Below, piece by piece: positions 1 through 64,000 of a stretch of DNA of 64,000 bases. Below the pieces are notes generated by a model that was given only the letters and a program-made list of their open reading frames with translations, did no database searches and was not told where the DNA came from. Positions within the stretch are counted from its first letter, which is position 1. Each line of letters opens with the position of its first letter. Origin of the DNA: Ignavibacteriae bacterium HGW-Ignavibacteriae-4 (GTDB lineage Bacteria; Bacteroidota; Ignavibacteria; Kapaibacteriales; UBA2268); the NCBI GenBank assembly GCA_002839765.1, contig PGYR01000006.1:1-64000 (forward strand), written 5' to 3'. A program made the position numbers and the translations under genes.

Positions 1-437
1 TAAGGGTGATCGTTGATCTGATGGCAAGAATTACATGTAGCTGTCAATAGCTCATATTCCTTAACAAAAGCGGATTTGCTCTTCATATTAACAGATTTTT
101 CCAGTTCCTCTAATTGGGGGTATATCATTTTCACTGATTTGATACTAGAACTGTTAATGTGATATGTTCCGACATCCTCGAATCTTTCTTCTAGCTCGTG
201 CAATTCGAAGTTTGCAAGCTCCCAATTCTCTTTAATACCAGATTTCCATAGCTTCAAGTGATGAACTTGGATGGCATTCATCAGAGTTCCAAGCCCAGGT
301 TTGAAATCATTCTTGTCAACTTTTTCTAGACTATCTATTTTTCGTGTGAGCTCATCTACCCTATCTTCTAACTTGTTGTTTGATTGACAACTGACTAGAG
401 CGATAGTTAAGAACAGCGATAAGATTCTGAAATTCAT
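1..437 (-). CDS. Cytochrome-c-like lipoprotein (3' end outside window)
   Basis: The reading frame opens at an ATG (437-435) and runs off the left edge of the window, so the C-terminus is missing. The N-terminus is a short hydrophobic signal ending in a lipobox-like LVSC at residues 14-17, implying SPII processing and a periplasm-facing lipid anchor. A charged, probably coiled segment follows (LEDRVDELTRKIDSLEK). Near the window edge there is a single CNSCH motif, which matches the CxxCH site for covalent c-type haem. Upstream of it lie HH and other His residues that could act as an axial ligand or bind metal. No precise family is recognised; a small monohaem periplasmic protein is the likeliest reading. 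Confidence 0.6.
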   Translation of the reverse strand, partial: MNFRILSLFLTIALVSCQSNNKLEDRVDELTRKIDSLEKVDKNDFKPGLGTLMNAIQVHHLKLWKSGIKENWELANFELHELEERFEDVGTYHINSSSIKSVKMIYPQLEELEKSVNMKSKSAFVKEYELLTATCNSCHQINDHP

Positions 438-565
438 TTATTATTTTGTTTTTTGATAATAAGAACTCAATTTACAAAGAGTGTAAACTAGATTTGAAAT
501 TTATAGGATTCTGTAACCAAATATGTGGGGATTGCATTTAAAGTTCGATTAAGAAATACAATGCA

Positions 566-1207
566 TCATTTGTTTATTTTGTAGTCAATTAAAATACGTT
601 CAGATGCTAATTCCATAGAATTTGTGTCATGTTTACTTCTATAAGTCTTATTATTAATAATGCCAATTCCTGGAATAACTACAATTGAGTCACGTATATA
701 GTCATAAGTTCCATCATGAATACTATCTATTTCATTATAAATATATAATATACCTTTTTGAACAGAATTTTCGAACATGACATCTAAGTTAGTATTTGCA
801 ACAATTATATAATTATATTCATTTGTCTTATTGTAAATTTCACCATCTTTGCATGGATATTTTAATATAAATCTATCTTCGCTTTTCTTGATTTCTGTAT
901 TGTAAATCAGATAATGAAAACCATCTTCTCTATTTACATAACTATGGATTTCTTTATCGATAGAATTAGAATAGTCATGAAATACGAAGACTCTCTCGTT
1001 TTCTAATATGGTATCTTTTTCAATATATGTTTCATAAGTATCAGGAGGAGAAGGCCAAGCATAATTAATTTTTAGGAACTTCCAATAATTACCAATGGCC
1101 AATGGCCAAACCTCTTTTGCATCGTAGTTATGTGAAGGTTCATTTGGTGTTTCACTTTCGCCACATCCGCATAATATCAATAGGAATAATACAAATATAC
1201 TTTTCAT
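566..1207 (-). CDS. Lipoprotein of unknown function
   Basis: This 213-residue protein begins with a lipoprotein signal peptide (hydrophobic FVLFLLIL followed by CGC, cysteine at about residue 14). The mature part is rich in Asn, Asp, Tyr and Ile and looks beta-stranded, with no recognised catalytic motif. Its ATG overlaps the TGA stop of the upstream glycosyltransferase gene by the ATGA arrangement (1204-1207), so the two are very likely co-transcribed and translationally coupled. The function is not known. Confidence 0.75.
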   Translation of the reverse strand: MKSIFVLFLLILCGCGESETPNEPSHNYDAKEVWPLAIGNYWKFLKINYAWPSPPDTYETYIEKDTILENERVFVFHDYSNSIDKEIHSYVNREDGFHYLIYNTEIKKSEDRFILKYPCKDGEIYNKTNEYNYIIVANTNLDVMFENSVQKGILYIYNEIDSIHDGTYDYIRDSIVVIPGIGIINNKTYRSKHDTNSMELASERILIDYKINK

Positions 1208-2175
1208 AATGTCTCTAATTGTTTTTCTTTAAATTTATTAAACCGATTATATACCTCATCTACAGTTATCTCTTTCATACATTTGAAATGACCAAGTGGA
1301 CAGAATGCGCGACCAATGTGCGAGCAAGGTCTGCACCATATATCATGTTCTATTATTTCGTGCTTCACTCTGAATGGAGTAAACCCAAGCTCTTTTACAC
1401 TAGATCCAAAAATAGCTAGAATAGGTATCTGGCAAGCAGATGCAATGTGCATTAGTCCAGTATCATTACAAATAAAATAGTCACATTCGGAGATTTTATC
1501 AGCAGTCTCTACTAAAGACAACTTACCGCAATAGTTCTCAGCTTTACTATTCGTGTTCACAAGTGTCGAATTGTCGCTTCCGAATATCCGAACTTCATAT
1601 TCATCTTTGATAAGTCGATCAATAAGTTCTTCATATTTCTCTTGTTGCCATCTCTTTGTCTTGTGGAATGCTTCTGGAGCTATACCAATAATCTTGTTGT
1701 TATTCGTATAAACTTCAAAACCTAGATCTAACCCTAATCCATCATCTTCTATCAAATCACGACAAGTGTCTAAGTACCTCTCGCCTACGTGTACTGTTTC
1801 TTCAGGGAATTTTTTGAGATAAACCATTTCGAGTTTTTGTTTGCGAAATTTATTAATTACTCTCAAATCACCTTTGTATTCCGCAATTAGTTTGGCACTA
1901 ATACTGTTTTTCTGCAAATCGAGAATCACGTCATATTCTGATTCTATTATCTCATTTGCTAAAGAATCTCTGTTTTCTGAGTCAATGCTAATAACTTTGT
2001 CAATTGACTCTAGTTTTGAGAGTAACAGTGCAATTCCTTTATTAGTTACTAGATGCACAATAGCATCCGGATACTTATTTTTAATAAGCCGAGGTAAATG
2101 TGTAGATAAGACGACATCTCCTATAGAAGATATTCTTATTATCAATATTTTTTTTAAATTGTACTTAGTTGACAT
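1204..2175 (-). CDS. Glycosyltransferase family 9 (ADP-heptose:LPS heptosyltransferase type)
   Basis: This 323-residue protein resembles GT9 (WaaC/WaaF-type) enzymes, which transfer heptose from ADP-heptose to the inner core of lipopolysaccharide on the cytoplasmic side of the inner membrane. The N-terminus has the typical KILIIRISSIGDVVLSTHLP stretch, with the GD that binds the acceptor/donor. The C-terminal half has the nucleotide-sugar segment CNDTGLMHIASA, followed by PILAIFG. The last quarter contains an extra Cys/His-rich stretch (CRPC...FCPLGHFKCM), seen in a subset of GT9 proteins. The start ATG is only 15 bp from the divergent STAS gene, so promoters must lie inside the opposing gene. 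The acceptor cannot be told from sequence alone. Confidence 0.85.
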   Translation of the reverse strand: MSTKYNLKKILIIRISSIGDVVLSTHLPRLIKNKYPDAIVHLVTNKGIALLLSKLESIDKVISIDSENRDSLANEIIESEYDVILDLQKNSISAKLIAEYKGDLRVINKFRKQKLEMVYLKKFPEETVHVGERYLDTCRDLIEDDGLGLDLGFEVYTNNNKIIGIAPEAFHKTKRWQQEKYEELIDRLIKDEYEVRIFGSDNSTLVNTNSKAENYCGKLSLVETADKISECDYFICNDTGLMHIASACQIPILAIFGSSVKELGFTPFRVKHEIIEHDIWCRPCSHIGRAFCPLGHFKCMKEITVDEVYNRFNKFKEKQLETL

Positions 2176-2190
2176 TCAAAAAGGAAAGTA

Positions 2191-2541
2191 ATGAAATATA
2201 CAATCGAACATAATGACAATATAGTGATATTCACTTTAAAAAACGATACTTTGAATAGTAGAATTTCTGCAGATTTTAAAGCAGAGTTATTAATTATATG
2301 TCAGCCCGATATACAGGCGTTAATATTAGACCTATCTACTGTAGAGACAATTGACTCCTCAGGATTAGGTGGTATATTATTAGCTTATCGCCAACTGCAC
2401 GAACAAGAAATCCCAGTGATACTTGTTGGAGTACAAGAAATGGTCCGAACTATAATGAACATTTCTCAGATTGGCAATCAGTTCGTATTCTGCGATACAG
2501 TCGAAGAAGCGACAAGGTACGCCAGCGATTTAGACGAATAA
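2191..2541 (+). CDS. STAS-domain protein (anti-sigma factor antagonist type)
   Basis: This 116-residue single-domain protein has the STAS fold signature. A beta-strand LILDLS is followed by the conserved VETIDSSGLGGIL motif; in SpoIIAA-like proteins one of the serines (56 or 57 here) is the phosphorylation site. The start is supported by AAGGA five bases upstream of the ATG. Such proteins work in partner-switching with an anti-sigma/serine kinase, but no kinase, phosphatase or sigma factor lies nearby, so its partner is unknown. A strong terminator follows directly, so the gene is monocistronic. Confidence 0.85.
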   Translation: MKYTIEHNDNIVIFTLKNDTLNSRISADFKAELLIICQPDIQALILDLSTVETIDSSGLGGILLAYRQLHEQEIPVILVGVQEMVRTIMNISQIGNQFVFCDTVEEATRYASDLDE

Positions 2542-2551
2542 ATTAATTTGA

Positions 2552-2588
2552 AAAAGTCCAATATTTGAAAGAATATTGGACTTTTTTA
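2552..2588 (+). terminator. Rho-independent terminator after STAS gene
   Basis: A perfect 13-bp stem (AAAGTCCAATATT / AATATTGGACTTT) with a 6-nt loop, followed by a T-rich run. It separates the STAS gene from hppA. Confidence 0.85.
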
Positions 2589-2699
2589 TTTCTATAAATT
2601 ACTCACATATTTTTATCAATCATTAAAAATGCTTAATTTTTCAGTTATTAAAAACGCAAATAAATAATCTATTGTTCAATTAAATAACATATTTACACT

Positions 2700-4895
2700 A
2701 TGAACTCATTAATATATCTGATTCCTTTGGCGGGTGTGATAGCGTTGCTATTTACATTTGTCAAATCAGCTTGGGTAAACAAACAAGACCCAGGTAGCGA
2801 GAAAATGCAAAATATCGCTAAGTTTATCCAAGAGGGTGCTATGGCATTCCTAAAAGCTGAGTACAAAGTACTTAGCATATTTGTAATTGTCGTGGCTATC
2901 CTATTAGCATGGCAAGGAAGCACATCTGTTAATTCATCTCCGATGGTTGCAGTTTCTTTCATAGTTGGAGCTTTATGTTCTGCACTTGCCGGTTTTATCG
3001 GTATGAGAGTGGCTACTGCTGCAAACGTAAGAACTACTAACGCTGCTATTTCTGGGCTAAACAAAGCATTGGCTGTTGCCTTTACTGGTGGTTCAGTTAT
3101 GGGTATGGGTGTTGTTGGCTTGGGTGTTTTAGGACTTGGTAGTTTATTTATACTATTCAGTTCTATTCATGGTGTTGAGCAAGTTGCCGATGTAAATATG
3201 GTTATATCAATTGTAACTGGATTCTCATTCGGAGCATCATCTATCGCACTATTTGCGCGTGTTGGTGGTGGTATCTATACGAAAGCTGCTGACGTTGGGG
3301 CTGACCTTGTAGGTAAAGTAGAAGCTGGTATTCCGGAAGATCATCCATTGAACCCGGCAACTATCGCTGATAACGTTGGAGACAACGTAGGTGACGTAGC
3401 AGGTATGGGTGCTGACCTTTTCGAATCTTATGTTGGATCTATCATCGGTACGATGGTATTGGGTGCTGCATTCTTCGGCTTGACAGAATTTGACGGGCTA
3501 GCATTTGGCTCATTGAGTGCGGTATTATTACCTCTATTCTTAGCTGCAGCTGGTATTATTGTATCTATCTTAGGTACATTCTTCGTAAAAGTAAAAGAAG
3601 GTGGTAATCCACAAACGGCTCTTAATATTGGTGAATTTGGTGCTGCTGGCGGTATGTTAGTTGTATCTTATTTCCTAATCACTAACCTTTTACCACAATC
3701 ATGGTCTATACCAGGTAACGATTTCGTGTTTACTTCTATGGGAGTATTCTGGGCAACAATAGTAGGTCTATTGTCTGGTTTAGGTGTAGGTAAAGTAACT
3801 GAATATTACACTGGTACTGGTACTAAACCAGTAATCAGCATAGTAAAACAATCAATGACAGGTTCTGCTACGAATATAATCGCTGGTTTGGGTGTTGGTA
3901 TGATGTCAACAGCTATTCCGATTTTATTAATCGCAGCAGCTATCCTATTATCATTCGAATTCGCTGGACTATACGGTATTGCAATCGCTGCAGTAGGTAT
4001 GTTATCTACAACTGGAATTCAGTTAGCAGTAGATGCTTACGGTCCTATCTCTGATAATGCTGGTGGTATTGCTGAAATGGCTCAACTACCGAAAGAAGTA
4101 AGAGAAAGAACAGACAAACTAGACGCAGTTGGTAATACTACTGCTGCGATTGGTAAAGGATTCGCAATCGCTTCTGCTGCATTAACAGCATTGGCACTAT
4201 TTGCGGCATTCACAACATCATACAATATCTCGCACCCAGATTCACTACTAACAAGTATTGATATAATGACTCCTACAGTAATGGCTGGTCTATTCGTTGG
4301 TGCTATGCTTCCATTCGTATTCTCGGCTATGGCTATGAATGCTGTTGGACGTGCTGCAATGGCGATGATACAAGAAGTAAGAAGACAATTCAGAGACATT
4401 CCAGCATTGAAAAATGCACTTGAAGTTATGAGAGCGAAAGGTGCTGATCCAGCAAACTGGTCAGATCAAGACAAAGCTACTTACGACAAAGCGGAAGGTG
4501 CAGCTGAGTATGCTAAATGTGTAGAAATCTCGACTAAAGCATCAATCAAGGAAATGGTATTACCAGGTCTATTGGCAGTATTAGCACCAGTAGCAGTTGG
4601 TTTCATTTTCGGAGCAACTACACTTGGTGGTTTATTAGCTGGTGTAACTGTATCGGGTGTACTTATGGCTATATTCCAATCGAACGCAGGTGGAGCTTGG
4701 GATAATGCTAAGAAGATGATAGAAGAAGGTTACGAAGTAGATGGTGTTAAACTAGTCAAAGGTTCTGAAGCTCACAAAGCGGCTGTAACTGGAGACACAG
4801 TTGGTGATCCATTCAAAGATACTTCTGGACCATCAATCAACATCCTAATCAAGTTGATGTCAGTTGTAGCATTGGTAATCGCACCTTTGTTATAA
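2700..4895 (+). CDS. hppA: Membrane-bound ion-pumping pyrophosphatase, K+-dependent type
   Basis: This 731-residue polytopic protein (about 15-16 membrane segments expected for the family) couples PPi hydrolysis to H+ or Na+ export. The substrate-binding motif [11 protein letters not shown] starts near residue 197 and is followed by [20 protein letters not shown] and the C-terminal [15 protein letters not shown] segment are also intact. [10 protein letters not shown], from about residue 478, has Ala where K+-independent enzymes carry Lys (GNTTKA), which assigns it to the K+-dependent class. Whether it moves Na+ or H+ cannot be decided by eye. It is monocistronic, lying between two terminators. 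Its PPi could come from biosynthesis, including the aminoacyl-tRNA synthetase encoded nearby. Confidence 0.96.
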
Positions 4896-4921
4896 TCTGA
4901 ATTTAGATTTGTTAGAATTTA

Positions 4922-4960
4922 AGAACCCATTCGGTTAAGAACTGAATGGGTTTTTTTTTT
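4922..4960 (+). terminator. Rho-independent terminator after hppA
   Basis: An ACCCATTC.GTT / AAC.GAATGGGT hairpin is followed by ten T residues. Confidence 0.9.
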
Positions 4961-4963
4961 GAA

Positions 4964-5008
4964 TTCCCCTCTGGAGGGGTGGACTGCGAAGCAGGACGGG
5001 GTGGGGCA
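4964..5008 (+). repeat. GC-rich dispersed-repeat-like intergenic element
   Basis: Directly after the hppA terminator there is a G-rich block that stands out against the AT-rich surroundings. It begins with a small inverted repeat (CCCCTC tgg AGGGGT) and continues as GGACTGCGAAGCAGG then ACGGGGTGGGG. Sequences of this style are common intergenic repeats in Bacteroidota. No second full copy was found in this window, so calling it a repeat is inference. Confidence 0.45.
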
Positions 5009-5174
5009 TAATTTAATGGAGTACCTGTGCTGAGCATCTCAGAAGTAAAGAATCCAATTAGAGTATTAACCCCATTAATTTTTTGACAAACGTCTTATAA
5101 AATGTAATTAATTTTACATTTATCTGTTATTACTTTTATGAAATAAAATGTTTTATAAAATCAGGAGAATTTTA

Positions 5175-7571
5175 ATGAAATTACTTTTACTAATATTCTT
5201 TTTACCTTCGCTACTATTGCCGTCAGAATTTTCCAAATTTTCATCTGTAAATTTTGATTTGGTGGGAGTAGTAGCAAGTGGTGATAAAATTGCTGCTTAC
5301 GGCACAAAAGGTTCTGTTTATTATAGCGATGACGATGCTCAAAGTTGGAATGTGATAAAACCTTTTGAGACTGGAAATATTGTCAACTTTTTTATAGAAA
5401 GCGATAGACTAATTGCCTTTTTGCAAACCGGTGAAGTTAGTGAGTCATACGACAACGGTTTAAATTGGAGCGTTACAAATCCAATTGATGATTCAGTTGC
5501 TTATGTTGTCAAAGGTAATGATGATTATTATGTTTGTGCACAAAGTTCAATTGTTAAATTATCTGAAAACTTAACACGATCAAGTAATTATCTGATCCCT
5601 TATTATTACGGTTTTGACATTACTTACCACTATTTACCAAATAAAAGAAGGAGAATGGCATTCTTAGATAATAAACTTTTTGTAATTGATTTATATTCTA
5701 CTTCATTTATAGTCTTTGATAATAACTTAAATAAAATAGATTCTGTAGATATTGGGGAAAAACTTTTAGATAGTAAAGTCTATATTTCTAATCTATTAAA
5801 TACTTCAAAAGACTTAATTGTAAGATTACATAATTATAATATTGACACTACTTATATATATAAGTTAGACTCGGATTTAACAGAATTAGAAGTTTTGCTG
5901 AATTTAAGTGAGAGTAGAGAACAGCAAGGAAAAAAATTCAAAGAAAATTCCCCTATTGTATATAATTATATTCTATATAAAGACATACTTTATACCTTTA
6001 ATTATTTTAGTGATGAATTTCGGTTGAAGCCATATTACAATGTATTTGAATTAATTACAAAGGATTCGGCAGAATATAAGGGAGTTATAGATGCGAATGT
6101 AATTATACCTACAGATGTATTAGAATCTTTCACTATTGCAGATTTCGTTATTGAAAATGATAGAATAACAGGAATTTCAAAAAACAACTTAATTGTTACC
6201 AAAAAAATTAACTCTGAATCAACTAATCGAGTATCAAATTTAGTCGGTTCGGGCAATGGTTCTATTTTAATCAAAATAAATGATTCTGATTATTTATTAT
6301 TTGCTTCACGAAATATATATAAAAGCAATGATACAACTAAAACATTTAAGAAGGTTATAGGCGATTCGGCGATATATTCAGATTTGAGTCTAGGGGTTAA
6401 GTTCTATCATTTTAATCAGAAACAGGATAAACTTTTATTTTTCAAATTTGAGAAATATAAAAGTGATTCATCTTTAGTATATATTTCTGATGATTACGGT
6501 AATAAATTTTCTAGGAAATTACTAGATGGCGTTGACTTTAAATCTAATTTAAAGAATTATAGAATATTAAAAGATGATGATAATTACATAATGTCTGAGA
6601 CTTCAGCCAGTACACCTACAAGGTATATCACTTATGATAAGGACTTCAATTACTTAAGTTCAAAAGTTGATAGTAATTATAGATACGACTATTTATTTGG
6701 AGAAGATTTAACAAATTTCACTTTTTTAGGTGCTTCTTTAGATTTACTAGACAAAAATCGATATTTAAAAAATACTACTGATGGTGGTAAGAATTGGAAC
6801 GATTTACGCACGTTTAGTTTTACCAGTGATACTATTTGGTACAATGATTCCACACAGTATTTCACTACTTCTGTTAGTGATTTACGTTATAATAAAAGTG
6901 TTGATTATAATGGGAAATCTTCTCTGTTATTGGTAACATACAATACTTCTGATTCATTGTATAAAATTGAAGCAATGAATATACAAACCAATGAATTTAG
7001 CTTGATTTATCAGAATAAACAAGATACATATTCTAACATTCTTGTTGAACTAATTGATGGAGTGTATTTCATTTGCAAAGGTGACTCACTATTTACAACG
7101 TCTAATATATTAGATTATAATAGTTGGCAAGGGCAAAAGTTACCAAATAATGGAGCAATGCTGAATAGAATCATGAAAAGTGGCGATTACATAATCACTT
7201 ATTACTATGATGATATTCATCCTTATGACATTTATAGAATAAAATGGAATGAGTTAGCGATAACAAGCATTACGGAAAATGAAAACGAAATAATACCATA
7301 CTTTTACAACTCATTACCTTATCCTCAGCCAACGAACAGTTTAGTCTCAACAAAGGTATATCTTGATAATGCAATTTCTATTTCCCAAAGAAGCATAAAG
7401 ATATTCGATATAAATGGCACACAAGTTGAAAAGGGTGACAATGTTGAGATAAGTGGTAATAATTGGCCAACTACTCTTACTTGGGATTCTAACTCCCAAC
7501 CACCAGGTGTTTACTTCATAGTAATCAATTATGGTGAAAATGCAAAAGCAATAAAAGTAATGAAAGAATAA
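5175..7571 (+). CDS. Large secreted T9SS substrate with Asp-box-like repeats
   Basis: The start is placed at 5175, where AGGAG lies 7 bases upstream and the protein begins with a clean signal peptide (MKLLLLIFFLPSLLLPS). An ATG 27 bases further upstream lacks a ribosome site. The mature protein of about 780 residues has Asp-box/BNR-like units (YYSDDDAQSWNV, NTTDGGKNWNDL), which suggest a beta-propeller. The last 85 residues form a type A T9SS sorting domain: PYPQPTNS, IKIFDINGTQV, then PPGVYFIVIN and a basic end. It should be exported across the outer membrane and anchored or released. No catalytic site is evident. It is flanked by intergenic regions and appears monocistronic. Confidence 0.85.
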   Translation: MKLLLLIFFLPSLLLPSEFSKFSSVNFDLVGVVASGDKIAAYGTKGSVYYSDDDAQSWNVIKPFETGNIVNFFIESDRLIAFLQTGEVSESYDNGLNWSVTNPIDDSVAYVVKGNDDYYVCAQSSIVKLSENLTRSSNYLIPYYYGFDITYHYLPNKRRRMAFLDNKLFVIDLYSTSFIVFDNNLNKIDSVDIGEKLLDSKVYISNLLNTSKDLIVRLHNYNIDTTYIYKLDSDLTELEVLLNLSESREQQGKKFKENSPIVYNYILYKDILYTFNYFSDEFRLKPYYNVFELITKDSAEYKGVIDANVIIPTDVLESFTIADFVIENDRITGISKNNLIVTKKINSESTNRVSNLVGSGNGSILIKINDSDYLLFASRNIYKSNDTTKTFKKVIGDSAIYSDLSLGVKFYHFNQKQDKLLFFKFEKYKSDSSLVYISDDYGNKFSRKLLDGVDFKSNLKNYRILKDDDNYIMSETSASTPTRYITYDKDFNYLSSKVDSNYRYDYLFGEDLTNFTFLGASLDLLDKNRYLKNTTDGGKNWNDLRTFSFTSDTIWYNDSTQYFTTSVSDLRYNKSVDYNGKSSLLLVTYNTSDSLYKIEAMNIQTNEFSLIYQNKQDTYSNILVELIDGVYFICKGDSLFTTSNILDYNSWQGQKLPNNGAMLNRIMKSGDYIITYYYDDIHPYDIYRIKWNELAITSITENENEIIPYFYNSLPYPQPTNSLVSTKVYLDNAISISQRSIKIFDINGTQVEKGDNVEISGNNWPTTLTWDSNSQPPGVYFIVINYGENAKAIKVMKE

Positions 7572-7731
7572 TTGGGATTTGGAATTAGAATATCAAATAG
7601 TACATAAATTTATATACCCACCTCTGGTGTAAAATAGTCATAGGTTAACACTTAGTTTATTAGAATTTACTCTAGCTATCCATACTATTCTAAAACTATT
7701 AGCTCATAAATAATTTACTTTAACGTACTTT

Positions 7732-7772
7732 AAATGTCCAGTTTATTAATTAAAAAACTGGACATTTATTTA
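7732..7772 (+). terminator. Hairpin, probable terminator
   Basis: An AAATGTCCAGTTT / AAACTGGACATTT 13-bp stem is followed by an ATTTATTTATG tail with only short T runs, so termination strength is uncertain. The stem is symmetrical and could act in either direction. Confidence 0.5.
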
Positions 7773-7850
7773 TGATTTACGTATTTATTTTATGATGTAT
7801 TAAAACTAGTTAGATTCTGAGACAGGTCAAAATAAGTTTTGATTATTATG

Positions 7851-7884
7851 AGACAGCCACGTCCTTTCAGTCTCGCTGTGACAA
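7851..7884 (+). repeat. Dispersed repeat, copy A
   Basis: The core GTCCTTTCAGTCTCGCTGTG followed by ACA is repeated with one extra C at 34319-34342. The flanking AGACAGCCAC is typical of intergenic repeats in this bacterial group. No coding content is seen. Confidence 0.6.
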
Positions 7885-7892
7885 TTACGTTT

Positions 7893-7917
7893 GGAGACGT
7901 ATGCAATACGTCTCTAC
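7893..7917. repeat. Palindromic repeat
   Basis: GAGACGTAT gca ATACGTCTC is a perfect 9-bp inverted repeat around a 3-nt centre. It sits next to dispersed repeat copy A and covers the false upstream start of the following gene. Confidence 0.6.
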
Positions 7918-7984
7918 AATTAACCAAAATACAATTTACGACCCTTTTAGTTGTCTATTCTTTTTTGTAAATATCAAACTATAT

Positions 7985-9067
7985 ATGTCAATCAGAAATT
8001 TAATTTTATTCAGTTTTATTGCTATTTTTCTTAGCTCTTGCTTTTTCGATGTACCGCCTTACAAAGGTGAGAAGTCTGAACATTTTGATGGTGAGAAGTT
8101 CTATAATTTGGATAGATCAGATGGTTTCAATTATTGGGATTTGATGTGGTTTTTCATTTCAAGAACAGATGGTTACTGGGCGGATTTCTATCCTCAAACA
8201 ATACCCTGCAATCCACCAGCAACTACAAAAGATGGCGAGCTGAAAGTAACATTTATCAATCATGCTAGTACACTTATCCAATTTGATGGAATCAATATAT
8301 TGACTGATCCCGTATGGTCGGAATATACAACTCCTGTTAAACCCATTGGGCCACAACGCAGAAGAGCACCCGGAATAGATTTTGATAAATTACCACGTAT
8401 AGATGTAGTTGTTATTAGTCATAATCACTATGACCACATGGACTTTGAGACTCTGAAAAGACTCCAAGAGAAGTTTAATCCGATTATCCTCTACCCTCTT
8501 GGTAATAAGCCGATATTCGTTGATAACGAACTACCAAACTCTCGAGATATGGATTGGTGGGATACATTGAATATTAAAAATAGAACCGTGACATTTGTTC
8601 CGGCTAGGCACTTCGCTAATAGGGGTATAACAGATAGAAATGGTACATTGTGGGGTGGATATGTATTTGAGACATCTGGCGGCCCAGTTTACTTTGCTGG
8701 TGACACTGGGTTTGGGGTTCATTATCAAATACTAAAAGAGAAATATGGAGCAATGCGTTTTTCTATATTACCTATTGCCCCTATAGAGCCGAGATTTTTC
8801 ATGTCTGAGATTCATCAAGACGCTAGAGAAGCTGTAATGGCTCACAAAGAGTTAGAATCGCAGAAGAGTATGGGTATTCACTTTGGTACATTCAAGCAGG
8901 CTAGTGATGCTATGAGAGCTCCAATTGATTCACTCATAGTCGGGCTTAAAGATTTGAAAGTCTCCCCTGCTGACTTTATTTTGCCAGGTCATGGCAGAAT
9001 AATAGATGTGAAACCATTAGCAAAGTCCTCATTGAAAAAGAATAATAACTCAGTTATTCCAAAATAA
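7985..9067 (+). CDS. MBL-fold metallohydrolase lipoprotein (NAPE-PLD/RomA-like)
   Basis: The start at 7985 gives a lipoprotein signal (FIAIFLSSC) and 360 residues. The longer frame from 7901 reads through a palindromic repeat and is rejected. The metallo-beta-lactamase motif HNHYDH (about residues 146-151) supplies the metal ligands, with ARHF, AGDTGFG (about 238) and a late GHGR completing the set. The segment PIGPQRRRAPG, together with TDPVW, matches the N-acyl-phosphatidylethanolamine-hydrolysing phospholipase D-like branch of the fold. It is probably a periplasm-facing membrane-anchored hydrolase; its substrate is not known. It lies upstream of aspS in the same direction, with 84 bp between them. 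Confidence 0.85.
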   Translation: MSIRNLILFSFIAIFLSSCFFDVPPYKGEKSEHFDGEKFYNLDRSDGFNYWDLMWFFISRTDGYWADFYPQTIPCNPPATTKDGELKVTFINHASTLIQFDGINILTDPVWSEYTTPVKPIGPQRRRAPGIDFDKLPRIDVVVISHNHYDHMDFETLKRLQEKFNPIILYPLGNKPIFVDNELPNSRDMDWWDTLNIKNRTVTFVPARHFANRGITDRNGTLWGGYVFETSGGPVYFAGDTGFGVHYQILKEKYGAMRFSILPIAPIEPRFFMSEIHQDAREAVMAHKELESQKSMGIHFGTFKQASDAMRAPIDSLIVGLKDLKVSPADFILPGHGRIIDVKPLAKSSLKKNNNSVIPK

Positions 9068-9151
9068 TTAATCCACTTAATGCCCTAATTGTGAAAAATT
9101 TACGAATTTTGCAATCACAGTATTTACGAAATAGAAAAAATTGGTATTCGA

Positions 9152-10924
9152 ATGAATTTTCAGAAAAGAACAGTTACATGTGGTGATTTGAATGAATCAC
9201 ATATTGGACAAGAAGTTATATTAAACGGTTGGGTGAACGTAAGACGCGATTTGGGGAGTCTTATATTCTTCGATTTGAGGGATAGATACGGCATAACTCA
9301 AGTTGTAGTTTTACCAGAAGTGAACCCAGAATTGGAAGAAAAAGCTCGAGAAGTACGTTCTGAAGACGTGCTATGGATAAAAGGAACTGTTAGAGAAAGA
9401 GAAAACAAAAACAGCAATATGCCTACTGGTAATATCGAAGTTCTAATGAGTGAATTTGGGATTATCAGTAAATCAAAACTACCTCCATTTGAGATAAATA
9501 GTAAAACAGAAGTAAGTGAAGAGTTAAGACTGAAATTCAGATACTTAGACCTTCGTAGAGCATATCTTCAGGACAAATTCATTGTTCGTAATAAAGTCTA
9601 TCAAACTACTCACAGATACTTCGATGAGAACAAATTCATAGAAATAGAAACTCCAGTACTAATGAAATCTACACCAGAAGGTGCTAGAGATTTCTTAGTG
9701 CCAAGTAGAATGAACAAAGGCAAGTTTTACGCATTGCCACAATCTCCACAGATATTCAAGCAGATAAGTATGGTTGCTGGTTTTGACCGCTATATGCAAA
9801 TAGTAAAATGCTTCCGTGATGAAGATTTAAGAGCAGATAGACAGCCCGAATTCACACAAGTCGATGTGGAAATGTCATTTGTGGATATGGAAGACATAAT
9901 CTCTATTGGTGAAGGTTATATCAAAAGTGTATGGAAAGATATACTTGGCTATGAGATTGGCGAATTTACTCGCTTGACTTATAAAGAAGCAATGGAAAAT
10001 TACGGTAGTGATAAACCCGATTTGCGTTATGATTTGAAGTTAGTCTCTATTGTTGATGAAGTAAGTAATTGCGATTTCAAAGTCTTCACGGATGTTGTAA
10101 GCAATGGGGGCCAAATAGCAGTACTTAACGCTAAGGGCTGTGCTGATTATTCAAGAAAGAATATAGATGATCTGACAGATGTAGCTAAGAACTATGGTGC
10201 AAAAGGATTAGCTTGGATGAAATTCACCGAAGAAGGTGTAAACTCGCCAATATCTAAATTCCTTTCAGAAGAAGTAATAGAAGCAATTAAAACAAAAACG
10301 AATGCAGAAAATGGTGATTTACTGTTAATCTCTTCAGACGGCTGGTCAAGATGTTATACTATATTGGGTGCTTTGAGACAAGAGATAGCAAAGCGTACAG
10401 GTATTTTTGAAAGTGTAAAGAATGACTTTCACTTTAGTTGGGTGACTGATTTCCCTCTATTCGAAAAAGATGATGAGACAGGAGCAGTATATGCTATGCA
10501 TCACCCGTTTACATCACCTAATTTCGATGATTTGGACAAATTGGACGAATCACCCGAGAAAGTACGTTCGATAGCTTACGATATGGTTATCAACGGTGCT
10601 GAAGTAGGTGGCGGAAGTATTAGAATCCACGATCAAGAATTGCAATCGAGAATGTTCGAAGCATTAGGTTTGAGCAAAGAAGATGCGAATGATAAATTCG
10701 GTTTCTTAATAGAAGCATTGCAATACGGAGCTCCTCCCCACGGTGGTATAGCTTTCGGATTGGACAGATTGGTGATGATACTTACAGGAACTGAGAATAT
10801 CCGTGATGTTATCGCATTCCCTAAAACAACTAGTGGATTATCACTTATGGATGGCTCACCATCTACTGTTGATACAACTCAACTTTCTGACTTGGGACTG
10901 AACCTACTTAAGAAAAAAGACTAG
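9152..10924 (+). CDS. aspS: Aspartyl-tRNA synthetase
   Basis: This 590-residue class IIb synthetase of bacterial type charges tRNA-Asp. It has an N-terminal OB-fold anticodon-binding domain (NGWVNVRRDLGSL near residue 27), motif 2 (FRDEDLRADRQPEFTQ, about 220), an inserted GAD domain in the middle, and motif 3 (GIAFGLDRL, about 530). The Leu in RRDLG corresponds to the residue found in discriminating enzymes such as E. coli AspRS, whereas non-discriminating forms tend to have His there; that inference is modest. The gene ends in a 4-bp tail-to-tail overlap with the TonB-receptor gene on the other strand, with no visible terminator between. Confidence 0.97.
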   Translation: MNFQKRTVTCGDLNESHIGQEVILNGWVNVRRDLGSLIFFDLRDRYGITQVVVLPEVNPELEEKAREVRSEDVLWIKGTVRERENKNSNMPTGNIEVLMSEFGIISKSKLPPFEINSKTEVSEELRLKFRYLDLRRAYLQDKFIVRNKVYQTTHRYFDENKFIEIETPVLMKSTPEGARDFLVPSRMNKGKFYALPQSPQIFKQISMVAGFDRYMQIVKCFRDEDLRADRQPEFTQVDVEMSFVDMEDIISIGEGYIKSVWKDILGYEIGEFTRLTYKEAMENYGSDKPDLRYDLKLVSIVDEVSNCDFKVFTDVVSNGGQIAVLNAKGCADYSRKNIDDLTDVAKNYGAKGLAWMKFTEEGVNSPISKFLSEEVIEAIKTKTNAENGDLLLISSDGWSRCYTILGALRQEIAKRTGIFESVKNDFHFSWVTDFPLFEKDDETGAVYAMHHPFTSPNFDDLDKLDESPEKVRSIAYDMVINGAEVGGGSIRIHDQELQSRMFEALGLSKEDANDKFGFLIEALQYGAPPHGGIAFGLDRLVMILTGTENIRDVIAFPKTTSGLSLMDGSPSTVDTTQLSDLGLNLLKKKD

Positions 10925-13071
10925 AAATAATAATTTACTGTCAGCTCGGTACCAAACCCGGGCTGAGGGTAAACTGATTTGATTCGTGACAAATGATTTC
11001 TATATACTTGATTCGTAATGTTGTTGAAATTAAGCATAACAGCAAGCATATTCCCACCCAAATCTATATTCTTCTTCACTTCAGCATTTAGCACAGCATA
11101 TCCGTCAGTTCTATTTTCGAATTGCCCTGTCATCTCTTGACTCGTTGCCATCTTCGTATTAACATTGAAATACCAATCATCTAATTTATAGTTCAGTGCT
11201 ACGTTAATTGCTAATGGTGGAATTAGTGGTAGGTTATTTCCACTAGTGCTCTCTTTACCAATCGTATAACTTGCATTTGAGTTTATAGATAGTTCATTAT
11301 TGAATATATACTCGGCATTAAGGTTTATTCCATACAATTCAGCAGCCATATTTGTCTGCTTGTATATAGGTAGCAAAGTGCTGTAATTAGTATCGGCTGT
11401 TGCCATAGGTGTTATATAATTAGAGTAATCGTAATAAAACAACTCCGTTCCGAAAGTGAAATCTTGGTTATTATATTGTGATTTTAATGAATAAGAAATT
11501 GATTTTTCTATCTCCAAGTTAGAATTACCAATTTCGTAAGAATATGCTGCCAGATGAGGACCATTCGAGAATAACTCTTCGGGTTCGGGCGCTCTGTTAG
11601 ACAATGCTACACCGAAAGATAATAATAAATTATCAGAAGCAGAATAATCAAGAGAAAGAGCATTTGATAAGGCTAGGAAATCGCTATTATTCACTATCTC
11701 CGATTGGAAAAGATATGGGCTATCCAAATCAACTTTTGTAATTTCGTATCTTGCACCATAGTGTATAGCAAGCTTATCTATAAGATTGATATCCTCTTTT
11801 GCGTAAACTGACATAAGTGTATATTGATTATTAGGGATGAATACGAAGCCGCCCAACTCATTATCTTTTCTAGTTAGTTGCAAACCAATATACCCATTCT
11901 TTAGAATACTACCTTGATGTTGTTCTAGCTCAAACCGAACTGAATTAGAAACAAAACGGAATTGTGCACCAATCAAACCACTATTTTCAAATTCTTTATG
12001 GTCATAAAAACTTCTTTCATAATCCAGTTTCAGCTTGTCTATTACAGAACCGTGAGTGTGGTACTCTGAGTTGAAACCCATAGTATTTCTTTGCATTTCT
12101 ATATCCACACCTTTGGGGTGAGCCCCTACAAAACCGCCAGGTATTCCATATTTTTTACCAAAAGTAGAAAGATAAGGGTTGATACTAAACTCCTCCAATT
12201 CGTAGTATAATCCTGTGGAGACTTCATAAAGATGATAATCTGTATTGTGAAGAATACCTTCAGGTGAACTAACATCACCAGTTTTAGTATAAACACCATC
12301 AAATACAAAACCGTTTAGTATGTCAGTAAATTGATTTTTAGTGGAAAGACTAAATTTATTATTGACACTAGCGTAAGTACCTGATACCAAGTTGCTACTA
12401 CTCGTTATAGAGCTTTTTATATTAAAATTACTCTCCGTTTGCACTGCACTACCTACTAGTGATGTGCCATATCTTACTAAATCTGCTCCCGAAAGGATAG
12501 TGATTTTATCTAATCCATTTAGTGTTTGTGCTTGTGCGTGATCGGGCGAATTACTCGATAAATCCTTCGATTTGAAGCCATCATTAATAATAGACATTCT
12601 ATTTCCTGAAAGCCCATTAACAACAGGTCGCGACACAGCCTCCCCCATTTCGGAAGTCGATATTCCCAATTTATTATTTAGCAATTCTGAAAGACTTTTG
12701 CTCGAATTTTCATTTATTGATGATTGACTAATAGTTTTTAGATTCTGTTTCTTATTTACCGAACCCATTATTGTTATATCATCATACTCATAGCTAAGCG
12801 GAGTAAGAAAAACGGAAATAGAATCATAATCTAAAGTTATGTTCATGTGCTTTTCTATATAACCAGATTTGATAAAATCAATATGAGTTTTCTCGCCTAA
12901 TTCTAGCTCAAACTTACCTGATTTATCTGTGTATGATACACTCTCTTTGATGTTGATTATAATCTTTACATCAGACACAGGTTCATTAGTAAAGCTGTCA
13001 TAAACAGTACCTACTATAGGTTTTGCATTAAGAATAGTAACAGTAAGTAAGAAAAATAAGAGTATTTTCAC
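10921..13071 (-). CDS. TonB-dependent outer-membrane receptor
   Basis: This 716-residue protein starts at GTG (13071). After a signal peptide it has a carboxypeptidase-regulatory-like/Ig-type domain (about 18-95: PIVGTVYD..., YTDKSGKFELEL). A plug domain follows (about 115-215, with VNGLSGNRMSIINDG and GADLVRYG), then a 22-strand-type beta-barrel ending in VNYYF with a C-terminal aromatic. It should import a ligand across the outer membrane using TonB energy. Its operon partners (two lipoproteins and a His-rich RAPP-ending peptide) resemble gene sets linked to metal-type receptors, so a metal or metal chelate is a reasonable guess. The gene overlaps the mazG-like gene by one base (TAGTG). Confidence 0.9.
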   Translation of the reverse strand: MKILLFFLLTVTILNAKPIVGTVYDSFTNEPVSDVKIIINIKESVSYTDKSGKFELELGEKTHIDFIKSGYIEKHMNITLDYDSISVFLTPLSYEYDDITIMGSVNKKQNLKTISQSSINENSSKSLSELLNNKLGISTSEMGEAVSRPVVNGLSGNRMSIINDGFKSKDLSSNSPDHAQAQTLNGLDKITILSGADLVRYGTSLVGSAVQTESNFNIKSSITSSSNLVSGTYASVNNKFSLSTKNQFTDILNGFVFDGVYTKTGDVSSPEGILHNTDYHLYEVSTGLYYELEEFSINPYLSTFGKKYGIPGGFVGAHPKGVDIEMQRNTMGFNSEYHTHGSVIDKLKLDYERSFYDHKEFENSGLIGAQFRFVSNSVRFELEQHQGSILKNGYIGLQLTRKDNELGGFVFIPNNQYTLMSVYAKEDINLIDKLAIHYGARYEITKVDLDSPYLFQSEIVNNSDFLALSNALSLDYSASDNLLLSFGVALSNRAPEPEELFSNGPHLAAYSYEIGNSNLEIEKSISYSLKSQYNNQDFTFGTELFYYDYSNYITPMATADTNYSTLLPIYKQTNMAAELYGINLNAEYIFNNELSINSNASYTIGKESTSGNNLPLIPPLAINVALNYKLDDWYFNVNTKMATSQEMTGQFENRTDGYAVLNAEVKKNIDLGGNMLAVMLNFNNITNQVYRNHLSRIKSVYPQPGFGTELTVNYYF

Positions 13072-13397
13072 TATTTCAATTTCGGATTATTTTTATGACG
13101 GTCTTTATCTCTTGCAGTCTTCTTCTCAAAGTTCTTTTTGAGCGCTTCAGTTAGATCAACATTTGTTTGATTAGCTAAGCAAAGCAATACCCAAAGTATA
13201 TCGGCCATTTCATCCGCTTCGTTGTATTTCTCATCGGATTCTTTCGATGATTGTTCGCCATACTTCCTAGCGAATACTCGAGCTAACTCACCTACTTCTT
13301 CGGTGAGTATAGCAAGATTAGTCATTTCGCTAAAGTAGCGGACGCCGTTTTCTTTTATCCAATCGTCAACCTGCTTTTGAGCTTCAGCAATTGTCAT
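13071..13397 (-). CDS. MazG-like nucleotide pyrophosphohydrolase
   Basis: This 108-residue all-alpha protein has the metal-binding MazG signature: EEVGELARVFARKYGE (from about residue 28) and, after an acidic linker, NEADEMADILWVLLCLAN. The acidic residues EExxE...ExxD coordinate Mg2+ for hydrolysis of (d)NTPs to NMP and PPi. It is a single-domain form. Its ends overlap both neighbours (ATGA with the lipoprotein gene, TAGTG with the receptor gene), so it is embedded in the transport operon although its function is unrelated. Confidence 0.85.
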   Translation of the reverse strand: MTIAEAQKQVDDWIKENGVRYFSEMTNLAILTEEVGELARVFARKYGEQSSKESDEKYNEADEMADILWVLLCLANQTNVDLTEALKKNFEKKTARDKDRHKNNPKLK

Positions 13398-13849
13398 TTT
13401 ATTTCCATTGGGACATAAGGCGAAGTAAAGTCAGGATGCCCCTCGTGTAGAATCTGGATTCTGAAATTTGTTTTACCAACTTTGAGTAGATTTATATTTA
13501 TCATCCATTCCGTAATATTGAAATTAGCAAATGTATTATCTTCCATCTCGAATAGTAAAGTATGTTCTTCATCTGGAACACTTATATTATCACCATTTTC
13601 GTCTAAAAATTCAATTGAATATATTTGACTTCCATCAGCAAACATCAATGTAAATGACTCTGCAATCAAGTTATCCACTTGTCCTTTCAAGACTTTGAAA
13701 ACAGTAGAATCAGCTTCATTTTTGATAATATAACCTGCTGCTTCGAAATGATTTTCTGATGGAGTTACTGAATCAGAATTATCGCAACCAACAAATAAAA
13801 AAGAAAAGAATAGAATAGAAAACAGAATAGCTGAATTAATCAACTTCAT
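13394..13849 (-). CDS. Lipoprotein, paralog of the 14262-14720 lipoprotein
   Basis: This 151-residue SPII lipoprotein (FLFVGC lipobox; GAGG upstream of the ATG) has a beta-rich mature domain. It aligns by eye with the lipoprotein two genes upstream. Both have a DSTVF/NDSVYLF strand, a GQ(V/L)D segment, an acidic LD(E/K)(N/D)(G/D)N turn, and a final strand pair FRIQIL.../FVFELK... before the C-terminus. The two were probably duplicated. The position in the TonB-receptor operon suggests a surface or periplasmic ligand-binding accessory. Its stop overlaps the mazG-like start. Confidence 0.75.
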   Translation of the reverse strand: MKLINSAILFSILFFSFLFVGCDNSDSVTPSENHFEAAGYIIKNEADSTVFKVLKGQVDNLIAESFTLMFADGSQIYSIEFLDENGDNISVPDEEHTLLFEMEDNTFANFNITEWMININLLKVGKTNFRIQILHEGHPDFTSPYVPMEIK

Positions 13850-13895
13850 AATAACCTCAATAAATTAGTAATAAATTTAAAAAATAGAATTAGGA

Positions 13896-14228
13896 CTAAA
13901 TGAGGTTTACTGGCGGAGCTCTGCCAACGCGCTGAATTTGTTGGATACTAAAACAGTCTTTATCGGGAAGTAATGAATAGCTTTTTACCGATGCTCTTTC
14001 ATGAGTGCTGTGGCTTTCAAAGAAAACATTATAATGAGTATTCTTCAAGAATTCACATCTTGCACAAGTCTCATAGCTTAAATGATGAAACTCATCTAAT
14101 TCGATTCCAGAATTAGTTTTTTTATATTCATGCGAATGAAGTAGTAATCCACCGAAACTAATAGAGAGAAAACTCAATATCAGTAAACATGAACTAAATT
14201 TCGATATGATTTTTGTAAAATTCAACAA
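13896..14228 (-). CDS. Small His/Cys-rich protein with RAPP C-terminus
   Basis: This 110-residue protein has one N-terminal hydrophobic segment (about 10-30), then HSHE and later HH, a CARC pair, and scattered His (FESHSTHE), and ends GRAPPVNLI. Short proteins with an N-terminal helix, clustered His/Cys and a C-terminal RAPP motif are often found beside metal-type TonB receptors in Bacteroidota, as I recall. This fits its position between two related lipoproteins upstream of such a receptor. A role in metal sensing or binding is inferred, not shown. A second protein of this type lies at 52367-52747. Confidence 0.65.
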   Translation of the reverse strand: MLNFTKIISKFSSCLLILSFLSISFGGLLLHSHEYKKTNSGIELDEFHHLSYETCARCEFLKNTHYNVFFESHSTHERASVKSYSLLPDKDCFSIQQIQRVGRAPPVNLI

Positions 14229-14261
14229 TCGTAAAGATGTATTTACTCTAGTAATAGTGTA

Positions 14262-14720
14262 TTATCTATATATAATAACAGGAATACTATCAACTTTGAA
14301 AACAGTTTCCCCTTCTTTCTTTAATTCAAAGACAAAATTAGCAATACCCTCATCGTGTGGAGTTATGCTAAGAAAGAAATTTACTGTGCTAGCAAATGCT
14401 CTTTCGTCTTCTTTAGTACTGTGTTTCCAAACTTTAGCATAAGTTGTATATACCAGAGGATTAGGATCTTTTAGTACATTATCATCTTTGTCAAGTAAAT
14501 CAATATTAAAATTTTTCTCACCACTATACCAATCCATTCTAATTGTATCACCTTTAATATGATCTAATTGACCATTATTGCAAAATAAATACACACTATC
14601 ATTCAAAGTTAATGTGAATCCTGTCGGAAGGTATGGTGTTTCTTCGACTGGTTTAACTGGATCTTCGTCACAACCAATAAAAAATAAAGAAATAGCAATT
14701 AAAACTAGAATTTTTTTCAT
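14262..14720 (-). CDS. Lipoprotein, first gene of the TonB-receptor operon
   Basis: The start is set at the ATG at 14720, which gives a normal lipoprotein signal (KKILVLIAISLFFIGC) with a GAG-type ribosome site just upstream. A longer frame to 14783 adds a second hydrophobic stretch and overlaps the divergent leader. The mature domain (about 135 residues) is homologous by eye to the 13394-13849 lipoprotein. It leads a five-gene minus-strand cluster ending in the TonB receptor and is divergent from the RidA gene with 65 bp between starts. Confidence 0.75.
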   Translation of the reverse strand: MKKILVLIAISLFFIGCDEDPVKPVEETPYLPTGFTLTLNDSVYLFCNNGQLDHIKGDTIRMDWYSGEKNFNIDLLDKDDNVLKDPNPLVYTTYAKVWKHSTKEDERAFASTVNFFLSITPHDEGIANFVFELKKEGETVFKVDSIPVIIYR

Positions 14721-14785
14721 ATTTTTCTCATATTTAAGGATACTCATTTCTAAAATAACAATTAAAAAGGAAAAAAGTAACATTT

Positions 14786-15172
14786 ATGAATAAAATATTT
14801 TTAGATAAAAATGAATGGATGGATAAAGTCGGCTATTGTAGGGCTAAACGAGTCGGAAATAACATTTTTATTTCTGGAACAGTTGCAAATGATATCGATG
14901 GTAATCCAGTAGGAATAGGAAATGCTGAGATTCAAACAAGAGTAATTCTTGAAAAATTTAGAGCTATTCTGGACTACTTTGAATGCGGATTAGAGACAAT
15001 AGTAAGAACAAGGATTTTCACTACTGACATCAGTCGATGGGAAGAGATTGGTAATGTCCATGGGGAATTTTTCAAAGATATAAAACCAACAACAACTATG
15101 GTAGAAGTTTCACGACTGATAAGTGATGAGTATTTAGTAGAAATAGAAGCTGAGGCAATAGTTGAGATTTAA
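14786..15172 (+). CDS. RidA (YjgF/YER057c/UK114) family protein
   Basis: This 128-residue protein has the RidA fold: the early strand NNIFISGTVA, a helix with ILEKFRAIL, the strand RTRIFTTDIS, and the C-terminal EVSRLISDEYLVEIEAEA, in which the Arg is the residue that binds substrate carboxylate in enamine deaminases. Such proteins hydrolyse reactive 2-aminoacrylate and related imines/enamines in the cytoplasm. It is slightly longer in sequence spacing than archetypal RidA, so it may belong to one of the Rid subfamilies. It is followed by the DUF6265-like gene. Confidence 0.88.
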   Translation: MNKIFLDKNEWMDKVGYCRAKRVGNNIFISGTVANDIDGNPVGIGNAEIQTRVILEKFRAILDYFECGLETIVRTRIFTTDISRWEEIGNVHGEFFKDIKPTTTMVEVSRLISDEYLVEIEAEAIVEI

Positions 15173-15182
15173 CAGAAAATTT

Positions 15183-15641
15183 ATGATTATGATATTAGCG
15201 TTAGGCAGTGCATTATTGATTTTCGTTAGTATTGCCTTCAAAGATAGTACAAAGAGAGAAGATTTCATCAATTTTGATTGGATGAGCGGTGATTGGTATA
15301 TGCGCGGAGATGGATATACAATATATGAGCATTGGGACGGCAAGAGCGAGCAAATTATGGAAGGATACTCAGTGAGTACGAACCACAAAGGTGACACATT
15401 AGGTAAAGAAGAGTTGAGGATAATCAAATTTGAAGATGATTTTTTTTATATTGCTAAACCGAGTAGAAAGAAAAATCCTACTACTTTCAAAATGATAGTA
15501 GATTCAATAAGAAAAGTTAGCTTTTACAATGAAACGAATGAATTCCCCAAGTTAATAGAATACACGAGAAAGGGTGATTCACTCATCGCAACAATAAGTA
15601 GTGGCAAAAAAGTCATGACATTCAAATTTAAAAGAGAATAG
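15183..15641 (+). CDS. DUF6265-like secreted protein
   Basis: This is about 152 residues from the ATG at 15183 (a TTG seven codons upstream at 15162 would overlap the RidA gene). It has an N-terminal hydrophobic segment (ILALGSALLIFVSIAF) acting as a signal or anchor. It then shows the pattern of the DUF6265 family: FDWMSGDWYM, YTIYEHWDG, a GD.LGKEELRII strand, IAKP, and SFYNETNEFPKLIEY. The family is lipocalin-like in appearance, with no known reaction. The ribosome site is weak whichever start is used. Confidence 0.7.
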   Translation: MIMILALGSALLIFVSIAFKDSTKREDFINFDWMSGDWYMRGDGYTIYEHWDGKSEQIMEGYSVSTNHKGDTLGKEELRIIKFEDDFFYIAKPSRKKNPTTFKMIVDSIRKVSFYNETNEFPKLIEYTRKGDSLIATISSGKKVMTFKFKRE

Positions 15642-15646
15642 AACAA

Positions 15647-18600
15647 CTATTCACTCAAATCTACTGGCGCGACTGGATATGTATTAGGATATCTACCTTT
15701 GATAACTCCAATCAGCTCTGCAATTTCTATTTGTAATCTCGGTACATCAGCCCTAGTATAAGTTTTGCTATATATCCAATCTTCATCATTTAAAGTGTTT
15801 TCTAGTTTATTAATGAAAAATAAACGTGAGTTCACCTTCTCAATTTTTTCATTATATCTAAATGCAAAAAGAGCATACATATTCATCTGAAGTGAGTATT
15901 TATTCGCTTTCGATTCAAGGGTATCACCAGCATGGAAATTATTAGTTTTCCAATCCCATATTTCAGCATTTCCTCCATCGAAACTAATAGCATCATAAAT
16001 AGCTGTAAGAGTATGATCTCCAAAAGCTAATTTCAAATCGAATTCTTTTAGTGACTCCCTAAGCACTTGTTGATGGTTACTAATGAATTCAGAATCTAAT
16101 ACTCTTTGTAAATCAATAGTCAACTTATTTATGTCACCACTTTTGACTTTGATTTGGTATTGCAAAGCCGTACGATCAAGAACCTTTTCAATTTCTCTAT
16201 TGGAAATCGTATTATCCTCCTTGAGTATAGTACTTATATTTTCCATTATTGCGTGGAAGAAGATACCATAATCAGTACCATCAGAAGTCTTATTATCTTC
16301 TATTTCTTCATATTCTTCTTTATCAAAATTCAAAGTAGAAGGTTTTAGAATAGGTAAACCAAATATATAAACTTCCTTGAATTTTTCTTTGTTGCGAATA
16401 TCCTGGAGCATAGCTAACTTTGTTGCACTGAAGCTTATCTCTTTCTCTAAAGCTTCTACTGTTCCTATGTACCTTGCAGCATTGGGGTCTATTTTTTTCT
16501 CTTTTCTCTCTATATTGAAAGTGTAATCGTCAATCGAAGAAAACTCAGAATCTGTATGTATTGAGTATTCGAAATCCTTACCCTCGTTAGTTTCATCTTT
16601 TTTGTATAATACAATTGAACTATGCTTTTTTAAATTAGGAGTTGTTTTGAAATCATCGAAGATTCGTTGTAACTCCAATATAGGTTTAGAAGTTTCACCA
16701 TTTTTGATTAACAAATGTAGCGAATTTTTTGCACGGGTTGCAGCCACATAGAGTACACGTAAGTTCTCAGCTTTGGCAGCAATTTTATCGTGTTCTTTTA
16801 TCATTAAGTCTATTACTGTTTCGCTTGTAGCAAACTCATAATAATTTTCAATTGAAGTTGGAATTTTCATAGTAAATCCATACCCTTCATCAAATTTCGA
16901 ACTATTAATAGCCCCTTTGGGGATATTAATCAAATCGAAATCTAAGATAATAACATGAGGAAATTCTAATCCCTTTGCACTGTGGATAGTTGATAGCTTT
17001 ATCGCTTTTTCTGCTTTTCCAACATCTTCAGATTTATTATTTCTCATAAAATCAAAATCAAGTAATTCGAAGGCTTGCCCCAAACTACCATAAGCTCGAT
17101 CTTCTAATGAACTAACATAACCCATAAATCTATATAAATTTCGGAACACAGTAGCTTGATTTTTATCACTTTGATAGAAATAATTCCAATTCGATTCATC
17201 TATTATTTTGATTATTATATTTGACAATGGTAGCTTATTAGACAGTTGTATAGATTTATCTAATAAAGTCGATATTTCTTTATCCAAAGGGTTATTACTT
17301 TTATTAGCAAATTCCTGGAATTTCTTCCAGAATGTAAGCTCACTATTTGTATTTTTTCCAATATTAAAAAGGTCATTATCTGAATAATTAAACAACGACG
17401 ATTTCAATGCGGCAGCACAAAGCATGTCATTTTCAGGTGATTCTATAAATTGGATATACGAAATTAGACTTTTGACTTCATTTTTATCGAAGAATCCCTT
17501 CCCTGCCATAACATTATACTCCAATCCTTTTTCAGCAAGTATCTTTGTAATTGGAGGGAAATGAGTAGTACTATTAGATAATATACAAATATCCTCTGGC
17601 TGTGCACCTTTCACATTAATCAAATAATCAATTGATTTCATTAGTTGATTATATGAGCCCACTTTTCCATCAGCTTCCTTAGTCTCTCCTATCGCATCAT
17701 AAAGCATTAGATTAATTTTCTTATAATCTTCTTCTACTTCAGAGTGAAATGAAACTATAGATTGATAATCAATATCAAACTCACTTATAGATGAGTCCAT
17801 ATAGGGTGAGAATAAGTCATTCACAAAAGCATTAATCACTAAATCCGAACGGAATGATGTGTTAAGTTCTAACCTATTTGCATCATCTAATTCACTTCGC
17901 AAATTCTTGAATACTCGTACATCAGCATTACGGAAGCGGTAGATACTCTGTTTATCATCACCAACTACAAATATCTTGACTTCACCTGTGTCCCTAATCA
18001 GATTAGCAATCGCAAGCTGTCTATCATCTGTATCTTGGAATTCATCTATCATCACGTAAGCTAGTTCGTCTTGAACTATCTCTTTTACTACAGGGATATT
18101 GAGCAATTCTACTGCTATATCTATAGTTGAGTCATTATCAATTCTATTTGACTTATAATTTAGTTCTGAATACCGTTTTGCTACCTCTTTTGCTAATATA
18201 GTCAGTGATAACCCAACTTCAATTCTATTTTCTAGAAGTAAATTACTTTCCTCACTAGTTCCTTTTATTATCTCATCGTAATTACTAATCAATGAATCAA
18301 ATTCTTCGAAAGCAATCGCGCCTATAATTTTTTTCACAGCTAGACTATTACCTTCCTTTACACCTCTTAAGTTCTGAAGTTTTAATAATATTTCATTAAT
18401 ACTTACTGAGTCGTATAACTCACTAGTATAAAAATCATCAACAACTGGTTGTAATTTTTCAATTGTCTTATCCTTAAGAATTCTTATAGATGTACATTCT
18501 TCATTAACTTGATTAATAATTCTGAATATGAATTGCTTGTTGGTCTCTTTCGTTTGAGTAAGGAATTGATTTACAATTGTCTGACAGTCTTGCTCATAGA

Positions 18601-19204
18601 ACTGTAGCTGCTTATCCAAATGTACTTGTTTATATACCAATGAAAGTATGAGTGATATAGTATCTTGAACCCCTAAAAAAAGTATAGACTTTGCTATGTT
18701 ATTATAATAAGGGCTATCACTCTCGCCTAAAACATCATTTATTATTCGAGTTAATACTATATTTTTTTCATTTTCTTCTAATACAGTAAAGTTAGGTTCT
18801 AATCCAGCTCTAAAAGCGTGATCTTTGATTAACCCTCTACAGAACTTATGAATTGTCCCGACTTCTAGATTAACTAAGTTTCGGTTTATCCTGTCTAATA
18901 TTTCTATTTGGTTTTTATCGAGTTCTATATTCTCAAACGTTTTTTTCTTATTGAAAAGTTCAATTATAGTTTCTCTTATTTTCTTGCGAATTTCAGAAGC
19001 TGCTTTATTAGTAAATGTTATAGCAACTATATTTTTATAATTAAACTTATCTGGATGAAATAGCTGTAAGTACAAGTACTTCCTAACTAACAAAGTGGTT
19101 TTACCTGAACCAGCATTAGCTGTAACAGAAACATCGTCATCAAACTTCAGTGTTGCAGCTCTTTGTTCAGGAGTTAGATCTTTTAGAAATTCTTGTTCTG
19201 TCAT
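15647..19204 (-). CDS. addA: UvrD-type helicase with C-terminal nuclease (AddA/RecB-like)
   Basis: This 1185-residue SF1A helicase has Walker A ANAGSGKTTLL at about residues 29-39, motif Ia AITFTNKAA, Walker B YVMIDEFQDTDDRQ at about 385, a GDDKQSIYRFR motif, and motif V/VI segments STIHSAKGLEFPHV and LRVLYVAATRAK. The C-terminus carries a RecB-family nuclease core (D...EIWDWKT, then QMNMYALFA). This is the architecture of AddA, which with AddB processes DNA double-strand breaks to 3' overhangs for RecA. No addB is present in the window, so the partner must be elsewhere or absent. It starts one base after the C1B-like peptidase gene. Confidence 0.85.
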   Translation of the reverse strand: MTEQEFLKDLTPEQRAATLKFDDDVSVTANAGSGKTTLLVRKYLYLQLFHPDKFNYKNIVAITFTNKAASEIRKKIRETIIELFNKKKTFENIELDKNQIEILDRINRNLVNLEVGTIHKFCRGLIKDHAFRAGLEPNFTVLEENEKNIVLTRIINDVLGESDSPYYNNIAKSILFLGVQDTISLILSLVYKQVHLDKQLQFYEQDCQTIVNQFLTQTKETNKQFIFRIINQVNEECTSIRILKDKTIEKLQPVVDDFYTSELYDSVSINEILLKLQNLRGVKEGNSLAVKKIIGAIAFEEFDSLISNYDEIIKGTSEESNLLLENRIEVGLSLTILAKEVAKRYSELNYKSNRIDNDSTIDIAVELLNIPVVKEIVQDELAYVMIDEFQDTDDRQLAIANLIRDTGEVKIFVVGDDKQSIYRFRNADVRVFKNLRSELDDANRLELNTSFRSDLVINAFVNDLFSPYMDSSISEFDIDYQSIVSFHSEVEEDYKKINLMLYDAIGETKEADGKVGSYNQLMKSIDYLINVKGAQPEDICILSNSTTHFPPITKILAEKGLEYNVMAGKGFFDKNEVKSLISYIQFIESPENDMLCAAALKSSLFNYSDNDLFNIGKNTNSELTFWKKFQEFANKSNNPLDKEISTLLDKSIQLSNKLPLSNIIIKIIDESNWNYFYQSDKNQATVFRNLYRFMGYVSSLEDRAYGSLGQAFELLDFDFMRNNKSEDVGKAEKAIKLSTIHSAKGLEFPHVIILDFDLINIPKGAINSSKFDEGYGFTMKIPTSIENYYEFATSETVIDLMIKEHDKIAAKAENLRVLYVAATRAKNSLHLLIKNGETSKPILELQRIFDDFKTTPNLKKHSSIVLYKKDETNEGKDFEYSIHTDSEFSSIDDYTFNIERKEKKIDPNAARYIGTVEALEKEISFSATKLAMLQDIRNKEKFKEVYIFGLPILKPSTLNFDKEEYEEIEDNKTSDGTDYGIFFHAIMENISTILKEDNTISNREIEKVLDRTALQYQIKVKSGDINKLTIDLQRVLDSEFISNHQQVLRESLKEFDLKLAFGDHTLTAIYDAISFDGGNAEIWDWKTNNFHAGDTLESKANKYSLQMNMYALFAFRYNEKIEKVNSRLFFINKLENTLNDEDWIYSKTYTRADVPRLQIEIAELIGVIKGRYPNTYPVAPVDLSE

Positions 19205-19205
19205 A

Positions 19206-20384
19206 TTAATTCAATTTCAATTTAGATTTGATATTAGCAGGGATTCCCTTTTTATTTAAAGTAATGCCTGTGGTTTTGTGCATAAAGTAAGAAAACGAAA
19301 CATAAATATATCCATCGTGACCTCTTTTCTTTGTCCCCCAAGAGTTCTTAACTACAAAGTATTTTCTATTTAGTTTATCTTTAACTATACCAACTATGTG
19401 CATACCATGATCATCTTGAGTAAGATAATTATCGAAATCCTCTTGTCTAATATCTTGAGTTATATCTAACTCCGTATAAACTGAATCCCAAACTATTGCA
19501 TCTTTGTCCAAAATCATTTGTTTCATGTCAGCAGGGTTAATAGCTAAACCATATTTCGATTCGAACGATGGTTCTGAAACATCAGCTCCCCAATCTACCG
19601 AATAACCATTCCCCAATGCCTTTTCTGTTATTTCTAACATTTCCTTCATTGGTACATTGTAGAATTCACCGTGAGAAAAATTATCGGGTACTTCTAAAAC
19701 AAACTTATCATAGAAAGGGTGATGTGTGAATGAAGTAATATCTACATAATTTTTGGTATCTATACCCAAGTGGTCTCTGTAAGTAAGTGGAGTATATTCT
19801 ACCCCATCTACTTTAAACTTTGTAGGTACTTCACCCATATAAGCATCGAGCACTGAGTTGAATGCCTTTTTCCATTTAGTAGTTCTATTACTTGGATCCG
19901 TTGCAACAACTCTTTTTACCAAACCTTCCAAAATTCCAGACATTTCAACATGATTGAGATATCCACTTTCAGGACGTGGAGAGTATTCTGATTCAGGTAC
20001 TACACCATATTGTTCTATTGAACGCATAACATCATTAGATTCAGCACCTTCGCCAAATTGAATAGCGCCCATATAACGAACGTAGATATCTGCTTTTTCT
20101 GGGTATATATTCCTAACTATAAACATCTCAGATAAATCAATTTCACCCTTTCCTTCACGCAACAACTCACTTTCTATAAATGAGTTCCCTGCAAAAGTCC
20201 AACAAGTTCCTGATCTACTTTGATTTTTCACATTCGTAGATTCTATATTGATTATCTGTTCGAACTCATATACTGAGTCTATTTTGTGCAACATTTCCTC
20301 GTCTTCTTTATCATCTGATAGAAGCGGAATATGTGAGATTGATAAAAGGAGTAGAAAGGCAAGAGTATAATTTAATAATTTCAT
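19206..20384 (-). CDS. Secreted papain-like cysteine peptidase (C1B, bleomycin hydrolase/PepC-like)
   Basis: This 392-residue protein has an N-terminal signal sequence (LAFLLLLSISHIPLLS). The catalytic triad can be traced: Cys61 in SRSGTCWTF, His329 in DHGMHIVG, Asn347 in VVKNSWG. The segment GEGAESNDVMRSIEQYGVVPESEY follows the bleomycin-hydrolase/aminopeptidase C pattern. Those enzymes are usually cytoplasmic, but this version is exported, so it probably degrades peptides in the periplasm or outside. It lies 73 bp downstream of the outer-membrane-type protein and one base ahead of the addA-like gene. Confidence 0.87.
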   Translation of the reverse strand: MKLLNYTLAFLLLLSISHIPLLSDDKEDEEMLHKIDSVYEFEQIINIESTNVKNQSRSGTCWTFAGNSFIESELLREGKGEIDLSEMFIVRNIYPEKADIYVRYMGAIQFGEGAESNDVMRSIEQYGVVPESEYSPRPESGYLNHVEMSGILEGLVKRVVATDPSNRTTKWKKAFNSVLDAYMGEVPTKFKVDGVEYTPLTYRDHLGIDTKNYVDITSFTHHPFYDKFVLEVPDNFSHGEFYNVPMKEMLEITEKALGNGYSVDWGADVSEPSFESKYGLAINPADMKQMILDKDAIVWDSVYTELDITQDIRQEDFDNYLTQDDHGMHIVGIVKDKLNRKYFVVKNSWGTKKRGHDGYIYVSFSYFMHKTTGITLNKKGIPANIKSKLKLN

Positions 20385-20457
20385 TTTGTTTTATTTTAAA
20401 ATTTCAAAAAATTAAAATAATCAAAAAGAAGATACTAAATGAAATTGTGGAAGAATA

Positions 20458-21441
20458 TTAGAAATTAAAAGTATGTGTAAATCCGAAAACAAGGGTTTGC
20501 TCTAATTGTCTATGGCTATATATCTGCTCATCATAAGTCATATTAGCAGAATACTGTAAACTAAAGTATTTATATTTCAAGGAAGTGAAGAACACTCCAT
20601 TAACCGAGACTTTACTAACGTCTTCGAAGAAAGAATCTTTAGTAATAGCAGCTATACTGAAATCCGTATAGAATGAGAAATCATCAGCTAGCATAGTATC
20701 ATAGGTAAATTTTAATATACCACTATATCCAGTTTCTAAAGTGAAGTGACTTTGTACATCTGAAAGAGGGTTATTATCATCTATTATAAAATCTTTATTT
20801 TCTTCTAAAACATATTTATCTGTATAAGTTTGCTGCACAGCATAACCAACACCATATATAATCTTGAAACTTGAAGTGTTTTCATCATTAGCCCAATTAT
20901 AGTCTTGTCCTACGAAAAGCGTATGATAAAGGTAAGCAGGGTCTAAAAATGAAATTGGGTTGCCGTAATTATCTTTACTATCCATAGATGTTTGAAGTAC
21001 ATTATCTAAAAATAACCTAAGCTGCAATTTCTCGAAAAGACTCATAGATGGCATAATAGAAACCATCAGATTATCTTGGGTAGTAACAGGAGTCTCTTCT
21101 TTGGAGATAATTTGTCCATATTGTGCTGTAACGCTAGAATTGAAATTAAATGTGTTACCATAAATATCAAGTTTTGATCGGAGTGAGCCAAGCCATTGGG
21201 CACTAATTGTCTCCTCTCCTCTCTCGTAGCTTGTGCTTTGGAGATTGAAACCAAGAGTTGGTGAAAGCATGAAATCAATCACGCTTTCACTCTCTTCTTT
21301 AATTTCTTCTTCTTGATAATCTTCAGAATTGTCTAATGAATCAATTATTTCATCTTCAATGACAACAGCATTTGAGTCCACTTGCGAATATGCAAACGAG
21401 CTAAGTAAAAAGAAAATCAATGATAATAAATAAATTCTCAT
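20458..21441 (-). CDS. Outer-membrane beta-barrel-type protein (possibly DUF3078)
   Basis: This 327-residue protein has a signal peptide (SLIFFLLSSFAYSQ), an acidic Glu/Asp-rich linker at about 25-55, and then repeated amphipathic strands ending in VFGFTHTFNF with a C-terminal Phe, as expected for an outer-membrane barrel. Strands such as WLGSLRSKLDIYGNTFNFNSS recall DUF3078, but the assignment is tentative. Its ATG overlaps the TGA of the last of the five tandem paralogs (ATGA at 21438-21441), so it is translationally coupled to that array. That makes it a candidate partner, for example in export or anchoring of the small secreted proteins. Confidence 0.65.
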   Translation of the reverse strand: MRIYLLSLIFFLLSSFAYSQVDSNAVVIEDEIIDSLDNSEDYQEEEIKEESESVIDFMLSPTLGFNLQSTSYERGEETISAQWLGSLRSKLDIYGNTFNFNSSVTAQYGQIISKEETPVTTQDNLMVSIMPSMSLFEKLQLRLFLDNVLQTSMDSKDNYGNPISFLDPAYLYHTLFVGQDYNWANDENTSSFKIIYGVGYAVQQTYTDKYVLEENKDFIIDDNNPLSDVQSHFTLETGYSGILKFTYDTMLADDFSFYTDFSIAAITKDSFFEDVSKVSVNGVFFTSLKYKYFSLQYSANMTYDEQIYSHRQLEQTLVFGFTHTFNF

Positions 21442-22019
21442 TTATCACAAGTTACTTTAATCTTAATCTGTCCACCTTTCATAGGAGTTATTTCTACTAC
21501 TCCATCGCAATCTTCATCTTCACCATCTAGATTAGCAGCACTAGTTGTTCTATTAGAACGAGACGAATTGTAATCAGTGGCCCTAGTACTAGGAGATGAA
21601 GCATCAATTTCTTTAGTAATTGTTACTGGCTTGTGTTGTCTTCTGCCTGTAGCCATACCACTACCAGCTTCTCTTGTTTTATTAGCATAATAATCATATC
21701 CTTTTTTAGAAAGATACATAGATTTAGTAGATAAGTCAATACTTATTGGTTTAATAGAAGCTGTGGATTTTGTCGAGGGACAAGTGATTTTTTCATTTAC
21801 TTGATCGCCAATCACACAGCTAACTCCATTCATTTCTAAAGTAACTTTATAGTCACCTTCTTTCAACCCTGTAGCGATAAACTCGCCTCTACCGTTTGTT
21901 TTTCCTTTTACAATCGAACCATCAGTTTTGCTAATACAGTTAACATCTAATCCTGGTATTGGGTCACCAGCAAATAGCATAATTGGTAAAGCAAATAGTA
22001 TAATTAATAATTTCTTCAT
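21438..22019 (-). CDS. Small secreted protein, array member 5 (Hcp-like motif)
   Basis: This 193-residue protein is the last and most diverged of five tandem paralogs. It has a signal peptide (KKLLIILFALPIMLFA), an Ig/carboxypeptidase-regulatory-like beta domain (about 22-70, with NGRGEFIATGLKEGDYKVTL), a variable middle, and an acidic CD-containing C-terminal segment (DGEDEDCDG) before a short strand pair. The middle carries GMATGRRQHKPVTITKEIDA at 121-140, which strongly resembles the TG.R.H.P..(F/I)TKEID segment of Hcp/T6SS tube proteins. It then has DYNSSRSN, which echoes SRSN in members 3 and 4. The function is unknown; the Hcp resemblance is a motif-level observation only. Confidence 0.7.
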   Translation of the reverse strand: MKKLLIILFALPIMLFAGDPIPGLDVNCISKTDGSIVKGKTNGRGEFIATGLKEGDYKVTLEMNGVSCVIGDQVNEKITCPSTKSTASIKPISIDLSTKSMYLSKKGYDYYANKTREAGSGMATGRRQHKPVTITKEIDASSPSTRATDYNSSRSNRTTSAANLDGEDEDCDGVVEITPMKGGQIKIKVTCDK

Positions 22020-22038
22020 TCGAATAACCTCTAATCTA

Positions 22039-22608
22039 TTACTTTTTTGTTTTAATAATTATAGAAACACTACCACCACGACCAGTTTTAGTAGATACTT
22101 CTACCGTTGCACCATCACAGTCATCATCTAAACCATCCCCATCACTATCAGCCACATTTCTTTGTTGCTTTATGTTAGATCGAGAAGTATTAATATTAGC
22201 TTCTGCTCTTTCAGAACTGTTAGTTTCATCTATACCAGCTTCACTCCTTTCTAGTGTAACGTCACTGTACTTAGTTCTCCCTGGCCTTTTTCTTAATATT
22301 AGATCATCACCATCTTTATAGTCTGAAATTTTAGCATTAAAAAGTATTGGGGTTGCTTTATCTATTCTACCTTTAGTGTTATTAACACCCAATACTATAG
22401 ATTTACCATTATTTGTAAGTTTAACATCCCATACGGCATCTGTAACACCGTCTAGGGTCAGACTCCCCTGACTGTTTAGCTTACCAGATTTGATAGTTTT
22501 ACCGTTTGCATCAACAATTGACACAACAGTTCCTTCCAAACAGCGAGGGGCTGCAGAGTAAAGTGCTATCGGAAGCACAAGCAATATTATAAGTAGTATA
22601 TTTTTCAT
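22039..22608 (-). CDS. Small secreted protein, array member 4
   Basis: This 189-residue protein has a signal peptide ending at about residue 19. Its first domain is close to member 3 (shared KLNSQG, LTLDG, WDVKLTNNGKS, LGVN, IDKATP). The middle is Arg/Lys/Asp-rich, with ETNSSERAEANINTSRSNIK. The C-terminal DSDGDGLDDDCDG is a thrombospondin-3/EF-hand-like Asp loop that could bind Ca2+ and is followed by a short strand pair. No enzyme motif is seen. It lies 17 bp downstream of member 3 and 19 bp ahead of member 5. Confidence 0.7.
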   Translation of the reverse strand: MKNILLIILLVLPIALYSAAPRCLEGTVVSIVDANGKTIKSGKLNSQGSLTLDGVTDAVWDVKLTNNGKSIVLGVNNTKGRIDKATPILFNAKISDYKDGDDLILRKRPGRTKYSDVTLERSEAGIDETNSSERAEANINTSRSNIKQQRNVADSDGDGLDDDCDGATVEVSTKTGRGGSVSIIIKTKK

Positions 22609-22625
22609 AAATCTAAACCTTTATT

Positions 22626-23189
22626 TTATTTTATAGTTGACACAATAATTTCGACTTTGCCATTACCTTTTGAAGTAACACTTATATTAGCATCATCACA
22701 ATCTTCGTGATCACCATTACGATTATTAGAACTTTTATTTTGATTTTTTATGTTAGATCGTGAAGTGTTTATGCTACCATCAACTCTTCCAGCATTATTA
22801 GTCTCATCCAAAGTAGTTTCAGCTCGTAAACCAGACTTTTGTTGAACTACGTGCGCAGCTTCGTGGCTACTTGTCATAAACTCACTACCACCTTTTACTT
22901 CCGAAAGTTTGTTTTTATACATTACAGGTGTGGCTTTGTCTATTCCACCGCTCGCTTTGTTAACTCCCAAAATAACTGATTTCCCATTGTTTGTAAGTTT
23001 TACGTCCCACGCACAATCTGGGTCAGTTCCATCTAAAGTAACTTTCCCTTGACTATTCAGTTTACCTGTCTTTACAACCTTTCCATTACAATCGACTAAT
23101 GATACTTCCATACCCTCTAAACAGGTTGGCGCTGCTGAGAAAAGTGCCATAGGCAGTACAAATAACAATATTAATATTAAATTTTTCAT
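22626..23189 (-). CDS. Small secreted protein, array member 3 (eCIS_core-like HEAAH motif)
   Basis: This 187-residue protein has a signal peptide, the shared N-terminal beta domain, and a middle with SSHEAAHVVQQKSG at 107-120. That string matches the HExxHxxQQ core of the eCIS_core/DUF4157 family, but the rest of that domain is not present, so it is unlikely to be a working protease as it stands. It continues ETNNAGRVDGSINTSRSNIK, clearly homologous to member 4, and ends with an acidic DHEDCDD segment and a strand pair. The role is unknown. Confidence 0.7.
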   Translation of the reverse strand: MKNLILILLFVLPMALFSAAPTCLEGMEVSLVDCNGKVVKTGKLNSQGKVTLDGTDPDCAWDVKLTNNGKSVILGVNKASGGIDKATPVMYKNKLSEVKGGSEFMTSSHEAAHVVQQKSGLRAETTLDETNNAGRVDGSINTSRSNIKNQNKSSNNRNGDHEDCDDANISVTSKGNGKVEIIVSTIK

Positions 23190-23270
23190 TTTAAACTCCT
23201 AGTTTTAAAATTAAAACGAACTCTTAACTTACAATAAATACATTTAAGCCGCAACTTAAAATAATTGAAA

Positions 23271-23813
23271 TTATCTTGTGACAGTCATTTCCTGGAATAC
23301 AGCTTTGCCAGCACCGCCGCCGCCACCAGTTACTGTAACAGATATTTCAAAATCATCACAATCATTATCTTCACCTTCATCAGTTGATGCATTCATTGGT
23401 TTGTGCTGTCTTTTACCAGTTGCTAATCCACTAGCCGCATCTCTAGGACTAGTTTTATTAGACGTTGCCCAAGTACCAGAAGAAGGTCTGAATATCCCAG
23501 CACTTCCATTTTGAGAACTCATACGGAATGTAATAGGCTTGTGCATTCTTTTACCAGTAGGTAAACCACTAGATCTACCTTCAGTTGGCTTATCTAAATC
23601 ACATGATTGTCCGTTTTTGGTTAATCTAATAGTATAAGCTACATCATCTAATCCGTCTAATGTGAGTTGACCTCTGTTGTCAAATTTTCCAGTTTTAAAA
23701 ACTTTACCGTTTGCATCGATAAGTGAGACTTCGGTTCCTGCAACGCAACTAGGTGATGCAGAGAATAGTGCTGTTGGAAGCACAATGAGTAATACTAGTA
23801 ACAAATTTTTCAT
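23271..23813 (-). CDS. Small secreted protein, array member 2
   Basis: This 180-residue protein is nearly identical to member 1 over the signal peptide and first domain (about residues 1-95), so the duplication is recent. The middle carries two copies of a TGKRxHKP motif: GLPTGKRMHKPITF near 84-96 and GLATGKRQHKPMN near 129-141, similar to the Hcp-type motif of member 5. The C-terminus is DEGEDNDCDDFEISVTV, a glycine run and a final strand. An 81-bp AT-rich gap separates it from member 3. Confidence 0.7.
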   Translation of the reverse strand: MKNLLLVLLIVLPTALFSASPSCVAGTEVSLIDANGKVFKTGKFDNRGQLTLDGLDDVAYTIRLTKNGQSCDLDKPTEGRSSGLPTGKRMHKPITFRMSSQNGSAGIFRPSSGTWATSNKTSPRDAASGLATGKRQHKPMNASTDEGEDNDCDDFEISVTVTGGGGGAGKAVFQEMTVTR

Positions 23814-23842
23814 AACAAACTCCGATATTTTAAATTAGAAAA

Positions 23843-24352
23843 TCACTTTGTCAGTGTTATATCTTGGAAATTCACTTTACCGCCACCTACTGAAATTACA
23901 GAGAATTCAATATCATCACAATCTTGATCAACTCCATTATTTTGTTTTTTCTTTGATGTTTTTGTCCAATCATCGATTGGTGTTACATTACCTGTTGAAC
24001 GTCCAGATTCTTTTTCAGTTGAAGCAAGTAATAAATTACCACCACCTTGTTGGTCACTAATTTTGAAAGTAATAGGTTTATGCATCCTTTTGCCAGTAGG
24101 TAAACCACTAAAGTTACCTGCTGTAGGTTTATCCAAATTACAAGATTTTCCATTTTTAGTTAAACGTATTGTATAGACTGCGTCATCTAATCCGTCTAAT
24201 GTGAGTTGACCTCGGTTGTCAAATTTCCCTGTCTTAAAAACTTTACCGTTTGCATCGATAAGTGAGACTTCGCTACCTGCAACGCAACTAGGTGATGCAG
24301 AATATAATGCCAGAGGAAGCACAAATAATAGAACTAGTAATAGATTTTTCAT
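23843..24352 (-). CDS. Small secreted protein, array member 1
   Basis: The start is placed at the ATG at 24352, which has GGAG upstream and gives the same MKNLLLVLL signal peptide as member 2; a start 12 bases further upstream is less likely. It is 169 residues: signal peptide, shared beta domain with Cys23 and Cys71 in conserved places, one GLPTGKRMHKPITF motif, a linker, then DQDCDDIEFSV and a C-terminal strand pair. It is the first gene of the array and is divergent from gap across 193 bp that must hold both promoters. Confidence 0.7.
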   Translation of the reverse strand: MKNLLLVLLFVLPLALYSASPSCVAGSEVSLIDANGKVFKTGKFDNRGQLTLDGLDDAVYTIRLTKNGKSCNLDKPTAGNFSGLPTGKRMHKPITFKISDQQGGGNLLLASTEKESGRSTGNVTPIDDWTKTSKKKQNNGVDQDCDDIEFSVISVGGGKVNFQDITLTK

Positions 24353-24461
24353 AACCAACTCCAAATAAGTTAAATAAAATTTTAAATAAGACTCAGGATT
24401 AAAATACTATATTTATTGAATTAATCTTCAGTATTTTTACTGATTTTTTTGAAAACAATAA

Positions 24462-25546
<1,085 letters not shown>

Positions 25547-25547
<1 letters not shown>

Positions 25548-26734
25548 TGATTAGAAATATAGATAATTTTAATTTCCAAGGTCAGAAAGCTCTAATTAGA
25601 GTTGATTATAATGTACCATTGGATTTGAAATTGAACATAACTGATGATAAAAGAATCATAGCATCTATGCCCACCATCAAGAAGATACTTTCTGATGGTG
25701 GCATGGCTATTATTATGTCTCATCTAGGTCGCCCTAAAGGTGTTAAAGTTAAAGAAATGTCTCTTAGACCAGTAGCTAACTACCTTTCCAAATCTCTAAA
25801 TACTAAAGTACATTTTGCTGAAGATTGCAATACAGACGTAGCAAAACAAGTAGTATCAGAAGCTAAATTAGGTGAAGTTGTATTATTAGAGAACCTAAGA
25901 TACTATGCCGAAGAAGAAGCTAATGATGATGATTTTGCAACAAATCTTGCTTCATTAGGCGATGTATATGTTAATGATGCTTTCGGAACAGCTCATAGAG
26001 CCCATGCAAGTACATATTCCGTAGCAAAAAAATTTGAAAATCGATTCGCTGGTAAGTTAATCGAAAAAGAGATGGAATATTTAGAAGATGTTATAAATAA
26101 TCCTAAAAAACCATTCACAGCCATTATTGGTGGGGCTAAGGTCTCTGGTAAAATTGACGTAATTGAAAATTTATTTTCCAAATGTGATAATATATTAATC
26201 GGCGGAGGAATGGTATTTACATTCCTTAAAGCACAAGGTCTTGAAGTTGGAAAATCACTTGTAGAAGATGATAAATTGGAAATGGCAAAGAAAATATTAG
26301 TCGATGCAAAAGCAAATAATGTCAACCTAGTATTACCAACCGATATAGTAGTAGCAAAAGAATTTAAAAATGATACAGAATTCAAAAATGTATCAATTGA
26401 AAATATACCTAGTGATTTTATGGGTTTGGACATTGGTATAGAAAGTACTAAAAGCTATGCTAAGCTTATAGAAAACTCTAACACCGTACTTTGGAATGGC
26501 CCAATGGGTGTATTCGAAATGGATAATTTTGCCAAAGGCACTATCGGTGTTGCAGAAGCTTTAGCAACTGCTACTTCCAAAGGTGCTAATACTATAGTAG
26601 GCGGTGGCGATTCTGTAGCTGCTATTAGAAAATTGGGATTTGAAGACAAAGTTTCTCATATCTCGACAGGTGGTGGTGCTTCATTAGAATTTCTAGAAGG
26701 GAAAAAGCTACCGGGTATCGAAGCACTAAGATAA
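25547..26734 (+). CDS. pgk: Phosphoglycerate kinase
   Basis: This 395-residue enzyme transfers the acyl phosphate of 1,3-bisphosphoglycerate to ADP. It has RVDYNVP near residue 18, MSHLGRPKG, LLENLRYYAEEE, the nucleotide-binding GGAKVSGKI and LIGGGMVFTFLKA, and the C-terminal TIVGGGDSVAA with STGGGASLEFLEG. It is translationally coupled to gap and completes two consecutive glycolytic steps. Confidence 0.97.
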
Positions 26735-26799
26735 AAAAACAATTATTTATCTTAAGCGTCAAGCATTAGATTATAAATTTGAATTAAAGATTGAGTTAA

Positions 26800-27813
26800 A
26801 TGAACGGATTTGGTAATAGACCTAGTGGATTTGGTGGTGGAATGTTCGGAATGTTCCCTCCCGTAATCAAATTCATCCTGATGTTGAATGTTGCAGTATT
26901 CATATTGCAATACTTCGTTATGGAGATAGTATATATTGGTGGATTGCCAATGAGTAATTATTTCTTTAATTATTTTGCACTACAAACTACGAACTTTTCT
27001 TTCTCATTCGCCGAGAATTCTTTCTGGCCATGGCAGTTAATTACTTTCCAGTTTATGCATGGTGGGTTGTGGCATCTATTTTTTAATATGTTCGCTATTT
27101 GGATGTTTGGTATAGAACTAGAGAACAGTTGGGGTAGTCGTAGATTCTTATTTTACTACTTACTAACTGGAATTGGTGCCGGATTAGTCCAATTAGCCAT
27201 CCATGCAGGACCTACTATAGGTGCTTCTGGTGGTGTGTTTGGGGTATTATTAGCATTTGGTATGATGAATCCAGATAGAAAAATATTCATCTTCCCTATT
27301 TTCATCCCAATAAAAGCCAAATATTTCGTTATGATATATGCAGGTATAGAGCTTTTCTTAGGTATCACAGGTTCTTCATCTACAGATGGTATAGCCCATT
27401 TAGCTCACGTTGGTGGTGCTGTAACTGGATTCTTACTAATAAAATTTGGCGATCAAATAGGAATATACAAGCTTCTGAATTCATTTATAAAATCATTTGG
27501 AGTTAGAGGTACAAGCGCAGGGTATAGTCAATTCGGCGGTCAATATGGTGTTGGCAGTAGCAATCCATTTGGTGGAAGTTCTAAAAAAAGAGAAGAAGCT
27601 AAACGTTACAAAGTTAGTTGGGAAAAGACTAGCTCTGATAACGATTATAAAATAGAAGAAACAGATACGAATAGTAAATCGTATATAATAGACGGTGAAG
27701 AGATAACTCAACATACAGTCGATAGTATCTTAGATAAAATTTCGGCTTCTGGTTATCAGAACCTGTCAGAAAGAGAAAAATTGATATTAAACGAATTGAG
27801 TAAAAGATTATAA
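26800..27813 (+). CDS. Rhomboid-family intramembrane serine protease with DUF6576-like tail
   Basis: This 337-residue polytopic protein has the active-site dyad Ser143 (GASGGVFG) and His203 (HLAHVGGAVTG), plus the upstream HGGLWHLFFNM motif, so it should cleave within the membrane. After the rhomboid core comes a soluble Lys/Asp-rich linker and a C-terminal helix pair (EITQHTVDSILDKISASG...SEREKLILNELSK), matching the DUF6576 tail often attached to rhomboids in this bacterial group. It lies between pgk and ispG on the same strand; the ispG start is one base after its stop. Confidence 0.92.
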   Translation: MNGFGNRPSGFGGGMFGMFPPVIKFILMLNVAVFILQYFVMEIVYIGGLPMSNYFFNYFALQTTNFSFSFAENSFWPWQLITFQFMHGGLWHLFFNMFAIWMFGIELENSWGSRRFLFYYLLTGIGAGLVQLAIHAGPTIGASGGVFGVLLAFGMMNPDRKIFIFPIFIPIKAKYFVMIYAGIELFLGITGSSSTDGIAHLAHVGGAVTGFLLIKFGDQIGIYKLLNSFIKSFGVRGTSAGYSQFGGQYGVGSSNPFGGSSKKREEAKRYKVSWEKTSSDNDYKIEETDTNSKSYIIDGEEITQHTVDSILDKISASGYQNLSEREKLILNELSKRL

Positions 27814-27814
27814 T

Positions 27815-28951
27815 ATGAGTGAAACTAAAAACGGTATAATCGGCTTAGACGTATTCAAGCCAAAAGAAGAAATGCCACAAAGTGTGCAGTATCCTCGAAG
27901 ACAATCACGTAAAGTAATGGTGGGCAATATACCAGTTGGTGGTGGCTCTCCTGTCTCTGTACAAACTATGACTAAGACAAAAACTGCTGACGTAAAAGGC
28001 ACAGTAGAGCAAATCCATAGATGCGTAGAAGCTGGTGCTGATATAGTCAGAGTAACAGTAAACAACAAAGAAGCGTGCGATGCTATCGGCGAGATTGTAA
28101 AGCAAGTAAGCGTACCAATCGTATCGGATATCCACTTCAACTATACTTACGCTCTTCGTGCAATCGAAGGTGGTGTATCAAAAGTTAGGATAAACCCAGG
28201 TAATATCGGTAGCGTTGACAAAATAAAGAAAGTACTAACAGCAGCCAAAGAGCGTGGTATTCCTATCAGAATAGGTGTAAACTCTGGTTCGCTTGAGAAA
28301 GACATACTAGATAAGTATGGCTATCCGACTGATCAAGCACTATTCGAAAGTGCTATGAGACACGCTAATATAGCAGCAGATCACAACTTCGATGATATCA
28401 TCATCTCTGTGAAATCTACTAGCGTACCACTTATGATATCTGCTTATAGATTATTGGCGAAAGAAACTGATTTCCCTCTTCACTTAGGTGTAACGGAAGC
28501 TGGATTGATTACCAAAGGTACTATCAAATCGGCAATTGGAATAGGTACATTGCTTGCAGAAGGCATAGGTGATACGATTAGAGTATCTCTAACTGACCAA
28601 CCAGAAAACGAAGTAGAAGTAGGTAAAGAGATATTAAAATCTCTTGGCTTAGCCCAAAGAACTGTAGAAATCATCGCTTGTCCGACTTGTGGAAGACTAG
28701 ATGTAGATTTATTCAAGATAGTGGGCGAGCTAGAAGAAAGAACGAAACATATCAAAAAGCCAGTGAAAGTTAGTATTCTGGGTTGTGCTGTTAATGGACC
28801 GGGTGAGGCGGCAGATGCAGACATCGGGGTAGCAGCAGCCAAAGGTAAGGGAATGCTATTCAAACACGGTGAATCTATTGGCTATGTGAACGAAGAAGAT
28901 ATAGTCGAAAGAGTTTACCAAGAAATCCTTGCTTTCGAACCGAAAGAATAA
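27815..28951 (+). CDS. ispG: (E)-4-hydroxy-3-methylbut-2-enyl-diphosphate synthase
   Basis: This 378-residue [4Fe-4S] enzyme of the MEP isoprenoid pathway converts MEcPP to HMBPP. Cluster ligands are visible: CPTC (Cys289, Cys292) and GCAVNGPGE (Cys324). The TIM-barrel part has SVQTMTKT near residue 47 and VSDIHF. The compact, bacterial single-domain length fits; it is not the longer form with a large central insertion. It ends at a strong terminator. The isoprenoid link may tie in with the squalene-type dehydroxylase gene at 34589. Confidence 0.96.
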   Translation: MSETKNGIIGLDVFKPKEEMPQSVQYPRRQSRKVMVGNIPVGGGSPVSVQTMTKTKTADVKGTVEQIHRCVEAGADIVRVTVNNKEACDAIGEIVKQVSVPIVSDIHFNYTYALRAIEGGVSKVRINPGNIGSVDKIKKVLTAAKERGIPIRIGVNSGSLEKDILDKYGYPTDQALFESAMRHANIAADHNFDDIIISVKSTSVPLMISAYRLLAKETDFPLHLGVTEAGLITKGTIKSAIGIGTLLAEGIGDTIRVSLTDQPENEVEVGKEILKSLGLAQRTVEIIACPTCGRLDVDLFKIVGELEERTKHIKKPVKVSILGCAVNGPGEAADADIGVAAAKGKGMLFKHGESIGYVNEEDIVERVYQEILAFEPKE

Positions 28952-28975
28952 GATAGAAAAAATAGATAAAGAAAG

Positions 28976-29012
28976 AAAAAGCTCGCAGTATTGAACTGTG
29001 AGCTTTTTTTTA
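28976..29012 (+). terminator. Rho-independent terminator after ispG
   Basis: A GCTCGCAGT / ACTGTGAGC hairpin (one G-T pair) is flanked by an A run and followed by eight T residues. Confidence 0.88.
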
Positions 29013-29034
29013 ATATAATTAAATTTTAATTTTT

Positions 29035-29059
29035 ACTCCACCCCAACGCTATCTACTTC
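29035..29059 (-). pseudogene. Second copy of the 3' end of the R-M C-terminal gene
   Basis: Twenty-five bases here match 29964-29988 with two mismatches. Read on the minus strand they encode EVDSVGVE plus stop, exactly the C-terminus of the R-M C-terminal half. Both internal differences are synonymous and the stop is TAA instead of TGA. The stub overlaps the stop codon of the DUF7282-like lipoprotein gene and marks the far border of that gene. Confidence 0.65.
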
Positions 29060-29886
29060 TCGTCCCAAACAAGCCTACTAATTATTTCCTTCTGGTTATG
29101 TCCCCATCTGTTTATACCGTAATATTCATTTGAATCAGCGTGTGGATACTCAAATTTACCTATAATACCATCATCAATATGTAAGTCAACAAGTATATAT
29201 TTCTCATATTCTTCTAAATAAATATCGACATTAAATCTTATTTTACCTTTAAAACCTGCTTCTACTTGAGTCTTTCCTATTATTCGTATTCTATCATTAC
29301 CAGTTGTAGTCTTATAAGCTACTAACCAACCAGCGACTGCTGTCTGAACTGTGACTTCAACTGAGCCATTAATCTTCTGGTTTTCAGCGGTTATATAAGG
29401 TGGGGTTAAAATAATTTTCTTACTAATTATTTTTCCATCCTCATCCACTATTGGCATATCTTTTCCATTAATATTATCATACTCAAAAGTTCCCTGAACC
29501 CCATCATCAGTATGAAGCATTATCCAAACATGCACTTTATCAAAACGAGTATAAATTGAAGGCGAATTTACTAATTTAATAGCAAGATTTTCTGTAGTTC
29601 CTGCTTTAACATAAATTGGCTCTGATATTATAGTTTTTTGGTCAGGAATACCAGTACTATCAGGATATACCACTAACCATCCATCTTTTTCAAAAGTAAC
29701 TTTATTTATTATTATTTTATTTTGAGATATTAGTTGGTTATTAACATTAATGGAACCGCCAACTATTATTTCAGTCTCTACTGTATCCGTTTTCGTTGGT
29801 TCAGTAATACTCGATTCGTCTTGCTTACAAGAAGAGACAAAGTTAATCGCTACTAGAATAGCAACTATTGTAATTAAATTTTTGAT
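29053..29886 (-). CDS. Lipoprotein with two DUF7282-like repeats, apparent ATC start
   Basis: In frame, a full lipoprotein signal (KNLITIVAILVAINFVSSC) lies upstream of the first conventional start (GTG at 29673). It is preceded by a strong GGAGGAG but opens with ATC at 29886-29884 where every comparable gene has ATG AAA AAT. The closest in-frame stop is five codons upstream, so no ATG can precede it. The 277-residue product has two tandem beta domains (GWLVVYPDS...YVKAGT..., then GWLVAYKTT...VEAGF...), each with an (L/M)H(T/I)DDG(V/I) turn, as in DUF7282. The gene is bordered by near-identical direct repeats (29035-29059, 29964-29988). It may be a gene with a rare start, a start-codon mutant, or a sequencing error. 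Confidence 0.7.
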   Translation of the reverse strand: MKNLITIVAILVAINFVSSCKQDESSITEPTKTDTVETEIIVGGSINVNNQLISQNKIIINKVTFEKDGWLVVYPDSTGIPDQKTIISEPIYVKAGTTENLAIKLVNSPSIYTRFDKVHVWIMLHTDDGVQGTFEYDNINGKDMPIVDEDGKIISKKIILTPPYITAENQKINGSVEVTVQTAVAGWLVAYKTTTGNDRIRIIGKTQVEAGFKGKIRFNVDIYLEEYEKYILVDLHIDDGIIGKFEYPHADSNEYYGINRWGHNQKEIISRLVWDEK

Positions 29887-29961
29887 AACTCCTCCGAATT
29901 ATTCGATTGTTCATTCTTCTAATTTGTTAATCTACTTAAATCTAGTACAAAATCAAAACTC

Positions 29962-31383
29962 TCACTCCACTCCTACGCTATCTACTTCTTTCATTAGTCT
30001 ATCCGTCTCTGTGAGGGCGACTATTATCTTTTGGTAGTGGTTTATATCTTCGTATGTCAAAGGTCGCGGGTTGTTGAGCGGAGTCGAAACACGGTCTTTG
30101 AGCCATTTCTGGGCAGGTTGATAACCACCGATGTAAAACTCCCATGCTACCTCTGGTACGCCATCGAAATACTGCTCATCGTTTATCCATACACGACCTA
30201 TACCATTGCCAGTTTGCTCGTAACCGATGCTGTTTTTGGTCATCTTGCGTTCGACTATATTACTTCCATCATTGGGATAGCTAGTGATGTATTTATCTGC
30301 TGTTTCGAGTAAGTGTAGTTGACGTATTTGAGAACCCAAGTCCACCAACTGCCAAAACTTCTTCTTGTCCTTCGGGTATGGTACTCGTGGGAAATCAATC
30401 TTCAGAAATTCCTTGTACTTCTCTCTGTATGCAGGAGAATGTAGTACTGCGTAGATGTAGTCTAGTAAGTCTATTGGTGCAAAATATATGTCATTCCGAG
30501 CTGTACTCCCCCTTGTCAAAGGGGGTTGGGGGGATTTACCAGACTTTAACCCTCCTAAATCCTCCCTTGACAGGGAGGACTTTCCGTCCTCATCCCACGG
30601 TGCCACATCACGAAACTCCAGCCCTATGCCCTTGGCTATCTCGCCGACTAACTTCATATCCAAGTTGGGGGTTCTGCTTTGTGGCTCGCTACCACTCTGG
30701 TCTAATGTGGCTCGCTCGCCTGCTTCTGGGTATAGGTAGAGGGGGAATGCATTACCAGTACCAAATAATTTTGCACTTGCAGTAAAATTTCCTTCAATAA
30801 CATTCTTTGAAATAAAAATATGTCTATATTCTTGTGTAGTCTGTCTTGGTAGAATCAAACCCAAATTATCAAAAAGAAAATGCTTCATTACATTAAACCT
30901 AGACCTTCCAATGAAACCACCTGACTTTTTTGTCAGTATTGTATATCTTTTATCAAAAGGTCTATAGTTGACAACTATATTCTCAAAGTTTTCATTTAAG
31001 ATACTATTTTTTGCTTTTATAAAACTCCAACCACTTGAATCTGATTTTTCAGAATATATTAATTTTAATTTTTCAACTTCTAAAGTTTTGAATTCATCTA
31101 TTGTTTTGTTTAAAGTATTTTCTGAGAAATGAATTGAAATTGAATCACATTTAGTTTCAATTCCATTGGAATTTATCTTAAATATGCTGTTAATTCTAAA
31201 ACCTATTCTGTAGCTTTCCTCCGCATCAAAATCTTTCGGAACAAAGAAGTAATATGGTTCTTTGTATTCCAGCTCATTCCATTCGATATTATTTACTGAC
31301 TTCTCATCCAGAAATTTATACTTTTCATCACGCTTACCGTATAGGTCATAGTGATATACTTTTGCTAGTTTTTTATTTTTCAT
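29962..31383 (-). CDS. C-terminal (specificity) half of a split type IIG-like R-M enzyme
   Basis: This 473-residue protein starts LAKVYHYDLYGKRDEKYKFL, which in relatives continues directly from the methylase domain encoded at 32328-34187. It contains the target-recognition/C-terminal region (YRPFDKRYTIL, IGRSRFNVMKHFL, FPLYLYPE, PLDLLDYIYAV-like PIDLLDYIYAVLHSP, WEFYIGGYQPAQKWLKDR). Its ATG lies 11 bases inside the 3' end of the nested membrane-protein gene, so translation is probably coupled. It carries at least one clear in-frame insertion of dispersed-repeat DNA (30489-30597) and two likely smaller ones. Whether the two halves assemble into an active enzyme is unknown. Confidence 0.8.
   Translation of the reverse strand: MKNKKLAKVYHYDLYGKRDEKYKFLDEKSVNNIEWNELEYKEPYYFFVPKDFDAEESYRIGFRINSIFKINSNGIETKCDSISIHFSENTLNKTIDEFKTLEVEKLKLIYSEKSDSSGWSFIKAKNSILNENFENIVVNYRPFDKRYTILTKKSGGFIGRSRFNVMKHFLFDNLGLILPRQTTQEYRHIFISKNVIEGNFTASAKLFGTGNAFPLYLYPEAGERATLDQSGSEPQSRTPNLDMKLVGEIAKGIGLEFRDVAPWDEDGKSSLSREDLGGLKSGKSPQPPLTRGSTARNDIYFAPIDLLDYIYAVLHSPAYREKYKEFLKIDFPRVPYPKDKKKFWQLVDLGSQIRQLHLLETADKYITSYPNDGSNIVERKMTKNSIGYEQTGNGIGRVWINDEQYFDGVPEVAWEFYIGGYQPAQKWLKDRVSTPLNNPRPLTYEDINHYQKIIVALTETDRLMKEVDSVGVE
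29964..29988 (-). repeat. Direct repeat partner at the R-M gene 3' end
   Basis: This is the coding 3' end of the R-M C-terminal gene (EVDSVGVE plus TGA) and is repeated 929 bp away at 29035-29059 with 23 of 25 bases identical. The pair brackets the DUF7282-like lipoprotein gene. Confidence 0.7.
30489..30597. repeat. Dispersed repeat inserted in frame in the R-M C-terminal gene
   Basis: There are two opposed arms: CTCCCCCTTGTCAAAGGGGG followed by TTGGGGGGATTTA, and CCTCCTAAATCCTCCCTTGA followed by CAGGGAGGAC. Intergenic elements of this style (GGGGGATTTA...) are common in this bacterial group. On the minus strand it adds about 35 residues, including SREDLGGLKSGKSPQPPLTRG and TARND, between conserved segments of the protein without breaking the frame. 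Confidence 0.65.
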
Positions 31384-32326
31384 TACTATTTAATCTTCGT
31401 ATTAAATTTATAGCATCCATTGATTCTGGCAAATGTGAAGCCAATAATCTTCGTACTTTTAGTCGATTTTCAGTTTCAAAATAAATTTCATCATATATTA
31501 ATAAGCTTAGACTAAATTTTCTATCACTATATACTCTACCATATATTCCTAAGTAAATACCAAAAATCAATTTTTCTTCTGTGGAAAGAATAGAATTCAA
31601 ACTAATTAATATATTGGCAAGAGCTTTTAATAGGGTTGTAGCTTCTTCATTTACAGTTAATTCGTTTAATTCCTTTCCACTTAGTTCTAACAAAGATGAA
31701 TATGAAGTTGAGTAAGTTAATATATCTATTTCTACTTTATTTAACATATTAAGTAAAGTATTCATAAAAGGTTCTAGTCTAAAATATGCTAGATTATAAA
31801 CATCAAATAAACTAACTATGTTATCAGGATTATTTGCAAGTTTTTCATTTATTAGAGTAATTATATTAGTAAGTGAGCTGTTATTTCTATGTCTAACTTT
31901 AGCTTCTATAAATTTTGATTTAAAAAAGAGAATATTTTCAATATCATTTTGATATTTTCTATTTATCCTTTTGACTAGCATGTCTATATTTTGGCTTTTA
32001 AGGTGATTAACTTGTTCGCTTTGATAATCGGATTGAGATTCAAAGAACTCCTTAACAGCTTTTAATGTATTTGCATTATCATCAAATGACTTTTCTAGTT
32101 TAACTCGACTTTCACGTTGTTCCTTTAATTCTTTGATAAGTAAGACAATAACAAGTGCACTCAAAAAAGCTGCTGAGAAACCGAAGAAATCACCAAAACT
32201 TGAAACACCATCATTACTTTCCCTGAAAACAAAAAATAAAATTATTTGCAATAACAATGATAGGAAGGCAATTAGAATTAATTTTGACTCAAATTTACTT
32301 GATATATTTTTATTCTTCTCTTCCAT
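31373..32326 (-). CDS. AbiC-like membrane protein nested in the R-M gene
   Basis: This 317-residue protein has two N-terminal membrane helices (LILIAFLSLLLQIILFFVF and FSAAFLSALVIVLLIKEL) separated by SSFGDFFG, then a long charged helical/coiled region and an alpha-helical cytoplasmic part. The FGDFFG turn between two helices followed by an LKEQRE coiled coil is the pattern of putative phage abortive-infection proteins (putAbiC, PF16872). The ATG lies one base after the TGA of the methylase half, with GAGG in the end of that gene, and its 3' end overlaps the C-terminal half by 11 bases. It therefore interrupts a single ancestral R-M gene while keeping all three frames coupled. An anti-phage role is inferred. 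Confidence 0.7.
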   Translation of the reverse strand: MEEKNKNISSKFESKLILIAFLSLLLQIILFFVFRESNDGVSSFGDFFGFSAAFLSALVIVLLIKELKEQRESRVKLEKSFDDNANTLKAVKEFFESQSDYQSEQVNHLKSQNIDMLVKRINRKYQNDIENILFFKSKFIEAKVRHRNNSSLTNIITLINEKLANNPDNIVSLFDVYNLAYFRLEPFMNTLLNMLNKVEIDILTYSTSYSSLLELSGKELNELTVNEEATTLLKALANILISLNSILSTEEKLIFGIYLGIYGRVYSDRKFSLSLLIYDEIYFETENRLKVRRLLASHLPESMDAINLIRRLNSNEK

Positions 32327-32327
32327 C

Positions 32328-34187
32328 TCAACCCCTCTTCTTTACAAATATATTAATCGAAACACCTTGCATAATGTCGAATACATTTTCATCTTTACCA
32401 TCATCGGGGGTGGTTTCTTTTTTCTTGGCATTACCGTGTAGGTCTAGTATATAGATTTTATCGAATGTCTCTAATAGATTCTTTCTCATTTGTCTATGAG
32501 TTATTCCGTCTATGAAGCTATTGTTCGAGATATAAGCAAGTATTCCTTCGCCATTCTTTTCTATATAGTGTTGTCCATAGCGTATGAATTTTATATAATC
32601 GTCATCTAAGTTTATCTTTCTTTCATTCAAATCTTTCTTGTAATCTTTTATCAAATTCTGAATCCACTCGCCCTTGTTGCTACTGCTCACACTATACGGC
32701 GGATTACCTATTACGCACATGACTGGTACGTCTCGCTTTATCCTATTCGCTTCGTTGGATTCGGCACTTAGCCATGACGAGAATATAGTCCCTGTGTCTT
32801 TGTGGTGTTCTTCTAGCGAGTTAGTCAGAAATACGTTCAGTCGTTGGTCAGTCTTCGACTTGTAGCCAGTTTCTGCCAGCAGCATAGATAGTTTTAGGTG
32901 AGCCATAGCATACGATGCCATTAGCAATTCAAACCCATTCAGACGTGGTATTAGGTGCTCGTCCACGTAGCTGCTCCACATACCCTGCATTTGTTTGAAG
33001 TTAGTATTGTATATGTACTTCACCACTTCCGCTAGGAAAGTTCCCGTACCTGTTGCGGGGTCTAGTATTTGTACTTTGTGTACTTCTTGTTCTTGCACTT
33101 TGCCTTGTACATCTACTTTGATTTTCGTTTTGGTAGTGTCGGCTAGTCCTTGTGTTAACCCAAATTCCGTTTTTAGTATATCATCTACAGCACGCACTAT
33201 GAAGCTAACCACTGGTTCGGGAGTGTACCACACACCACGTGATTTGCGTAGCTTGGGGTCATATTCAGCTAGGAAAGTCTCGTAAAAGTGGATTATAGGG
33301 TCGTTCGTCTGTGTGCTATTACCAAAGTTTTTGAGTAATTCCTCTACGTTCGTATGACGGAATACTTCAGCCAAGTTCTCTACTGTCGGCTTGATACGTT
33401 CGTCTATATCTGGACCAGCCACATATCCGAATAGCTTCCGCAAGAACGGATTCGATTTTGGTATTAGCTCTGCTGCTTCCTGCCTGCTGAAAGTGTCTAT
33501 CGTGTCATCATTCAGCCGAGCAGCGAACATACCATAAGCAAGTGTTTGTGCGTAAATATCGGCAAATCCTTTCGGATCTAGGTCGTGTATTAGTATATCT
33601 TTGAAAGTCTCGTACTGAGCTTTGATTGATGTGTTTGCTTGCGTCTCCTCATCGGACTCTACCGCCTGCTCTAATATATTTTGGAGTAGTCGAGCTTTCG
33701 CAGCCATCATTACCGCCAACTTCTTCGATGATTTTATAGTCTGACTAACGAACGTACAGAAGTCCTGTATCAGATTCTCGAACTTACCGAAATTTTCTGG
33801 AAGTGCTTTGACTTTACCATCCACTATTTCACCGATGCGTATCTCATGCACCAACTCCCCATTTTGGAAGAATTGGAACCACAGGTAATCTGTGATGATT
33901 AGGTTATCTAGTGCATTTCTGTACCTACCGAACTGCTCTTTGTATGATTTAGAATTCAGGTCTTTGGCTATATCCTTCGCCTCTATGTACCCAATAGGTA
34001 TTTTCCCTTTGGTTATCACATAGTCGGGGTTACCGCAATCGGTAACGTTAGCTGGCTCATTGGTAATCTCTACGGTAGTTACCATAGCACGGAGTAAGTT
34101 CTCTAGGTCGGCTCTATATGAGTGTTCACGAGAAATACCAGAAGCGTACCTTTTCGCAACAGAATCGATGTATTGTTGTAAAGTCAT
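32328..34187 (-). CDS. N-terminal nuclease and N6-adenine methylase half of a split type IIG-like R-M enzyme
   Basis: This 619-residue protein has an N-terminal PD-(D/E)xK-type nuclease (NPDYVITKG with Asp55, then GYIEAK with Glu69 and Lys71). A helical connector follows, then a gamma-class adenine methyltransferase: motif I DPATGTGTF near residue 376 (SAM binding) and motif IV NPPY near 495 (target base). TPEPVVSFIVRAVD is also characteristic. Relatives are single proteins of about 1000 residues with a C-terminal specificity domain; here the frame stops after NIFVKKRG, next to the nested gene, and the specificity part is a separate frame (29962-31383). There is no helicase domain, so type IIG rather than type ISP. 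Confidence 0.85.
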   Translation of the reverse strand: MTLQQYIDSVAKRYASGISREHSYRADLENLLRAMVTTVEITNEPANVTDCGNPDYVITKGKIPIGYIEAKDIAKDLNSKSYKEQFGRYRNALDNLIITDYLWFQFFQNGELVHEIRIGEIVDGKVKALPENFGKFENLIQDFCTFVSQTIKSSKKLAVMMAAKARLLQNILEQAVESDEETQANTSIKAQYETFKDILIHDLDPKGFADIYAQTLAYGMFAARLNDDTIDTFSRQEAAELIPKSNPFLRKLFGYVAGPDIDERIKPTVENLAEVFRHTNVEELLKNFGNSTQTNDPIIHFYETFLAEYDPKLRKSRGVWYTPEPVVSFIVRAVDDILKTEFGLTQGLADTTKTKIKVDVQGKVQEQEVHKVQILDPATGTGTFLAEVVKYIYNTNFKQMQGMWSSYVDEHLIPRLNGFELLMASYAMAHLKLSMLLAETGYKSKTDQRLNVFLTNSLEEHHKDTGTIFSSWLSAESNEANRIKRDVPVMCVIGNPPYSVSSSNKGEWIQNLIKDYKKDLNERKINLDDDYIKFIRYGQHYIEKNGEGILAYISNNSFIDGITHRQMRKNLLETFDKIYILDLHGNAKKKETTPDDGKDENVFDIMQGVSINIFVKKRG

Positions 34188-34318
34188 AGGTATAGAATTT
34201 CATTTTATTAGTTTCCTGTATTGCTAATATAAGGAAAAGAATGAAATGTACGTAATGGGAAGGGGTGGATATAATAAAAGTTAATTGAGATTACCCATGC
34301 CTTCGGCTTGGCGGGCAA

Positions 34319-34343
34319 GTCCTTTCAGTCCTCGCTGTGACAG
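34319..34343 (+). repeat. Dispersed repeat, copy B
   Basis: GTCCTTTCAGTCCTCGCTGT followed by GACA matches 7861-7883 with one inserted C. It sits in the spacer between the R-M locus and the tRNA-Leu terminator. The preceding CCATGCCTTCGGCTTGGCGG contains a further short inverted repeat. Confidence 0.6.
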
Positions 34344-34365
34344 AACTAATAAGACGGATTTAAAC

Positions 34366-34406
34366 AAAAAAAGAGCAGAATCTGATTTTACTCAAATTCT
34401 GCTCTT
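34366..34406 (-). terminator. Rho-independent terminator after tRNA-Leu
   Basis: On the minus strand, AAGAGCAGAAT / ATTCTGCTCTT forms an 11-bp stem followed by a T run, 4 bases beyond the encoded CCA end of the tRNA. Confidence 0.88.
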
Positions 34407-34409
34407 AGT

Positions 34410-34496
34410 TGGTACGGACGGAGAGACTCGAACTCTCACAAGCTTAAGCCCACTAGATCCTAAGTCTAGCGCGTCTACCAATTCCGCCACGTCCGC
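34410..34496 (-). tRNA. tRNA-Leu (anticodon UAG), CCA encoded
   Basis: The 87-nt cloverleaf on the minus strand has acceptor GCGGACG paired with CGTCCGT (one G-U at the end), anticodon stem CTAGA/TCTAG with loop CTTAGGA giving UAG, a long class II variable arm, and T arm GAGAG-TTCGAGT-CTCTC. The 3' CCA is encoded in DNA. It is read in the same direction as the R-M operon but separated from it by its own terminator. Confidence 0.96.
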
Positions 34497-34588
34497 ATCA
34501 AAATAGGTTACAAATTTATAACATTTAATATTAACTAAAAAATATATTTTTAAAGTTTTTCTCTTCTTTTGTTATTAAATTTGAATCT

Positions 34589-35884
34589 ATGGGAATACAA
34601 AAACGAAAAGTTGCGATAATTGGGGCTGGTGTATCGGGTATGACTGCCGCTATAGAGCTGATGGATAGCTATGTAGTGCATATATACGAAGCTACTGATA
34701 CTATAGGTGGTAGGGCTACTACTTTAGAGGATAAGACCAGCCAAGAGACTATAGATAATGGTCAGCATATTTGTATAGGTGCCTACAAATACTTCTTCTA
34801 TATGCTGAAAAAGATTGATGGAATGGAACATTTCCACATTCTTGAAAAATATGATATACCATATTTCTATAATGCTACGTTTAGCTCTCTTACTTCGAAG
34901 ATATTTTCAGGCAAGTTCGGACTGCTAGAGGCTATTATAAGGGATAGTAACTTCTCGTTTAAAGAAAAACTAAATACTATTATTTTTGCAATTAAAGTTC
35001 AGATGGATTCCATCTCATTCCAAAACTTTGCGGATTGCTATGAAATGCTCGTGCATCATAAGCAATCGGAAAAAGTAATCAAGATACTCTGGGAGCCACT
35101 AATAGTATCAACAATGAATACTCCAGTCCGCAAAGCAAGTCCAATTATATTCGAGAATATAATGCTCGAAGGATTCCTAAGTAAAAGCCAAAACGCGGCA
35201 TTCTATCTACCGAAAGTACATTTTGGTGAACTATTCAAGGGATTTGAGTCAGTTTTCCTGAAAGAAGAGAATAAGATATACTACAATACCTCGATTAAGT
35301 CGATAACGGAGAATGGTGACAAGTTTTTAGTCAATGATGAGTATTATGATGATGTGGTGGTGACAACGCCGTCATTCATCACTAAACGGATATTGAGTGA
35401 ATTGCCGATAGAAATTGATGTGCCCGACTACTCCCCTATAGTTTCTGTTTATTTCTGGACGGATACTAAACTCACAGATTCGTACATGATATCAGCGGTG
35501 GATGGCGGTTTCGATTGGCTATTCAACAGAGACAAATTGATAGATAGAAACTCTGATACTTACTCGTACCAGATAACTACTAGCGATGCTGTTCGGTACG
35601 CTAAGCTGAAAGATGATGTAATAATGTCGATGATGGAAGAGGACTTGAGGAAAATGTTCGGTGAAGATTTCAAAATAACTCATTACAGAATAGTTCGCGA
35701 GCTAATGGCGACTTTCCTTGCTGATAAGAAAAATAATCTGAAAAGACCAAAAGTGAAAACTTATATACCCGGTCTGTATTTAGCTGGTGATTATTCGGAT
35801 AATGGGTATCCCTCAACTCTAGAAGGGGCTGCTAAAAATGGGTTTAGAGCTGCTCACTATATTCTGAAACGTACTGCAAAATAA
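34589..35884 (+). CDS. hpnE: FAD-dependent amine oxidase-type enzyme, HpnE-like (hydroxysqualene dehydroxylase)
   Basis: This 431-residue protein has an N-terminal dinucleotide-binding motif (VAIIGAGVSGMTAA), a YEATDTIGGRA segment, and the DNGQHI motif typical of squalene-associated FAD desaturases. ILWEPLIVSTMN in the middle and the C-terminal LAGDYSDNGYPSTLEGA FAD motif are also present. HpnE reduces hydroxysqualene to squalene in hopanoid/squalene synthesis; other phytoene-desaturase-like roles remain possible because hpnC/hpnD are not in the window. A TAnnTTTG-like promoter element ends 5 bases before the ATG, which could imply a very short or absent leader. The 3' end overlaps coaB on the other strand by 41 bp. 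Confidence 0.75.
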   Translation: MGIQKRKVAIIGAGVSGMTAAIELMDSYVVHIYEATDTIGGRATTLEDKTSQETIDNGQHICIGAYKYFFYMLKKIDGMEHFHILEKYDIPYFYNATFSSLTSKIFSGKFGLLEAIIRDSNFSFKEKLNTIIFAIKVQMDSISFQNFADCYEMLVHHKQSEKVIKILWEPLIVSTMNTPVRKASPIIFENIMLEGFLSKSQNAAFYLPKVHFGELFKGFESVFLKEENKIYYNTSIKSITENGDKFLVNDEYYDDVVVTTPSFITKRILSELPIEIDVPDYSPIVSVYFWTDTKLTDSYMISAVDGGFDWLFNRDKLIDRNSDTYSYQITTSDAVRYAKLKDDVIMSMMEEDLRKMFGEDFKITHYRIVRELMATFLADKKNNLKRPKVKTYIPGLYLAGDYSDNGYPSTLEGAAKNGFRAAHYILKRTAK

Positions 35885-36503
35885 TATCAGCTATTTCCGA
35901 TTTTGGTGCGGTTGGTATTTCTTTTATATTGTCCTTATTGTCAATAATCGTGACAGTGTTTATTTCCTTTCCGAAGCCACTATCAGTGCTATTAGCTTGA
36001 TTAGCTACTATTATATTACAGTTCTTACGCTCTAGTTTACCCTTAGCATATTCTACTAGCTTCTCACTTTCTAGAGCAAAGCCAACGATTATTTGTTTTT
36101 CCTGTTTTTTACTCCCTAACTCCTTAAGTATATCCTTAGTTTTGACTAATTCAATTGACATTGTGTCGTCATTTTTTTTGATTTTACCATTGTGCTTGAC
36201 TTTTGGGGTATAGTCTGCAACGGCAGCAGACATTATTATAACATCCTGCTTTTCAGAATAGCTCGTAACCACTCGGTACATATCATCTGCAGATTCTATA
36301 TCTACCCTATCAATAGCTGGGTTACATAGCAAACAAGTAGGTCCAGTCACCAAAGTAACCACAGCCCCCATTTTCAAAGCAGATTCGGCTAATGCAAAAC
36401 CCATTTTCCCGGATGAGAAATTACCTATGAAGCGAACATCATCTATTCGCTCATAAGTTGGTCCAGCAGTTATTAGCACCATTTTTCCTTTTAGAAATGA
36501 CAT
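35844..36503 (-). CDS. coaB: Phosphopantothenate-cysteine ligase (stand-alone CoaB)
   Basis: This 219-residue protein corresponds to the C-terminal half of the usual CoaBC fusion. ITAGPTYERIDDVRFIGNFS, followed by SGKMG, is the nucleotide/substrate-binding signature, and SAAVADYTP holds the region of the essential Lys. KTKDIL and VGFALE are also present. It joins cysteine to 4'-phosphopantothenate in CoA synthesis. Its ATG shares a base with the coaC stop (TAATG at 36501-36505), so the fused gene has in effect been split but kept coupled. Confidence 0.92.
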   Translation of the reverse strand: MSFLKGKMVLITAGPTYERIDDVRFIGNFSSGKMGFALAESALKMGAVVTLVTGPTCLLCNPAIDRVDIESADDMYRVVTSYSEKQDVIIMSAAVADYTPKVKHNGKIKKNDDTMSIELVKTKDILKELGSKKQEKQIIVGFALESEKLVEYAKGKLERKNCNIIVANQANSTDSGFGKEINTVTIIDNKDNIKEIPTAPKSEIADIILQYVSEYSEQL

Positions 36504-37048
36504 TATATATACTCTTTGATTGATGCTATTAGGTTCAGTACTTCGGGTAATCTCCCCTGCCCTATTATACCACTTGCTAGCTCGCCGTACTCAGGATCTA
36601 GCACGATGTACCCATCTTCTTTTAGCTGGGCTACATTACGCTGTATCGCCTTGTTTTCCCACATATCACTATCCATAGCCGGAGCTAATAGCTTGGGTAT
36701 TCCTTTGGGGATGGCAGTCGTTAGTGTAGTGAGTGCATTATCACAGAAACCGTTCGCTATTTTAGCTAAAGTATTTGCTGAGCAAGGAGCAATAATGAAT
36801 AAATCGCATTTTTGTGCTTTTTCGATATGCCAAGAACCAGAATCTTGAAATTTATCATCGAACATATCGTCTATGGTTTTATTACGACTTAGATTGTCCA
36901 GAACTAACTTACTGACAAACTTTTTCCCGCTGGGGGTAATGACGCAATTAACGCTCGCACCCTCTTTTATCAGCTCTCTTACTAGAAAAGGGGATTTGTA
37001 TGCGGAGATAGAACCAGTGATTCCTAATATGATATTTTTATTTTTCAT
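36503..37048 (-). CDS. coaC: Phosphopantothenoylcysteine decarboxylase (stand-alone CoaC)
   Basis: This 181-residue flavoprotein is equivalent to the N-terminal half of CoaBC. It has ILGITGSISAYK at the start, the catalytic His in SWHIEKA (about residue 73), IAPCSANTLAKIANG for FMN binding, and PAMDSDMW, which corresponds to the PxMNxxMW motif with Asp in place of Asn. GIIGQGRLPE is the C-terminal flap. It decarboxylates 4'-phosphopantothenoylcysteine after CoaB acts. It is divergent from der across 72 bp. Confidence 0.92.
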   Translation of the reverse strand: MKNKNIILGITGSISAYKSPFLVRELIKEGASVNCVITPSGKKFVSKLVLDNLSRNKTIDDMFDDKFQDSGSWHIEKAQKCDLFIIAPCSANTLAKIANGFCDNALTTLTTAIPKGIPKLLAPAMDSDMWENKAIQRNVAQLKEDGYIVLDPEYGELASGIIGQGRLPEVLNLIASIKEYI

Positions 37049-37120
37049 TTTATGTTATGTGCAAAGTTGACAATCGAATTCCGTAAATTAAATTTTATTT
37101 TCTGAAAAAAGCAAAAAAAC

Positions 37121-38446
37121 ATGGTTACAGTAGCAATAGTTGGTCGTCCGAATGTGGGCAAATCCACCCTTTTTAATAGATTAGTTGGTGAACAAAACGC
37201 CATAATCGAAGACGAACCGGGCGTAACGCGCGATAGAATATACGGCCGCTCCGATTGGAATGGAAAGTATTTCCACGTCATAGATACTGGTGGATTCATC
37301 CCCGGAAGCGAAGATACTATGGAAAGAGCTATTCGTGAGCAAGCTATGATTGCTATGGAAGAAGCCGATTCTATTATTTTCATGGTTGATGGCAAAGATG
37401 GTCTTACTCGATTCGATAGAGACATAGGTATTTTACTTCGTGGTACTGATAAGCCCATAACTCTTATAGTTAATAAGTGTGATAATCACGTTATGGATCA
37501 TAATTCGTATGAATTTTACGAATTAGGTCTTGGCGACCCGTTCCCTATATCTGCGAACAATGGTCGTAGTACAGGCGATTTCATGGATAAGTTAGTTGAG
37601 ACTTTCCCACTGATTGATTTTGATGAAAACGACACGAGATTGAAAATAGCTCTAGTTGGCCGTCCGAATGCTGGGAAATCGAGTTTAGCTAATGCTTTGC
37701 TTGGTCAAGAAAGAAATATAGTAACTGATATTCCGGGTACTACGCGTGATTCAATTGATTCAATTGTAAAATATCACGGTGAAGAAATAGTTCTAATAGA
37801 TACGGCTGGTCTAAGACGTAAATCAAGAGTTGAAGAAAATATAGAAAAATGGAGTATGGTTCGTACACATAGAGCCATTGATAGATGCGACATTGGAGTA
37901 GTATTACTCGATGCCGAAAGAGGATTCGAAGAGCAAGATAAGAGAATAATCCAAATGCTCGATGATCAGAAAAAAGGTATTATAATAGCTGTGAACAAGT
38001 GGGATTTGGTAGATAACGAAGAATCTGACACAGCTCATAAGATGAAAAAATCGATCCTAGAAGAAGTAAAAACATTTAGTTATGTTCCTGTCCTATTCAC
38101 TTCTGCTACTGAGAAGACTAGAGTTTTCAAAGTATTAGATATAGCGAAAGAAATAAAAGCAAGAAGAGAAAAGAGAATATCTACTGGTAAGCTGAACAAA
38201 GTGCTAATAGATTTATTCGAGAGGACACCTGCACCAGCTGTGCGTGGTTACGATTTGCGTATTAACTATGTAACTCAAGTAGGAACAGAGCCGCCACTAT
38301 TTACATTATTCCTTAATCAACCCGACTTATTACCTGGTAGTTACAAACGATTCATAGAGCGACAAATAAGAGAGAACTTCGATTTGGAAGGTACTCCTAT
38401 TAGTTTGCTATTCCGTAAGAAAAACAAGAAATGGGAAGAGAGATAG
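37121..38446 (+). CDS. der: Ribosome-assembly GTPase Der (EngA)
   Basis: This 441-residue protein has two consecutive G domains and a C-terminal KH-like domain, the Der architecture needed for 50S maturation. The first G domain has GRPNVGKST (7-15), EPGVTRD, DTGG and NKCD. The second has GRPNAGKSS (from about 185), DIPGTTRD, DTAG and NKWD. The KH part runs from about 355 to the end. It is monocistronic, convergent with the T9SS gene downstream. Confidence 0.97.
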   Translation: MVTVAIVGRPNVGKSTLFNRLVGEQNAIIEDEPGVTRDRIYGRSDWNGKYFHVIDTGGFIPGSEDTMERAIREQAMIAMEEADSIIFMVDGKDGLTRFDRDIGILLRGTDKPITLIVNKCDNHVMDHNSYEFYELGLGDPFPISANNGRSTGDFMDKLVETFPLIDFDENDTRLKIALVGRPNAGKSSLANALLGQERNIVTDIPGTTRDSIDSIVKYHGEEIVLIDTAGLRRKSRVEENIEKWSMVRTHRAIDRCDIGVVLLDAERGFEEQDKRIIQMLDDQKKGIIIAVNKWDLVDNEESDTAHKMKKSILEEVKTFSYVPVLFTSATEKTRVFKVLDIAKEIKARREKRISTGKLNKVLIDLFERTPAPAVRGYDLRINYVTQVGTEPPLFTLFLNQPDLLPGSYKRFIERQIRENFDLEGTPISLLFRKKNKKWEER

Positions 38447-38473
38447 AGAATATCTTCCCTCATTTCTCTAGCT

Positions 38474-39823
38474 CTATTGTTTTACGAAACGCTTGTACAA
38501 ATTTTCGTTTATTCGGATGAAGTAAGTGCCTTTGCTTAAATCTTCGATATCAATATTTACATTATTTTGGTATAAAGCTATAGTGTTTTTTGCCACTACT
38601 TTTCCTGATAAATCTAGTATATCATAAGATTCTATCATATCTTTTGATAATATGTTAATAAATGACTCAGAAGGATTAGGGTATATGCTTATATTAACTC
38701 TATTTTCATATACACTTGTTAAGTTCTTAGTATCGTATTTGAAGAATTTGTTGACTCTTGTCAATCCTCCATTCTCGTCTAATTCTTCTATTGCACCGGA
38801 AGCATATAGATAGTCATCGTATAAGAAAAAACCATTTATAGGGTTTTTATTATCGTAGAAAATATCATTTTCATCATATAAATCAACCCATGTATCACCT
38901 CCATCTTCTGTGAAGAGGAATACTTGTGTACCAAGAGCAAAGCCATAATTACCATAGAATTTGAAACTATGTATGAACTTTCCAAAGTCAACAAAATCAC
39001 TTATGAATACTGGTTCCCATTCTATAAAATCGGTAGATCTCATCAATGTAGTTTTACCATCTTTCAGTTGTTTGTATCTATTCTCTACAAAAAAATATGG
39101 TTTTTCATACTTGAGATTATAATAAGACTGGCTCACTAAATCAGATTTTTCGAATAAATCAGATTGGAATTTCGTCCAAGTATTTCCACCATTTGAAGTC
39201 TTGTAAAAAGTTAATGAATCATTTTCATTTCCAACCATGTACAATTCATTCTCACTTTTAGCTACCGAATTCACGAATATAAAATTGGAAGGAATACTAG
39301 ATGATAATGCTCGAAAAGGTTGCCAGTTAAGACCTTTATTAGTCGTTTTATAGAAACCATATTTAGATTGGAAACCTATAAATCCAACTGAGTCATTCAC
39401 GAATTGCAGATAATTGACAGGTTCATTAAACTCATTAGAGACTCTGATTTTATTCCATTCTTGTGTTTTAGAATTCAATATATGCACAGAGCCTGGTTCC
39501 GAAGGAGCATATAATTGATTCCCTTGTTTTATAAGATCGTATATAATATTTGAAGCACCAGTAGTATTATATGTCTCATAGAATGCGACATCCCATCTAC
39601 GGGCTAGATTAGTTGAAGAGAGAATACCATTCGTGTTATTGAGATTAACAGCATAGAAAATTCCGTACAATTCTTCCATTTCAAAAGACTTGAAATAAAA
39701 TTCATGTCCGTTAGGATTTTTGACACTAGTGTTATTATCAATCACTTCCCATTTCTTAGAAGATGAAAAGCAATTTGTGTGTATTAGAATTAACAAAAAT
39801 GTAAAAGTGTAAAGAAATCTCAT
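38474..39823 (-). CDS. T9SS substrate with Asp-box/BNR-like repeats
   Basis: This 449-residue secreted protein has an N-terminal signal peptide (LYTFTFLLILIHTNCFS). Several Asp-box motifs are spaced along it (TTNKGLNWQPF, TSNGGNTWTKF, TEDGGDTWVDL), which points to a sialidase-like beta-propeller without visible catalytic residues. The C-terminal 75 residues are a type A sorting domain (ISIYPNPSES, SYDILDLSGKVV, LSKGTYFIRI, ending in basic residues). It resembles the 5175-7571 protein in overall design. It is exported by T9SS; its ligand is unknown. Confidence 0.87.
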   Translation of the reverse strand: MRFLYTFTFLLILIHTNCFSSSKKWEVIDNNTSVKNPNGHEFYFKSFEMEELYGIFYAVNLNNTNGILSSTNLARRWDVAFYETYNTTGASNIIYDLIKQGNQLYAPSEPGSVHILNSKTQEWNKIRVSNEFNEPVNYLQFVNDSVGFIGFQSKYGFYKTTNKGLNWQPFRALSSSIPSNFIFVNSVAKSENELYMVGNENDSLTFYKTSNGGNTWTKFQSDLFEKSDLVSQSYYNLKYEKPYFFVENRYKQLKDGKTTLMRSTDFIEWEPVFISDFVDFGKFIHSFKFYGNYGFALGTQVFLFTEDGGDTWVDLYDENDIFYDNKNPINGFFLYDDYLYASGAIEELDENGGLTRVNKFFKYDTKNLTSVYENRVNISIYPNPSESFINILSKDMIESYDILDLSGKVVAKNTIALYQNNVNIDIEDLSKGTYFIRINENLYKRFVKQ

Positions 39824-39982
39824 CTATTTTCCCGTATTAGTTGCTCTAGTAACTATCAAGACAATAGATATGCCACTTTACTAGATGCTTGTATAAACTA
39901 TTTAAATTAAGATGTTAAAGCAACAAGCAAGGAGAAGAGTTTAATAAGAATAGAACACAAATCTTTTTTCACTAAATTGCAG

Positions 39983-40429
39983 ATGATGAAAACGGATTTG
40001 AACAAATATAAATACAAACGGATAGTATGCTTCGATTATGGATTGAAGCGGATCGGATTTGCAGTTTCCGATGAGTTGCATATTACTATCAGACCCGTCA
40101 AAGTATTTGATGCTACTAGCAAATCACTATTCGATGACATTCTAAAAGAGCTGAAAGAACAGAATACGGGACTAATTGTAATCGGTCAACCAATTCGCTA
40201 CGATGGACAGAGTTCGGAAGTATTAGTCGCAATCGAAAACTTTAGAGAGAAGCTATCCGTTATATCAGGTGTAGATGTTGTGCTTTACGATGAAAATTTT
40301 TCAAGTAAAGAGGCGATGAGTATGATGGTGGCTAATGGTAAGAAAAAGAAAGACCGCCGAAAGAAAGGAAATTTGGATATGACAGCTGCAGCAGTAATAT
40401 TAAGAAACTTTTTAAATGAAAATGAATAA
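39983..40429 (+). CDS. ruvX: RuvX/YqgF-type Holliday junction resolvase or pre-16S rRNA nuclease
   Basis: This is about 148 residues from the ATG at 39983 (an upstream in-frame TTG and a second ATG three bases on are alternatives). RNase H-like fold signatures: CFDYGLKRIGFAVSD with the first catalytic Asp, IVIGQPI, YDENFSS with an acidic residue, and a C-terminal DMTAAAVIL with the last Asp. In bacteria the family is linked to 16S rRNA 5'-end maturation and possibly junction cleavage. The gene overlaps the following GWxTD gene by 14 bp. Confidence 0.88.
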   Translation: MMKTDLNKYKYKRIVCFDYGLKRIGFAVSDELHITIRPVKVFDATSKSLFDDILKELKEQNTGLIVIGQPIRYDGQSSEVLVAIENFREKLSVISGVDVVLYDENFSSKEAMSMMVANGKKKKDRRKKGNLDMTAAAVILRNFLNENE

Positions 40430-41726
40430 ATTATTAGTTGTTTTACTTTTATTAGCATCCGTTACGCTAACGGCTCAGATAGACAAATCAAAGTATTATT
40501 CTTATGGTGAATCGCTATTCTCAGAGGTTTTGGAATTGCCATATAGCAATCCCGACTCTGCTAGAATAGTTGTACTAGCAAAAGCAGCGAATGAGTCACT
40601 TAGATTTCAGAAAGTGAAAGATGGACCAAATTTCGGTAAGTACTTTGGAGTATTAGAGGTAGAAATTCTTTTTCAGAATAGCGACGGAATTGTAAAAAAC
40701 CGTTCTAAGATTTCTGACACTATATATTTCAAGGAATATGAGCAAACTCTTAGCAAATCTATTTTCGTAGAGGGTACAAAAGAAATAATAATACCTCGAG
40801 GGAAATTTGATATAGAAATCAAGTTTGATATAAAAGATAATAGCTATCTCAATACTAAAAAACACAAAATTGATTTTAGCAAAAAACCAGAACTATACAC
40901 TCCCCTACTATTCAACTCACAAAGATCAGACGTTTATACTGAGCTACAACCTTTTGGATTGAATCAAATAATATCTTTCGATGCTCAGGGTGCAAAGATG
41001 CTAATCCCAGCAGAAGATTTGGAAGAAGCAAATTACACATACACTTTTACCAAAAAGAAAGATATTAGTGAAATAGCACTAAAATGGGATGCTAATAATG
41101 AAGTTAATGGAATTTGTAATGTAATTAGAAATGTAGATTTCGGATTTGGTAGTGCATATTCAGATGTAAAATTTGATTTGAAACGTAACAAAAGCTACAA
41201 TGTTTTGGATATAGATTTACCAGGTATCAAAGTTATCCCGGGTGTTTATAGCCTTGAGATAAGTAAGAACAATGAAAAGGTAACAAACTTCGAAATAAAA
41301 ATAGAATGGGTAAGCCAACCAATTTCTCTTAATAAATTGCCCTATGCCGTAGAAATATTGAAATACATAGCTACGGAACAAGAAATAGAGAAAATAAATA
41401 ACTCTGATAATGTTTCAGAAGCATTTCTAGAATATTGGAAAGAAAAAGACCCGACTCCACTGACTCCTTTCAACGAAGCATTGCAGCAGTACTTTGTCCG
41501 TGTGGATTATGCTTTCTTCAATTATAAGACTATATCTGAAGATGATGGTGCTAAAACTGATAGAGGAAAAATCTATATACTGAAATCATCTCCAAATGAA
41601 ATAAAAGAAGAATTCAAAGATGATAGAACTTTAGTTATATGGACTTATTCTAAACAAAAGAAAGAATATGTCTTTGAGTTGATAGGTGCAGGTGATTATA
41701 GACTAGTCGAAATAAAAGAAATATAA
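40416..41726 (+). CDS. GWxTD-domain secreted protein
   Basis: This 436-residue protein has a signal peptide (LLVVLLLLASVTLTAQ). The C-terminal part matches the GWxTD domain found in FCB-group bacteria: an acidic helix, FLEYWKEKDPTP, PFNEALQQYFVRVDYA, and TDRGKIYIL. The name-giving Trp is replaced: the sequence reads GAKTDRG. The N-terminal 280 residues are beta-rich and unassigned. It may start at 40416 or at the second ATG at 40422. No function is established for the family. Confidence 0.8.
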   Translation: MKMNKLLVVLLLLASVTLTAQIDKSKYYSYGESLFSEVLELPYSNPDSARIVVLAKAANESLRFQKVKDGPNFGKYFGVLEVEILFQNSDGIVKNRSKISDTIYFKEYEQTLSKSIFVEGTKEIIIPRGKFDIEIKFDIKDNSYLNTKKHKIDFSKKPELYTPLLFNSQRSDVYTELQPFGLNQIISFDAQGAKMLIPAEDLEEANYTYTFTKKKDISEIALKWDANNEVNGICNVIRNVDFGFGSAYSDVKFDLKRNKSYNVLDIDLPGIKVIPGVYSLEISKNNEKVTNFEIKIEWVSQPISLNKLPYAVEILKYIATEQEIEKINNSDNVSEAFLEYWKEKDPTPLTPFNEALQQYFVRVDYAFFNYKTISEDDGAKTDRGKIYILKSSPNEIKEEFKDDRTLVIWTYSKQKKEYVFELIGAGDYRLVEIKEI

Positions 41727-42128
41727 CTAGTAATTACTCTTCGGTTCCCACGACTCTCCCTCACATGGGATATCGTTAGTAGTAACGTGTACATCGTATA
41801 GTTTACATAGCTGACTTTCGGAGCTAAAGTGTTTGCAAGAGCCGCATAGAGTTTCATCTTCGAACTTTTTCATTCTGCTCTCATAGTTCTGATACTGTTG
41901 CCATCCCGGATAAAGGGCTACTAACCAAATCAAAAACAAGGACAAATACCAAACTTCATTATTACCTAGCTGGTACATTAGTATCATAGTGATAATGACC
42001 AATATTGCCATGCGCAGCAATACTCCCCAAATAATTGACCCAAAGGTTACTACTGGTTCACTATGGCTATCATCTTCTGTTACATCTTTGAAAAGAAATA
42101 AATGCTTTAGCTTTTCGAGGTCATTCAT
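41727..42128 (-). CDS. Two-helix membrane protein with Cys-rich tail
   Basis: This is 133 residues from the ATG at 42128; the frame extends to a TTG at 42161, but neither has a clear ribosome site. After a charged N-terminus there are two adjacent membrane helices (IIWGVLLRMAILVIITMIL and WYLSLFLIWLVALYPG). The soluble tail has four cysteines (CGSCKHF, LCKLYDVHV, IPCEGESWEP), which looks like a small zinc or Fe-S binding knuckle. No family name is known to me. It is convergent with the GWxTD gene. Confidence 0.65.
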   Translation of the reverse strand: MNDLEKLKHLFLFKDVTEDDSHSEPVVTFGSIIWGVLLRMAILVIITMILMYQLGNNEVWYLSLFLIWLVALYPGWQQYQNYESRMKKFEDETLCGSCKHFSSESQLCKLYDVHVTTNDIPCEGESWEPKSNY

Positions 42129-42269
42129 AAATTTGAATCTATATTTATCACATTTGTACAAATTGCACGTATAACTACAACGCTTGAGTATAAAATTAAT
42201 TACAATTGGGAATAATTATTATTAATATTCTTAAATTATACTTTCCAAAGAACTAAAACAGAGTAAAAC

Positions 42270-42659
42270 ATGAAAAAGACAAGTTTAACAAGAATAACTA
42301 TAAAAAATGCTCAGTATTACGCTTACCACGGTGTAAAAGAAGAAGAAAGAAAACTAGGGGGCAAATACGAAGTCGATTTGATAATGGATTATGATGCCAA
42401 ATCAGCTATTGTAAGAGATGACGTGAACTATGCCCTAAACTATGAGATAGCTATGTATTGTATCTCAGAAGTAATGACAGGCGATTCGTACTCACTAATA
42501 GAAACAATAGCAAACGAAATACTAAATCAAATAGCAGAAAAATTTGATTTCTTACAAAAAGCGACCGTTAAGGTCAGAAAGATAAATGCTCCTATGAAGC
42601 GCTACGTAGATTATGTAGAAGTAGAGCAGACAATAGAGATGGAAGATATTGCTGAGTAA
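42270..42659 (+). CDS. folB: Dihydroneopterin aldolase
   Basis: This 129-residue enzyme of folate synthesis cleaves 7,8-dihydroneopterin to 6-hydroxymethyl-dihydropterin and glycolaldehyde. It shows YAYHGVKEEERKLGGKYEVD with the substrate-binding Glu, ALNYEIA, LIETIANEI, and a late strand TVKVRKINAPM with the catalytic Lys. The next enzyme, FolK, is encoded separately at 57527 in this window. Confidence 0.93.
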   Translation: MKKTSLTRITIKNAQYYAYHGVKEEERKLGGKYEVDLIMDYDAKSAIVRDDVNYALNYEIAMYCISEVMTGDSYSLIETIANEILNQIAEKFDFLQKATVKVRKINAPMKRYVDYVEVEQTIEMEDIAE

Positions 42660-42676
42660 TTTAGTTACTTGAGGTT

Positions 42677-42700
42677 ACTTCGAGTGCCTTAGTGAACTTG
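42677..42700 (+). repeat. Dispersed repeat, second family
   Basis: ACTTCGAGTGCCTTAGTGAA plus CTTG is the reverse complement of 60631-60654 with one mismatch in 24. It follows the folB stop by 17 bases. Confidence 0.65.
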
Positions 42701-42744
42701 AAATTGAGCAAAAAGAAATAATCAGCATTGCTGTTTAGATAATA

Positions 42745-42778
42745 AAATGACTGTCTTAGTAAGGCAGTCATTTTTTTT
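42745..42778 (+). terminator. Rho-independent terminator downstream of folB
   Basis: An AAATGACTG / CAGTCATTT stem is followed by a run of eight T residues, about 85 bases after the folB stop. Confidence 0.8.
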
Positions 42779-42854
42779 GTCTTTACTTTGTAGCCGTTTA
42801 TTGACTCTAAGTAAATTCAAGATTACTTGTTTTAACAGAGAGGCCACAAAGAGA

Positions 42855-42895
42855 TTGACACTCAGAGCTAACGGAGTTAGCGAAGAGTCCAGGAA
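42855..42895 (-). repeat. Dispersed repeat, third family
   Basis: On the minus strand it reads CCTGGACTCTTCGCTAAC then TCCGTTAGCTCTGAGTGTC. It matches 51257-51291 on the plus strand in register (TGGACTCTTC, CGTT, TCTGAGTG shared). No coding content. Confidence 0.5.
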
Positions 42896-42981
42896 AATAA
42901 TCCTTTGTACAATTTCTGAGCAAGATGAAAAGATTATTAAGATATACATGATGAATTGGAAATAGTTTACAAATAAATAAG

Positions 42982-43009
42982 TTTGAATAAATAATATTTA
43001 TTAAATTTG
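42982..43009 (+). promoter_or_regulatory. Candidate Bacteroidota-type sigma-A promoter
   Basis: TTTG at 42982-42985 and TAAATTTG at 43002-43009 match the -33 TTTG / -7 TAnnTTTG consensus with a 16-bp spacer, slightly shorter than usual. It lies 26 bases upstream of the 43036 start. Confidence 0.4.
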
Positions 43010-43035
43010 TTAAGTAATCAATAATTGAAAACAAA

Positions 43036-43497
43036 ATGAAAGATATAATCACTCTATTCTTATTAATATTTATTTCTTATAACTTTGGATATAGTCAATT
43101 AAATACAATTGATTCGTTTGAAATCAAATTAAGCGAAATACCCACAGAATATATTTCTCATGATAAATTGGAATGTAGATCAATACAATCTAATCTTTTA
43201 TATGAAAGCCCAGAAATGTATAGTTTCATTCTAGGAAATGTAATCGAAAAGCGATTTCAAACTTTCGAGTATGAAGCTACTAAAGGTTCTATACTATATT
43301 TTGAGTTCGACAAAGAAGCCGAAAAAGGAAAAGGATTTATTGAGAGTTTGCTTTGGGGAGCTACAGAATCAAATGAAGCACATCCAGAGATTGTAATTAC
43401 AAAAGGAAATGTTTTAATAGTTCTCAGTTTCCCTTATCAGAGTGAAATTGGAATAACTCTTAGTGAAATCTTAAATGATAAATTAAAAGATTTGTAA
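43036..43497 (+). CDS. Small secreted protein of unknown function
   Basis: This 153-residue protein has a signal peptide (ITLFLLIFISYNFGYSQ) and a mature domain of alternating strands and acidic turns. A Gly-rich stretch, GKGFIESLLWG, falls near residue 100. I do not recognise a family. It has its own promoter candidate upstream and is convergent with hemW downstream, so it is monocistronic. Confidence 0.65.
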   Translation: MKDIITLFLLIFISYNFGYSQLNTIDSFEIKLSEIPTEYISHDKLECRSIQSNLLYESPEMYSFILGNVIEKRFQTFEYEATKGSILYFEFDKEAEKGKGFIESLLWGATESNEAHPEIVITKGNVLIVLSFPYQSEIGITLSEILNDKLKDL

Positions 43498-43571
43498 TAG
43501 CACTACAAAATATTGAAGCTAAAGGTTTTGATTAAGACATACACATAGTTACTATTCATAATTCGAACGTA

Positions 43572-44708
43572 CTATATAAAATCCAAAAACTTATTCGTTA
43601 TAGAATCGCAGAGAGCATAACCCTTAGAAGTTAGCTTGTAGTGAGTTTTGGTTTCAATTATAAATTCCTTGTCAATTAGCTCGTTCATAAATTTATCTGC
43701 TTTTTCGAAAAAGCTAGGAATTTGTTTTTCTATCTTTGCTTTATCTAACCCCGAAGCTCTTAGACCAAGTACTATCAGTTCTTCTGAATAATCAGACTCA
43801 TGTAATTTGATTGAATCTATGATGGGCAATTTATCTTTTGTAATTAACTCGTAATACATCTGTAGATTACTGATGTTCTTATATCTACTTCCTTCAAAAA
43901 AGCCATGTGAAGATACTCCAAATGCTAAATACTCTCCGCTGTTCCAAGTGTTGAGATTGTGTCTGCACTTGTTGTTTGTTTTTGCGAAATTTGATATTTC
44001 GTAGTGATCAAAACCTCTATTCGTAAGTATCTCAATAGCGGTGAAGTACATAAACTCATCTACTTCATCATTGTATTTTACGACTTTGCCTGATTGCATC
44101 TTATTCCAAAGAGGGGTGTTCTCCTCAAAAGTCAGATTATAAGTAGAAAAGTGGTTAGTACCCAAATCAAGTGCTTTCTCGATAGAGTACGTCCACGAGG
44201 CAAGAGATTGCCCAGGGACAGAGAATATCAAATCTAGATTTACCGTCTCTATACCGCTATTAACGGCATCCGTAACTACCTTTTCGGCTAATCCGGGGGA
44301 GTGGTTTCTCTTGAGTATGCCCAATTCTTTTTTTACGAAGCTCTGCACACCTATACTAATTCGGTTAATCCCAACTGATTTATACTCATTCAGCTTTTGT
44401 GCATCTATTGATGCTGGATTCGATTCCATACTGATTTCGGCATTTGGTAATAAGGTAAAGCATTCTTTGACTTTGCTGAGTATTGTTTCTAACTGTGTGG
44501 GAGTCAATAGTGAAGGAGTTCCACCACCTATAAATATATTATCTATTACTATTTCATCTGGATTAAGTGATTTGTATATTTCAAATTCCTTAACTAGATA
44601 ATCTACATATTTTTCAATGTAAGTATCTTGATTTTTAATTATGTAGAAATCGCAATAACTACATATCGTAGCACAAAAAGGTATATGTATGTATAGTCCT
44701 CTGATCAT
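43572..44708 (-). CDS. hemW: HemW-type radical SAM protein
   Basis: This 378-residue protein has the radical SAM cluster motif HIPFCATICSYCDF (Cys12, Cys16, Cys19), then GGGTPSLL, SMESNPAS, RISIGVQSF and NLDLIFSVPGQ, all typical of HemW, the haem chaperone formerly called coproporphyrinogen III oxidase-like. At the HNxxYW position it reads HNLNTW, with Thr for Tyr. A C-terminal winged-helix-like part follows (about 300-378). A role in delivering haem to respiratory enzymes is inferred from the family. Confidence 0.92.
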   Translation of the reverse strand: MIRGLYIHIPFCATICSYCDFYIIKNQDTYIEKYVDYLVKEFEIYKSLNPDEIVIDNIFIGGGTPSLLTPTQLETILSKVKECFTLLPNAEISMESNPASIDAQKLNEYKSVGINRISIGVQSFVKKELGILKRNHSPGLAEKVVTDAVNSGIETVNLDLIFSVPGQSLASWTYSIEKALDLGTNHFSTYNLTFEENTPLWNKMQSGKVVKYNDEVDEFMYFTAIEILTNRGFDHYEISNFAKTNNKCRHNLNTWNSGEYLAFGVSSHGFFEGSRYKNISNLQMYYELITKDKLPIIDSIKLHESDYSEELIVLGLRASGLDKAKIEKQIPSFFEKADKFMNELIDKEFIIETKTHYKLTSKGYALCDSITNKFLDFI

Positions 44709-44840
44709 AGTAGAATAGATTGATTTATAAATATAGGTGTTCTAATAGTTGTAAACTAACCAATTTATATGGTGTAGCCGTAAATAAAATATTAACCGAG
44801 ATTAGTTATATTGGATTCTAAAATTTATTGATATTGTTAA

Positions 44841-45839
44841 ATGAAATATACTCGACTACTAATAGCTTTTGTTTTTCTTGCAGTTACACTTAACGGGTGT
44901 AGTTCCAATAAGACTAGTTATACAATACCAACATACGGCACTTTACAAAGTTCAACCGTTAAAAATGAATCGGCAAATTCATTCATTTTAATAGGCGATA
45001 CACAGAGAACTGGTTGGTTAGAAAGTTATTTACTATTTCGTGAATCGAACGATTCTGTACAATTCGAATTATTTAAGAAAATAGCTTCTTTAGATAAGAA
45101 ACCTTCATTCATAGTGCATCTTGGGGATATGGTTTTTGATGCTTCTTCTGAAGATGATTGGCGATACTTTGATAGTTCCACATCTGTTATAAGGAATAAG
45201 AATATCCCAATAGTACCAGTTCTAGGGAACCACGAATACTTTGGAGATTCCGAGACTGGCTCACTGAATATAACGAATCGATTTCCTGAATTGAAAGATT
45301 CATCTTGGAGGTCATTCTTGTTCAAAAATATAGCATTTATTCTCTTAAATTCTAATACAGATATTTCTGATGAAATAAGTCTGAGACAAAATGAATGGTA
45401 TGAAAATGAACTAAATAGATTTGATTTAGATAATGAAGTTAAGCATATAATCGTAGTTACACATCAACCTCCATTTACAAATGGAACAGGGATAGGTTTT
45501 GGTGATGATGAATTTGCAAAGAAGAACTTTGTAGAATTATTTAATAAAAGTAGGAAAGCACAACTATTTATTTCGGGCCATTGCCATAATTATGAGCATC
45601 TATTAATTGATGGAAAGCATTTCATAGTATCTGGTGGTGGTGGAGGCCCAAGAAGAAGTATTGATTTGGAAGGTGACTATAAAGATATTACAAACGGTGA
45701 AGAAAAAGATAAGTCTATTAGAGATTTTCACTTCATAGAAGTTAAGGTATCAAACGATACACTATACTTTGAAACTCACAGATTTAATAAAGAAACTAAT
45801 GAATGGAAGAGGGGAAATGAATTTCAGATTAAACCCTGA
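44841..45839 (+). CDS. Calcineurin-like metallophosphoesterase lipoprotein
   Basis: This 332-residue SPII lipoprotein (LAVTLNGC) has the full set of metallophosphoesterase motifs: IGDTQ, LGDMVFD, LGNHEYF, VVTHQPP and GHCHNYEH. A glycine-rich SGGGGGPRR segment follows, as in purple-acid-phosphatase-like exported members. It should face the periplasm or cell surface and hydrolyse phosphoesters with a di-metal centre. The substrate is unknown. It is convergent with lepB. Confidence 0.88.
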   Translation: MKYTRLLIAFVFLAVTLNGCSSNKTSYTIPTYGTLQSSTVKNESANSFILIGDTQRTGWLESYLLFRESNDSVQFELFKKIASLDKKPSFIVHLGDMVFDASSEDDWRYFDSSTSVIRNKNIPIVPVLGNHEYFGDSETGSLNITNRFPELKDSSWRSFLFKNIAFILLNSNTDISDEISLRQNEWYENELNRFDLDNEVKHIIVVTHQPPFTNGTGIGFGDDEFAKKNFVELFNKSRKAQLFISGHCHNYEHLLIDGKHFIVSGGGGGPRRSIDLEGDYKDITNGEEKDKSIRDFHFIEVKVSNDTLYFETHRFNKETNEWKRGNEFQIKP

Positions 45840-45847
45840 TTCTAAGT

Positions 45848-46255
45848 TTATTCGTTGAGGAAAGCAATAGAAAAAGTCTTAAAATTAAACTTAATAATAG
45901 CTTTTCCGTCTAATTCATCATGATCTACATAGCCAAACTCACGCGAATCTACGCTATTGTCAGCATTATCACCAACTACGAAAAAGTTCCCATCACTATC
46001 CACATCTTTTACTCTTTTGATGAGCAGTTCATTATTATGTTCGAATGTAATTATTTCTTTGGGTTCTGGGTATTTGTAATTAATTCCAAATATATCATAA
46101 GCGAGTTTACTAATTAGTATTACATCGCCTTTTTCTAAGGTAGGAACCATTGATTCGGAAGCAACGACTCTAAAGTCAAGTATAAACGCTTTTATAAAAA
46201 GAATAAGACATACTGCTAGTATAATAGTAAACAGTATGTCTTTTATTGATTTCAA
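45848..46255 (-). CDS. lepB: Signal peptidase I, short form
   Basis: This 135-residue protein apparently starts at TTG (46255), two bases after the stop of the longer lepB. It has an N-terminal membrane helix, catalytic Ser in ASESMVPTL, GDVILI, catalytic Lys in LLIKRV, and GDNADNSVDSREFG. All core S26 boxes are present despite the small size. It lies last in a lepA-lepB-lepB run. With the preceding gene it gives the cell two adjacent, non-identical signal peptidases. Confidence 0.88.
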   Translation of the reverse strand: MKSIKDILFTIILAVCLILFIKAFILDFRVVASESMVPTLEKGDVILISKLAYDIFGINYKYPEPKEIITFEHNNELLIKRVKDVDSDGNFFVVGDNADNSVDSREFGYVDHDELDGKAIIKFNFKTFSIAFLNE

Positions 46256-46257
46256 GA

Positions 46258-47175
46258 TTAATCTATTAGATTACCGATTCTATTGAACCTGATAGTTGAT
46301 AATTTGTCGAAGAAGCTACCGAATGGCATGTTAGTATCCCACGACCAATAAACTATTACTGGAGTTCCAGTTACATTCTCATAAGGAATAAAGCCCCAAG
46401 AACGACTATCCAAACTATTACGTCTGTTATCACCCATACCGAAGCAATAATTTCTCTCTACTGTATAGCTTGTAATTGGCTTATCATCTACGAACACACT
46501 TTGATTATCAAAAGTTACTTTGTGACCTTCTCTAAGGATGAAGATTCTCCATCTATCGATATTCTCTCTTGAGATAGGAATTACATCACCTTCCTTAGGT
46601 ATAACTAGTGGACCATAGTTAGATTGTGTCCAATCTGATCCGATTGGGAATGCAGCAGGTGCATTTGGGTTATTACTAGCACTAAAGTTAGCATTCTCAG
46701 GTAGTGGTTGCTTTTCACCGTTTATATATATTACTTCATTTATTATCTGAATAGTATCACCAGCAGTGGCTACACATCTTTTGAGGTAATACTGAAATTC
46801 CTGCGCCTCAATTAGATCCCTATCACCTGGATAGATGAATACTATAACATCACCTTTCTCAGGATCTTTGATACCTGGGAATTGGTAGAATGGTAATTCT
46901 TGATTTATAAATGGAATAACTTGCGGTGTAGTTGGACCATATATGAATTTGTTGACGAACAAAAAATCACCCGTCATTACTTCATTTTCCATAGAACCCG
47001 TTGGTACTACGAATGATGCAACCAATAGACCATTGATTATCATCACTACTATTACTGCACCTAAAATCGTCTTTCCGAAAGAAAATGCTTTTTCTCCGAA
47101 AGACATACTCTTCAACTTTTCGCGTTGTAATTCTTTCTTTTTCTTACGGTTTGCTAAATACTCTTTGACGGACAT
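46258..47175 (-). CDS. lepB: Signal peptidase I, long form
   Basis: This 305-residue S26A peptidase has a basic N-terminus, a membrane helix (ILGAVIVVMIINGLLVASFVV), catalytic Ser in PTGSMENEV, GDFLFVNKF, catalytic Lys in YLKRCVA, and the GDNRRNSLDSRSWGF box. An insertion of about 90 residues sits between the Lys box and the last box, as in many Bacteroidota enzymes. It removes Sec signal peptides at the outer face of the inner membrane. It lies 12 bp downstream of lepA. Confidence 0.95.
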   Translation of the reverse strand: MSVKEYLANRKKKKELQREKLKSMSFGEKAFSFGKTILGAVIVVMIINGLLVASFVVPTGSMENEVMTGDFLFVNKFIYGPTTPQVIPFINQELPFYQFPGIKDPEKGDVIVFIYPGDRDLIEAQEFQYYLKRCVATAGDTIQIINEVIYINGEKQPLPENANFSASNNPNAPAAFPIGSDWTQSNYGPLVIPKEGDVIPISRENIDRWRIFILREGHKVTFDNQSVFVDDKPITSYTVERNYCFGMGDNRRNSLDSRSWGFIPYENVTGTPVIVYWSWDTNMPFGSFFDKLSTIRFNRIGNLID

Positions 47176-47187
47176 AATTCTTCATTC

Positions 47188-48987
47188 CTAATCGATTGAT
47201 AGCACGGCGTGGAAGGCCTCTTGTGGCACTTCGACACTACCTATTATTTTCATACGCTTTTTACCTGCTTTTTGTTTCTCAATTAGCTTACGTTTACGAG
47301 ATATATCACCGCCATAACATTTGGCAGTTACGTTCTTTCGCATAGCACTAATATTAGTACGAGCAACAATTTTATTTCCGATGCCTGCTTGTATTGCTAC
47401 ATCAAACATCTGCTTAGGTATTAATTCTTTTAATTTATCACAGATTTTCTTGCCCCACGAGTGAGCTTTATTTCTGTGGACGATATATGATAATGCATCG
47501 ACAGTTTCGCCATTAAGCATTATGTCTAGCTTAACTAGATCGCTTTCTTTTTCTTGTGAAAACTCATAATCTAGCGATGCATAACCACGAGAAGTAGATT
47601 TTAACTTATCATAGAAGTCAAATACAACTTCCGAAAGAGGAATCTCAAATATTAGTTCTACTCTAGTTTCGGATAAATACTTTTGGTCAACAATATCCGC
47701 TCTTCTCTCCATACATAGCGACATAATGTTACCTACGTACGTGTCAGGAGTGATTATCTGAGCTCTGATATATGGCTCGCGTAGAGAAACAATAGATACT
47801 CTATCTGGCATTTGGGCTGGATTATCAATATATACAATTTCGCCATTAGTCTTAGTAACATTATATCGCACGTTCGGTACTGTTGTAATGATTGTCTGGT
47901 TGAACTCACGCTCCAATCTCTCTTGCACTATCTCCATGTGGAGTAACCCAAGGAAACCACAACGGAAACCAAAGCCAAGAGCCGTAGATGATTCTGGTTC
48001 GAACGTAACAGCACTATCGTTGAGCGATAGTTTAGACAATGCGTCTCGTAAAAGTTCAAATCCATCAGAATCAGTTGGATATATACCAGAGAATACCATT
48101 GGTTTTACTTCTTTGAAACCGCCAATAGCTTCAGTAGCACCACCTTTAACGTGTGTGATTGTATCACCGACTTTCGTATCAGAAAGCCCTTTGATAGCAG
48201 CAGTTATATAGCCTACATTACCAGCAGAAAGAACTTTAGTTCTCTCTCGTTTCATTTTCATAACTCCAACTTGCTCAACTATATGTTCAGTTTTGTTGGA
48301 CATAAATGTAATCTTATCATTTTCTTTTATCTCACCATCGATAACTCTGATATTAACTACGACACCTTGGTAAGGGTCGAATATAGAGTCATAGATTAGT
48401 GCTTTCAAAGGAGCATTGGGGTCACCCTTAGGTGGGTCTATTCTTTCTACAATTGCTTCCAATATATCGATAACACCCATTCCGGATTTACCAGATGCCT
48501 CGATTATATCTTCTTCCTTACCACCAATTAGCTCAAGTACTTGCTTTTTTACATTGTCCTTAGTAGTAGCAGCGGCTGGTAAATCAATTTTATTCAAGAC
48601 TGGTATAATATCTAAGTCATTCTCTATTGCCATATAGAGATTACTAATAGTCTGAGCTTCTACGCCCTGTGTAGCATCTACTACGAGTATAGCACCTTCG
48701 CAAGCTGCGAGTGAACGTGACACTTCGTAAGAGAAATCTACGTGACCCGGAGTATCAATTAGGTTTAGCTTATATATTTCGCCATTCTTAGCTTTGTAAT
48801 CCATCTGAATAGCGTGTAACTTGATAGTAATACCCCTTTCTTGTTCGAGGGCATTATTATCTAAAATCTGAGCGTGTATCATTTCTCTTTGAGTGATGGC
48901 ACCTGTAAGCTCTAGTATTCTATCAGCTAAGGTCGATTTGCCATGATCAATATGAGCAATAATACAAAAATTTCTAATGTTTTTCAT
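47188..48987 (-). CDS. lepA: Elongation factor 4 (LepA)
   Basis: This 599-residue translational GTPase starts at the ATG at 48987 (a TTG lies one codon upstream). G motifs: [23 protein letters not shown]. The EF4-specific C-terminal domain ends in [10 protein letters not shown], with [20 protein letters not shown] shortly before. It back-translocates or remodels stalled ribosomes. It heads the lepA-lepB-lepB cluster, a common pairing of these genes. Confidence 0.97.
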
Positions 48988-49129
48988 CAAATTCCGATTT
49001 ATGTAAGTTACAAAGATAATAAAGCGTTGCGTCTAAGACAACGTATTATTTCATTATTTATCGGATTGGATGCGAAAATAATCTGAATTGAGGCTTTAAA
49101 GCAAAAGTAAAGTTAACAAGGTTTATAAT

Positions 49130-51145
49130 TTAATCATTATAAGGATCCATAATCCCTGACGGATAATATTCTTGTTTTCTCCAGAACTGACCTGGATTTA
49201 TACTACCTTCAAATTCATTGCTGTATAATGTTTTCTCTGTTTTATCAACAGAATGTGTTTTATATAGTAGCTCTGCTCGTAGTTTAGTTTTATATTCGCC
49301 ATCGAAAACAGGGATAATAAATTCCCAATGTTTTTCTGGTGGTAAGAATAACGAATGATAACTATTACCACACCAACTGTTAGATAAATATTCAATATCT
49401 TTCCAGTCCCCTAATTTGTCTTGAGCTTGTAATTTAAGATACAACCTACTATCTTGAGCATCAAAATAGAATGTATCAAGACTAGTATTAACTACGAATA
49501 GCTTCATAGCACTATACTTTTCTAAATAATTTGAAGTTTTATAACTAACAACTTTTATACTTAATTCATTAGCCTTAAATTCAATCAGATCGGAATTATT
49601 TCTGAATGCATTCTCTGAAATACCCCATCCACCATAAACTGCTAGTTCTTCTTTATAAGGAGAGGTAGCATAATAGCTACCTCTTTTCATATAATCAATG
49701 TTAAATTTTATAACTTTTGGGGAATCCTTTTTCGTTTCTCTCCAAATATAATTTCCTTTATGGTCTATATAACCCATTCTACCATCTTGAAAAACATAAA
49801 CTAACTCATCATCAAATCCTTCATAATCAATAAAATGGAACTTAGGCTCTACAATATTACCAGAGTTCATATTCCAAAAGCCAAACTCATATGAATACTT
49901 ATTTTCATTATATAGATGATTTATTATACCAATTATATTCTTTTTTCTAAATGAATCACTGTTTAATTCTTCAATTTTTTTAGGTTTAATAACAAAATTT
50001 CCGTTTGTGTCAATAGCTCCCCATCCTGTACTAGTTTTCACAATTTGTTTTCCATCCTCAAAAAGATCTTCTACTTTACTGCTGTAAGAATCATAATTTA
50101 GTCTTTTGTATGGTTCTTCATTTAATATTTTTCCATATTTATTTATTAGGTACCAATTATAATTAGTATCTTGAACAAATGCTCTGTTATAGTGAAACGG
50201 AGTGATTTCTTTCCAATTTAAATTGCTAAATACAATTTCACCTTTTTCATTTATTACTCCACTGTATTTGGCACTACTTGTAGTAAGATTATCGCTTTCA
50301 GTATCGTTTTTATTTGAAGTTATATCAACAATTGCTAATCCTTCTGAAAAATAACCATTCGAATAATCAAGATTCCAGTTATCAGTTGGAATCATAAATT
50401 TGATATTACCTGTAGTATCTATCATTCCAATTCTATAGTCATATTTAATAGTTGGATCTTTAATGAATTCTACCTTTGCGTATCCGTTTCTAAATTCAGA
50501 GATTCTTTCATATTTACCATAAGGAACTATAAATTCAGCCTTTAAATTTATAACACCAATTTCATAAACCTTGTCTAAACTATCATAATCAGGATAAGGA
50601 TTATGATTCACACCAACAACAGTAGCTAAACCTTCACTACTAAATGGTTCAATATTCAAAAACACGGTGTCTATAATTAAATTTCCTTGAAGATCAATAA
50701 CTCCTAGTTTTTCAGTTTTAGTCTTGACAACTGAATAGTTATTATCTTCGAATCCTAAAATTTCAGCATAATCATGCTCAAATAATATATTTCCTTTTTT
50801 GTCTATATAATATGGTTTACTTTCAATATACACTTTTGCAATACCTTGATTAAAACTTAATGCATAATCGAATTGAGGTTGCAACTCGAATTCCCCTTGA
50901 TTATTAATAAAGCCATAAATACCTTTTAATCTAACAGACGCTAATCCTTCAGAAAATTTACTCGCTTGTAAAAAGATAGGTTCAATTTTAATTTCACCAT
51001 CTTGGTTTATATATCCCCATAAGCCATTATCTACAATAGGAAATAATTTATCGTTTTGTGCTTTTAATTCTAGAAAACTAGTACAAAAGACTAGATTTAT
51101 GGAAACATAAATAAATGCAAATATTCTACTTTTGATAATTTTCAT
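49130..51145 (-). CDS. WG-repeat protein
   Basis: The start is set at 51145, giving a signal peptide (IFAFIYVSINLVFCTS...LKAQ). The mature protein has at least eight WG (KWGYI-type) repeats from about residue 35 to 440, for example NGLWGYINQDGEIKIEP, GIYGFINNQGEFELQPQF, TGWGAIDTNGNFVIKP and GRMGYIDHKGNYI. A different beta-rich domain of about 200 residues follows, with DPYND at the end. Repeats of this type are thought to bind other molecules; no enzymatic motif is seen. It has no close operon neighbours. Confidence 0.88.
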   Translation of the reverse strand: MKIIKSRIFAFIYVSINLVFCTSFLELKAQNDKLFPIVDNGLWGYINQDGEIKIEPIFLQASKFSEGLASVRLKGIYGFINNQGEFELQPQFDYALSFNQGIAKVYIESKPYYIDKKGNILFEHDYAEILGFEDNNYSVVKTKTEKLGVIDLQGNLIIDTVFLNIEPFSSEGLATVVGVNHNPYPDYDSLDKVYEIGVINLKAEFIVPYGKYERISEFRNGYAKVEFIKDPTIKYDYRIGMIDTTGNIKFMIPTDNWNLDYSNGYFSEGLAIVDITSNKNDTESDNLTTSSAKYSGVINEKGEIVFSNLNWKEITPFHYNRAFVQDTNYNWYLINKYGKILNEEPYKRLNYDSYSSKVEDLFEDGKQIVKTSTGWGAIDTNGNFVIKPKKIEELNSDSFRKKNIIGIINHLYNENKYSYEFGFWNMNSGNIVEPKFHFIDYEGFDDELVYVFQDGRMGYIDHKGNYIWRETKKDSPKVIKFNIDYMKRGSYYATSPYKEELAVYGGWGISENAFRNNSDLIEFKANELSIKVVSYKTSNYLEKYSAMKLFVVNTSLDTFYFDAQDSRLYLKLQAQDKLGDWKDIEYLSNSWCGNSYHSLFLPPEKHWEFIIPVFDGEYKTKLRAELLYKTHSVDKTEKTLYSNEFEGSINPGQFWRKQEYYPSGIMDPYND

Positions 51146-51256
51146 AAATAAAACCAATAGAATTATATAAAATTACTAGGGTTTAAAATTAGGCAAATAA
51201 TTTCTATTTCACTAATCTATCAATCCAGATACTCCACCCTATACTTATAATTACAT

Positions 51257-51291
51257 GGACTCTTCACTCCACTTCGTTCCTATCTGAGTGA
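51257..51291 (+). repeat. Dispersed repeat, third family, second copy
   Basis: TGGACTCTTCACTCCACTTC then GTTCCTATCTGAGTG aligns with the reverse complement of 42855-42895. It lies in the spacer between the WG-repeat and DUF1801 genes. Confidence 0.5.
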
Positions 51292-51318
51292 CGTAAAAAA
51301 GCGGAGGTGGTCTAAACC

Positions 51319-51747
51319 TCATAACCCCAACTTATCCAATTTCTTCACTCTGTGATAAGTTAAAGCAGCTCTGATGCAGCTTTTTAGCTCTTTCTCGGGA
51401 ATATTATCATCCATTTGGAATACAATAGCTCTTTTACCTTCATAATCGAATAGATTGCCATATACTTGTTTGAATGTTTCTATTAGTGTAGTGGAGCAAC
51501 TAAAATAAATTGCGTATTGGTTGGGTGCTTTGGGTTTCCAATCTATTCTTACTGTGCTACCCTTTTTTGCAAGATAGCTTGGCTCACCCCATTTGAGAGT
51601 TTCTTCAAGTTCAGTTAGTTCTTCTATTTCATTTGCAGTTTCGAATATTATCCGCCTTAGATTCTCGATTTTTAATCGGGCTTCTTTTGGATATTTCTTA
51701 TACACAGCACGGACTTCTGGGTTTGTGTTTATTTTTAATGTTTTCAA
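51319..51747 (-). CDS. DUF1801 (YdhG-like) domain protein
   Basis: This 142-residue protein apparently starts at TTG (51747). It matches the DUF1801 pattern: KIENLRRII helix, LKWGEPSYL, RIDWKPKAPNQYAIYFSC, and the C-terminal helix CIRAALTYHRVKKL. The family has an iron-chaperone frataxin-like fold in some members, but the role here is unknown. It is monocistronic. Confidence 0.8.
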   Translation of the reverse strand: MKTLKINTNPEVRAVYKKYPKEARLKIENLRRIIFETANEIEELTELEETLKWGEPSYLAKKGSTVRIDWKPKAPNQYAIYFSCSTTLIETFKQVYGNLFDYEGKRAIVFQMDDNIPEKELKSCIRAALTYHRVKKLDKLGL

Positions 51748-51796
51748 AAGTTGATTATGCTAATTATAAAAACTAAAGATAACTAATAGTAATAAA

Positions 51797-51827
51797 AATA
51801 AAAACCCTAGCTTTTGACTAGGGTAAA
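51797..51827 (-). terminator. Rho-independent terminator after DUF2231-like gene
   Basis: On the minus strand ACCCTAG / CTAGGGT with a short loop is followed by TTTTTATTTTTATT. Confidence 0.75.
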
Positions 51828-51841
51828 TAAATAACTGTACT

Positions 51842-52309
51842 TTATTCGATTGTGTTTGTTATGGTAGAATTTTCTCTCAATTCGGCATGTACTATTTTAC
51901 CACCCAAACTACCTACGTAAGCAAAAAAAGCAATCGAGATTACAGATGCTACTAGAATAGTAATTCCTATTTTCTTTTCTATTAGCTTTTGCTTTATTGT
52001 TGTGTATATTGCAATTGCTGATAATAGGCCTAATCCAATCGCAAACCACAGTGCAATTTCTGCTGCTTCTTCGTGTTCTTTTATGTAATTTTCTGAATTA
52101 GGAACTAATTTCTCTATTATTTCCTCGGCCCCTTCTCCACTTTGGAAAGCCAAAAAAGATACAAAAGCTGCCGAAACGAAAATTACGTAAGCTATAACTC
52201 TTGCTGTTTGGTTATTCTTAATTAATCCAAATAACAATATTACGAATCCAATAAATGTTGCGAATATTGGATAATGATTTACTAATAGATGAACATGTGT
52301 CGGTTCCAT
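51842..52309 (-). CDS. DUF2231-like four-helix membrane protein
   Basis: This 155-residue protein has four membrane helices. Helix 1 begins right after THVHLLVNHYPI, with His residues at the membrane face. A soluble acidic loop (GEGAEEIIEK...EHEEAAEIA) lies between helices 2 and 3, and the C-terminus has SLGGKIVHAEL. The HVH/NH and the late HAE are the conserved features of DUF2231-like proteins, suggesting haem or metal binding. It lies just downstream of the second RAPP-type protein and probably shares its transcript. Confidence 0.65.
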   Translation of the reverse strand: MEPTHVHLLVNHYPIFATFIGFVILLFGLIKNNQTARVIAYVIFVSAAFVSFLAFQSGEGAEEIIEKLVPNSENYIKEHEEAAEIALWFAIGLGLLSAIAIYTTIKQKLIEKKIGITILVASVISIAFFAYVGSLGGKIVHAELRENSTITNTIE

Positions 52310-52366
52310 CTTAAAAACTCCTTTTTTTATTTTTTTTTAAATTATAAAATATGATATAACGTAAGA

Positions 52367-52747
52367 TTAGATAATCTCTTTCGGAGGAGCCCTCAGAGGC
52401 AATTTATTTGAATTGAAAAATTTATAATGCTTGATGAATAAATGAGTATAATCTACTGTTGCAGAAGATAGTTCTATAGGGGTGACTTCTTTTGTTATTA
52501 GTGGGTATGCAGTTAATTCAACAGCTGCTAAATCTAGAATTTCAAAAGAAATTTGGTTTGATTCATTTAGGTCTTTTTGGCTACTATGATGAAATCCAAG
52601 TCCTAATACATCAATAATATTCGCAACTTGATTATGCTCTATCGAATGCAAAGCATCTGATTTAGCATAATGATTATGCGGAATTGCAGTATGCAAAAGC
52701 ATAATAGCAACTATTGAAGTAACTAATATGTGTTTGAAATATATCAT
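52367..52747 (-). CDS. Second small His-containing protein with RAPP C-terminus
   Basis: This 126-residue protein has an N-terminal hydrophobic helix (ILVTSIVAIMLLHTAIPHNHY), then scattered His (LHSIEHN, GFHHSS) and a C-terminus LRAPPKEII. It shares the layout of the 13896-14228 protein (one helix, His pairs, RAPP at the end) though sequence identity is low. Here the downstream partner is the DUF2231-like membrane protein and there is no adjacent TonB receptor. A metal-related role is inferred. Confidence 0.6.
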   Translation of the reverse strand: MIYFKHILVTSIVAIMLLHTAIPHNHYAKSDALHSIEHNQVANIIDVLGLGFHHSSQKDLNESNQISFEILDLAAVELTAYPLITKEVTPIELSSATVDYTHLFIKHYKFFNSNKLPLRAPPKEII

Positions 52748-52791
52748 AGTATATATAACGGATAAGATTGTCTTTTGTTATTGAAGAGAAC

Positions 52792-52817
52792 AAAAAGCCC
52801 TCTGATAAAAGAGGGCT
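52792..52817 (-). terminator. Rho-independent terminator after 52847-53437
   Basis: On the minus strand AGCCCTCT tttatc AGAGGGCT is followed by TTTTTG. Confidence 0.8.
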
Positions 52818-52846
52818 TGAATAAGATTCTAGTTTTAGACTATTAT

Positions 52847-53437
52847 CTATTTAGTTTTGATTCTTAATACCATATCCATGTGAGATTTGATATAGTCAAA
52901 TCTATTATCAACATTCTCACCGACAAGTCCACTATACTCAGTTACGAATACAAAGTATGGAGTACTCTTGATTTGTTCAGAAATCAAATTACCTAGTTCA
53001 CTAGGTACTTCGATTATATGCTTAGCTGTTTTATAATAGTCTGATACATGTAGATTCTTAAACTCTCCAAGCTTGTATCTTTGGCCAGGGATTCTATCAC
53101 CATTTGCAGTAGTAAGTATCATATAGAAGTTTACAGATTCAAAAACAATAGAATCGATATCCATATTATTTTCAGTTTTAATTTCATCGATTCTATAGTT
53201 GAAATGCAGAATTTGTGCATCTTCTATATCTTCTTTGTTGTCTCTATATGTCTCGTAATCGTTCAAATCAGTTAGGTCGATTGAACTATCAGGAACCATT
53301 TTATCTTCAAAAATTGGGTCGAAATCGACAGTCATTTGTAGAACAACATCACTAATATTAGTGACATCACAGCTACTAAAACCAATAATACCAGCTGCAA
53401 CAAGTAAAGCAACTAATAAGCTCTTTAAGTTTTTCAT
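52847..53437 (-). CDS. Lipoprotein of unknown function
   Basis: This 196-residue SPII lipoprotein has the signal LLVALLVAAGIIGFSSC. The mature part has an acidic stretch (DLTDLNDYETYRDNKEDIEDA), then strands such as VNFYMILTT and a long final region ending in MDMVLRIKTK. No recognised family. It lies 37 bp downstream of the DUF6588-like gene (54647-53475), so the two are probably co-transcribed, and ends at a strong terminator. Confidence 0.7.
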   Translation of the reverse strand: MKNLKSLLVALLVAAGIIGFSSCDVTNISDVVLQMTVDFDPIFEDKMVPDSSIDLTDLNDYETYRDNKEDIEDAQILHFNYRIDEIKTENNMDIDSIVFESVNFYMILTTANGDRIPGQRYKLGEFKNLHVSDYYKTAKHIIEVPSELGNLISEQIKSTPYFVFVTEYSGLVGENVDNRFDYIKSHMDMVLRIKTK

Positions 53438-53474
53438 AATATAAATACCTATATAAATTTAATAATCAATTTTT

Positions 53475-54647
53475 TTATTCAGCAGATGCTGAACTGTTTC
53501 CCCATTCTTTGAAACGTAGTCTAATACCACCGTTTAGGAACATTTGCGAAGCATAACCCATATCTAAGTGAAGTTCCATAATACCATATTCGTAAGCTCC
53601 ACCAACAGTAAATCTCCAGCTAGTGAATGACTCAATGTCAAATGTTAATGGCTTCAAATATCTAACTTCTTCAAATGGATTAGTTTCTACATCTTTTCTA
53701 GCAGCAACGTGTGCTTGATAATTTAATTGTTGTTCTTTAGGTATAGCAGATGCTGATTTTAATGTTTTGCCATCAACTTCATAATAATCTGCATTGTATC
53801 CGTTTTGTCTTACCATATTGAATGTACCAGATAAATCTTCTACTTGTAAACCTCCGTAAACCGATAATCCATCACCGAATCCTTTGCTAAAGTGAAGTCC
53901 AACAGCCCAAGAGTTCATATCAATTGTTTTGGCCAAAGTCATAAACTGGTAAGATACATTAAGAGCTAGAGCCATATTATCGGATTCGTCGAATAGATCC
54001 ATCCAGTGATCCAATTGTTGATTTGCAGAGATAGCAAGGTGACTGTACATTTGGTCATCTACTGGTGCACCCAAATAGCGGAATCTAAGTTCGGTTCTCG
54101 TGGGCAATCCAAACACAAGTTGGAATGCTGGCAATGAAGCCATTGTAGTTATATTAGTACCTTCGTTGAAAGCAATAGTTTTGTAAATACTGTCTGCTGG
54201 GTCACCACCTTTTACTGGTGCTACTACATATATAGCATTACTAGCTCCACCATAAATTGTTGGCTGTTCTATTGTTCCACCGACATTACGAACTATTTTA
54301 CCATTCAAATAAGCTGCATTGTCCATTCTATTTGTATCGCCAAAAGCAGCGGGAAGTACAGCGTCATATACTTGCTGGCTACCAGGGATTAGAGTAGAAG
54401 ATAATGAGAAATCCATACCTATGGAATAACTCTCATCATAAGAAGCTACTGTAAATAAATTGGATTGAGCTCCTTGACCGATTGTCGTGAATAATGGCTT
54501 CGTATAACCCTGTAGATTTTTTGATGTGAAAAGATTGAAATCACCTGGCACTTCTAACACTCCGTCTTTGTTGAATTCAGCTTTTGCTGTGAATGAGAGT
54601 GTAGAGGCGAATGTAATTCCAATCAAAAGTTGAATAATTTTTTTCAT
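53475..54647 (-). CDS. DUF6588-like outer-membrane-type protein
   Basis: The start at 54647 has AGGAG upstream and gives a signal peptide (IIQLLIGITFASTLSFTAKA). The 390-residue product is Gly/Asn/aromatic-rich with alternating strands. GYTKPLFTTIGQGAQSN near the N-terminus and VFGLPTRTELRFRYLG in the middle match the DUF6588 style seen in Bacteroidota, and a terminal run of strands ends RLRFKEWG. It is likely a barrel in the outer membrane; the cargo is unknown. Confidence 0.65.
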   Translation of the reverse strand: MKKIIQLLIGITFASTLSFTAKAEFNKDGVLEVPGDFNLFTSKNLQGYTKPLFTTIGQGAQSNLFTVASYDESYSIGMDFSLSSTLIPGSQQVYDAVLPAAFGDTNRMDNAAYLNGKIVRNVGGTIEQPTIYGGASNAIYVVAPVKGGDPADSIYKTIAFNEGTNITTMASLPAFQLVFGLPTRTELRFRYLGAPVDDQMYSHLAISANQQLDHWMDLFDESDNMALALNVSYQFMTLAKTIDMNSWAVGLHFSKGFGDGLSVYGGLQVEDLSGTFNMVRQNGYNADYYEVDGKTLKSASAIPKEQQLNYQAHVAARKDVETNPFEEVRYLKPLTFDIESFTSWRFTVGGAYEYGIMELHLDMGYASQMFLNGGIRLRFKEWGNSSASAE

Positions 54648-54716
54648 AAATACTCCTAATATTATTAAAATCAACTTTCTAAATTAATAATAATATCTAA
54701 CAAATAATAGTATTAT

Positions 54717-55676
54717 TTATTTACCTGCAAATTCTAACATGTTCTTTTCATTTGATTTTCGAAAGACATATACATACATCTGAGTTGGAGCACTAAGCTT
54801 TACTTTGCCTTTTACCTTTGATTTTAGGAGTACAGTAGATGAGCTAGTATTATATACCTCGTTCGCATCTAGTATTAGCTCTATGTCAGAACGTTCAACT
54901 TGTGATACGGCAGTGATACCTCCACGCACTGTTACTTCGAAACGTTTTGGCATTATATCATAGCTTTCAGCTTTACCATTTATTAGAGTATATGGTACGT
55001 CTTTGAAAGTACGTTCTGCTATTTGCTCTAGTTTTCCGAATAAAAATACACTTTGTCTTGACTTTGCAACTATAGATTCAAGAGTATCTTGGAGGGCGAT
55101 TTTTACTCTGAATTTATTAGAGACATCGTTTATAATAGTATATTCTGTTTTCCATGTTTTTATATTGCTTACTATCTTATTATTACCTTTTATTCGGATT
55201 CGTTCAGGTTCTACATTTGGTCCTTCTACTAATGTAAACCCTTGCGTTGGAATTATTTTAACGTTTGGTTCTACTTCTACGAAGTACTCGCCACTTATCC
55301 CTGTTCTTATCTCTACATTATCAGGAAGAGCATCAATAGTTTCTAGATTACCAATATATCGAACTGATTTAAGTATCTGTTGTCTGCCTACTTCTATGTC
55401 ATTTTTCTCTATTCTTTGTTTAGATAAATCTAGACTTATTTCTTTCGAAGTGTTGAAAAAAAGTAAATTGAATATATCCCAACCCTTCCCTTTAACTTCA
55501 ATATCTAAATCCTGAGGTATTGGGTTTTCTATCGCTCTGTTATTAGGCATTATAACTTTCAGAGGAACTTTTACGAAAGTAACGTACTCATTATTGAGAG
55601 TAGTATATGCCCATAGTGTTATCGCTAATAATATAGCTCCTACTATGGATTTATTAACTCTTGGTTTCTTTTTCAT
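54717..55676 (-). CDS. YbbR-like domain protein
   Basis: This 319-residue protein has a single N-terminal membrane helix (SIVGAILLAITLWAYTTL), followed by beta-rich YbbR-type units on the outer side (VPLKVIMPN, VEPNVKIIPTQGFTL..PERIRIKGN, VPYTLING, RFEVTVRGG). In other phyla YbbR (CdaR) regulates the c-di-AMP cyclase CdaA; no cyclase gene is adjacent here, so that role is unsupported. Its start overlaps the dnaG 3' end by 23 bp. Confidence 0.8.
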   Translation of the reverse strand: MKKKPRVNKSIVGAILLAITLWAYTTLNNEYVTFVKVPLKVIMPNNRAIENPIPQDLDIEVKGKGWDIFNLLFFNTSKEISLDLSKQRIEKNDIEVGRQQILKSVRYIGNLETIDALPDNVEIRTGISGEYFVEVEPNVKIIPTQGFTLVEGPNVEPERIRIKGNNKIVSNIKTWKTEYTIINDVSNKFRVKIALQDTLESIVAKSRQSVFLFGKLEQIAERTFKDVPYTLINGKAESYDIMPKRFEVTVRGGITAVSQVERSDIELILDANEVYNTSSSTVLLKSKVKGKVKLSAPTQMYVYVFRKSNEKNMLEFAGK

Positions 55677-57525
55677 ACATCACTTCTCTTCGTTTTATTA
55701 AGTCTCTATAATTAATCATTATTGAATCGTTATCTGGTTCTTCTTCTATTCTTTCTATTATTAATCTTATTTCTTCTTCCAGATTATGAAGGATTATACT
55801 CCTGATTGCCTCTTGTATCAAGACCTCTTCATTCGTTGCTTCTATATGTCTGAATTTTTCCCATTCATCAGAAGGTCTAAATTCTTCATTTAGCAATAGT
55901 ATATTAGTTAATATACTATTTATTTCTTCTTCTGCTTCTTCTGAATGTAAGATTTGTTGGAAAAGCTCTTCAGTAGTGTTGAATTCGAGATATTCCAAAT
56001 GATCGAATATTCTCATTGCCATATTAGTCTGAAAGAACTCAGGCGTAAGTTGCAATTTGACAATTACTTGCTTTATATCTTTACTGTGTAACAGATGTGA
56101 GAATATTTTTATTTCAGCATCATTCAGCACTAGCTTTAGATCGGTAACCATATTTTCTGGTTGCCAAGAGCTTTTTGTACCTGTTACTAACTCCAACTTT
56201 CCTTGCTCTGATCTTTGACTTGCCTTATTTTTCTCTTGATAAATAAGGCTCCGCTCTGACTCACTCAAATCTAAGAGCGAAGCTAGGCTATTTATATAAT
56301 GGTCATGAACGAATACATCTTTAATCTTGTTGATAGTTCTTACCATCTTTTGTAAAAATTCTGAGAGCAATTTAGGATTTTTGACATCATTATCCTTCTT
56401 GAAATTCTCTACTCTGAACTCGACAAAAGTTTTCGCTTTTCTAAGCAATAGCTCGTACTCTTTCTTACCTTTTTCTCTTATAATACTATCGGGGTCTTGC
56501 CCTTCTGGAAGTACGACTATCTTTACATCTATCTCATTTTCTAAGCATAAATCAATAGATTTATCAGCCGCATTAACTCCAGCTCTATCCGAATCGTAGT
56601 TCAAAAATACAGAATTAACATATCTCTTCAATCTAGTTGTATGCTTTTCTGTAAGTGCAGTACCACTGACTGCCACTACATTCTCTACACCTGCTTGACT
56701 AAGTGAAACTACATCTGCATAACCCTCTACTAGTATTGCTACTTCGTTATTACGAATAGAATCCATTCCTTCATAAAATCCATATAGTACGTCGCTCTTG
56801 TCATATATAGATGTCTGTGGAGAGTTGATATACTTAGCTGCTTTATCGCTATTAGTCAAGTCTCTACCACCGAATCCGATTACTTTTCCTAGATGATCCT
56901 TTATAGGGAAGATTGCTCTTCCTTTGAATCTATCGTATAGTTTACCAGTCTTACTTTTACCAATTACACCTGATTCGAGCATAATTTGCTCTGTATATCC
57001 TTTGCTTTTCAAATGGTTTACCGTTGCGTCCCAACTATCAGGGGCATATCCAAGTGCAAATTTATCCTGCACTTCGCTGGTGAATCCACGCTTTATAAAG
57101 TACTCTATGGCAGTATGCTTTTCATCTAATCGCATCGAAGTTATATAGAATTTCTTGACTTCTTCGAGTAATTCGAGTGTACGCTTTCTTTTAGATACTT
57201 TTTCGGTATTTTGCTTTTGGTCAGAGCCAGATTGAGTTGGTATTTCTATGCTGAGTTTGTTTGCTAGCTCTACCACAGCTTCTAGGAAAGTGATTCGTCT
57301 GTATTCCATTAAGAAAGTGAATACGTTTCCACCTTTTCCTGAAGAGAAATCTTTGAATATTTGCTTGTCAGGTGATACCACGAATGAAGGGGTCTTTTCA
57401 CTGGTAAATGGACTAAGTCCAATATAGTTCTTACCGCGTTTTTTCAATACCATGTGGTCACTGATAATCTCTACAATATCAGCGTCCCGTCTTATTTGCT
57501 CTATTATTTCTTCTGGTATATGCAT
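55654..57525 (-). CDS. dnaG: DNA primase DnaG lacking zinc-ribbon cysteines
   Basis: This 623-residue primase makes RNA primers for replication. The N-terminal CHC2-like domain is there (SPFTSEKTPSFVVSP, FKDFSSGKGGNVFTFLME), but the usual C-x2-H...C-x2-C zinc ligands read Ser, Thr and DFSSG, so no zinc can be bound in the standard way. The TOPRIM core is intact: LVEGYADVVSL, VSGTALT and LNYDSDRAG near residues 260-310. A DnaB-interacting C-terminal region follows. The start is one base after the folK stop. Confidence 0.95.
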   Translation of the reverse strand: MHIPEEIIEQIRRDADIVEIISDHMVLKKRGKNYIGLSPFTSEKTPSFVVSPDKQIFKDFSSGKGGNVFTFLMEYRRITFLEAVVELANKLSIEIPTQSGSDQKQNTEKVSKRKRTLELLEEVKKFYITSMRLDEKHTAIEYFIKRGFTSEVQDKFALGYAPDSWDATVNHLKSKGYTEQIMLESGVIGKSKTGKLYDRFKGRAIFPIKDHLGKVIGFGGRDLTNSDKAAKYINSPQTSIYDKSDVLYGFYEGMDSIRNNEVAILVEGYADVVSLSQAGVENVVAVSGTALTEKHTTRLKRYVNSVFLNYDSDRAGVNAADKSIDLCLENEIDVKIVVLPEGQDPDSIIREKGKKEYELLLRKAKTFVEFRVENFKKDNDVKNPKLLSEFLQKMVRTINKIKDVFVHDHYINSLASLLDLSESERSLIYQEKNKASQRSEQGKLELVTGTKSSWQPENMVTDLKLVLNDAEIKIFSHLLHSKDIKQVIVKLQLTPEFFQTNMAMRIFDHLEYLEFNTTEELFQQILHSEEAEEEINSILTNILLLNEEFRPSDEWEKFRHIEATNEEVLIQEAIRSIILHNLEEEIRLIIERIEEEPDNDSIMINYRDLIKRREVMYEKETKS

Positions 57526-57526
57526 A

Positions 57527-58069
57527 TTAATTCATTTTATCTATTTTGCAACAATCGTCGCATTGCTTGACTAACTGTTCCAAACTTAAATCGTTGTTCG
57601 GTGGTATATAGCTACCAGCTATTTCTGACGCCGGTACTAATACGAAATTTCGTTTTCTATATTCTTTATGAGGAATTGTCAGACTATCGGTTTCAACTAC
57701 TTCTTTTCCGTAGAATATTATATCTATATCTAATTCTCTTTCATGCCATCTCTCTCGCTCTTGCCTGCCGTACAGTTTCTCAATTGCTTTGCACTTGGCT
57801 AGCAAATCAGCAGGAGAGTGTTGAGTCATCCCTTTCACACAAATATTTACAAACCAATTCTGGTCTTTCACTCCATAGGGCTCTGTACCATAGTAAGATG
57901 ATACTACTGCTTGTGAAATCACACCAGACTCAACTAACGTCTCTACAGCTTTGTCTATTGTAGATTTCTTGTCGCCTATGTTCGCCCCCAATGAGAGCAA
58001 AACGAATGTATTTTTAATATAAGATTCAGTCAATTTGTATTTGCAGTATGTATATTTACTCAACTTCAA
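57527..58069 (-). CDS. folK: 2-amino-4-hydroxy-6-hydroxymethyldihydropteridine pyrophosphokinase
   Basis: This is up to 180 residues. The family core starts VLLSLGANIGDKKSTI and has VSSYYGTEPYGVKDQNWFVN, and RERWHERELDIDIIFYG with the metal-binding DIDI. It transfers pyrophosphate from ATP to 6-hydroxymethyl-dihydropterin, the step after FolB. There is no in-frame ATG near the start: TTG at 58069 or TTG at 58033 must be used, and neither has a good ribosome site. It is immediately upstream of dnaG. Confidence 0.93.
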   Translation of the reverse strand: MKLSKYTYCKYKLTESYIKNTFVLLSLGANIGDKKSTIDKAVETLVESGVISQAVVSSYYGTEPYGVKDQNWFVNICVKGMTQHSPADLLAKCKAIEKLYGRQERERWHERELDIDIIFYGKEVVETDSLTIPHKEYRKRNFVLVPASEIAGSYIPPNNDLSLEQLVKQCDDCCKIDKMN

Positions 58070-58173
58070 TATAATAAAATTTGGGGGATTTAGGGTTTAT
58101 ATTTTCTAACACAATAACCACGAAGAAATCTTTTTCAAGTTTTTGTAGCACAAAGGCTACAGAGTTCAATTAC

Positions 58174-58215
58174 TCGGCATCCTGAACGAACAAAGTGAGT
58201 GAAGGATCCAGGCAA
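58174..58215. repeat. Dispersed repeat with terminal inverted ends
   Basis: It reads ATCCTGAACGAACAAAGTGA then GTGAAGGATCCAGGCAACT, with ATCCT...AGGAT ends. It is typical in style of the group's intergenic repeats. Only one copy was found in this window. Confidence 0.45.
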
Positions 58216-58249
58216 CTAAACTGGTAGTTTAATATCAGAGGTTATTCTA

Positions 58250-58298
58250 TCCACCCTCTTCGCTACTATCTCTTTTTTATTTACTGTTTTCATAAATA
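58250..58298 (-). pseudogene. Second, diverged copy of the serine-hydrolase 3' end
   Basis: Bases 58250-58285 match 59238-59273 (the true 3' end of the serine hydrolase gene) in 31 of 36 positions. On the minus strand it can be read as NKKEIVAKRVD, against GKKEIVAKRVE in the intact gene. In this copy the frame opens at an ATG (58298) and continues past the old stop for 25 codons. An alternative is the start of a truncated HU-like gene, whose N-termini look similar. Confidence 0.5.
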
Positions 58299-58335
58299 TT
58301 TAGTTTCTTTTAGTAACAGAACATTAGATAAATAG

Positions 58336-59187
58336 TTAATTATTGTATAATTCAAAAATTTCTTTAGGGTAATCTAATATTGGTAAATCAAATGGTTTTG
58401 CACAATCTTTAAGACTGTTTTTGAATGGTTTTCTTTCATTATTAGGATATGGTTTATGTGTTTTAGGGTCATATTTTAGTAACCGATTGTAGTCATTTAT
58501 GTTACAATCATACCCCTTGATTTGAAAAGGATATAACCCGTATGATCCAACAGTATCTTTTTTCCATAGCCACGAATTCTCCCAAAAATCACTATCAAGT
58601 AAATTGTATGCAAAAGGTGTTAGAACCCTAGTACCAATACCATCACCACTTTGCTGCATTACATACATACTGTGATTAGACATATTTTTAAAATAGTATT
58701 GTTCTAATACATTTATTACTTGCTCTTTTGTACTATAACAGACTGCTAATTGTTGGTCAAATGGATACAAATCCCATTTAGAGTTAGGTGAATTTCTAAT
58801 TCCAATCAATGCAGTCATACTGTAAACTGTATCCGCTCCTTCTGGACATATTCTATTTGAATCATCTGATTCAGAGTATTCTTTTATACTCTTAGAATTC
58901 GGTTTTTTTTCTCCAACCCATAGTATAACTTTCGTTTTATCAGGACTATAAAAAGTCCCTGCTATAAAGTACTCAACTAATTCGTTAGTTAAGTGATAGT
59001 CTTTTGAATAATTTTCCCAACCACGCCAATTTAATAAGCCCCATTCTTTAATTGTGAACGTTACTAATAAACTGTCTCTATGCTCAATTTCTTGATTTCC
59101 GTAATCTTCATAATTTCCCTGTTTTGTAGTTGCTTTACTACAACTTAGCATGATGAATACAGTTATGTATACTATTATTTTGTACAT
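58336..59187 (-). CDS. Lipoprotein of unknown function
   Basis: This 283-residue SPII lipoprotein (VYITVFIMLSC lipobox) has a mature part rich in Trp, Tyr and Asp (WGLLNWRGWENYSKDYH, FDLPILDYPKE) and one stretch, YVMQQSGDGIGTRVLTPFAYN. No recognised family or catalytic signature. It sits between the 3' end of the serine hydrolase gene and a second copy of that end, on the same strand, which suggests it arrived by recombination with that locus. Confidence 0.7.
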   Translation of the reverse strand: MYKIIVYITVFIMLSCSKATTKQGNYEDYGNQEIEHRDSLLVTFTIKEWGLLNWRGWENYSKDYHLTNELVEYFIAGTFYSPDKTKVILWVGEKKPNSKSIKEYSESDDSNRICPEGADTVYSMTALIGIRNSPNSKWDLYPFDQQLAVCYSTKEQVINVLEQYYFKNMSNHSMYVMQQSGDGIGTRVLTPFAYNLLDSDFWENSWLWKKDTVGSYGLYPFQIKGYDCNINDYNRLLKYDPKTHKPYPNNERKPFKNSLKDCAKPFDLPILDYPKEIFELYNN

Positions 59188-59233
59188 TTATTTTTGACCT
59201 AATTAATCAAACTTTTCATTTTTTTACATCTCA

Positions 59234-60595
59234 TCACTCCACCCTCTTAGCAACTATCTCTTTTTTACCAACTAGCTTTAAGACTTGCGGTCTGCTATTT
59301 GCAATATCATCAAACACTACATCCATCTCCAAAACGGAGAAAGTGTACTTGTTATCACCTATGGGGAATAGCTCTAGCTTTTGTTGACCTGTTTCTTTCA
59401 TATATACTAACCCACCATCCATAAACACATCAAGAGTATCTCCTAGCTTAATCATGTACTTGCCTAGGTGTGGTTCAATCTGTTTTCGAGTCAAATTAAT
59501 TAATTTCTTTTTCTCTGGCAACCCTACTTCTTTACCAGTGACTATTTTTACCAGATTCTCAGCGACAGTGTATCTCTGAGTATTGTCATCATTAGTCAGA
59601 AAAGCAATGAAGTATTCACCCTCTGGTATATAAGTAATACCACCCACATATCCATTCATAGCACCTAAATGCCCATAGGCAAGAACTGAGTCGTATTCCC
59701 TGATTCCCCAACCATAGCCATAGCTTCCTAATCCTGAGGTGAATATTGATTTTGTCTTTTCTTCAGTCAATGACTTATTTTTCATGACCGCTTTTGTGAA
59801 TTTCCACAAATCAAAGGTGGTAGAGTACATGTTCCCTGAGCTAAAGGGTTGGTAGTAGTTAATATATTCTGCTTTCTCTGATGTTTTTAGATTCGTACTG
59901 TAGCCATTTGCTAGCCCATCTACCATTTTCCTATTATCAATAATACCAGTATTAGTAAGTTCTAGAGGTTCTATTATCTTAGTCTTTATGTATTCCTCAA
60001 AAGAAAGACCAATGACTTTTTCAATTATCAATCCTAATAATATATAACCGGAGTTAGTATATTTAAAATCTGTTCCTGGTTCGAAATCATAAGGTAATTC
60101 TGCTACTCGGTCTATTGTATATTCAGGTGTTCTATCGAGCTTGCTAATTTCTACCCAATCTGGTAGATAATGATAATCCCTAATTCCAGATGTGTGGGTT
60201 AGTAGCATTTCAATAGTTACTGAATCACTTTTGGGGAAGTAAGGGAAATACGCAGATAGTTTATTGCTCAATTCTAACTTACCTTCTTTTTCTAATAGTA
60301 GAATTGCCATTGCCGTGAACGGCTTGGTAATAGAACCAATTAGATAAGTGGTAGTGTCATTGTTCGGTTTTGATAGCTCACGATTTGCGAGACCAAAAGC
60401 AGAAGAGTAAATAACTGAATCTTTCTTACATATTAGTACTGAACCATTGAACTTTCCATTCTCATGTAGACGAGATAAGTAAGTATTTACTTTTTCAGTG
60501 AGACTGTTCTCATTTGATTTCTCATTACTGTTACACCCAAACAAAAAGAGTATGATAAATAATATCATACTCTTATGTAAATTTTTATTCTTCAT
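59234..60595 (-). CDS. S12-family serine hydrolase lipoprotein (beta-lactamase class C/PBP4*-like)
   Basis: This 453-residue SPII lipoprotein (LFLFGC, Cys21) has the catalytic Ser88 and Lys91 in GSITKPF, LLTHTSGI, Tyr in YTNSGY, and the HLGAMNGYVGG motif in place of the third KTG box. The C-terminal 100 residues form a beta-barrel-like domain (LGKYMIKLGDTLDVFMD...). Enzymes of this type are D-peptidases or esterases rather than true beta-lactamases. The 3' end is duplicated downstream (58250-58298). Confidence 0.9.
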   Translation of the reverse strand: MKNKNLHKSMILFIILFLFGCNSNEKSNENSLTEKVNTYLSRLHENGKFNGSVLICKKDSVIYSSAFGLANRELSKPNNDTTTYLIGSITKPFTAMAILLLEKEGKLELSNKLSAYFPYFPKSDSVTIEMLLTHTSGIRDYHYLPDWVEISKLDRTPEYTIDRVAELPYDFEPGTDFKYTNSGYILLGLIIEKVIGLSFEEYIKTKIIEPLELTNTGIIDNRKMVDGLANGYSTNLKTSEKAEYINYYQPFSSGNMYSTTFDLWKFTKAVMKNKSLTEEKTKSIFTSGLGSYGYGWGIREYDSVLAYGHLGAMNGYVGGITYIPEGEYFIAFLTNDDNTQRYTVAENLVKIVTGKEVGLPEKKKLINLTRKQIEPHLGKYMIKLGDTLDVFMDGGLVYMKETGQQKLELFPIGDNKYTFSVLEMDVVFDDIANSRPQVLKLVGKKEIVAKRVE

Positions 60596-60628
60596 TATTT
60601 TGTCATCTAACCCTTCTTTATTCTAATT

Positions 60629-60654
60629 CCAAGTTCACTGAGGCACTCGAAGTG
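60629..60654. repeat. Dispersed repeat, second family, second copy
   Basis: CCAAGTTCACTGAGGCACTC then GAAGT matches the reverse complement of 42677-42700 with one mismatch. It lies between carbonic anhydrase and the serine hydrolase gene. The following GTGAGTGGATACAAGTTCCC and CCTATATAAGGG look like further repeat material. Confidence 0.6.
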
Positions 60655-60756
60655 AGTGGATACAAGTTCCCCCTATATAAGGGAAGATTTCATGCCTCTG
60701 GTTTGGTAAGCACCATTCCACACTCTGAAAGAACAAATATAAAAATCTAATCAAAC

Positions 60757-61383
60757 TTAATCCAAAGTATAAATTTGCATGATATCTTTTAGTATCTCTT
60801 TGAAGTCTATTTTAAGGTCGATTAGTTTACCAGTATTGATATCAAAAACCCAACCGTGTATTGTTAGTCCTCTATCTTTTATTGCCCTTTGAGCTACTGC
60901 TGTTTTTATTACATTTACACATTGCTCTTGTACATTAAGCTCCACTAATCTATTGTACTTATCACCTTCGTTCTCAATTGCATCCATCTCTTGCTGATGA
61001 ATTCTATACACATCTCGGATATTTCTGAGCCAAGGATTTAAGATGCCTAGATCTGCAGATTGCATAGCCGCTTTTACACCACCACAATTATAATGTCCAC
61101 ATACAATTACATGTTTAACTTCTAAATGCTTTACTGCAAATTCGATTACTGACATTGTATTTAGATCTATACTAATTACCATATTAGCAATATTTCTATG
61201 AACGAATGCATCACCTGGTTGTACTCCCATTAGTTCTTCGGCTGTTACTCGGCTATCAGAGCAGCCTATGTAAAGTAATTCGGGGTTTTGTCCTTTAGAT
61301 AGTTCAGTAAAATAATTTTCATCTATTTCTAATTTATCAGCAATCCACTGCCTATTATTCTCAAATACTTTAGGTATATTCAC
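60757..61383 (-). CDS. Beta-class carbonic anhydrase
   Basis: This 208-residue enzyme apparently starts at GTG (61383). The zinc site is traceable: Cys41 and Asp43 in YIGCSDSR, His97 and Cys100 in CGHYNCGG, with Arg45 forming the Asp-Arg dyad. FVHRNIAN and IHGWVFDINTGKL are also conserved. It interconverts CO2 and bicarbonate in the cytoplasm, feeding carboxylases. It is monocistronic, divergent from the tricorn-like gene. Confidence 0.95.
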   Translation of the reverse strand: MNIPKVFENNRQWIADKLEIDENYFTELSKGQNPELLYIGCSDSRVTAEELMGVQPGDAFVHRNIANMVISIDLNTMSVIEFAVKHLEVKHVIVCGHYNCGGVKAAMQSADLGILNPWLRNIRDVYRIHQQEMDAIENEGDKYNRLVELNVQEQCVNVIKTAVAQRAIKDRGLTIHGWVFDINTGKLIDLKIDFKEILKDIMQIYTLD

Positions 61384-61555
61384 TACAATCTCTCTATGTT
61401 AGTTGATTAATTTATTTTCAGAATCTAAACGAAGGTTAGCATTTTTTATTTTTCTAAGCTATTCTTTTGTTTCAAACTTTGAGACAATCAAATCAATGGT
61501 TAAATTGCAATATTACAATTGCTATTTTTTTTTGTAAGATATTGCTTTTTATCTA

Positions 61556-61590
61556 CAAAAAACAACTAACATTTTAGTTAGTCGTAGTAA
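61556..61590 (-). terminator. Hairpin in the divergent spacer, possible minus-strand terminator
   Basis: On the minus strand GACTAAC taaaat GTTAGTT is followed by TTTTTTG. No gene reads into it, so it might block antisense transcripts or be part of a small RNA or leader. Confidence 0.35.
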
Positions 61591-61633
61591 TAGTAATAAA
61601 TATCATTTTTATAAATTTAAAACGAAGTGAATA

Positions 61634-64000
61634 ATGAGAAAAATTATACTCACCGCACTTATTATACTAACATCATCTGTTATGATGTTTGGTCAATCAA
61701 AACTACTCCGTTTCCCTAACAGTTCGGATACTCAAATCACATTTACTCATGCCGGCGATATTTTCGTAGTACCTATTAGTGGTGGTTTGGCTAGACGAGT
61801 AACAGTATCTGATGGTATAGAGATGTTTCCTCGATTCTCACCCGATGGCAAAACAATAGCATTTGCTGGTGAATATAATGGTAACCAACAAGTATTCGTA
61901 ATGCCTTCAGAAGGTGGAATGCCAATACAACGTACGTTCAACATGGACGTAGAGGGATTACCAGAAAGAATGGGTCCTAATAAAATCATTTTGGAATGGA
62001 CTAAAGATGGTAAAGATATAGTATATCGTTCTCGTGAAGAAAGCTGGCATGTATTAGAAGGAAAAATCTTCACAGTACCAGCGATTGCGGGTATTCCTAA
62101 AACATTGGATTTACCTAATTCTGGATATGCTTCATTATCTCCTGATGGAACTAAGATAGCTTATAACAGAATTTTCCGTGATTATAGAACTTGGAAAAGA
62201 TATAGAGGTGGTCAAGTAGCCGATGTTTGGATTTACGATTTCAAATCAAAAGAATTGACCCAAGTAACTAATAATGATTCTCAAGATATAATGCCAATAT
62301 GGAATGGAGATAAGATTTACTATATCTCTGACAGAACTGGCACTATGAACATTTATAGATACGACACAAAAACTAAAGAAGAGAAACAAATCACAAACTC
62401 ATCTAATTATGATGTGAAATTCCCATCAAAAGGTACTAAGCATATTGCATTTGAGATGGGAGGCGAAGTTCAGTTAATGGACTATGCAACTGAAACTGTA
62501 AAACCAGTTAGTATCACAGTGCAAGATGATTTCCCTACAGCTAGAACTAGAATAGAAGCTGTAAATGATGAAATATCTGGAAGCACAGTTTCTCCTGATG
62601 GTAAATGGGCTTTGTTTTCTGCAAGAGGCGATATATACGTTGTTTCAAAAGAGAAAGGAATAACTAAAAACTTAACGAATTCATCAAACGCGCACGATAG
62701 AAATCCAGCTTGGTCACCAGATGGCAAATGGATTGCTTATATAAGTGATGTAAGTGGGGAATATGAAATCTATTTAGTAAAACCAGATGGTTCGGAAACA
62801 AAACAACTTTCTAAAGATTTTGAATCTTACAGATATGAGTTAGAATGGTCTCCTGATAGTAAGAATATCCTGACTTCTGACAAATCGATGAAATTGTATT
62901 ACTACTCAGTACCAGGTGGTGCTAGAAAAGAAGTAATAAAATCAAGAAGCTGGGAAATTAGAGATTACAACTGGTCGCCAGACAGCAAATGGATAGTTTA
63001 TACTGATAATCTGAACCCTAATATTTCAGGTGTGTTTGTGCACTCTATTGCTAGTGGTAAAAATGAGTTAGTAACAAACAAGTTCTTTAATGCAAGCCAA
63101 GGTGTATTTTCACCAGGTGGAAACTTCTTGTTCTATACTTCTAATAGATCATTCAATGCAGATATTAACAATCTTGAGTGGAATTACTCTTATGCTGATA
63201 TGAGCAAGATATATGGTGTTCCTTTGAAAAAAGAAACTAAATCACCATTCATGTTCGAAGGTTTTGCTGATAAGAAAGAAGACGATAAGAAAGACGATAA
63301 AGACAAAAAAGAAAAAGATGTTACTGTTGAAATAGATTTTGATGGTATCAAAGATAGAGTTTTCGATGTACCAACATCTGCTGGTAACTACTTCGGATTA
63401 ACTCCAACTAAAGACCACAAAATGTACTACGTGAAAACTAGTGCTAGTGCTAAACCAACAACATATTTATTTGATTTCAACGAAAAAGAAGAAAAACAAG
63501 TTGGTAGTTTTTACCAATGGGATATAACTCCAGATGGTAAAAATATATTTATAAAATCTGGCGAAGACTACTATATCCAAAAGCTTGCGGATAAAGTAGA
63601 GACTTCAGCTAAAGATAAAGTTGATCTTTCTAATATGGAAACTAAAATTAATCCAGTTGAAGAGTGGAATCAAATCTATTCTGAAACTTGGAGACAGATG
63701 CGTGATTTCTTCTATGACCCAAATATGCATGGAGTAGATTGGAAAGAAATGCGAACTAAATACGAAGTACTAATGCCATATGTACAACATAGAACAGATT
63801 TGACTTATGTACTAGGTGAGTTAATCAGTGAGCTTAACGTAGGTCACGCGTACGTTGGTGGAGGTGATATGCCTAAAGTGAAAACAATATCTATTGGCCA
63901 ACTAGGTGCTGATTTAGTATTAGACGGCAAGAATTGGAAATTTACAAATATACTTGTTGGTAGAAACTGGGAAGAAAGCAAACGCTCCCCACTAACTGAA
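61634..64000 (+). CDS. Tricorn-like S41 protease (3' end outside window)
   Basis: The frame opens with ATG at 61634 and is open for all 789 codons to the right edge. After a signal peptide (IILTALIILTSSVMMFGQ) there are repeated WD40-like/PD40 blades (FPRFSPDGKTIAFAG, YASLSPDGTKIAYN, NPAWSPDGKWIAYISD, YNWSPDSKWIVYTD), forming one or two beta-propellers to about residue 520. An acidic/Lys-rich linker follows (KKEDDKKDDKDKKEK), then the start of the core domain (EEWNQIYSETWRQMRDFFYDP, ELNVGHAYVGGGDMP). This is the order of tricorn protease homologs, with PDZ and catalytic Ser expected beyond the window. It probably trims peptides in the periplasm. Confidence 0.9.
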   Translation, partial: MRKIILTALIILTSSVMMFGQSKLLRFPNSSDTQITFTHAGDIFVVPISGGLARRVTVSDGIEMFPRFSPDGKTIAFAGEYNGNQQVFVMPSEGGMPIQRTFNMDVEGLPERMGPNKIILEWTKDGKDIVYRSREESWHVLEGKIFTVPAIAGIPKTLDLPNSGYASLSPDGTKIAYNRIFRDYRTWKRYRGGQVADVWIYDFKSKELTQVTNNDSQDIMPIWNGDKIYYISDRTGTMNIYRYDTKTKEEKQITNSSNYDVKFPSKGTKHIAFEMGGEVQLMDYATETVKPVSITVQDDFPTARTRIEAVNDEISGSTVSPDGKWALFSARGDIYVVSKEKGITKNLTNSSNAHDRNPAWSPDGKWIAYISDVSGEYEIYLVKPDGSETKQLSKDFESYRYELEWSPDSKNILTSDKSMKLYYYSVPGGARKEVIKSRSWEIRDYNWSPDSKWIVYTDNLNPNISGVFVHSIASGKNELVTNKFFNASQGVFSPGGNFLFYTSNRSFNADINNLEWNYSYADMSKIYGVPLKKETKSPFMFEGFADKKEDDKKDDKDKKEKDVTVEIDFDGIKDRVFDVPTSAGNYFGLTPTKDHKMYYVKTSASAKPTTYLFDFNEKEEKQVGSFYQWDITPDGKNIFIKSGEDYYIQKLADKVETSAKDKVDLSNMETKINPVEEWNQIYSETWRQMRDFFYDPNMHGVDWKEMRTKYEVLMPYVQHRTDLTYVLGELISELNVGHAYVGGGDMPKVKTISIGQLGADLVLDGKNWKFTNILVGRNWEESKRSPLTE

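Follow-up and report, generated by a model that had tools for sequence, protein, structure and literature searches.

The window, as we call the whole 64,000-nucleotide stretch of DNA analyzed here, carries on its minus strand three nearly touching, back-to-back open reading frames (ORFs), designated M, X, and S. An ORF check of the window confirmed that all three were intact, without internal stops. Their coordinates and the two joins were as the sequence-only reading had given them, and are listed below.

34187-32328, minus strand: M half, 619 aa, with a PD-(D/E)XK nuclease motif, a helical region, and most of the fold of a gamma-class N6-adenine methylase.
32326-32332, minus strand: M/X join, TGA-G-ATG, with a 1-nt gap.
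At the M/X join, minus strand: AAGAAGAGGGG, a possible ribosome-binding site made by the final codons of M.
32326-31373, minus strand: X insert, a membrane protein of 317 aa.
31373-31383, minus strand: X/S join, an 11-nt overlap, ATGAAAAATAA.
31383-29962, minus strand: S half, 473 aa, the specificity (target-recognition) half.
31233-31383, minus strand: 5' part of S, KKLAKVYHYDLYGKRDEKYKFL..., conserved, the predicted source of the last strand of the methylase.
30480-30613, minus strand: palindromic repeat lying in frame within the linker of S, SSLSREDLGGLKSGKSPQPPLTRG.

The GC content of X was 26%, compared with 42% in M. The possible function of AAGAAGAGGGG as a ribosome-binding site for X received modest support, as a Shine-Dalgarno-like 4-mer was present at the corresponding position in 8 of 17 split loci and in 22 of 124 intact ones. 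The near-repeat GAAGAATAAAAA / GAAAAATAAAAA located close to the joins, which the sequence-only reading had mentioned as perhaps a chance match, was rejected as an insertion footprint because it occurred at chance level (9 matches in the window with at most one mismatch, against 5.8 +/- 2.4 expected).

M retained all of the catalytic motifs, namely an N-terminal nuclease motif of the PD-(D/E)XK type (NPDYVI..GYIEAKD) and the methylase motifs DPATGTG and NPPY, and matched the Pfam families N6_Mtase (7e-12), MmeI_Mtase, and Eco57I. The C-terminus of M was located in the loop following the strand SINIFVK. S contained a complete Type_ISP_C region (PF18135; 3.6e-76, profile positions 1-342 of 342) preceded by approximately 55 conserved residues. 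On the PADLOC type IIG model of 1096 positions, the match of M started at position 1 and was best over 1-495, and that of S covered positions 655-1077. On solved chains, M and S aligned with residues 285-573 and 840-1007 of DrdV, and with residues 841-1148 and 1406-1532 of LlaBIII, respectively. As M and S correspond to consecutive parts of a single model and of single chains, they represent a real break rather than mere neighbors, in agreement with the initial proposal of a type IIG-like restriction-modification (R-M) gene split by a nested gene. The nuclease, methylase, and specificity parts of a type IIG enzyme were all present across M and S, but on two ORFs with X between them, and not on the single polypeptide that defines the type. 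A Pfam search detected no helicase family in M, indicating that the locus was type IIG-like and not true type ISP; the alignment with LlaGI started at residue 152 of the structure model described below, corresponding to LlaGI residue 714. No ORF for a separate HsdR motor subunit was found among those listed at window positions 24000-40000. S matched one complete PF18135, not the two recognition domains of type IIB (BcgI-like) enzymes.

Uninterrupted homologs were present in large numbers, and the break was located at one fixed point. Scanning genome contigs with M as the query identified 80 loci, most of which consisted of one ORF of about 1030-1110 aa (overall, the typical relative of M and S was a single chain of about 1050 aa), and intact single-ORF relatives were found at 65-81% identity. 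The rows of intact and split forms numbered 124 and 22, respectively, duplicates included. The linker of the intact form reads ...SINIFVKTGKKKxxELGxVxHxDLYGKR; in split forms near the window, M ends with ...SINIFVKKRG and S starts with M..NKKLAxVxHxDLYGKR.

The position of the join within the methylase fold was assigned on a structure model of L035, an intact locus. The model drew on 40 related sequences and had a pLDDT of 71 overall and a pTM of 0.44. The region near the join was modeled with a pLDDT of 85-89, and the strands 618-625 and 636-641 flanked the join, which fell in the loop between them. The end of the window M was equivalent to about model residue 626. Among solved structures, the methylases M.TaqI, EcoKI HsdM, and BrxX extended in the alignment as far as model residue 678-682, and the RM chain of BsaXI (914 residues) as far as 664. 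As M ends at about 626 but the solved methylases reach 678-682, the final 50 or so residues of the fold, its last strand among them, are probably contributed by S. The predicted block of about 50 residues agreed with the S start conserved between the window and locus L032. The model placed the split inside the methylase fold, at a loop, and not between the methylase and specificity domains. The earlier view that M ends just after the methylase domain had to be abandoned, since M lacked these last residues of the fold. The two halves may dock by completing the methylase sheet.

X was predicted to possess two membrane helices (residues 16-34 and 46-64) with an FGDFFG turn between them, followed by a coiled coil and a helical tail. 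A helix pair, a turn of the G-[ED]-F-x-G type, and a coiled coil constitute the architecture of putAbiC proteins. Searches against Pfam, PADLOC, and PHROGs assigned X to no significant family, and it gave no Pfam match to PF16872 (putAbiC; cut-off 22 bits) at E<=1. When the source genome was searched with PF16872 at E<=10, only C62:64911-65129 matched, a gene different from X, and the assignment of X to this family was rejected. X aligned with the true putAbiC of the source genome over the first ~75 residues (E 0.001, in a single comparison), and the tail of X scored -2.1 bits against a profile of 12 AbiC-type proteins, for which the best shuffled tail scored 7.5. The description of X as a putAbiC-like two-helix protein was thus acceptable with regard to the helices and the turn, but not as membership in PF16872. 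Single-sequence fold prediction of X was of low confidence (pLDDT 43). No full-length relative of X was found in the sampled genomes. Weak matches in L132-L136 and L181 were judged to be chance, unrelated ORFs or short matches, while that in L180 was short and contained stops. L182, an AbiC-type protein, had only the membrane part in common with X. The true PF16872 putAbiC gene of the source genome lies elsewhere (L176:4831-5724), beside housekeeping genes. X lies between the parts of another defense system in the same operon, and in the embedded-gene approach of Payne et al. in 2024 (bioRxiv 10.1101/2024.01.29.577857), genes nested in defense systems were reportedly taken as defense candidates. 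The place of X and its N-terminal architecture suggest that it likely has a defense role.

Including the window, 18 loci were split within a few residues of the same point (M residues 616-619), in a sample coming mostly from the phylum of the window and from MAGs, and ranked by M similarity, which favors complete M halves so that breaks within M are under-counted. The inserts were classified by Pfam, or by sequence similarity to Pfam-scanned inserts, as follows.

YhcG/DUF1016 nuclease, seven loci: L034, L078, L096, L099, L107, L110, L142.
Bro-N (DinD-like), four loci: L112, L143, L146, and a shorter one in L084.
Y1 or RAYT-like transposase, three loci: Y1 in L086 and L144, a RAYT-like ORF in L083.
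Shedu, one locus: L032.
DUF559, one locus: L114.
Hairpin only, without a gene, one locus: L145.
Membrane protein X, one locus: the window.

The Pfam scores were 2e-31 for SduA_C (Shedu) and 1e-51 to 1e-59 for YhcG_C, with matches also to Bro-N, DUF559, and Y1_Tnp. The insert of L083 had no Pfam match and was called RAYT-like from its IMPNHLH motif. The association of the split with defense-type genes in other genomes was supported by the YhcG, Shedu, and Bro-N/DinD-like inserts. Because Y1-transposase and DUF559 elements are also found at this point, an insert is not necessarily a defense gene. The three-gene order recurred with respect to the split M and S, but with inserts other than X.

About 8-9 of some 92 matches were split in a class-wide sample. 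Six of the split loci (L112, L114, and L143-L146) belonged to a distant clade with M about 40% identical to the window M, indicating that the position is conserved across a large distance. On a quick, unrooted tree of 122 M halves, which carried a long-branch warning and on which parsimony cannot tell gain from loss, the split state required 12 changes compared with 17.1 in shuffles (INDEPENDENCE), and at least 6 of the 12 changes were forced by well-supported branches. The YhcG inserts were of at least three types, only 30-37% identical between types, whereas their M halves were 66-80% identical. The much higher divergence of the inserts implied that they arrived or were exchanged more than once. 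Judging from these sequence comparisons, the split point seems to be a docking site that additional genes can reuse. A literature search excluding preprints found no paper describing the split, so an earlier report is possible.

Several further features were observed around the same loop. In one otherwise related gene, an insertion element that encodes a transposase (L068:6899-8206) lay upstream of the usual split point, at a distance of a few residues. Short REP-type hairpins were present at both ends of the Y1-transposase inserts (L086:6911-7583 and L144:6175-6948), and the DUF559 insert of L114 was flanked by palindromes. Three intact alleles (L053, L067, and L108) contained in-frame REP-like palindromes at the loop where others were split. 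Roseinatronobacter and Nitrosophilus plasmid entries annotated as two pieces were not counted as the same split, as they break elsewhere in the gene. On a 15-kb Roseinatronobacter plasmid (L139), a type ISP-like R-M gene was present twice, each time with the same genes downstream; the plasmid is possibly a dimer with one broken copy.

Sequence similarity also detected an in-frame DUF559-like nuclease domain in the S linker of five intact loci (L004, L038, L060, L108, and L173). Long inverted repeats flanked the domain in L004 and L038, where the R-M frame was unbroken. The linker of the S half is a second, in-frame insertion site, occupied in the window by the palindromic repeat. In the genome of the window, CCCCCTTTGACAAGGGGG, the palindrome of the window S linker, flanked both sides of a DUF559 gene (L198; G000:C1:33883-34502), with a single mismatch in one copy, which suggests a palindrome-flanked mobile DUF559 element.

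The closest relative of the window locus was L032, in which M was 96% identical to that of the window and Shedu occupied the place of X. The DNA similarity between the two extended through the last codon of M (34232-32332) and resumed from the second codon of S (31380), with nothing between. The insert can be swapped while M and the S start stay unchanged. For this pair, in which both loci are split, the dN/dS of M was 0.03 with a dS of 0.73, and the first 60 codons of S showed 88% amino acid identity with a dN/dS of 0.09. Among pairs of split loci, the dN/dS ranged over 0.03-0.08 for M, 0.09-0.26 for S, and 0.06-0.13 for the inserts of other loci (YhcG and Bro-N), although several of the dS values were above 1 and rough. 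The ratios pointed to strong purifying selection on M, on S, and, in other loci, on the insert. The tight joins and the selection on M in this and other split pairs supported the original interpretation of a tidy three-gene operon rather than decay.

We consider, with a probability of roughly 0.7, that the locus encodes a split type IIG-like R-M enzyme reassembling from M and S, with a recurrent entry site at the loop and X as an AbiC-like second defense layer. An inserted gene would have split the R-M gene at a loop that tolerates insertions, within the final pair of strands of the methylase fold, and coupled translation of a single mRNA would yield M and S as separate chains. Most likely, the first ~50 residues of S dock on the methylase core and the two chains reassemble non-covalently into a complex that would methylate and cut DNA. 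The loop is a recurrent entry site at which different lineages carry different genes (YhcG, Shedu, and Bro-N/DinD-like among them), and X would probably be a second, AbiC-like layer expressed together with the R-M enzyme. A more elaborate version, in which the methylase fold has a built-in cargo site, the split chains reassemble by strand complementation, and defense genes are exchanged as cassettes, is a tentative one to which we give slightly less than an even chance.

If the loop merely tolerated any insertion, M and S would be functional and X would be a passenger without a defense role. This is unlikely, yet it is the strongest of the competing explanations, as the loop also holds Y1 transposases (L086 and L144) and DUF559 (L114), which are genes without a known defense role, as well as the in-frame palindromes of the intact alleles, and has an insertion element nearby in L068. 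However, YhcG, Shedu, or Bro-N/DinD-like genes account for 12 of the 18 splits; their joins are mostly tight, and such inserts are under purifying selection where testable, while the joins of L086, L144, and L114 span 39-223 nt. Decay, in which the insertion broke the R-M gene and left drifting remnants, is the most improbable explanation for the window. Degraded relatives do exist, as M in L150 has been reduced to about its final 35 residues, followed by a Bro-N-like insert and S, and M is frameshifted in L112. The low dN/dS values between the window and L032, the retention of the catalytic motifs, and the tightness of most joins nevertheless argue against it.

Two other explanations appear improbable to a similar degree. 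X could be a functional partner of the R-M enzyme, such as a regulator, a membrane anchor, or a third subunit, rather than an independent defense protein, and the tight joins imply that the cell probably produces X along with M and S. The occurrence of unrelated proteins in the same place on nearly identical M (the window and L032) is, however, at odds with a required subunit. Alternatively, the split form could be ancestral, and the single chains could have arisen by repeated fusion once the insert was lost. Gain and loss cannot be separated by parsimony on an unrooted tree, and an M-S fusion works in EcoKI (PMC3510504). Against this, the intact form is far commoner than the split form, and unrelated inserts at one point are more simply explained by repeated gains.

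Among the known systems, DrdV (PDB 7LO5/7LVV) gave the best structural match over the full length and has the same order of nuclease, helical region, methylase, and target recognition, but is one unbroken chain of 1029 residues. The type ISP enzymes LlaBIII and LlaGI have the methylase and the C-terminal specificity region PF18135 in common with M and S. They are single chains with an ATP-driven helicase motor (PMC4872093), which is absent from the M/S locus. Type IIB enzymes of the BcgI/BsaXI kind are reported to combine nuclease and methylase in one chain and to have a second chain for specificity, the two acting as a complex (PMC11997821, PMC4027205). BsaXI RM extends to model residue 664, compared with about 626 for M; S has one recognition region, and no insert is described for such enzymes, unlike M-X-S. 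An engineered EcoKI HsdM-HsdS fusion keeps R-M function (PMC3510504; discussed in PMC6158711), and together with the separate RM and S chains of BcgI-type enzymes, this makes the reverse step, splitting, plausible.

A second gene is likewise nested in the R-M operon in several type I loci, including hsdM-YhcG-hsdS of Methylobacter with 11-nt and 4-nt overlaps, TgvAB in VPI-2 of V. cholerae (PMC11411939), and DarTG2 in E. coli (PMC12255303). The subunits of those systems are naturally separate genes, whereas X divides a single protein inside a domain. Two Hymenobacter plasmids carried YhcG relatives outside R-M loci, as did a Haliscomenobacter plasmid in the case of Bro-N, indicating that such genes also live alone. 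Embedded defense genes have been known between subunit genes, whereas here one protein is cut repeatedly at the same loop of a conserved catalytic fold. The interval between ...SINIFVK and KLAxVxHxDLYGKR offers a search rule for candidate defense genes such as X, which family libraries do not recognize. If the halves reassemble, the locus would be a naturally occurring split methylase and would show a way in which single-chain type IIG enzymes can evolve into multi-chain systems.
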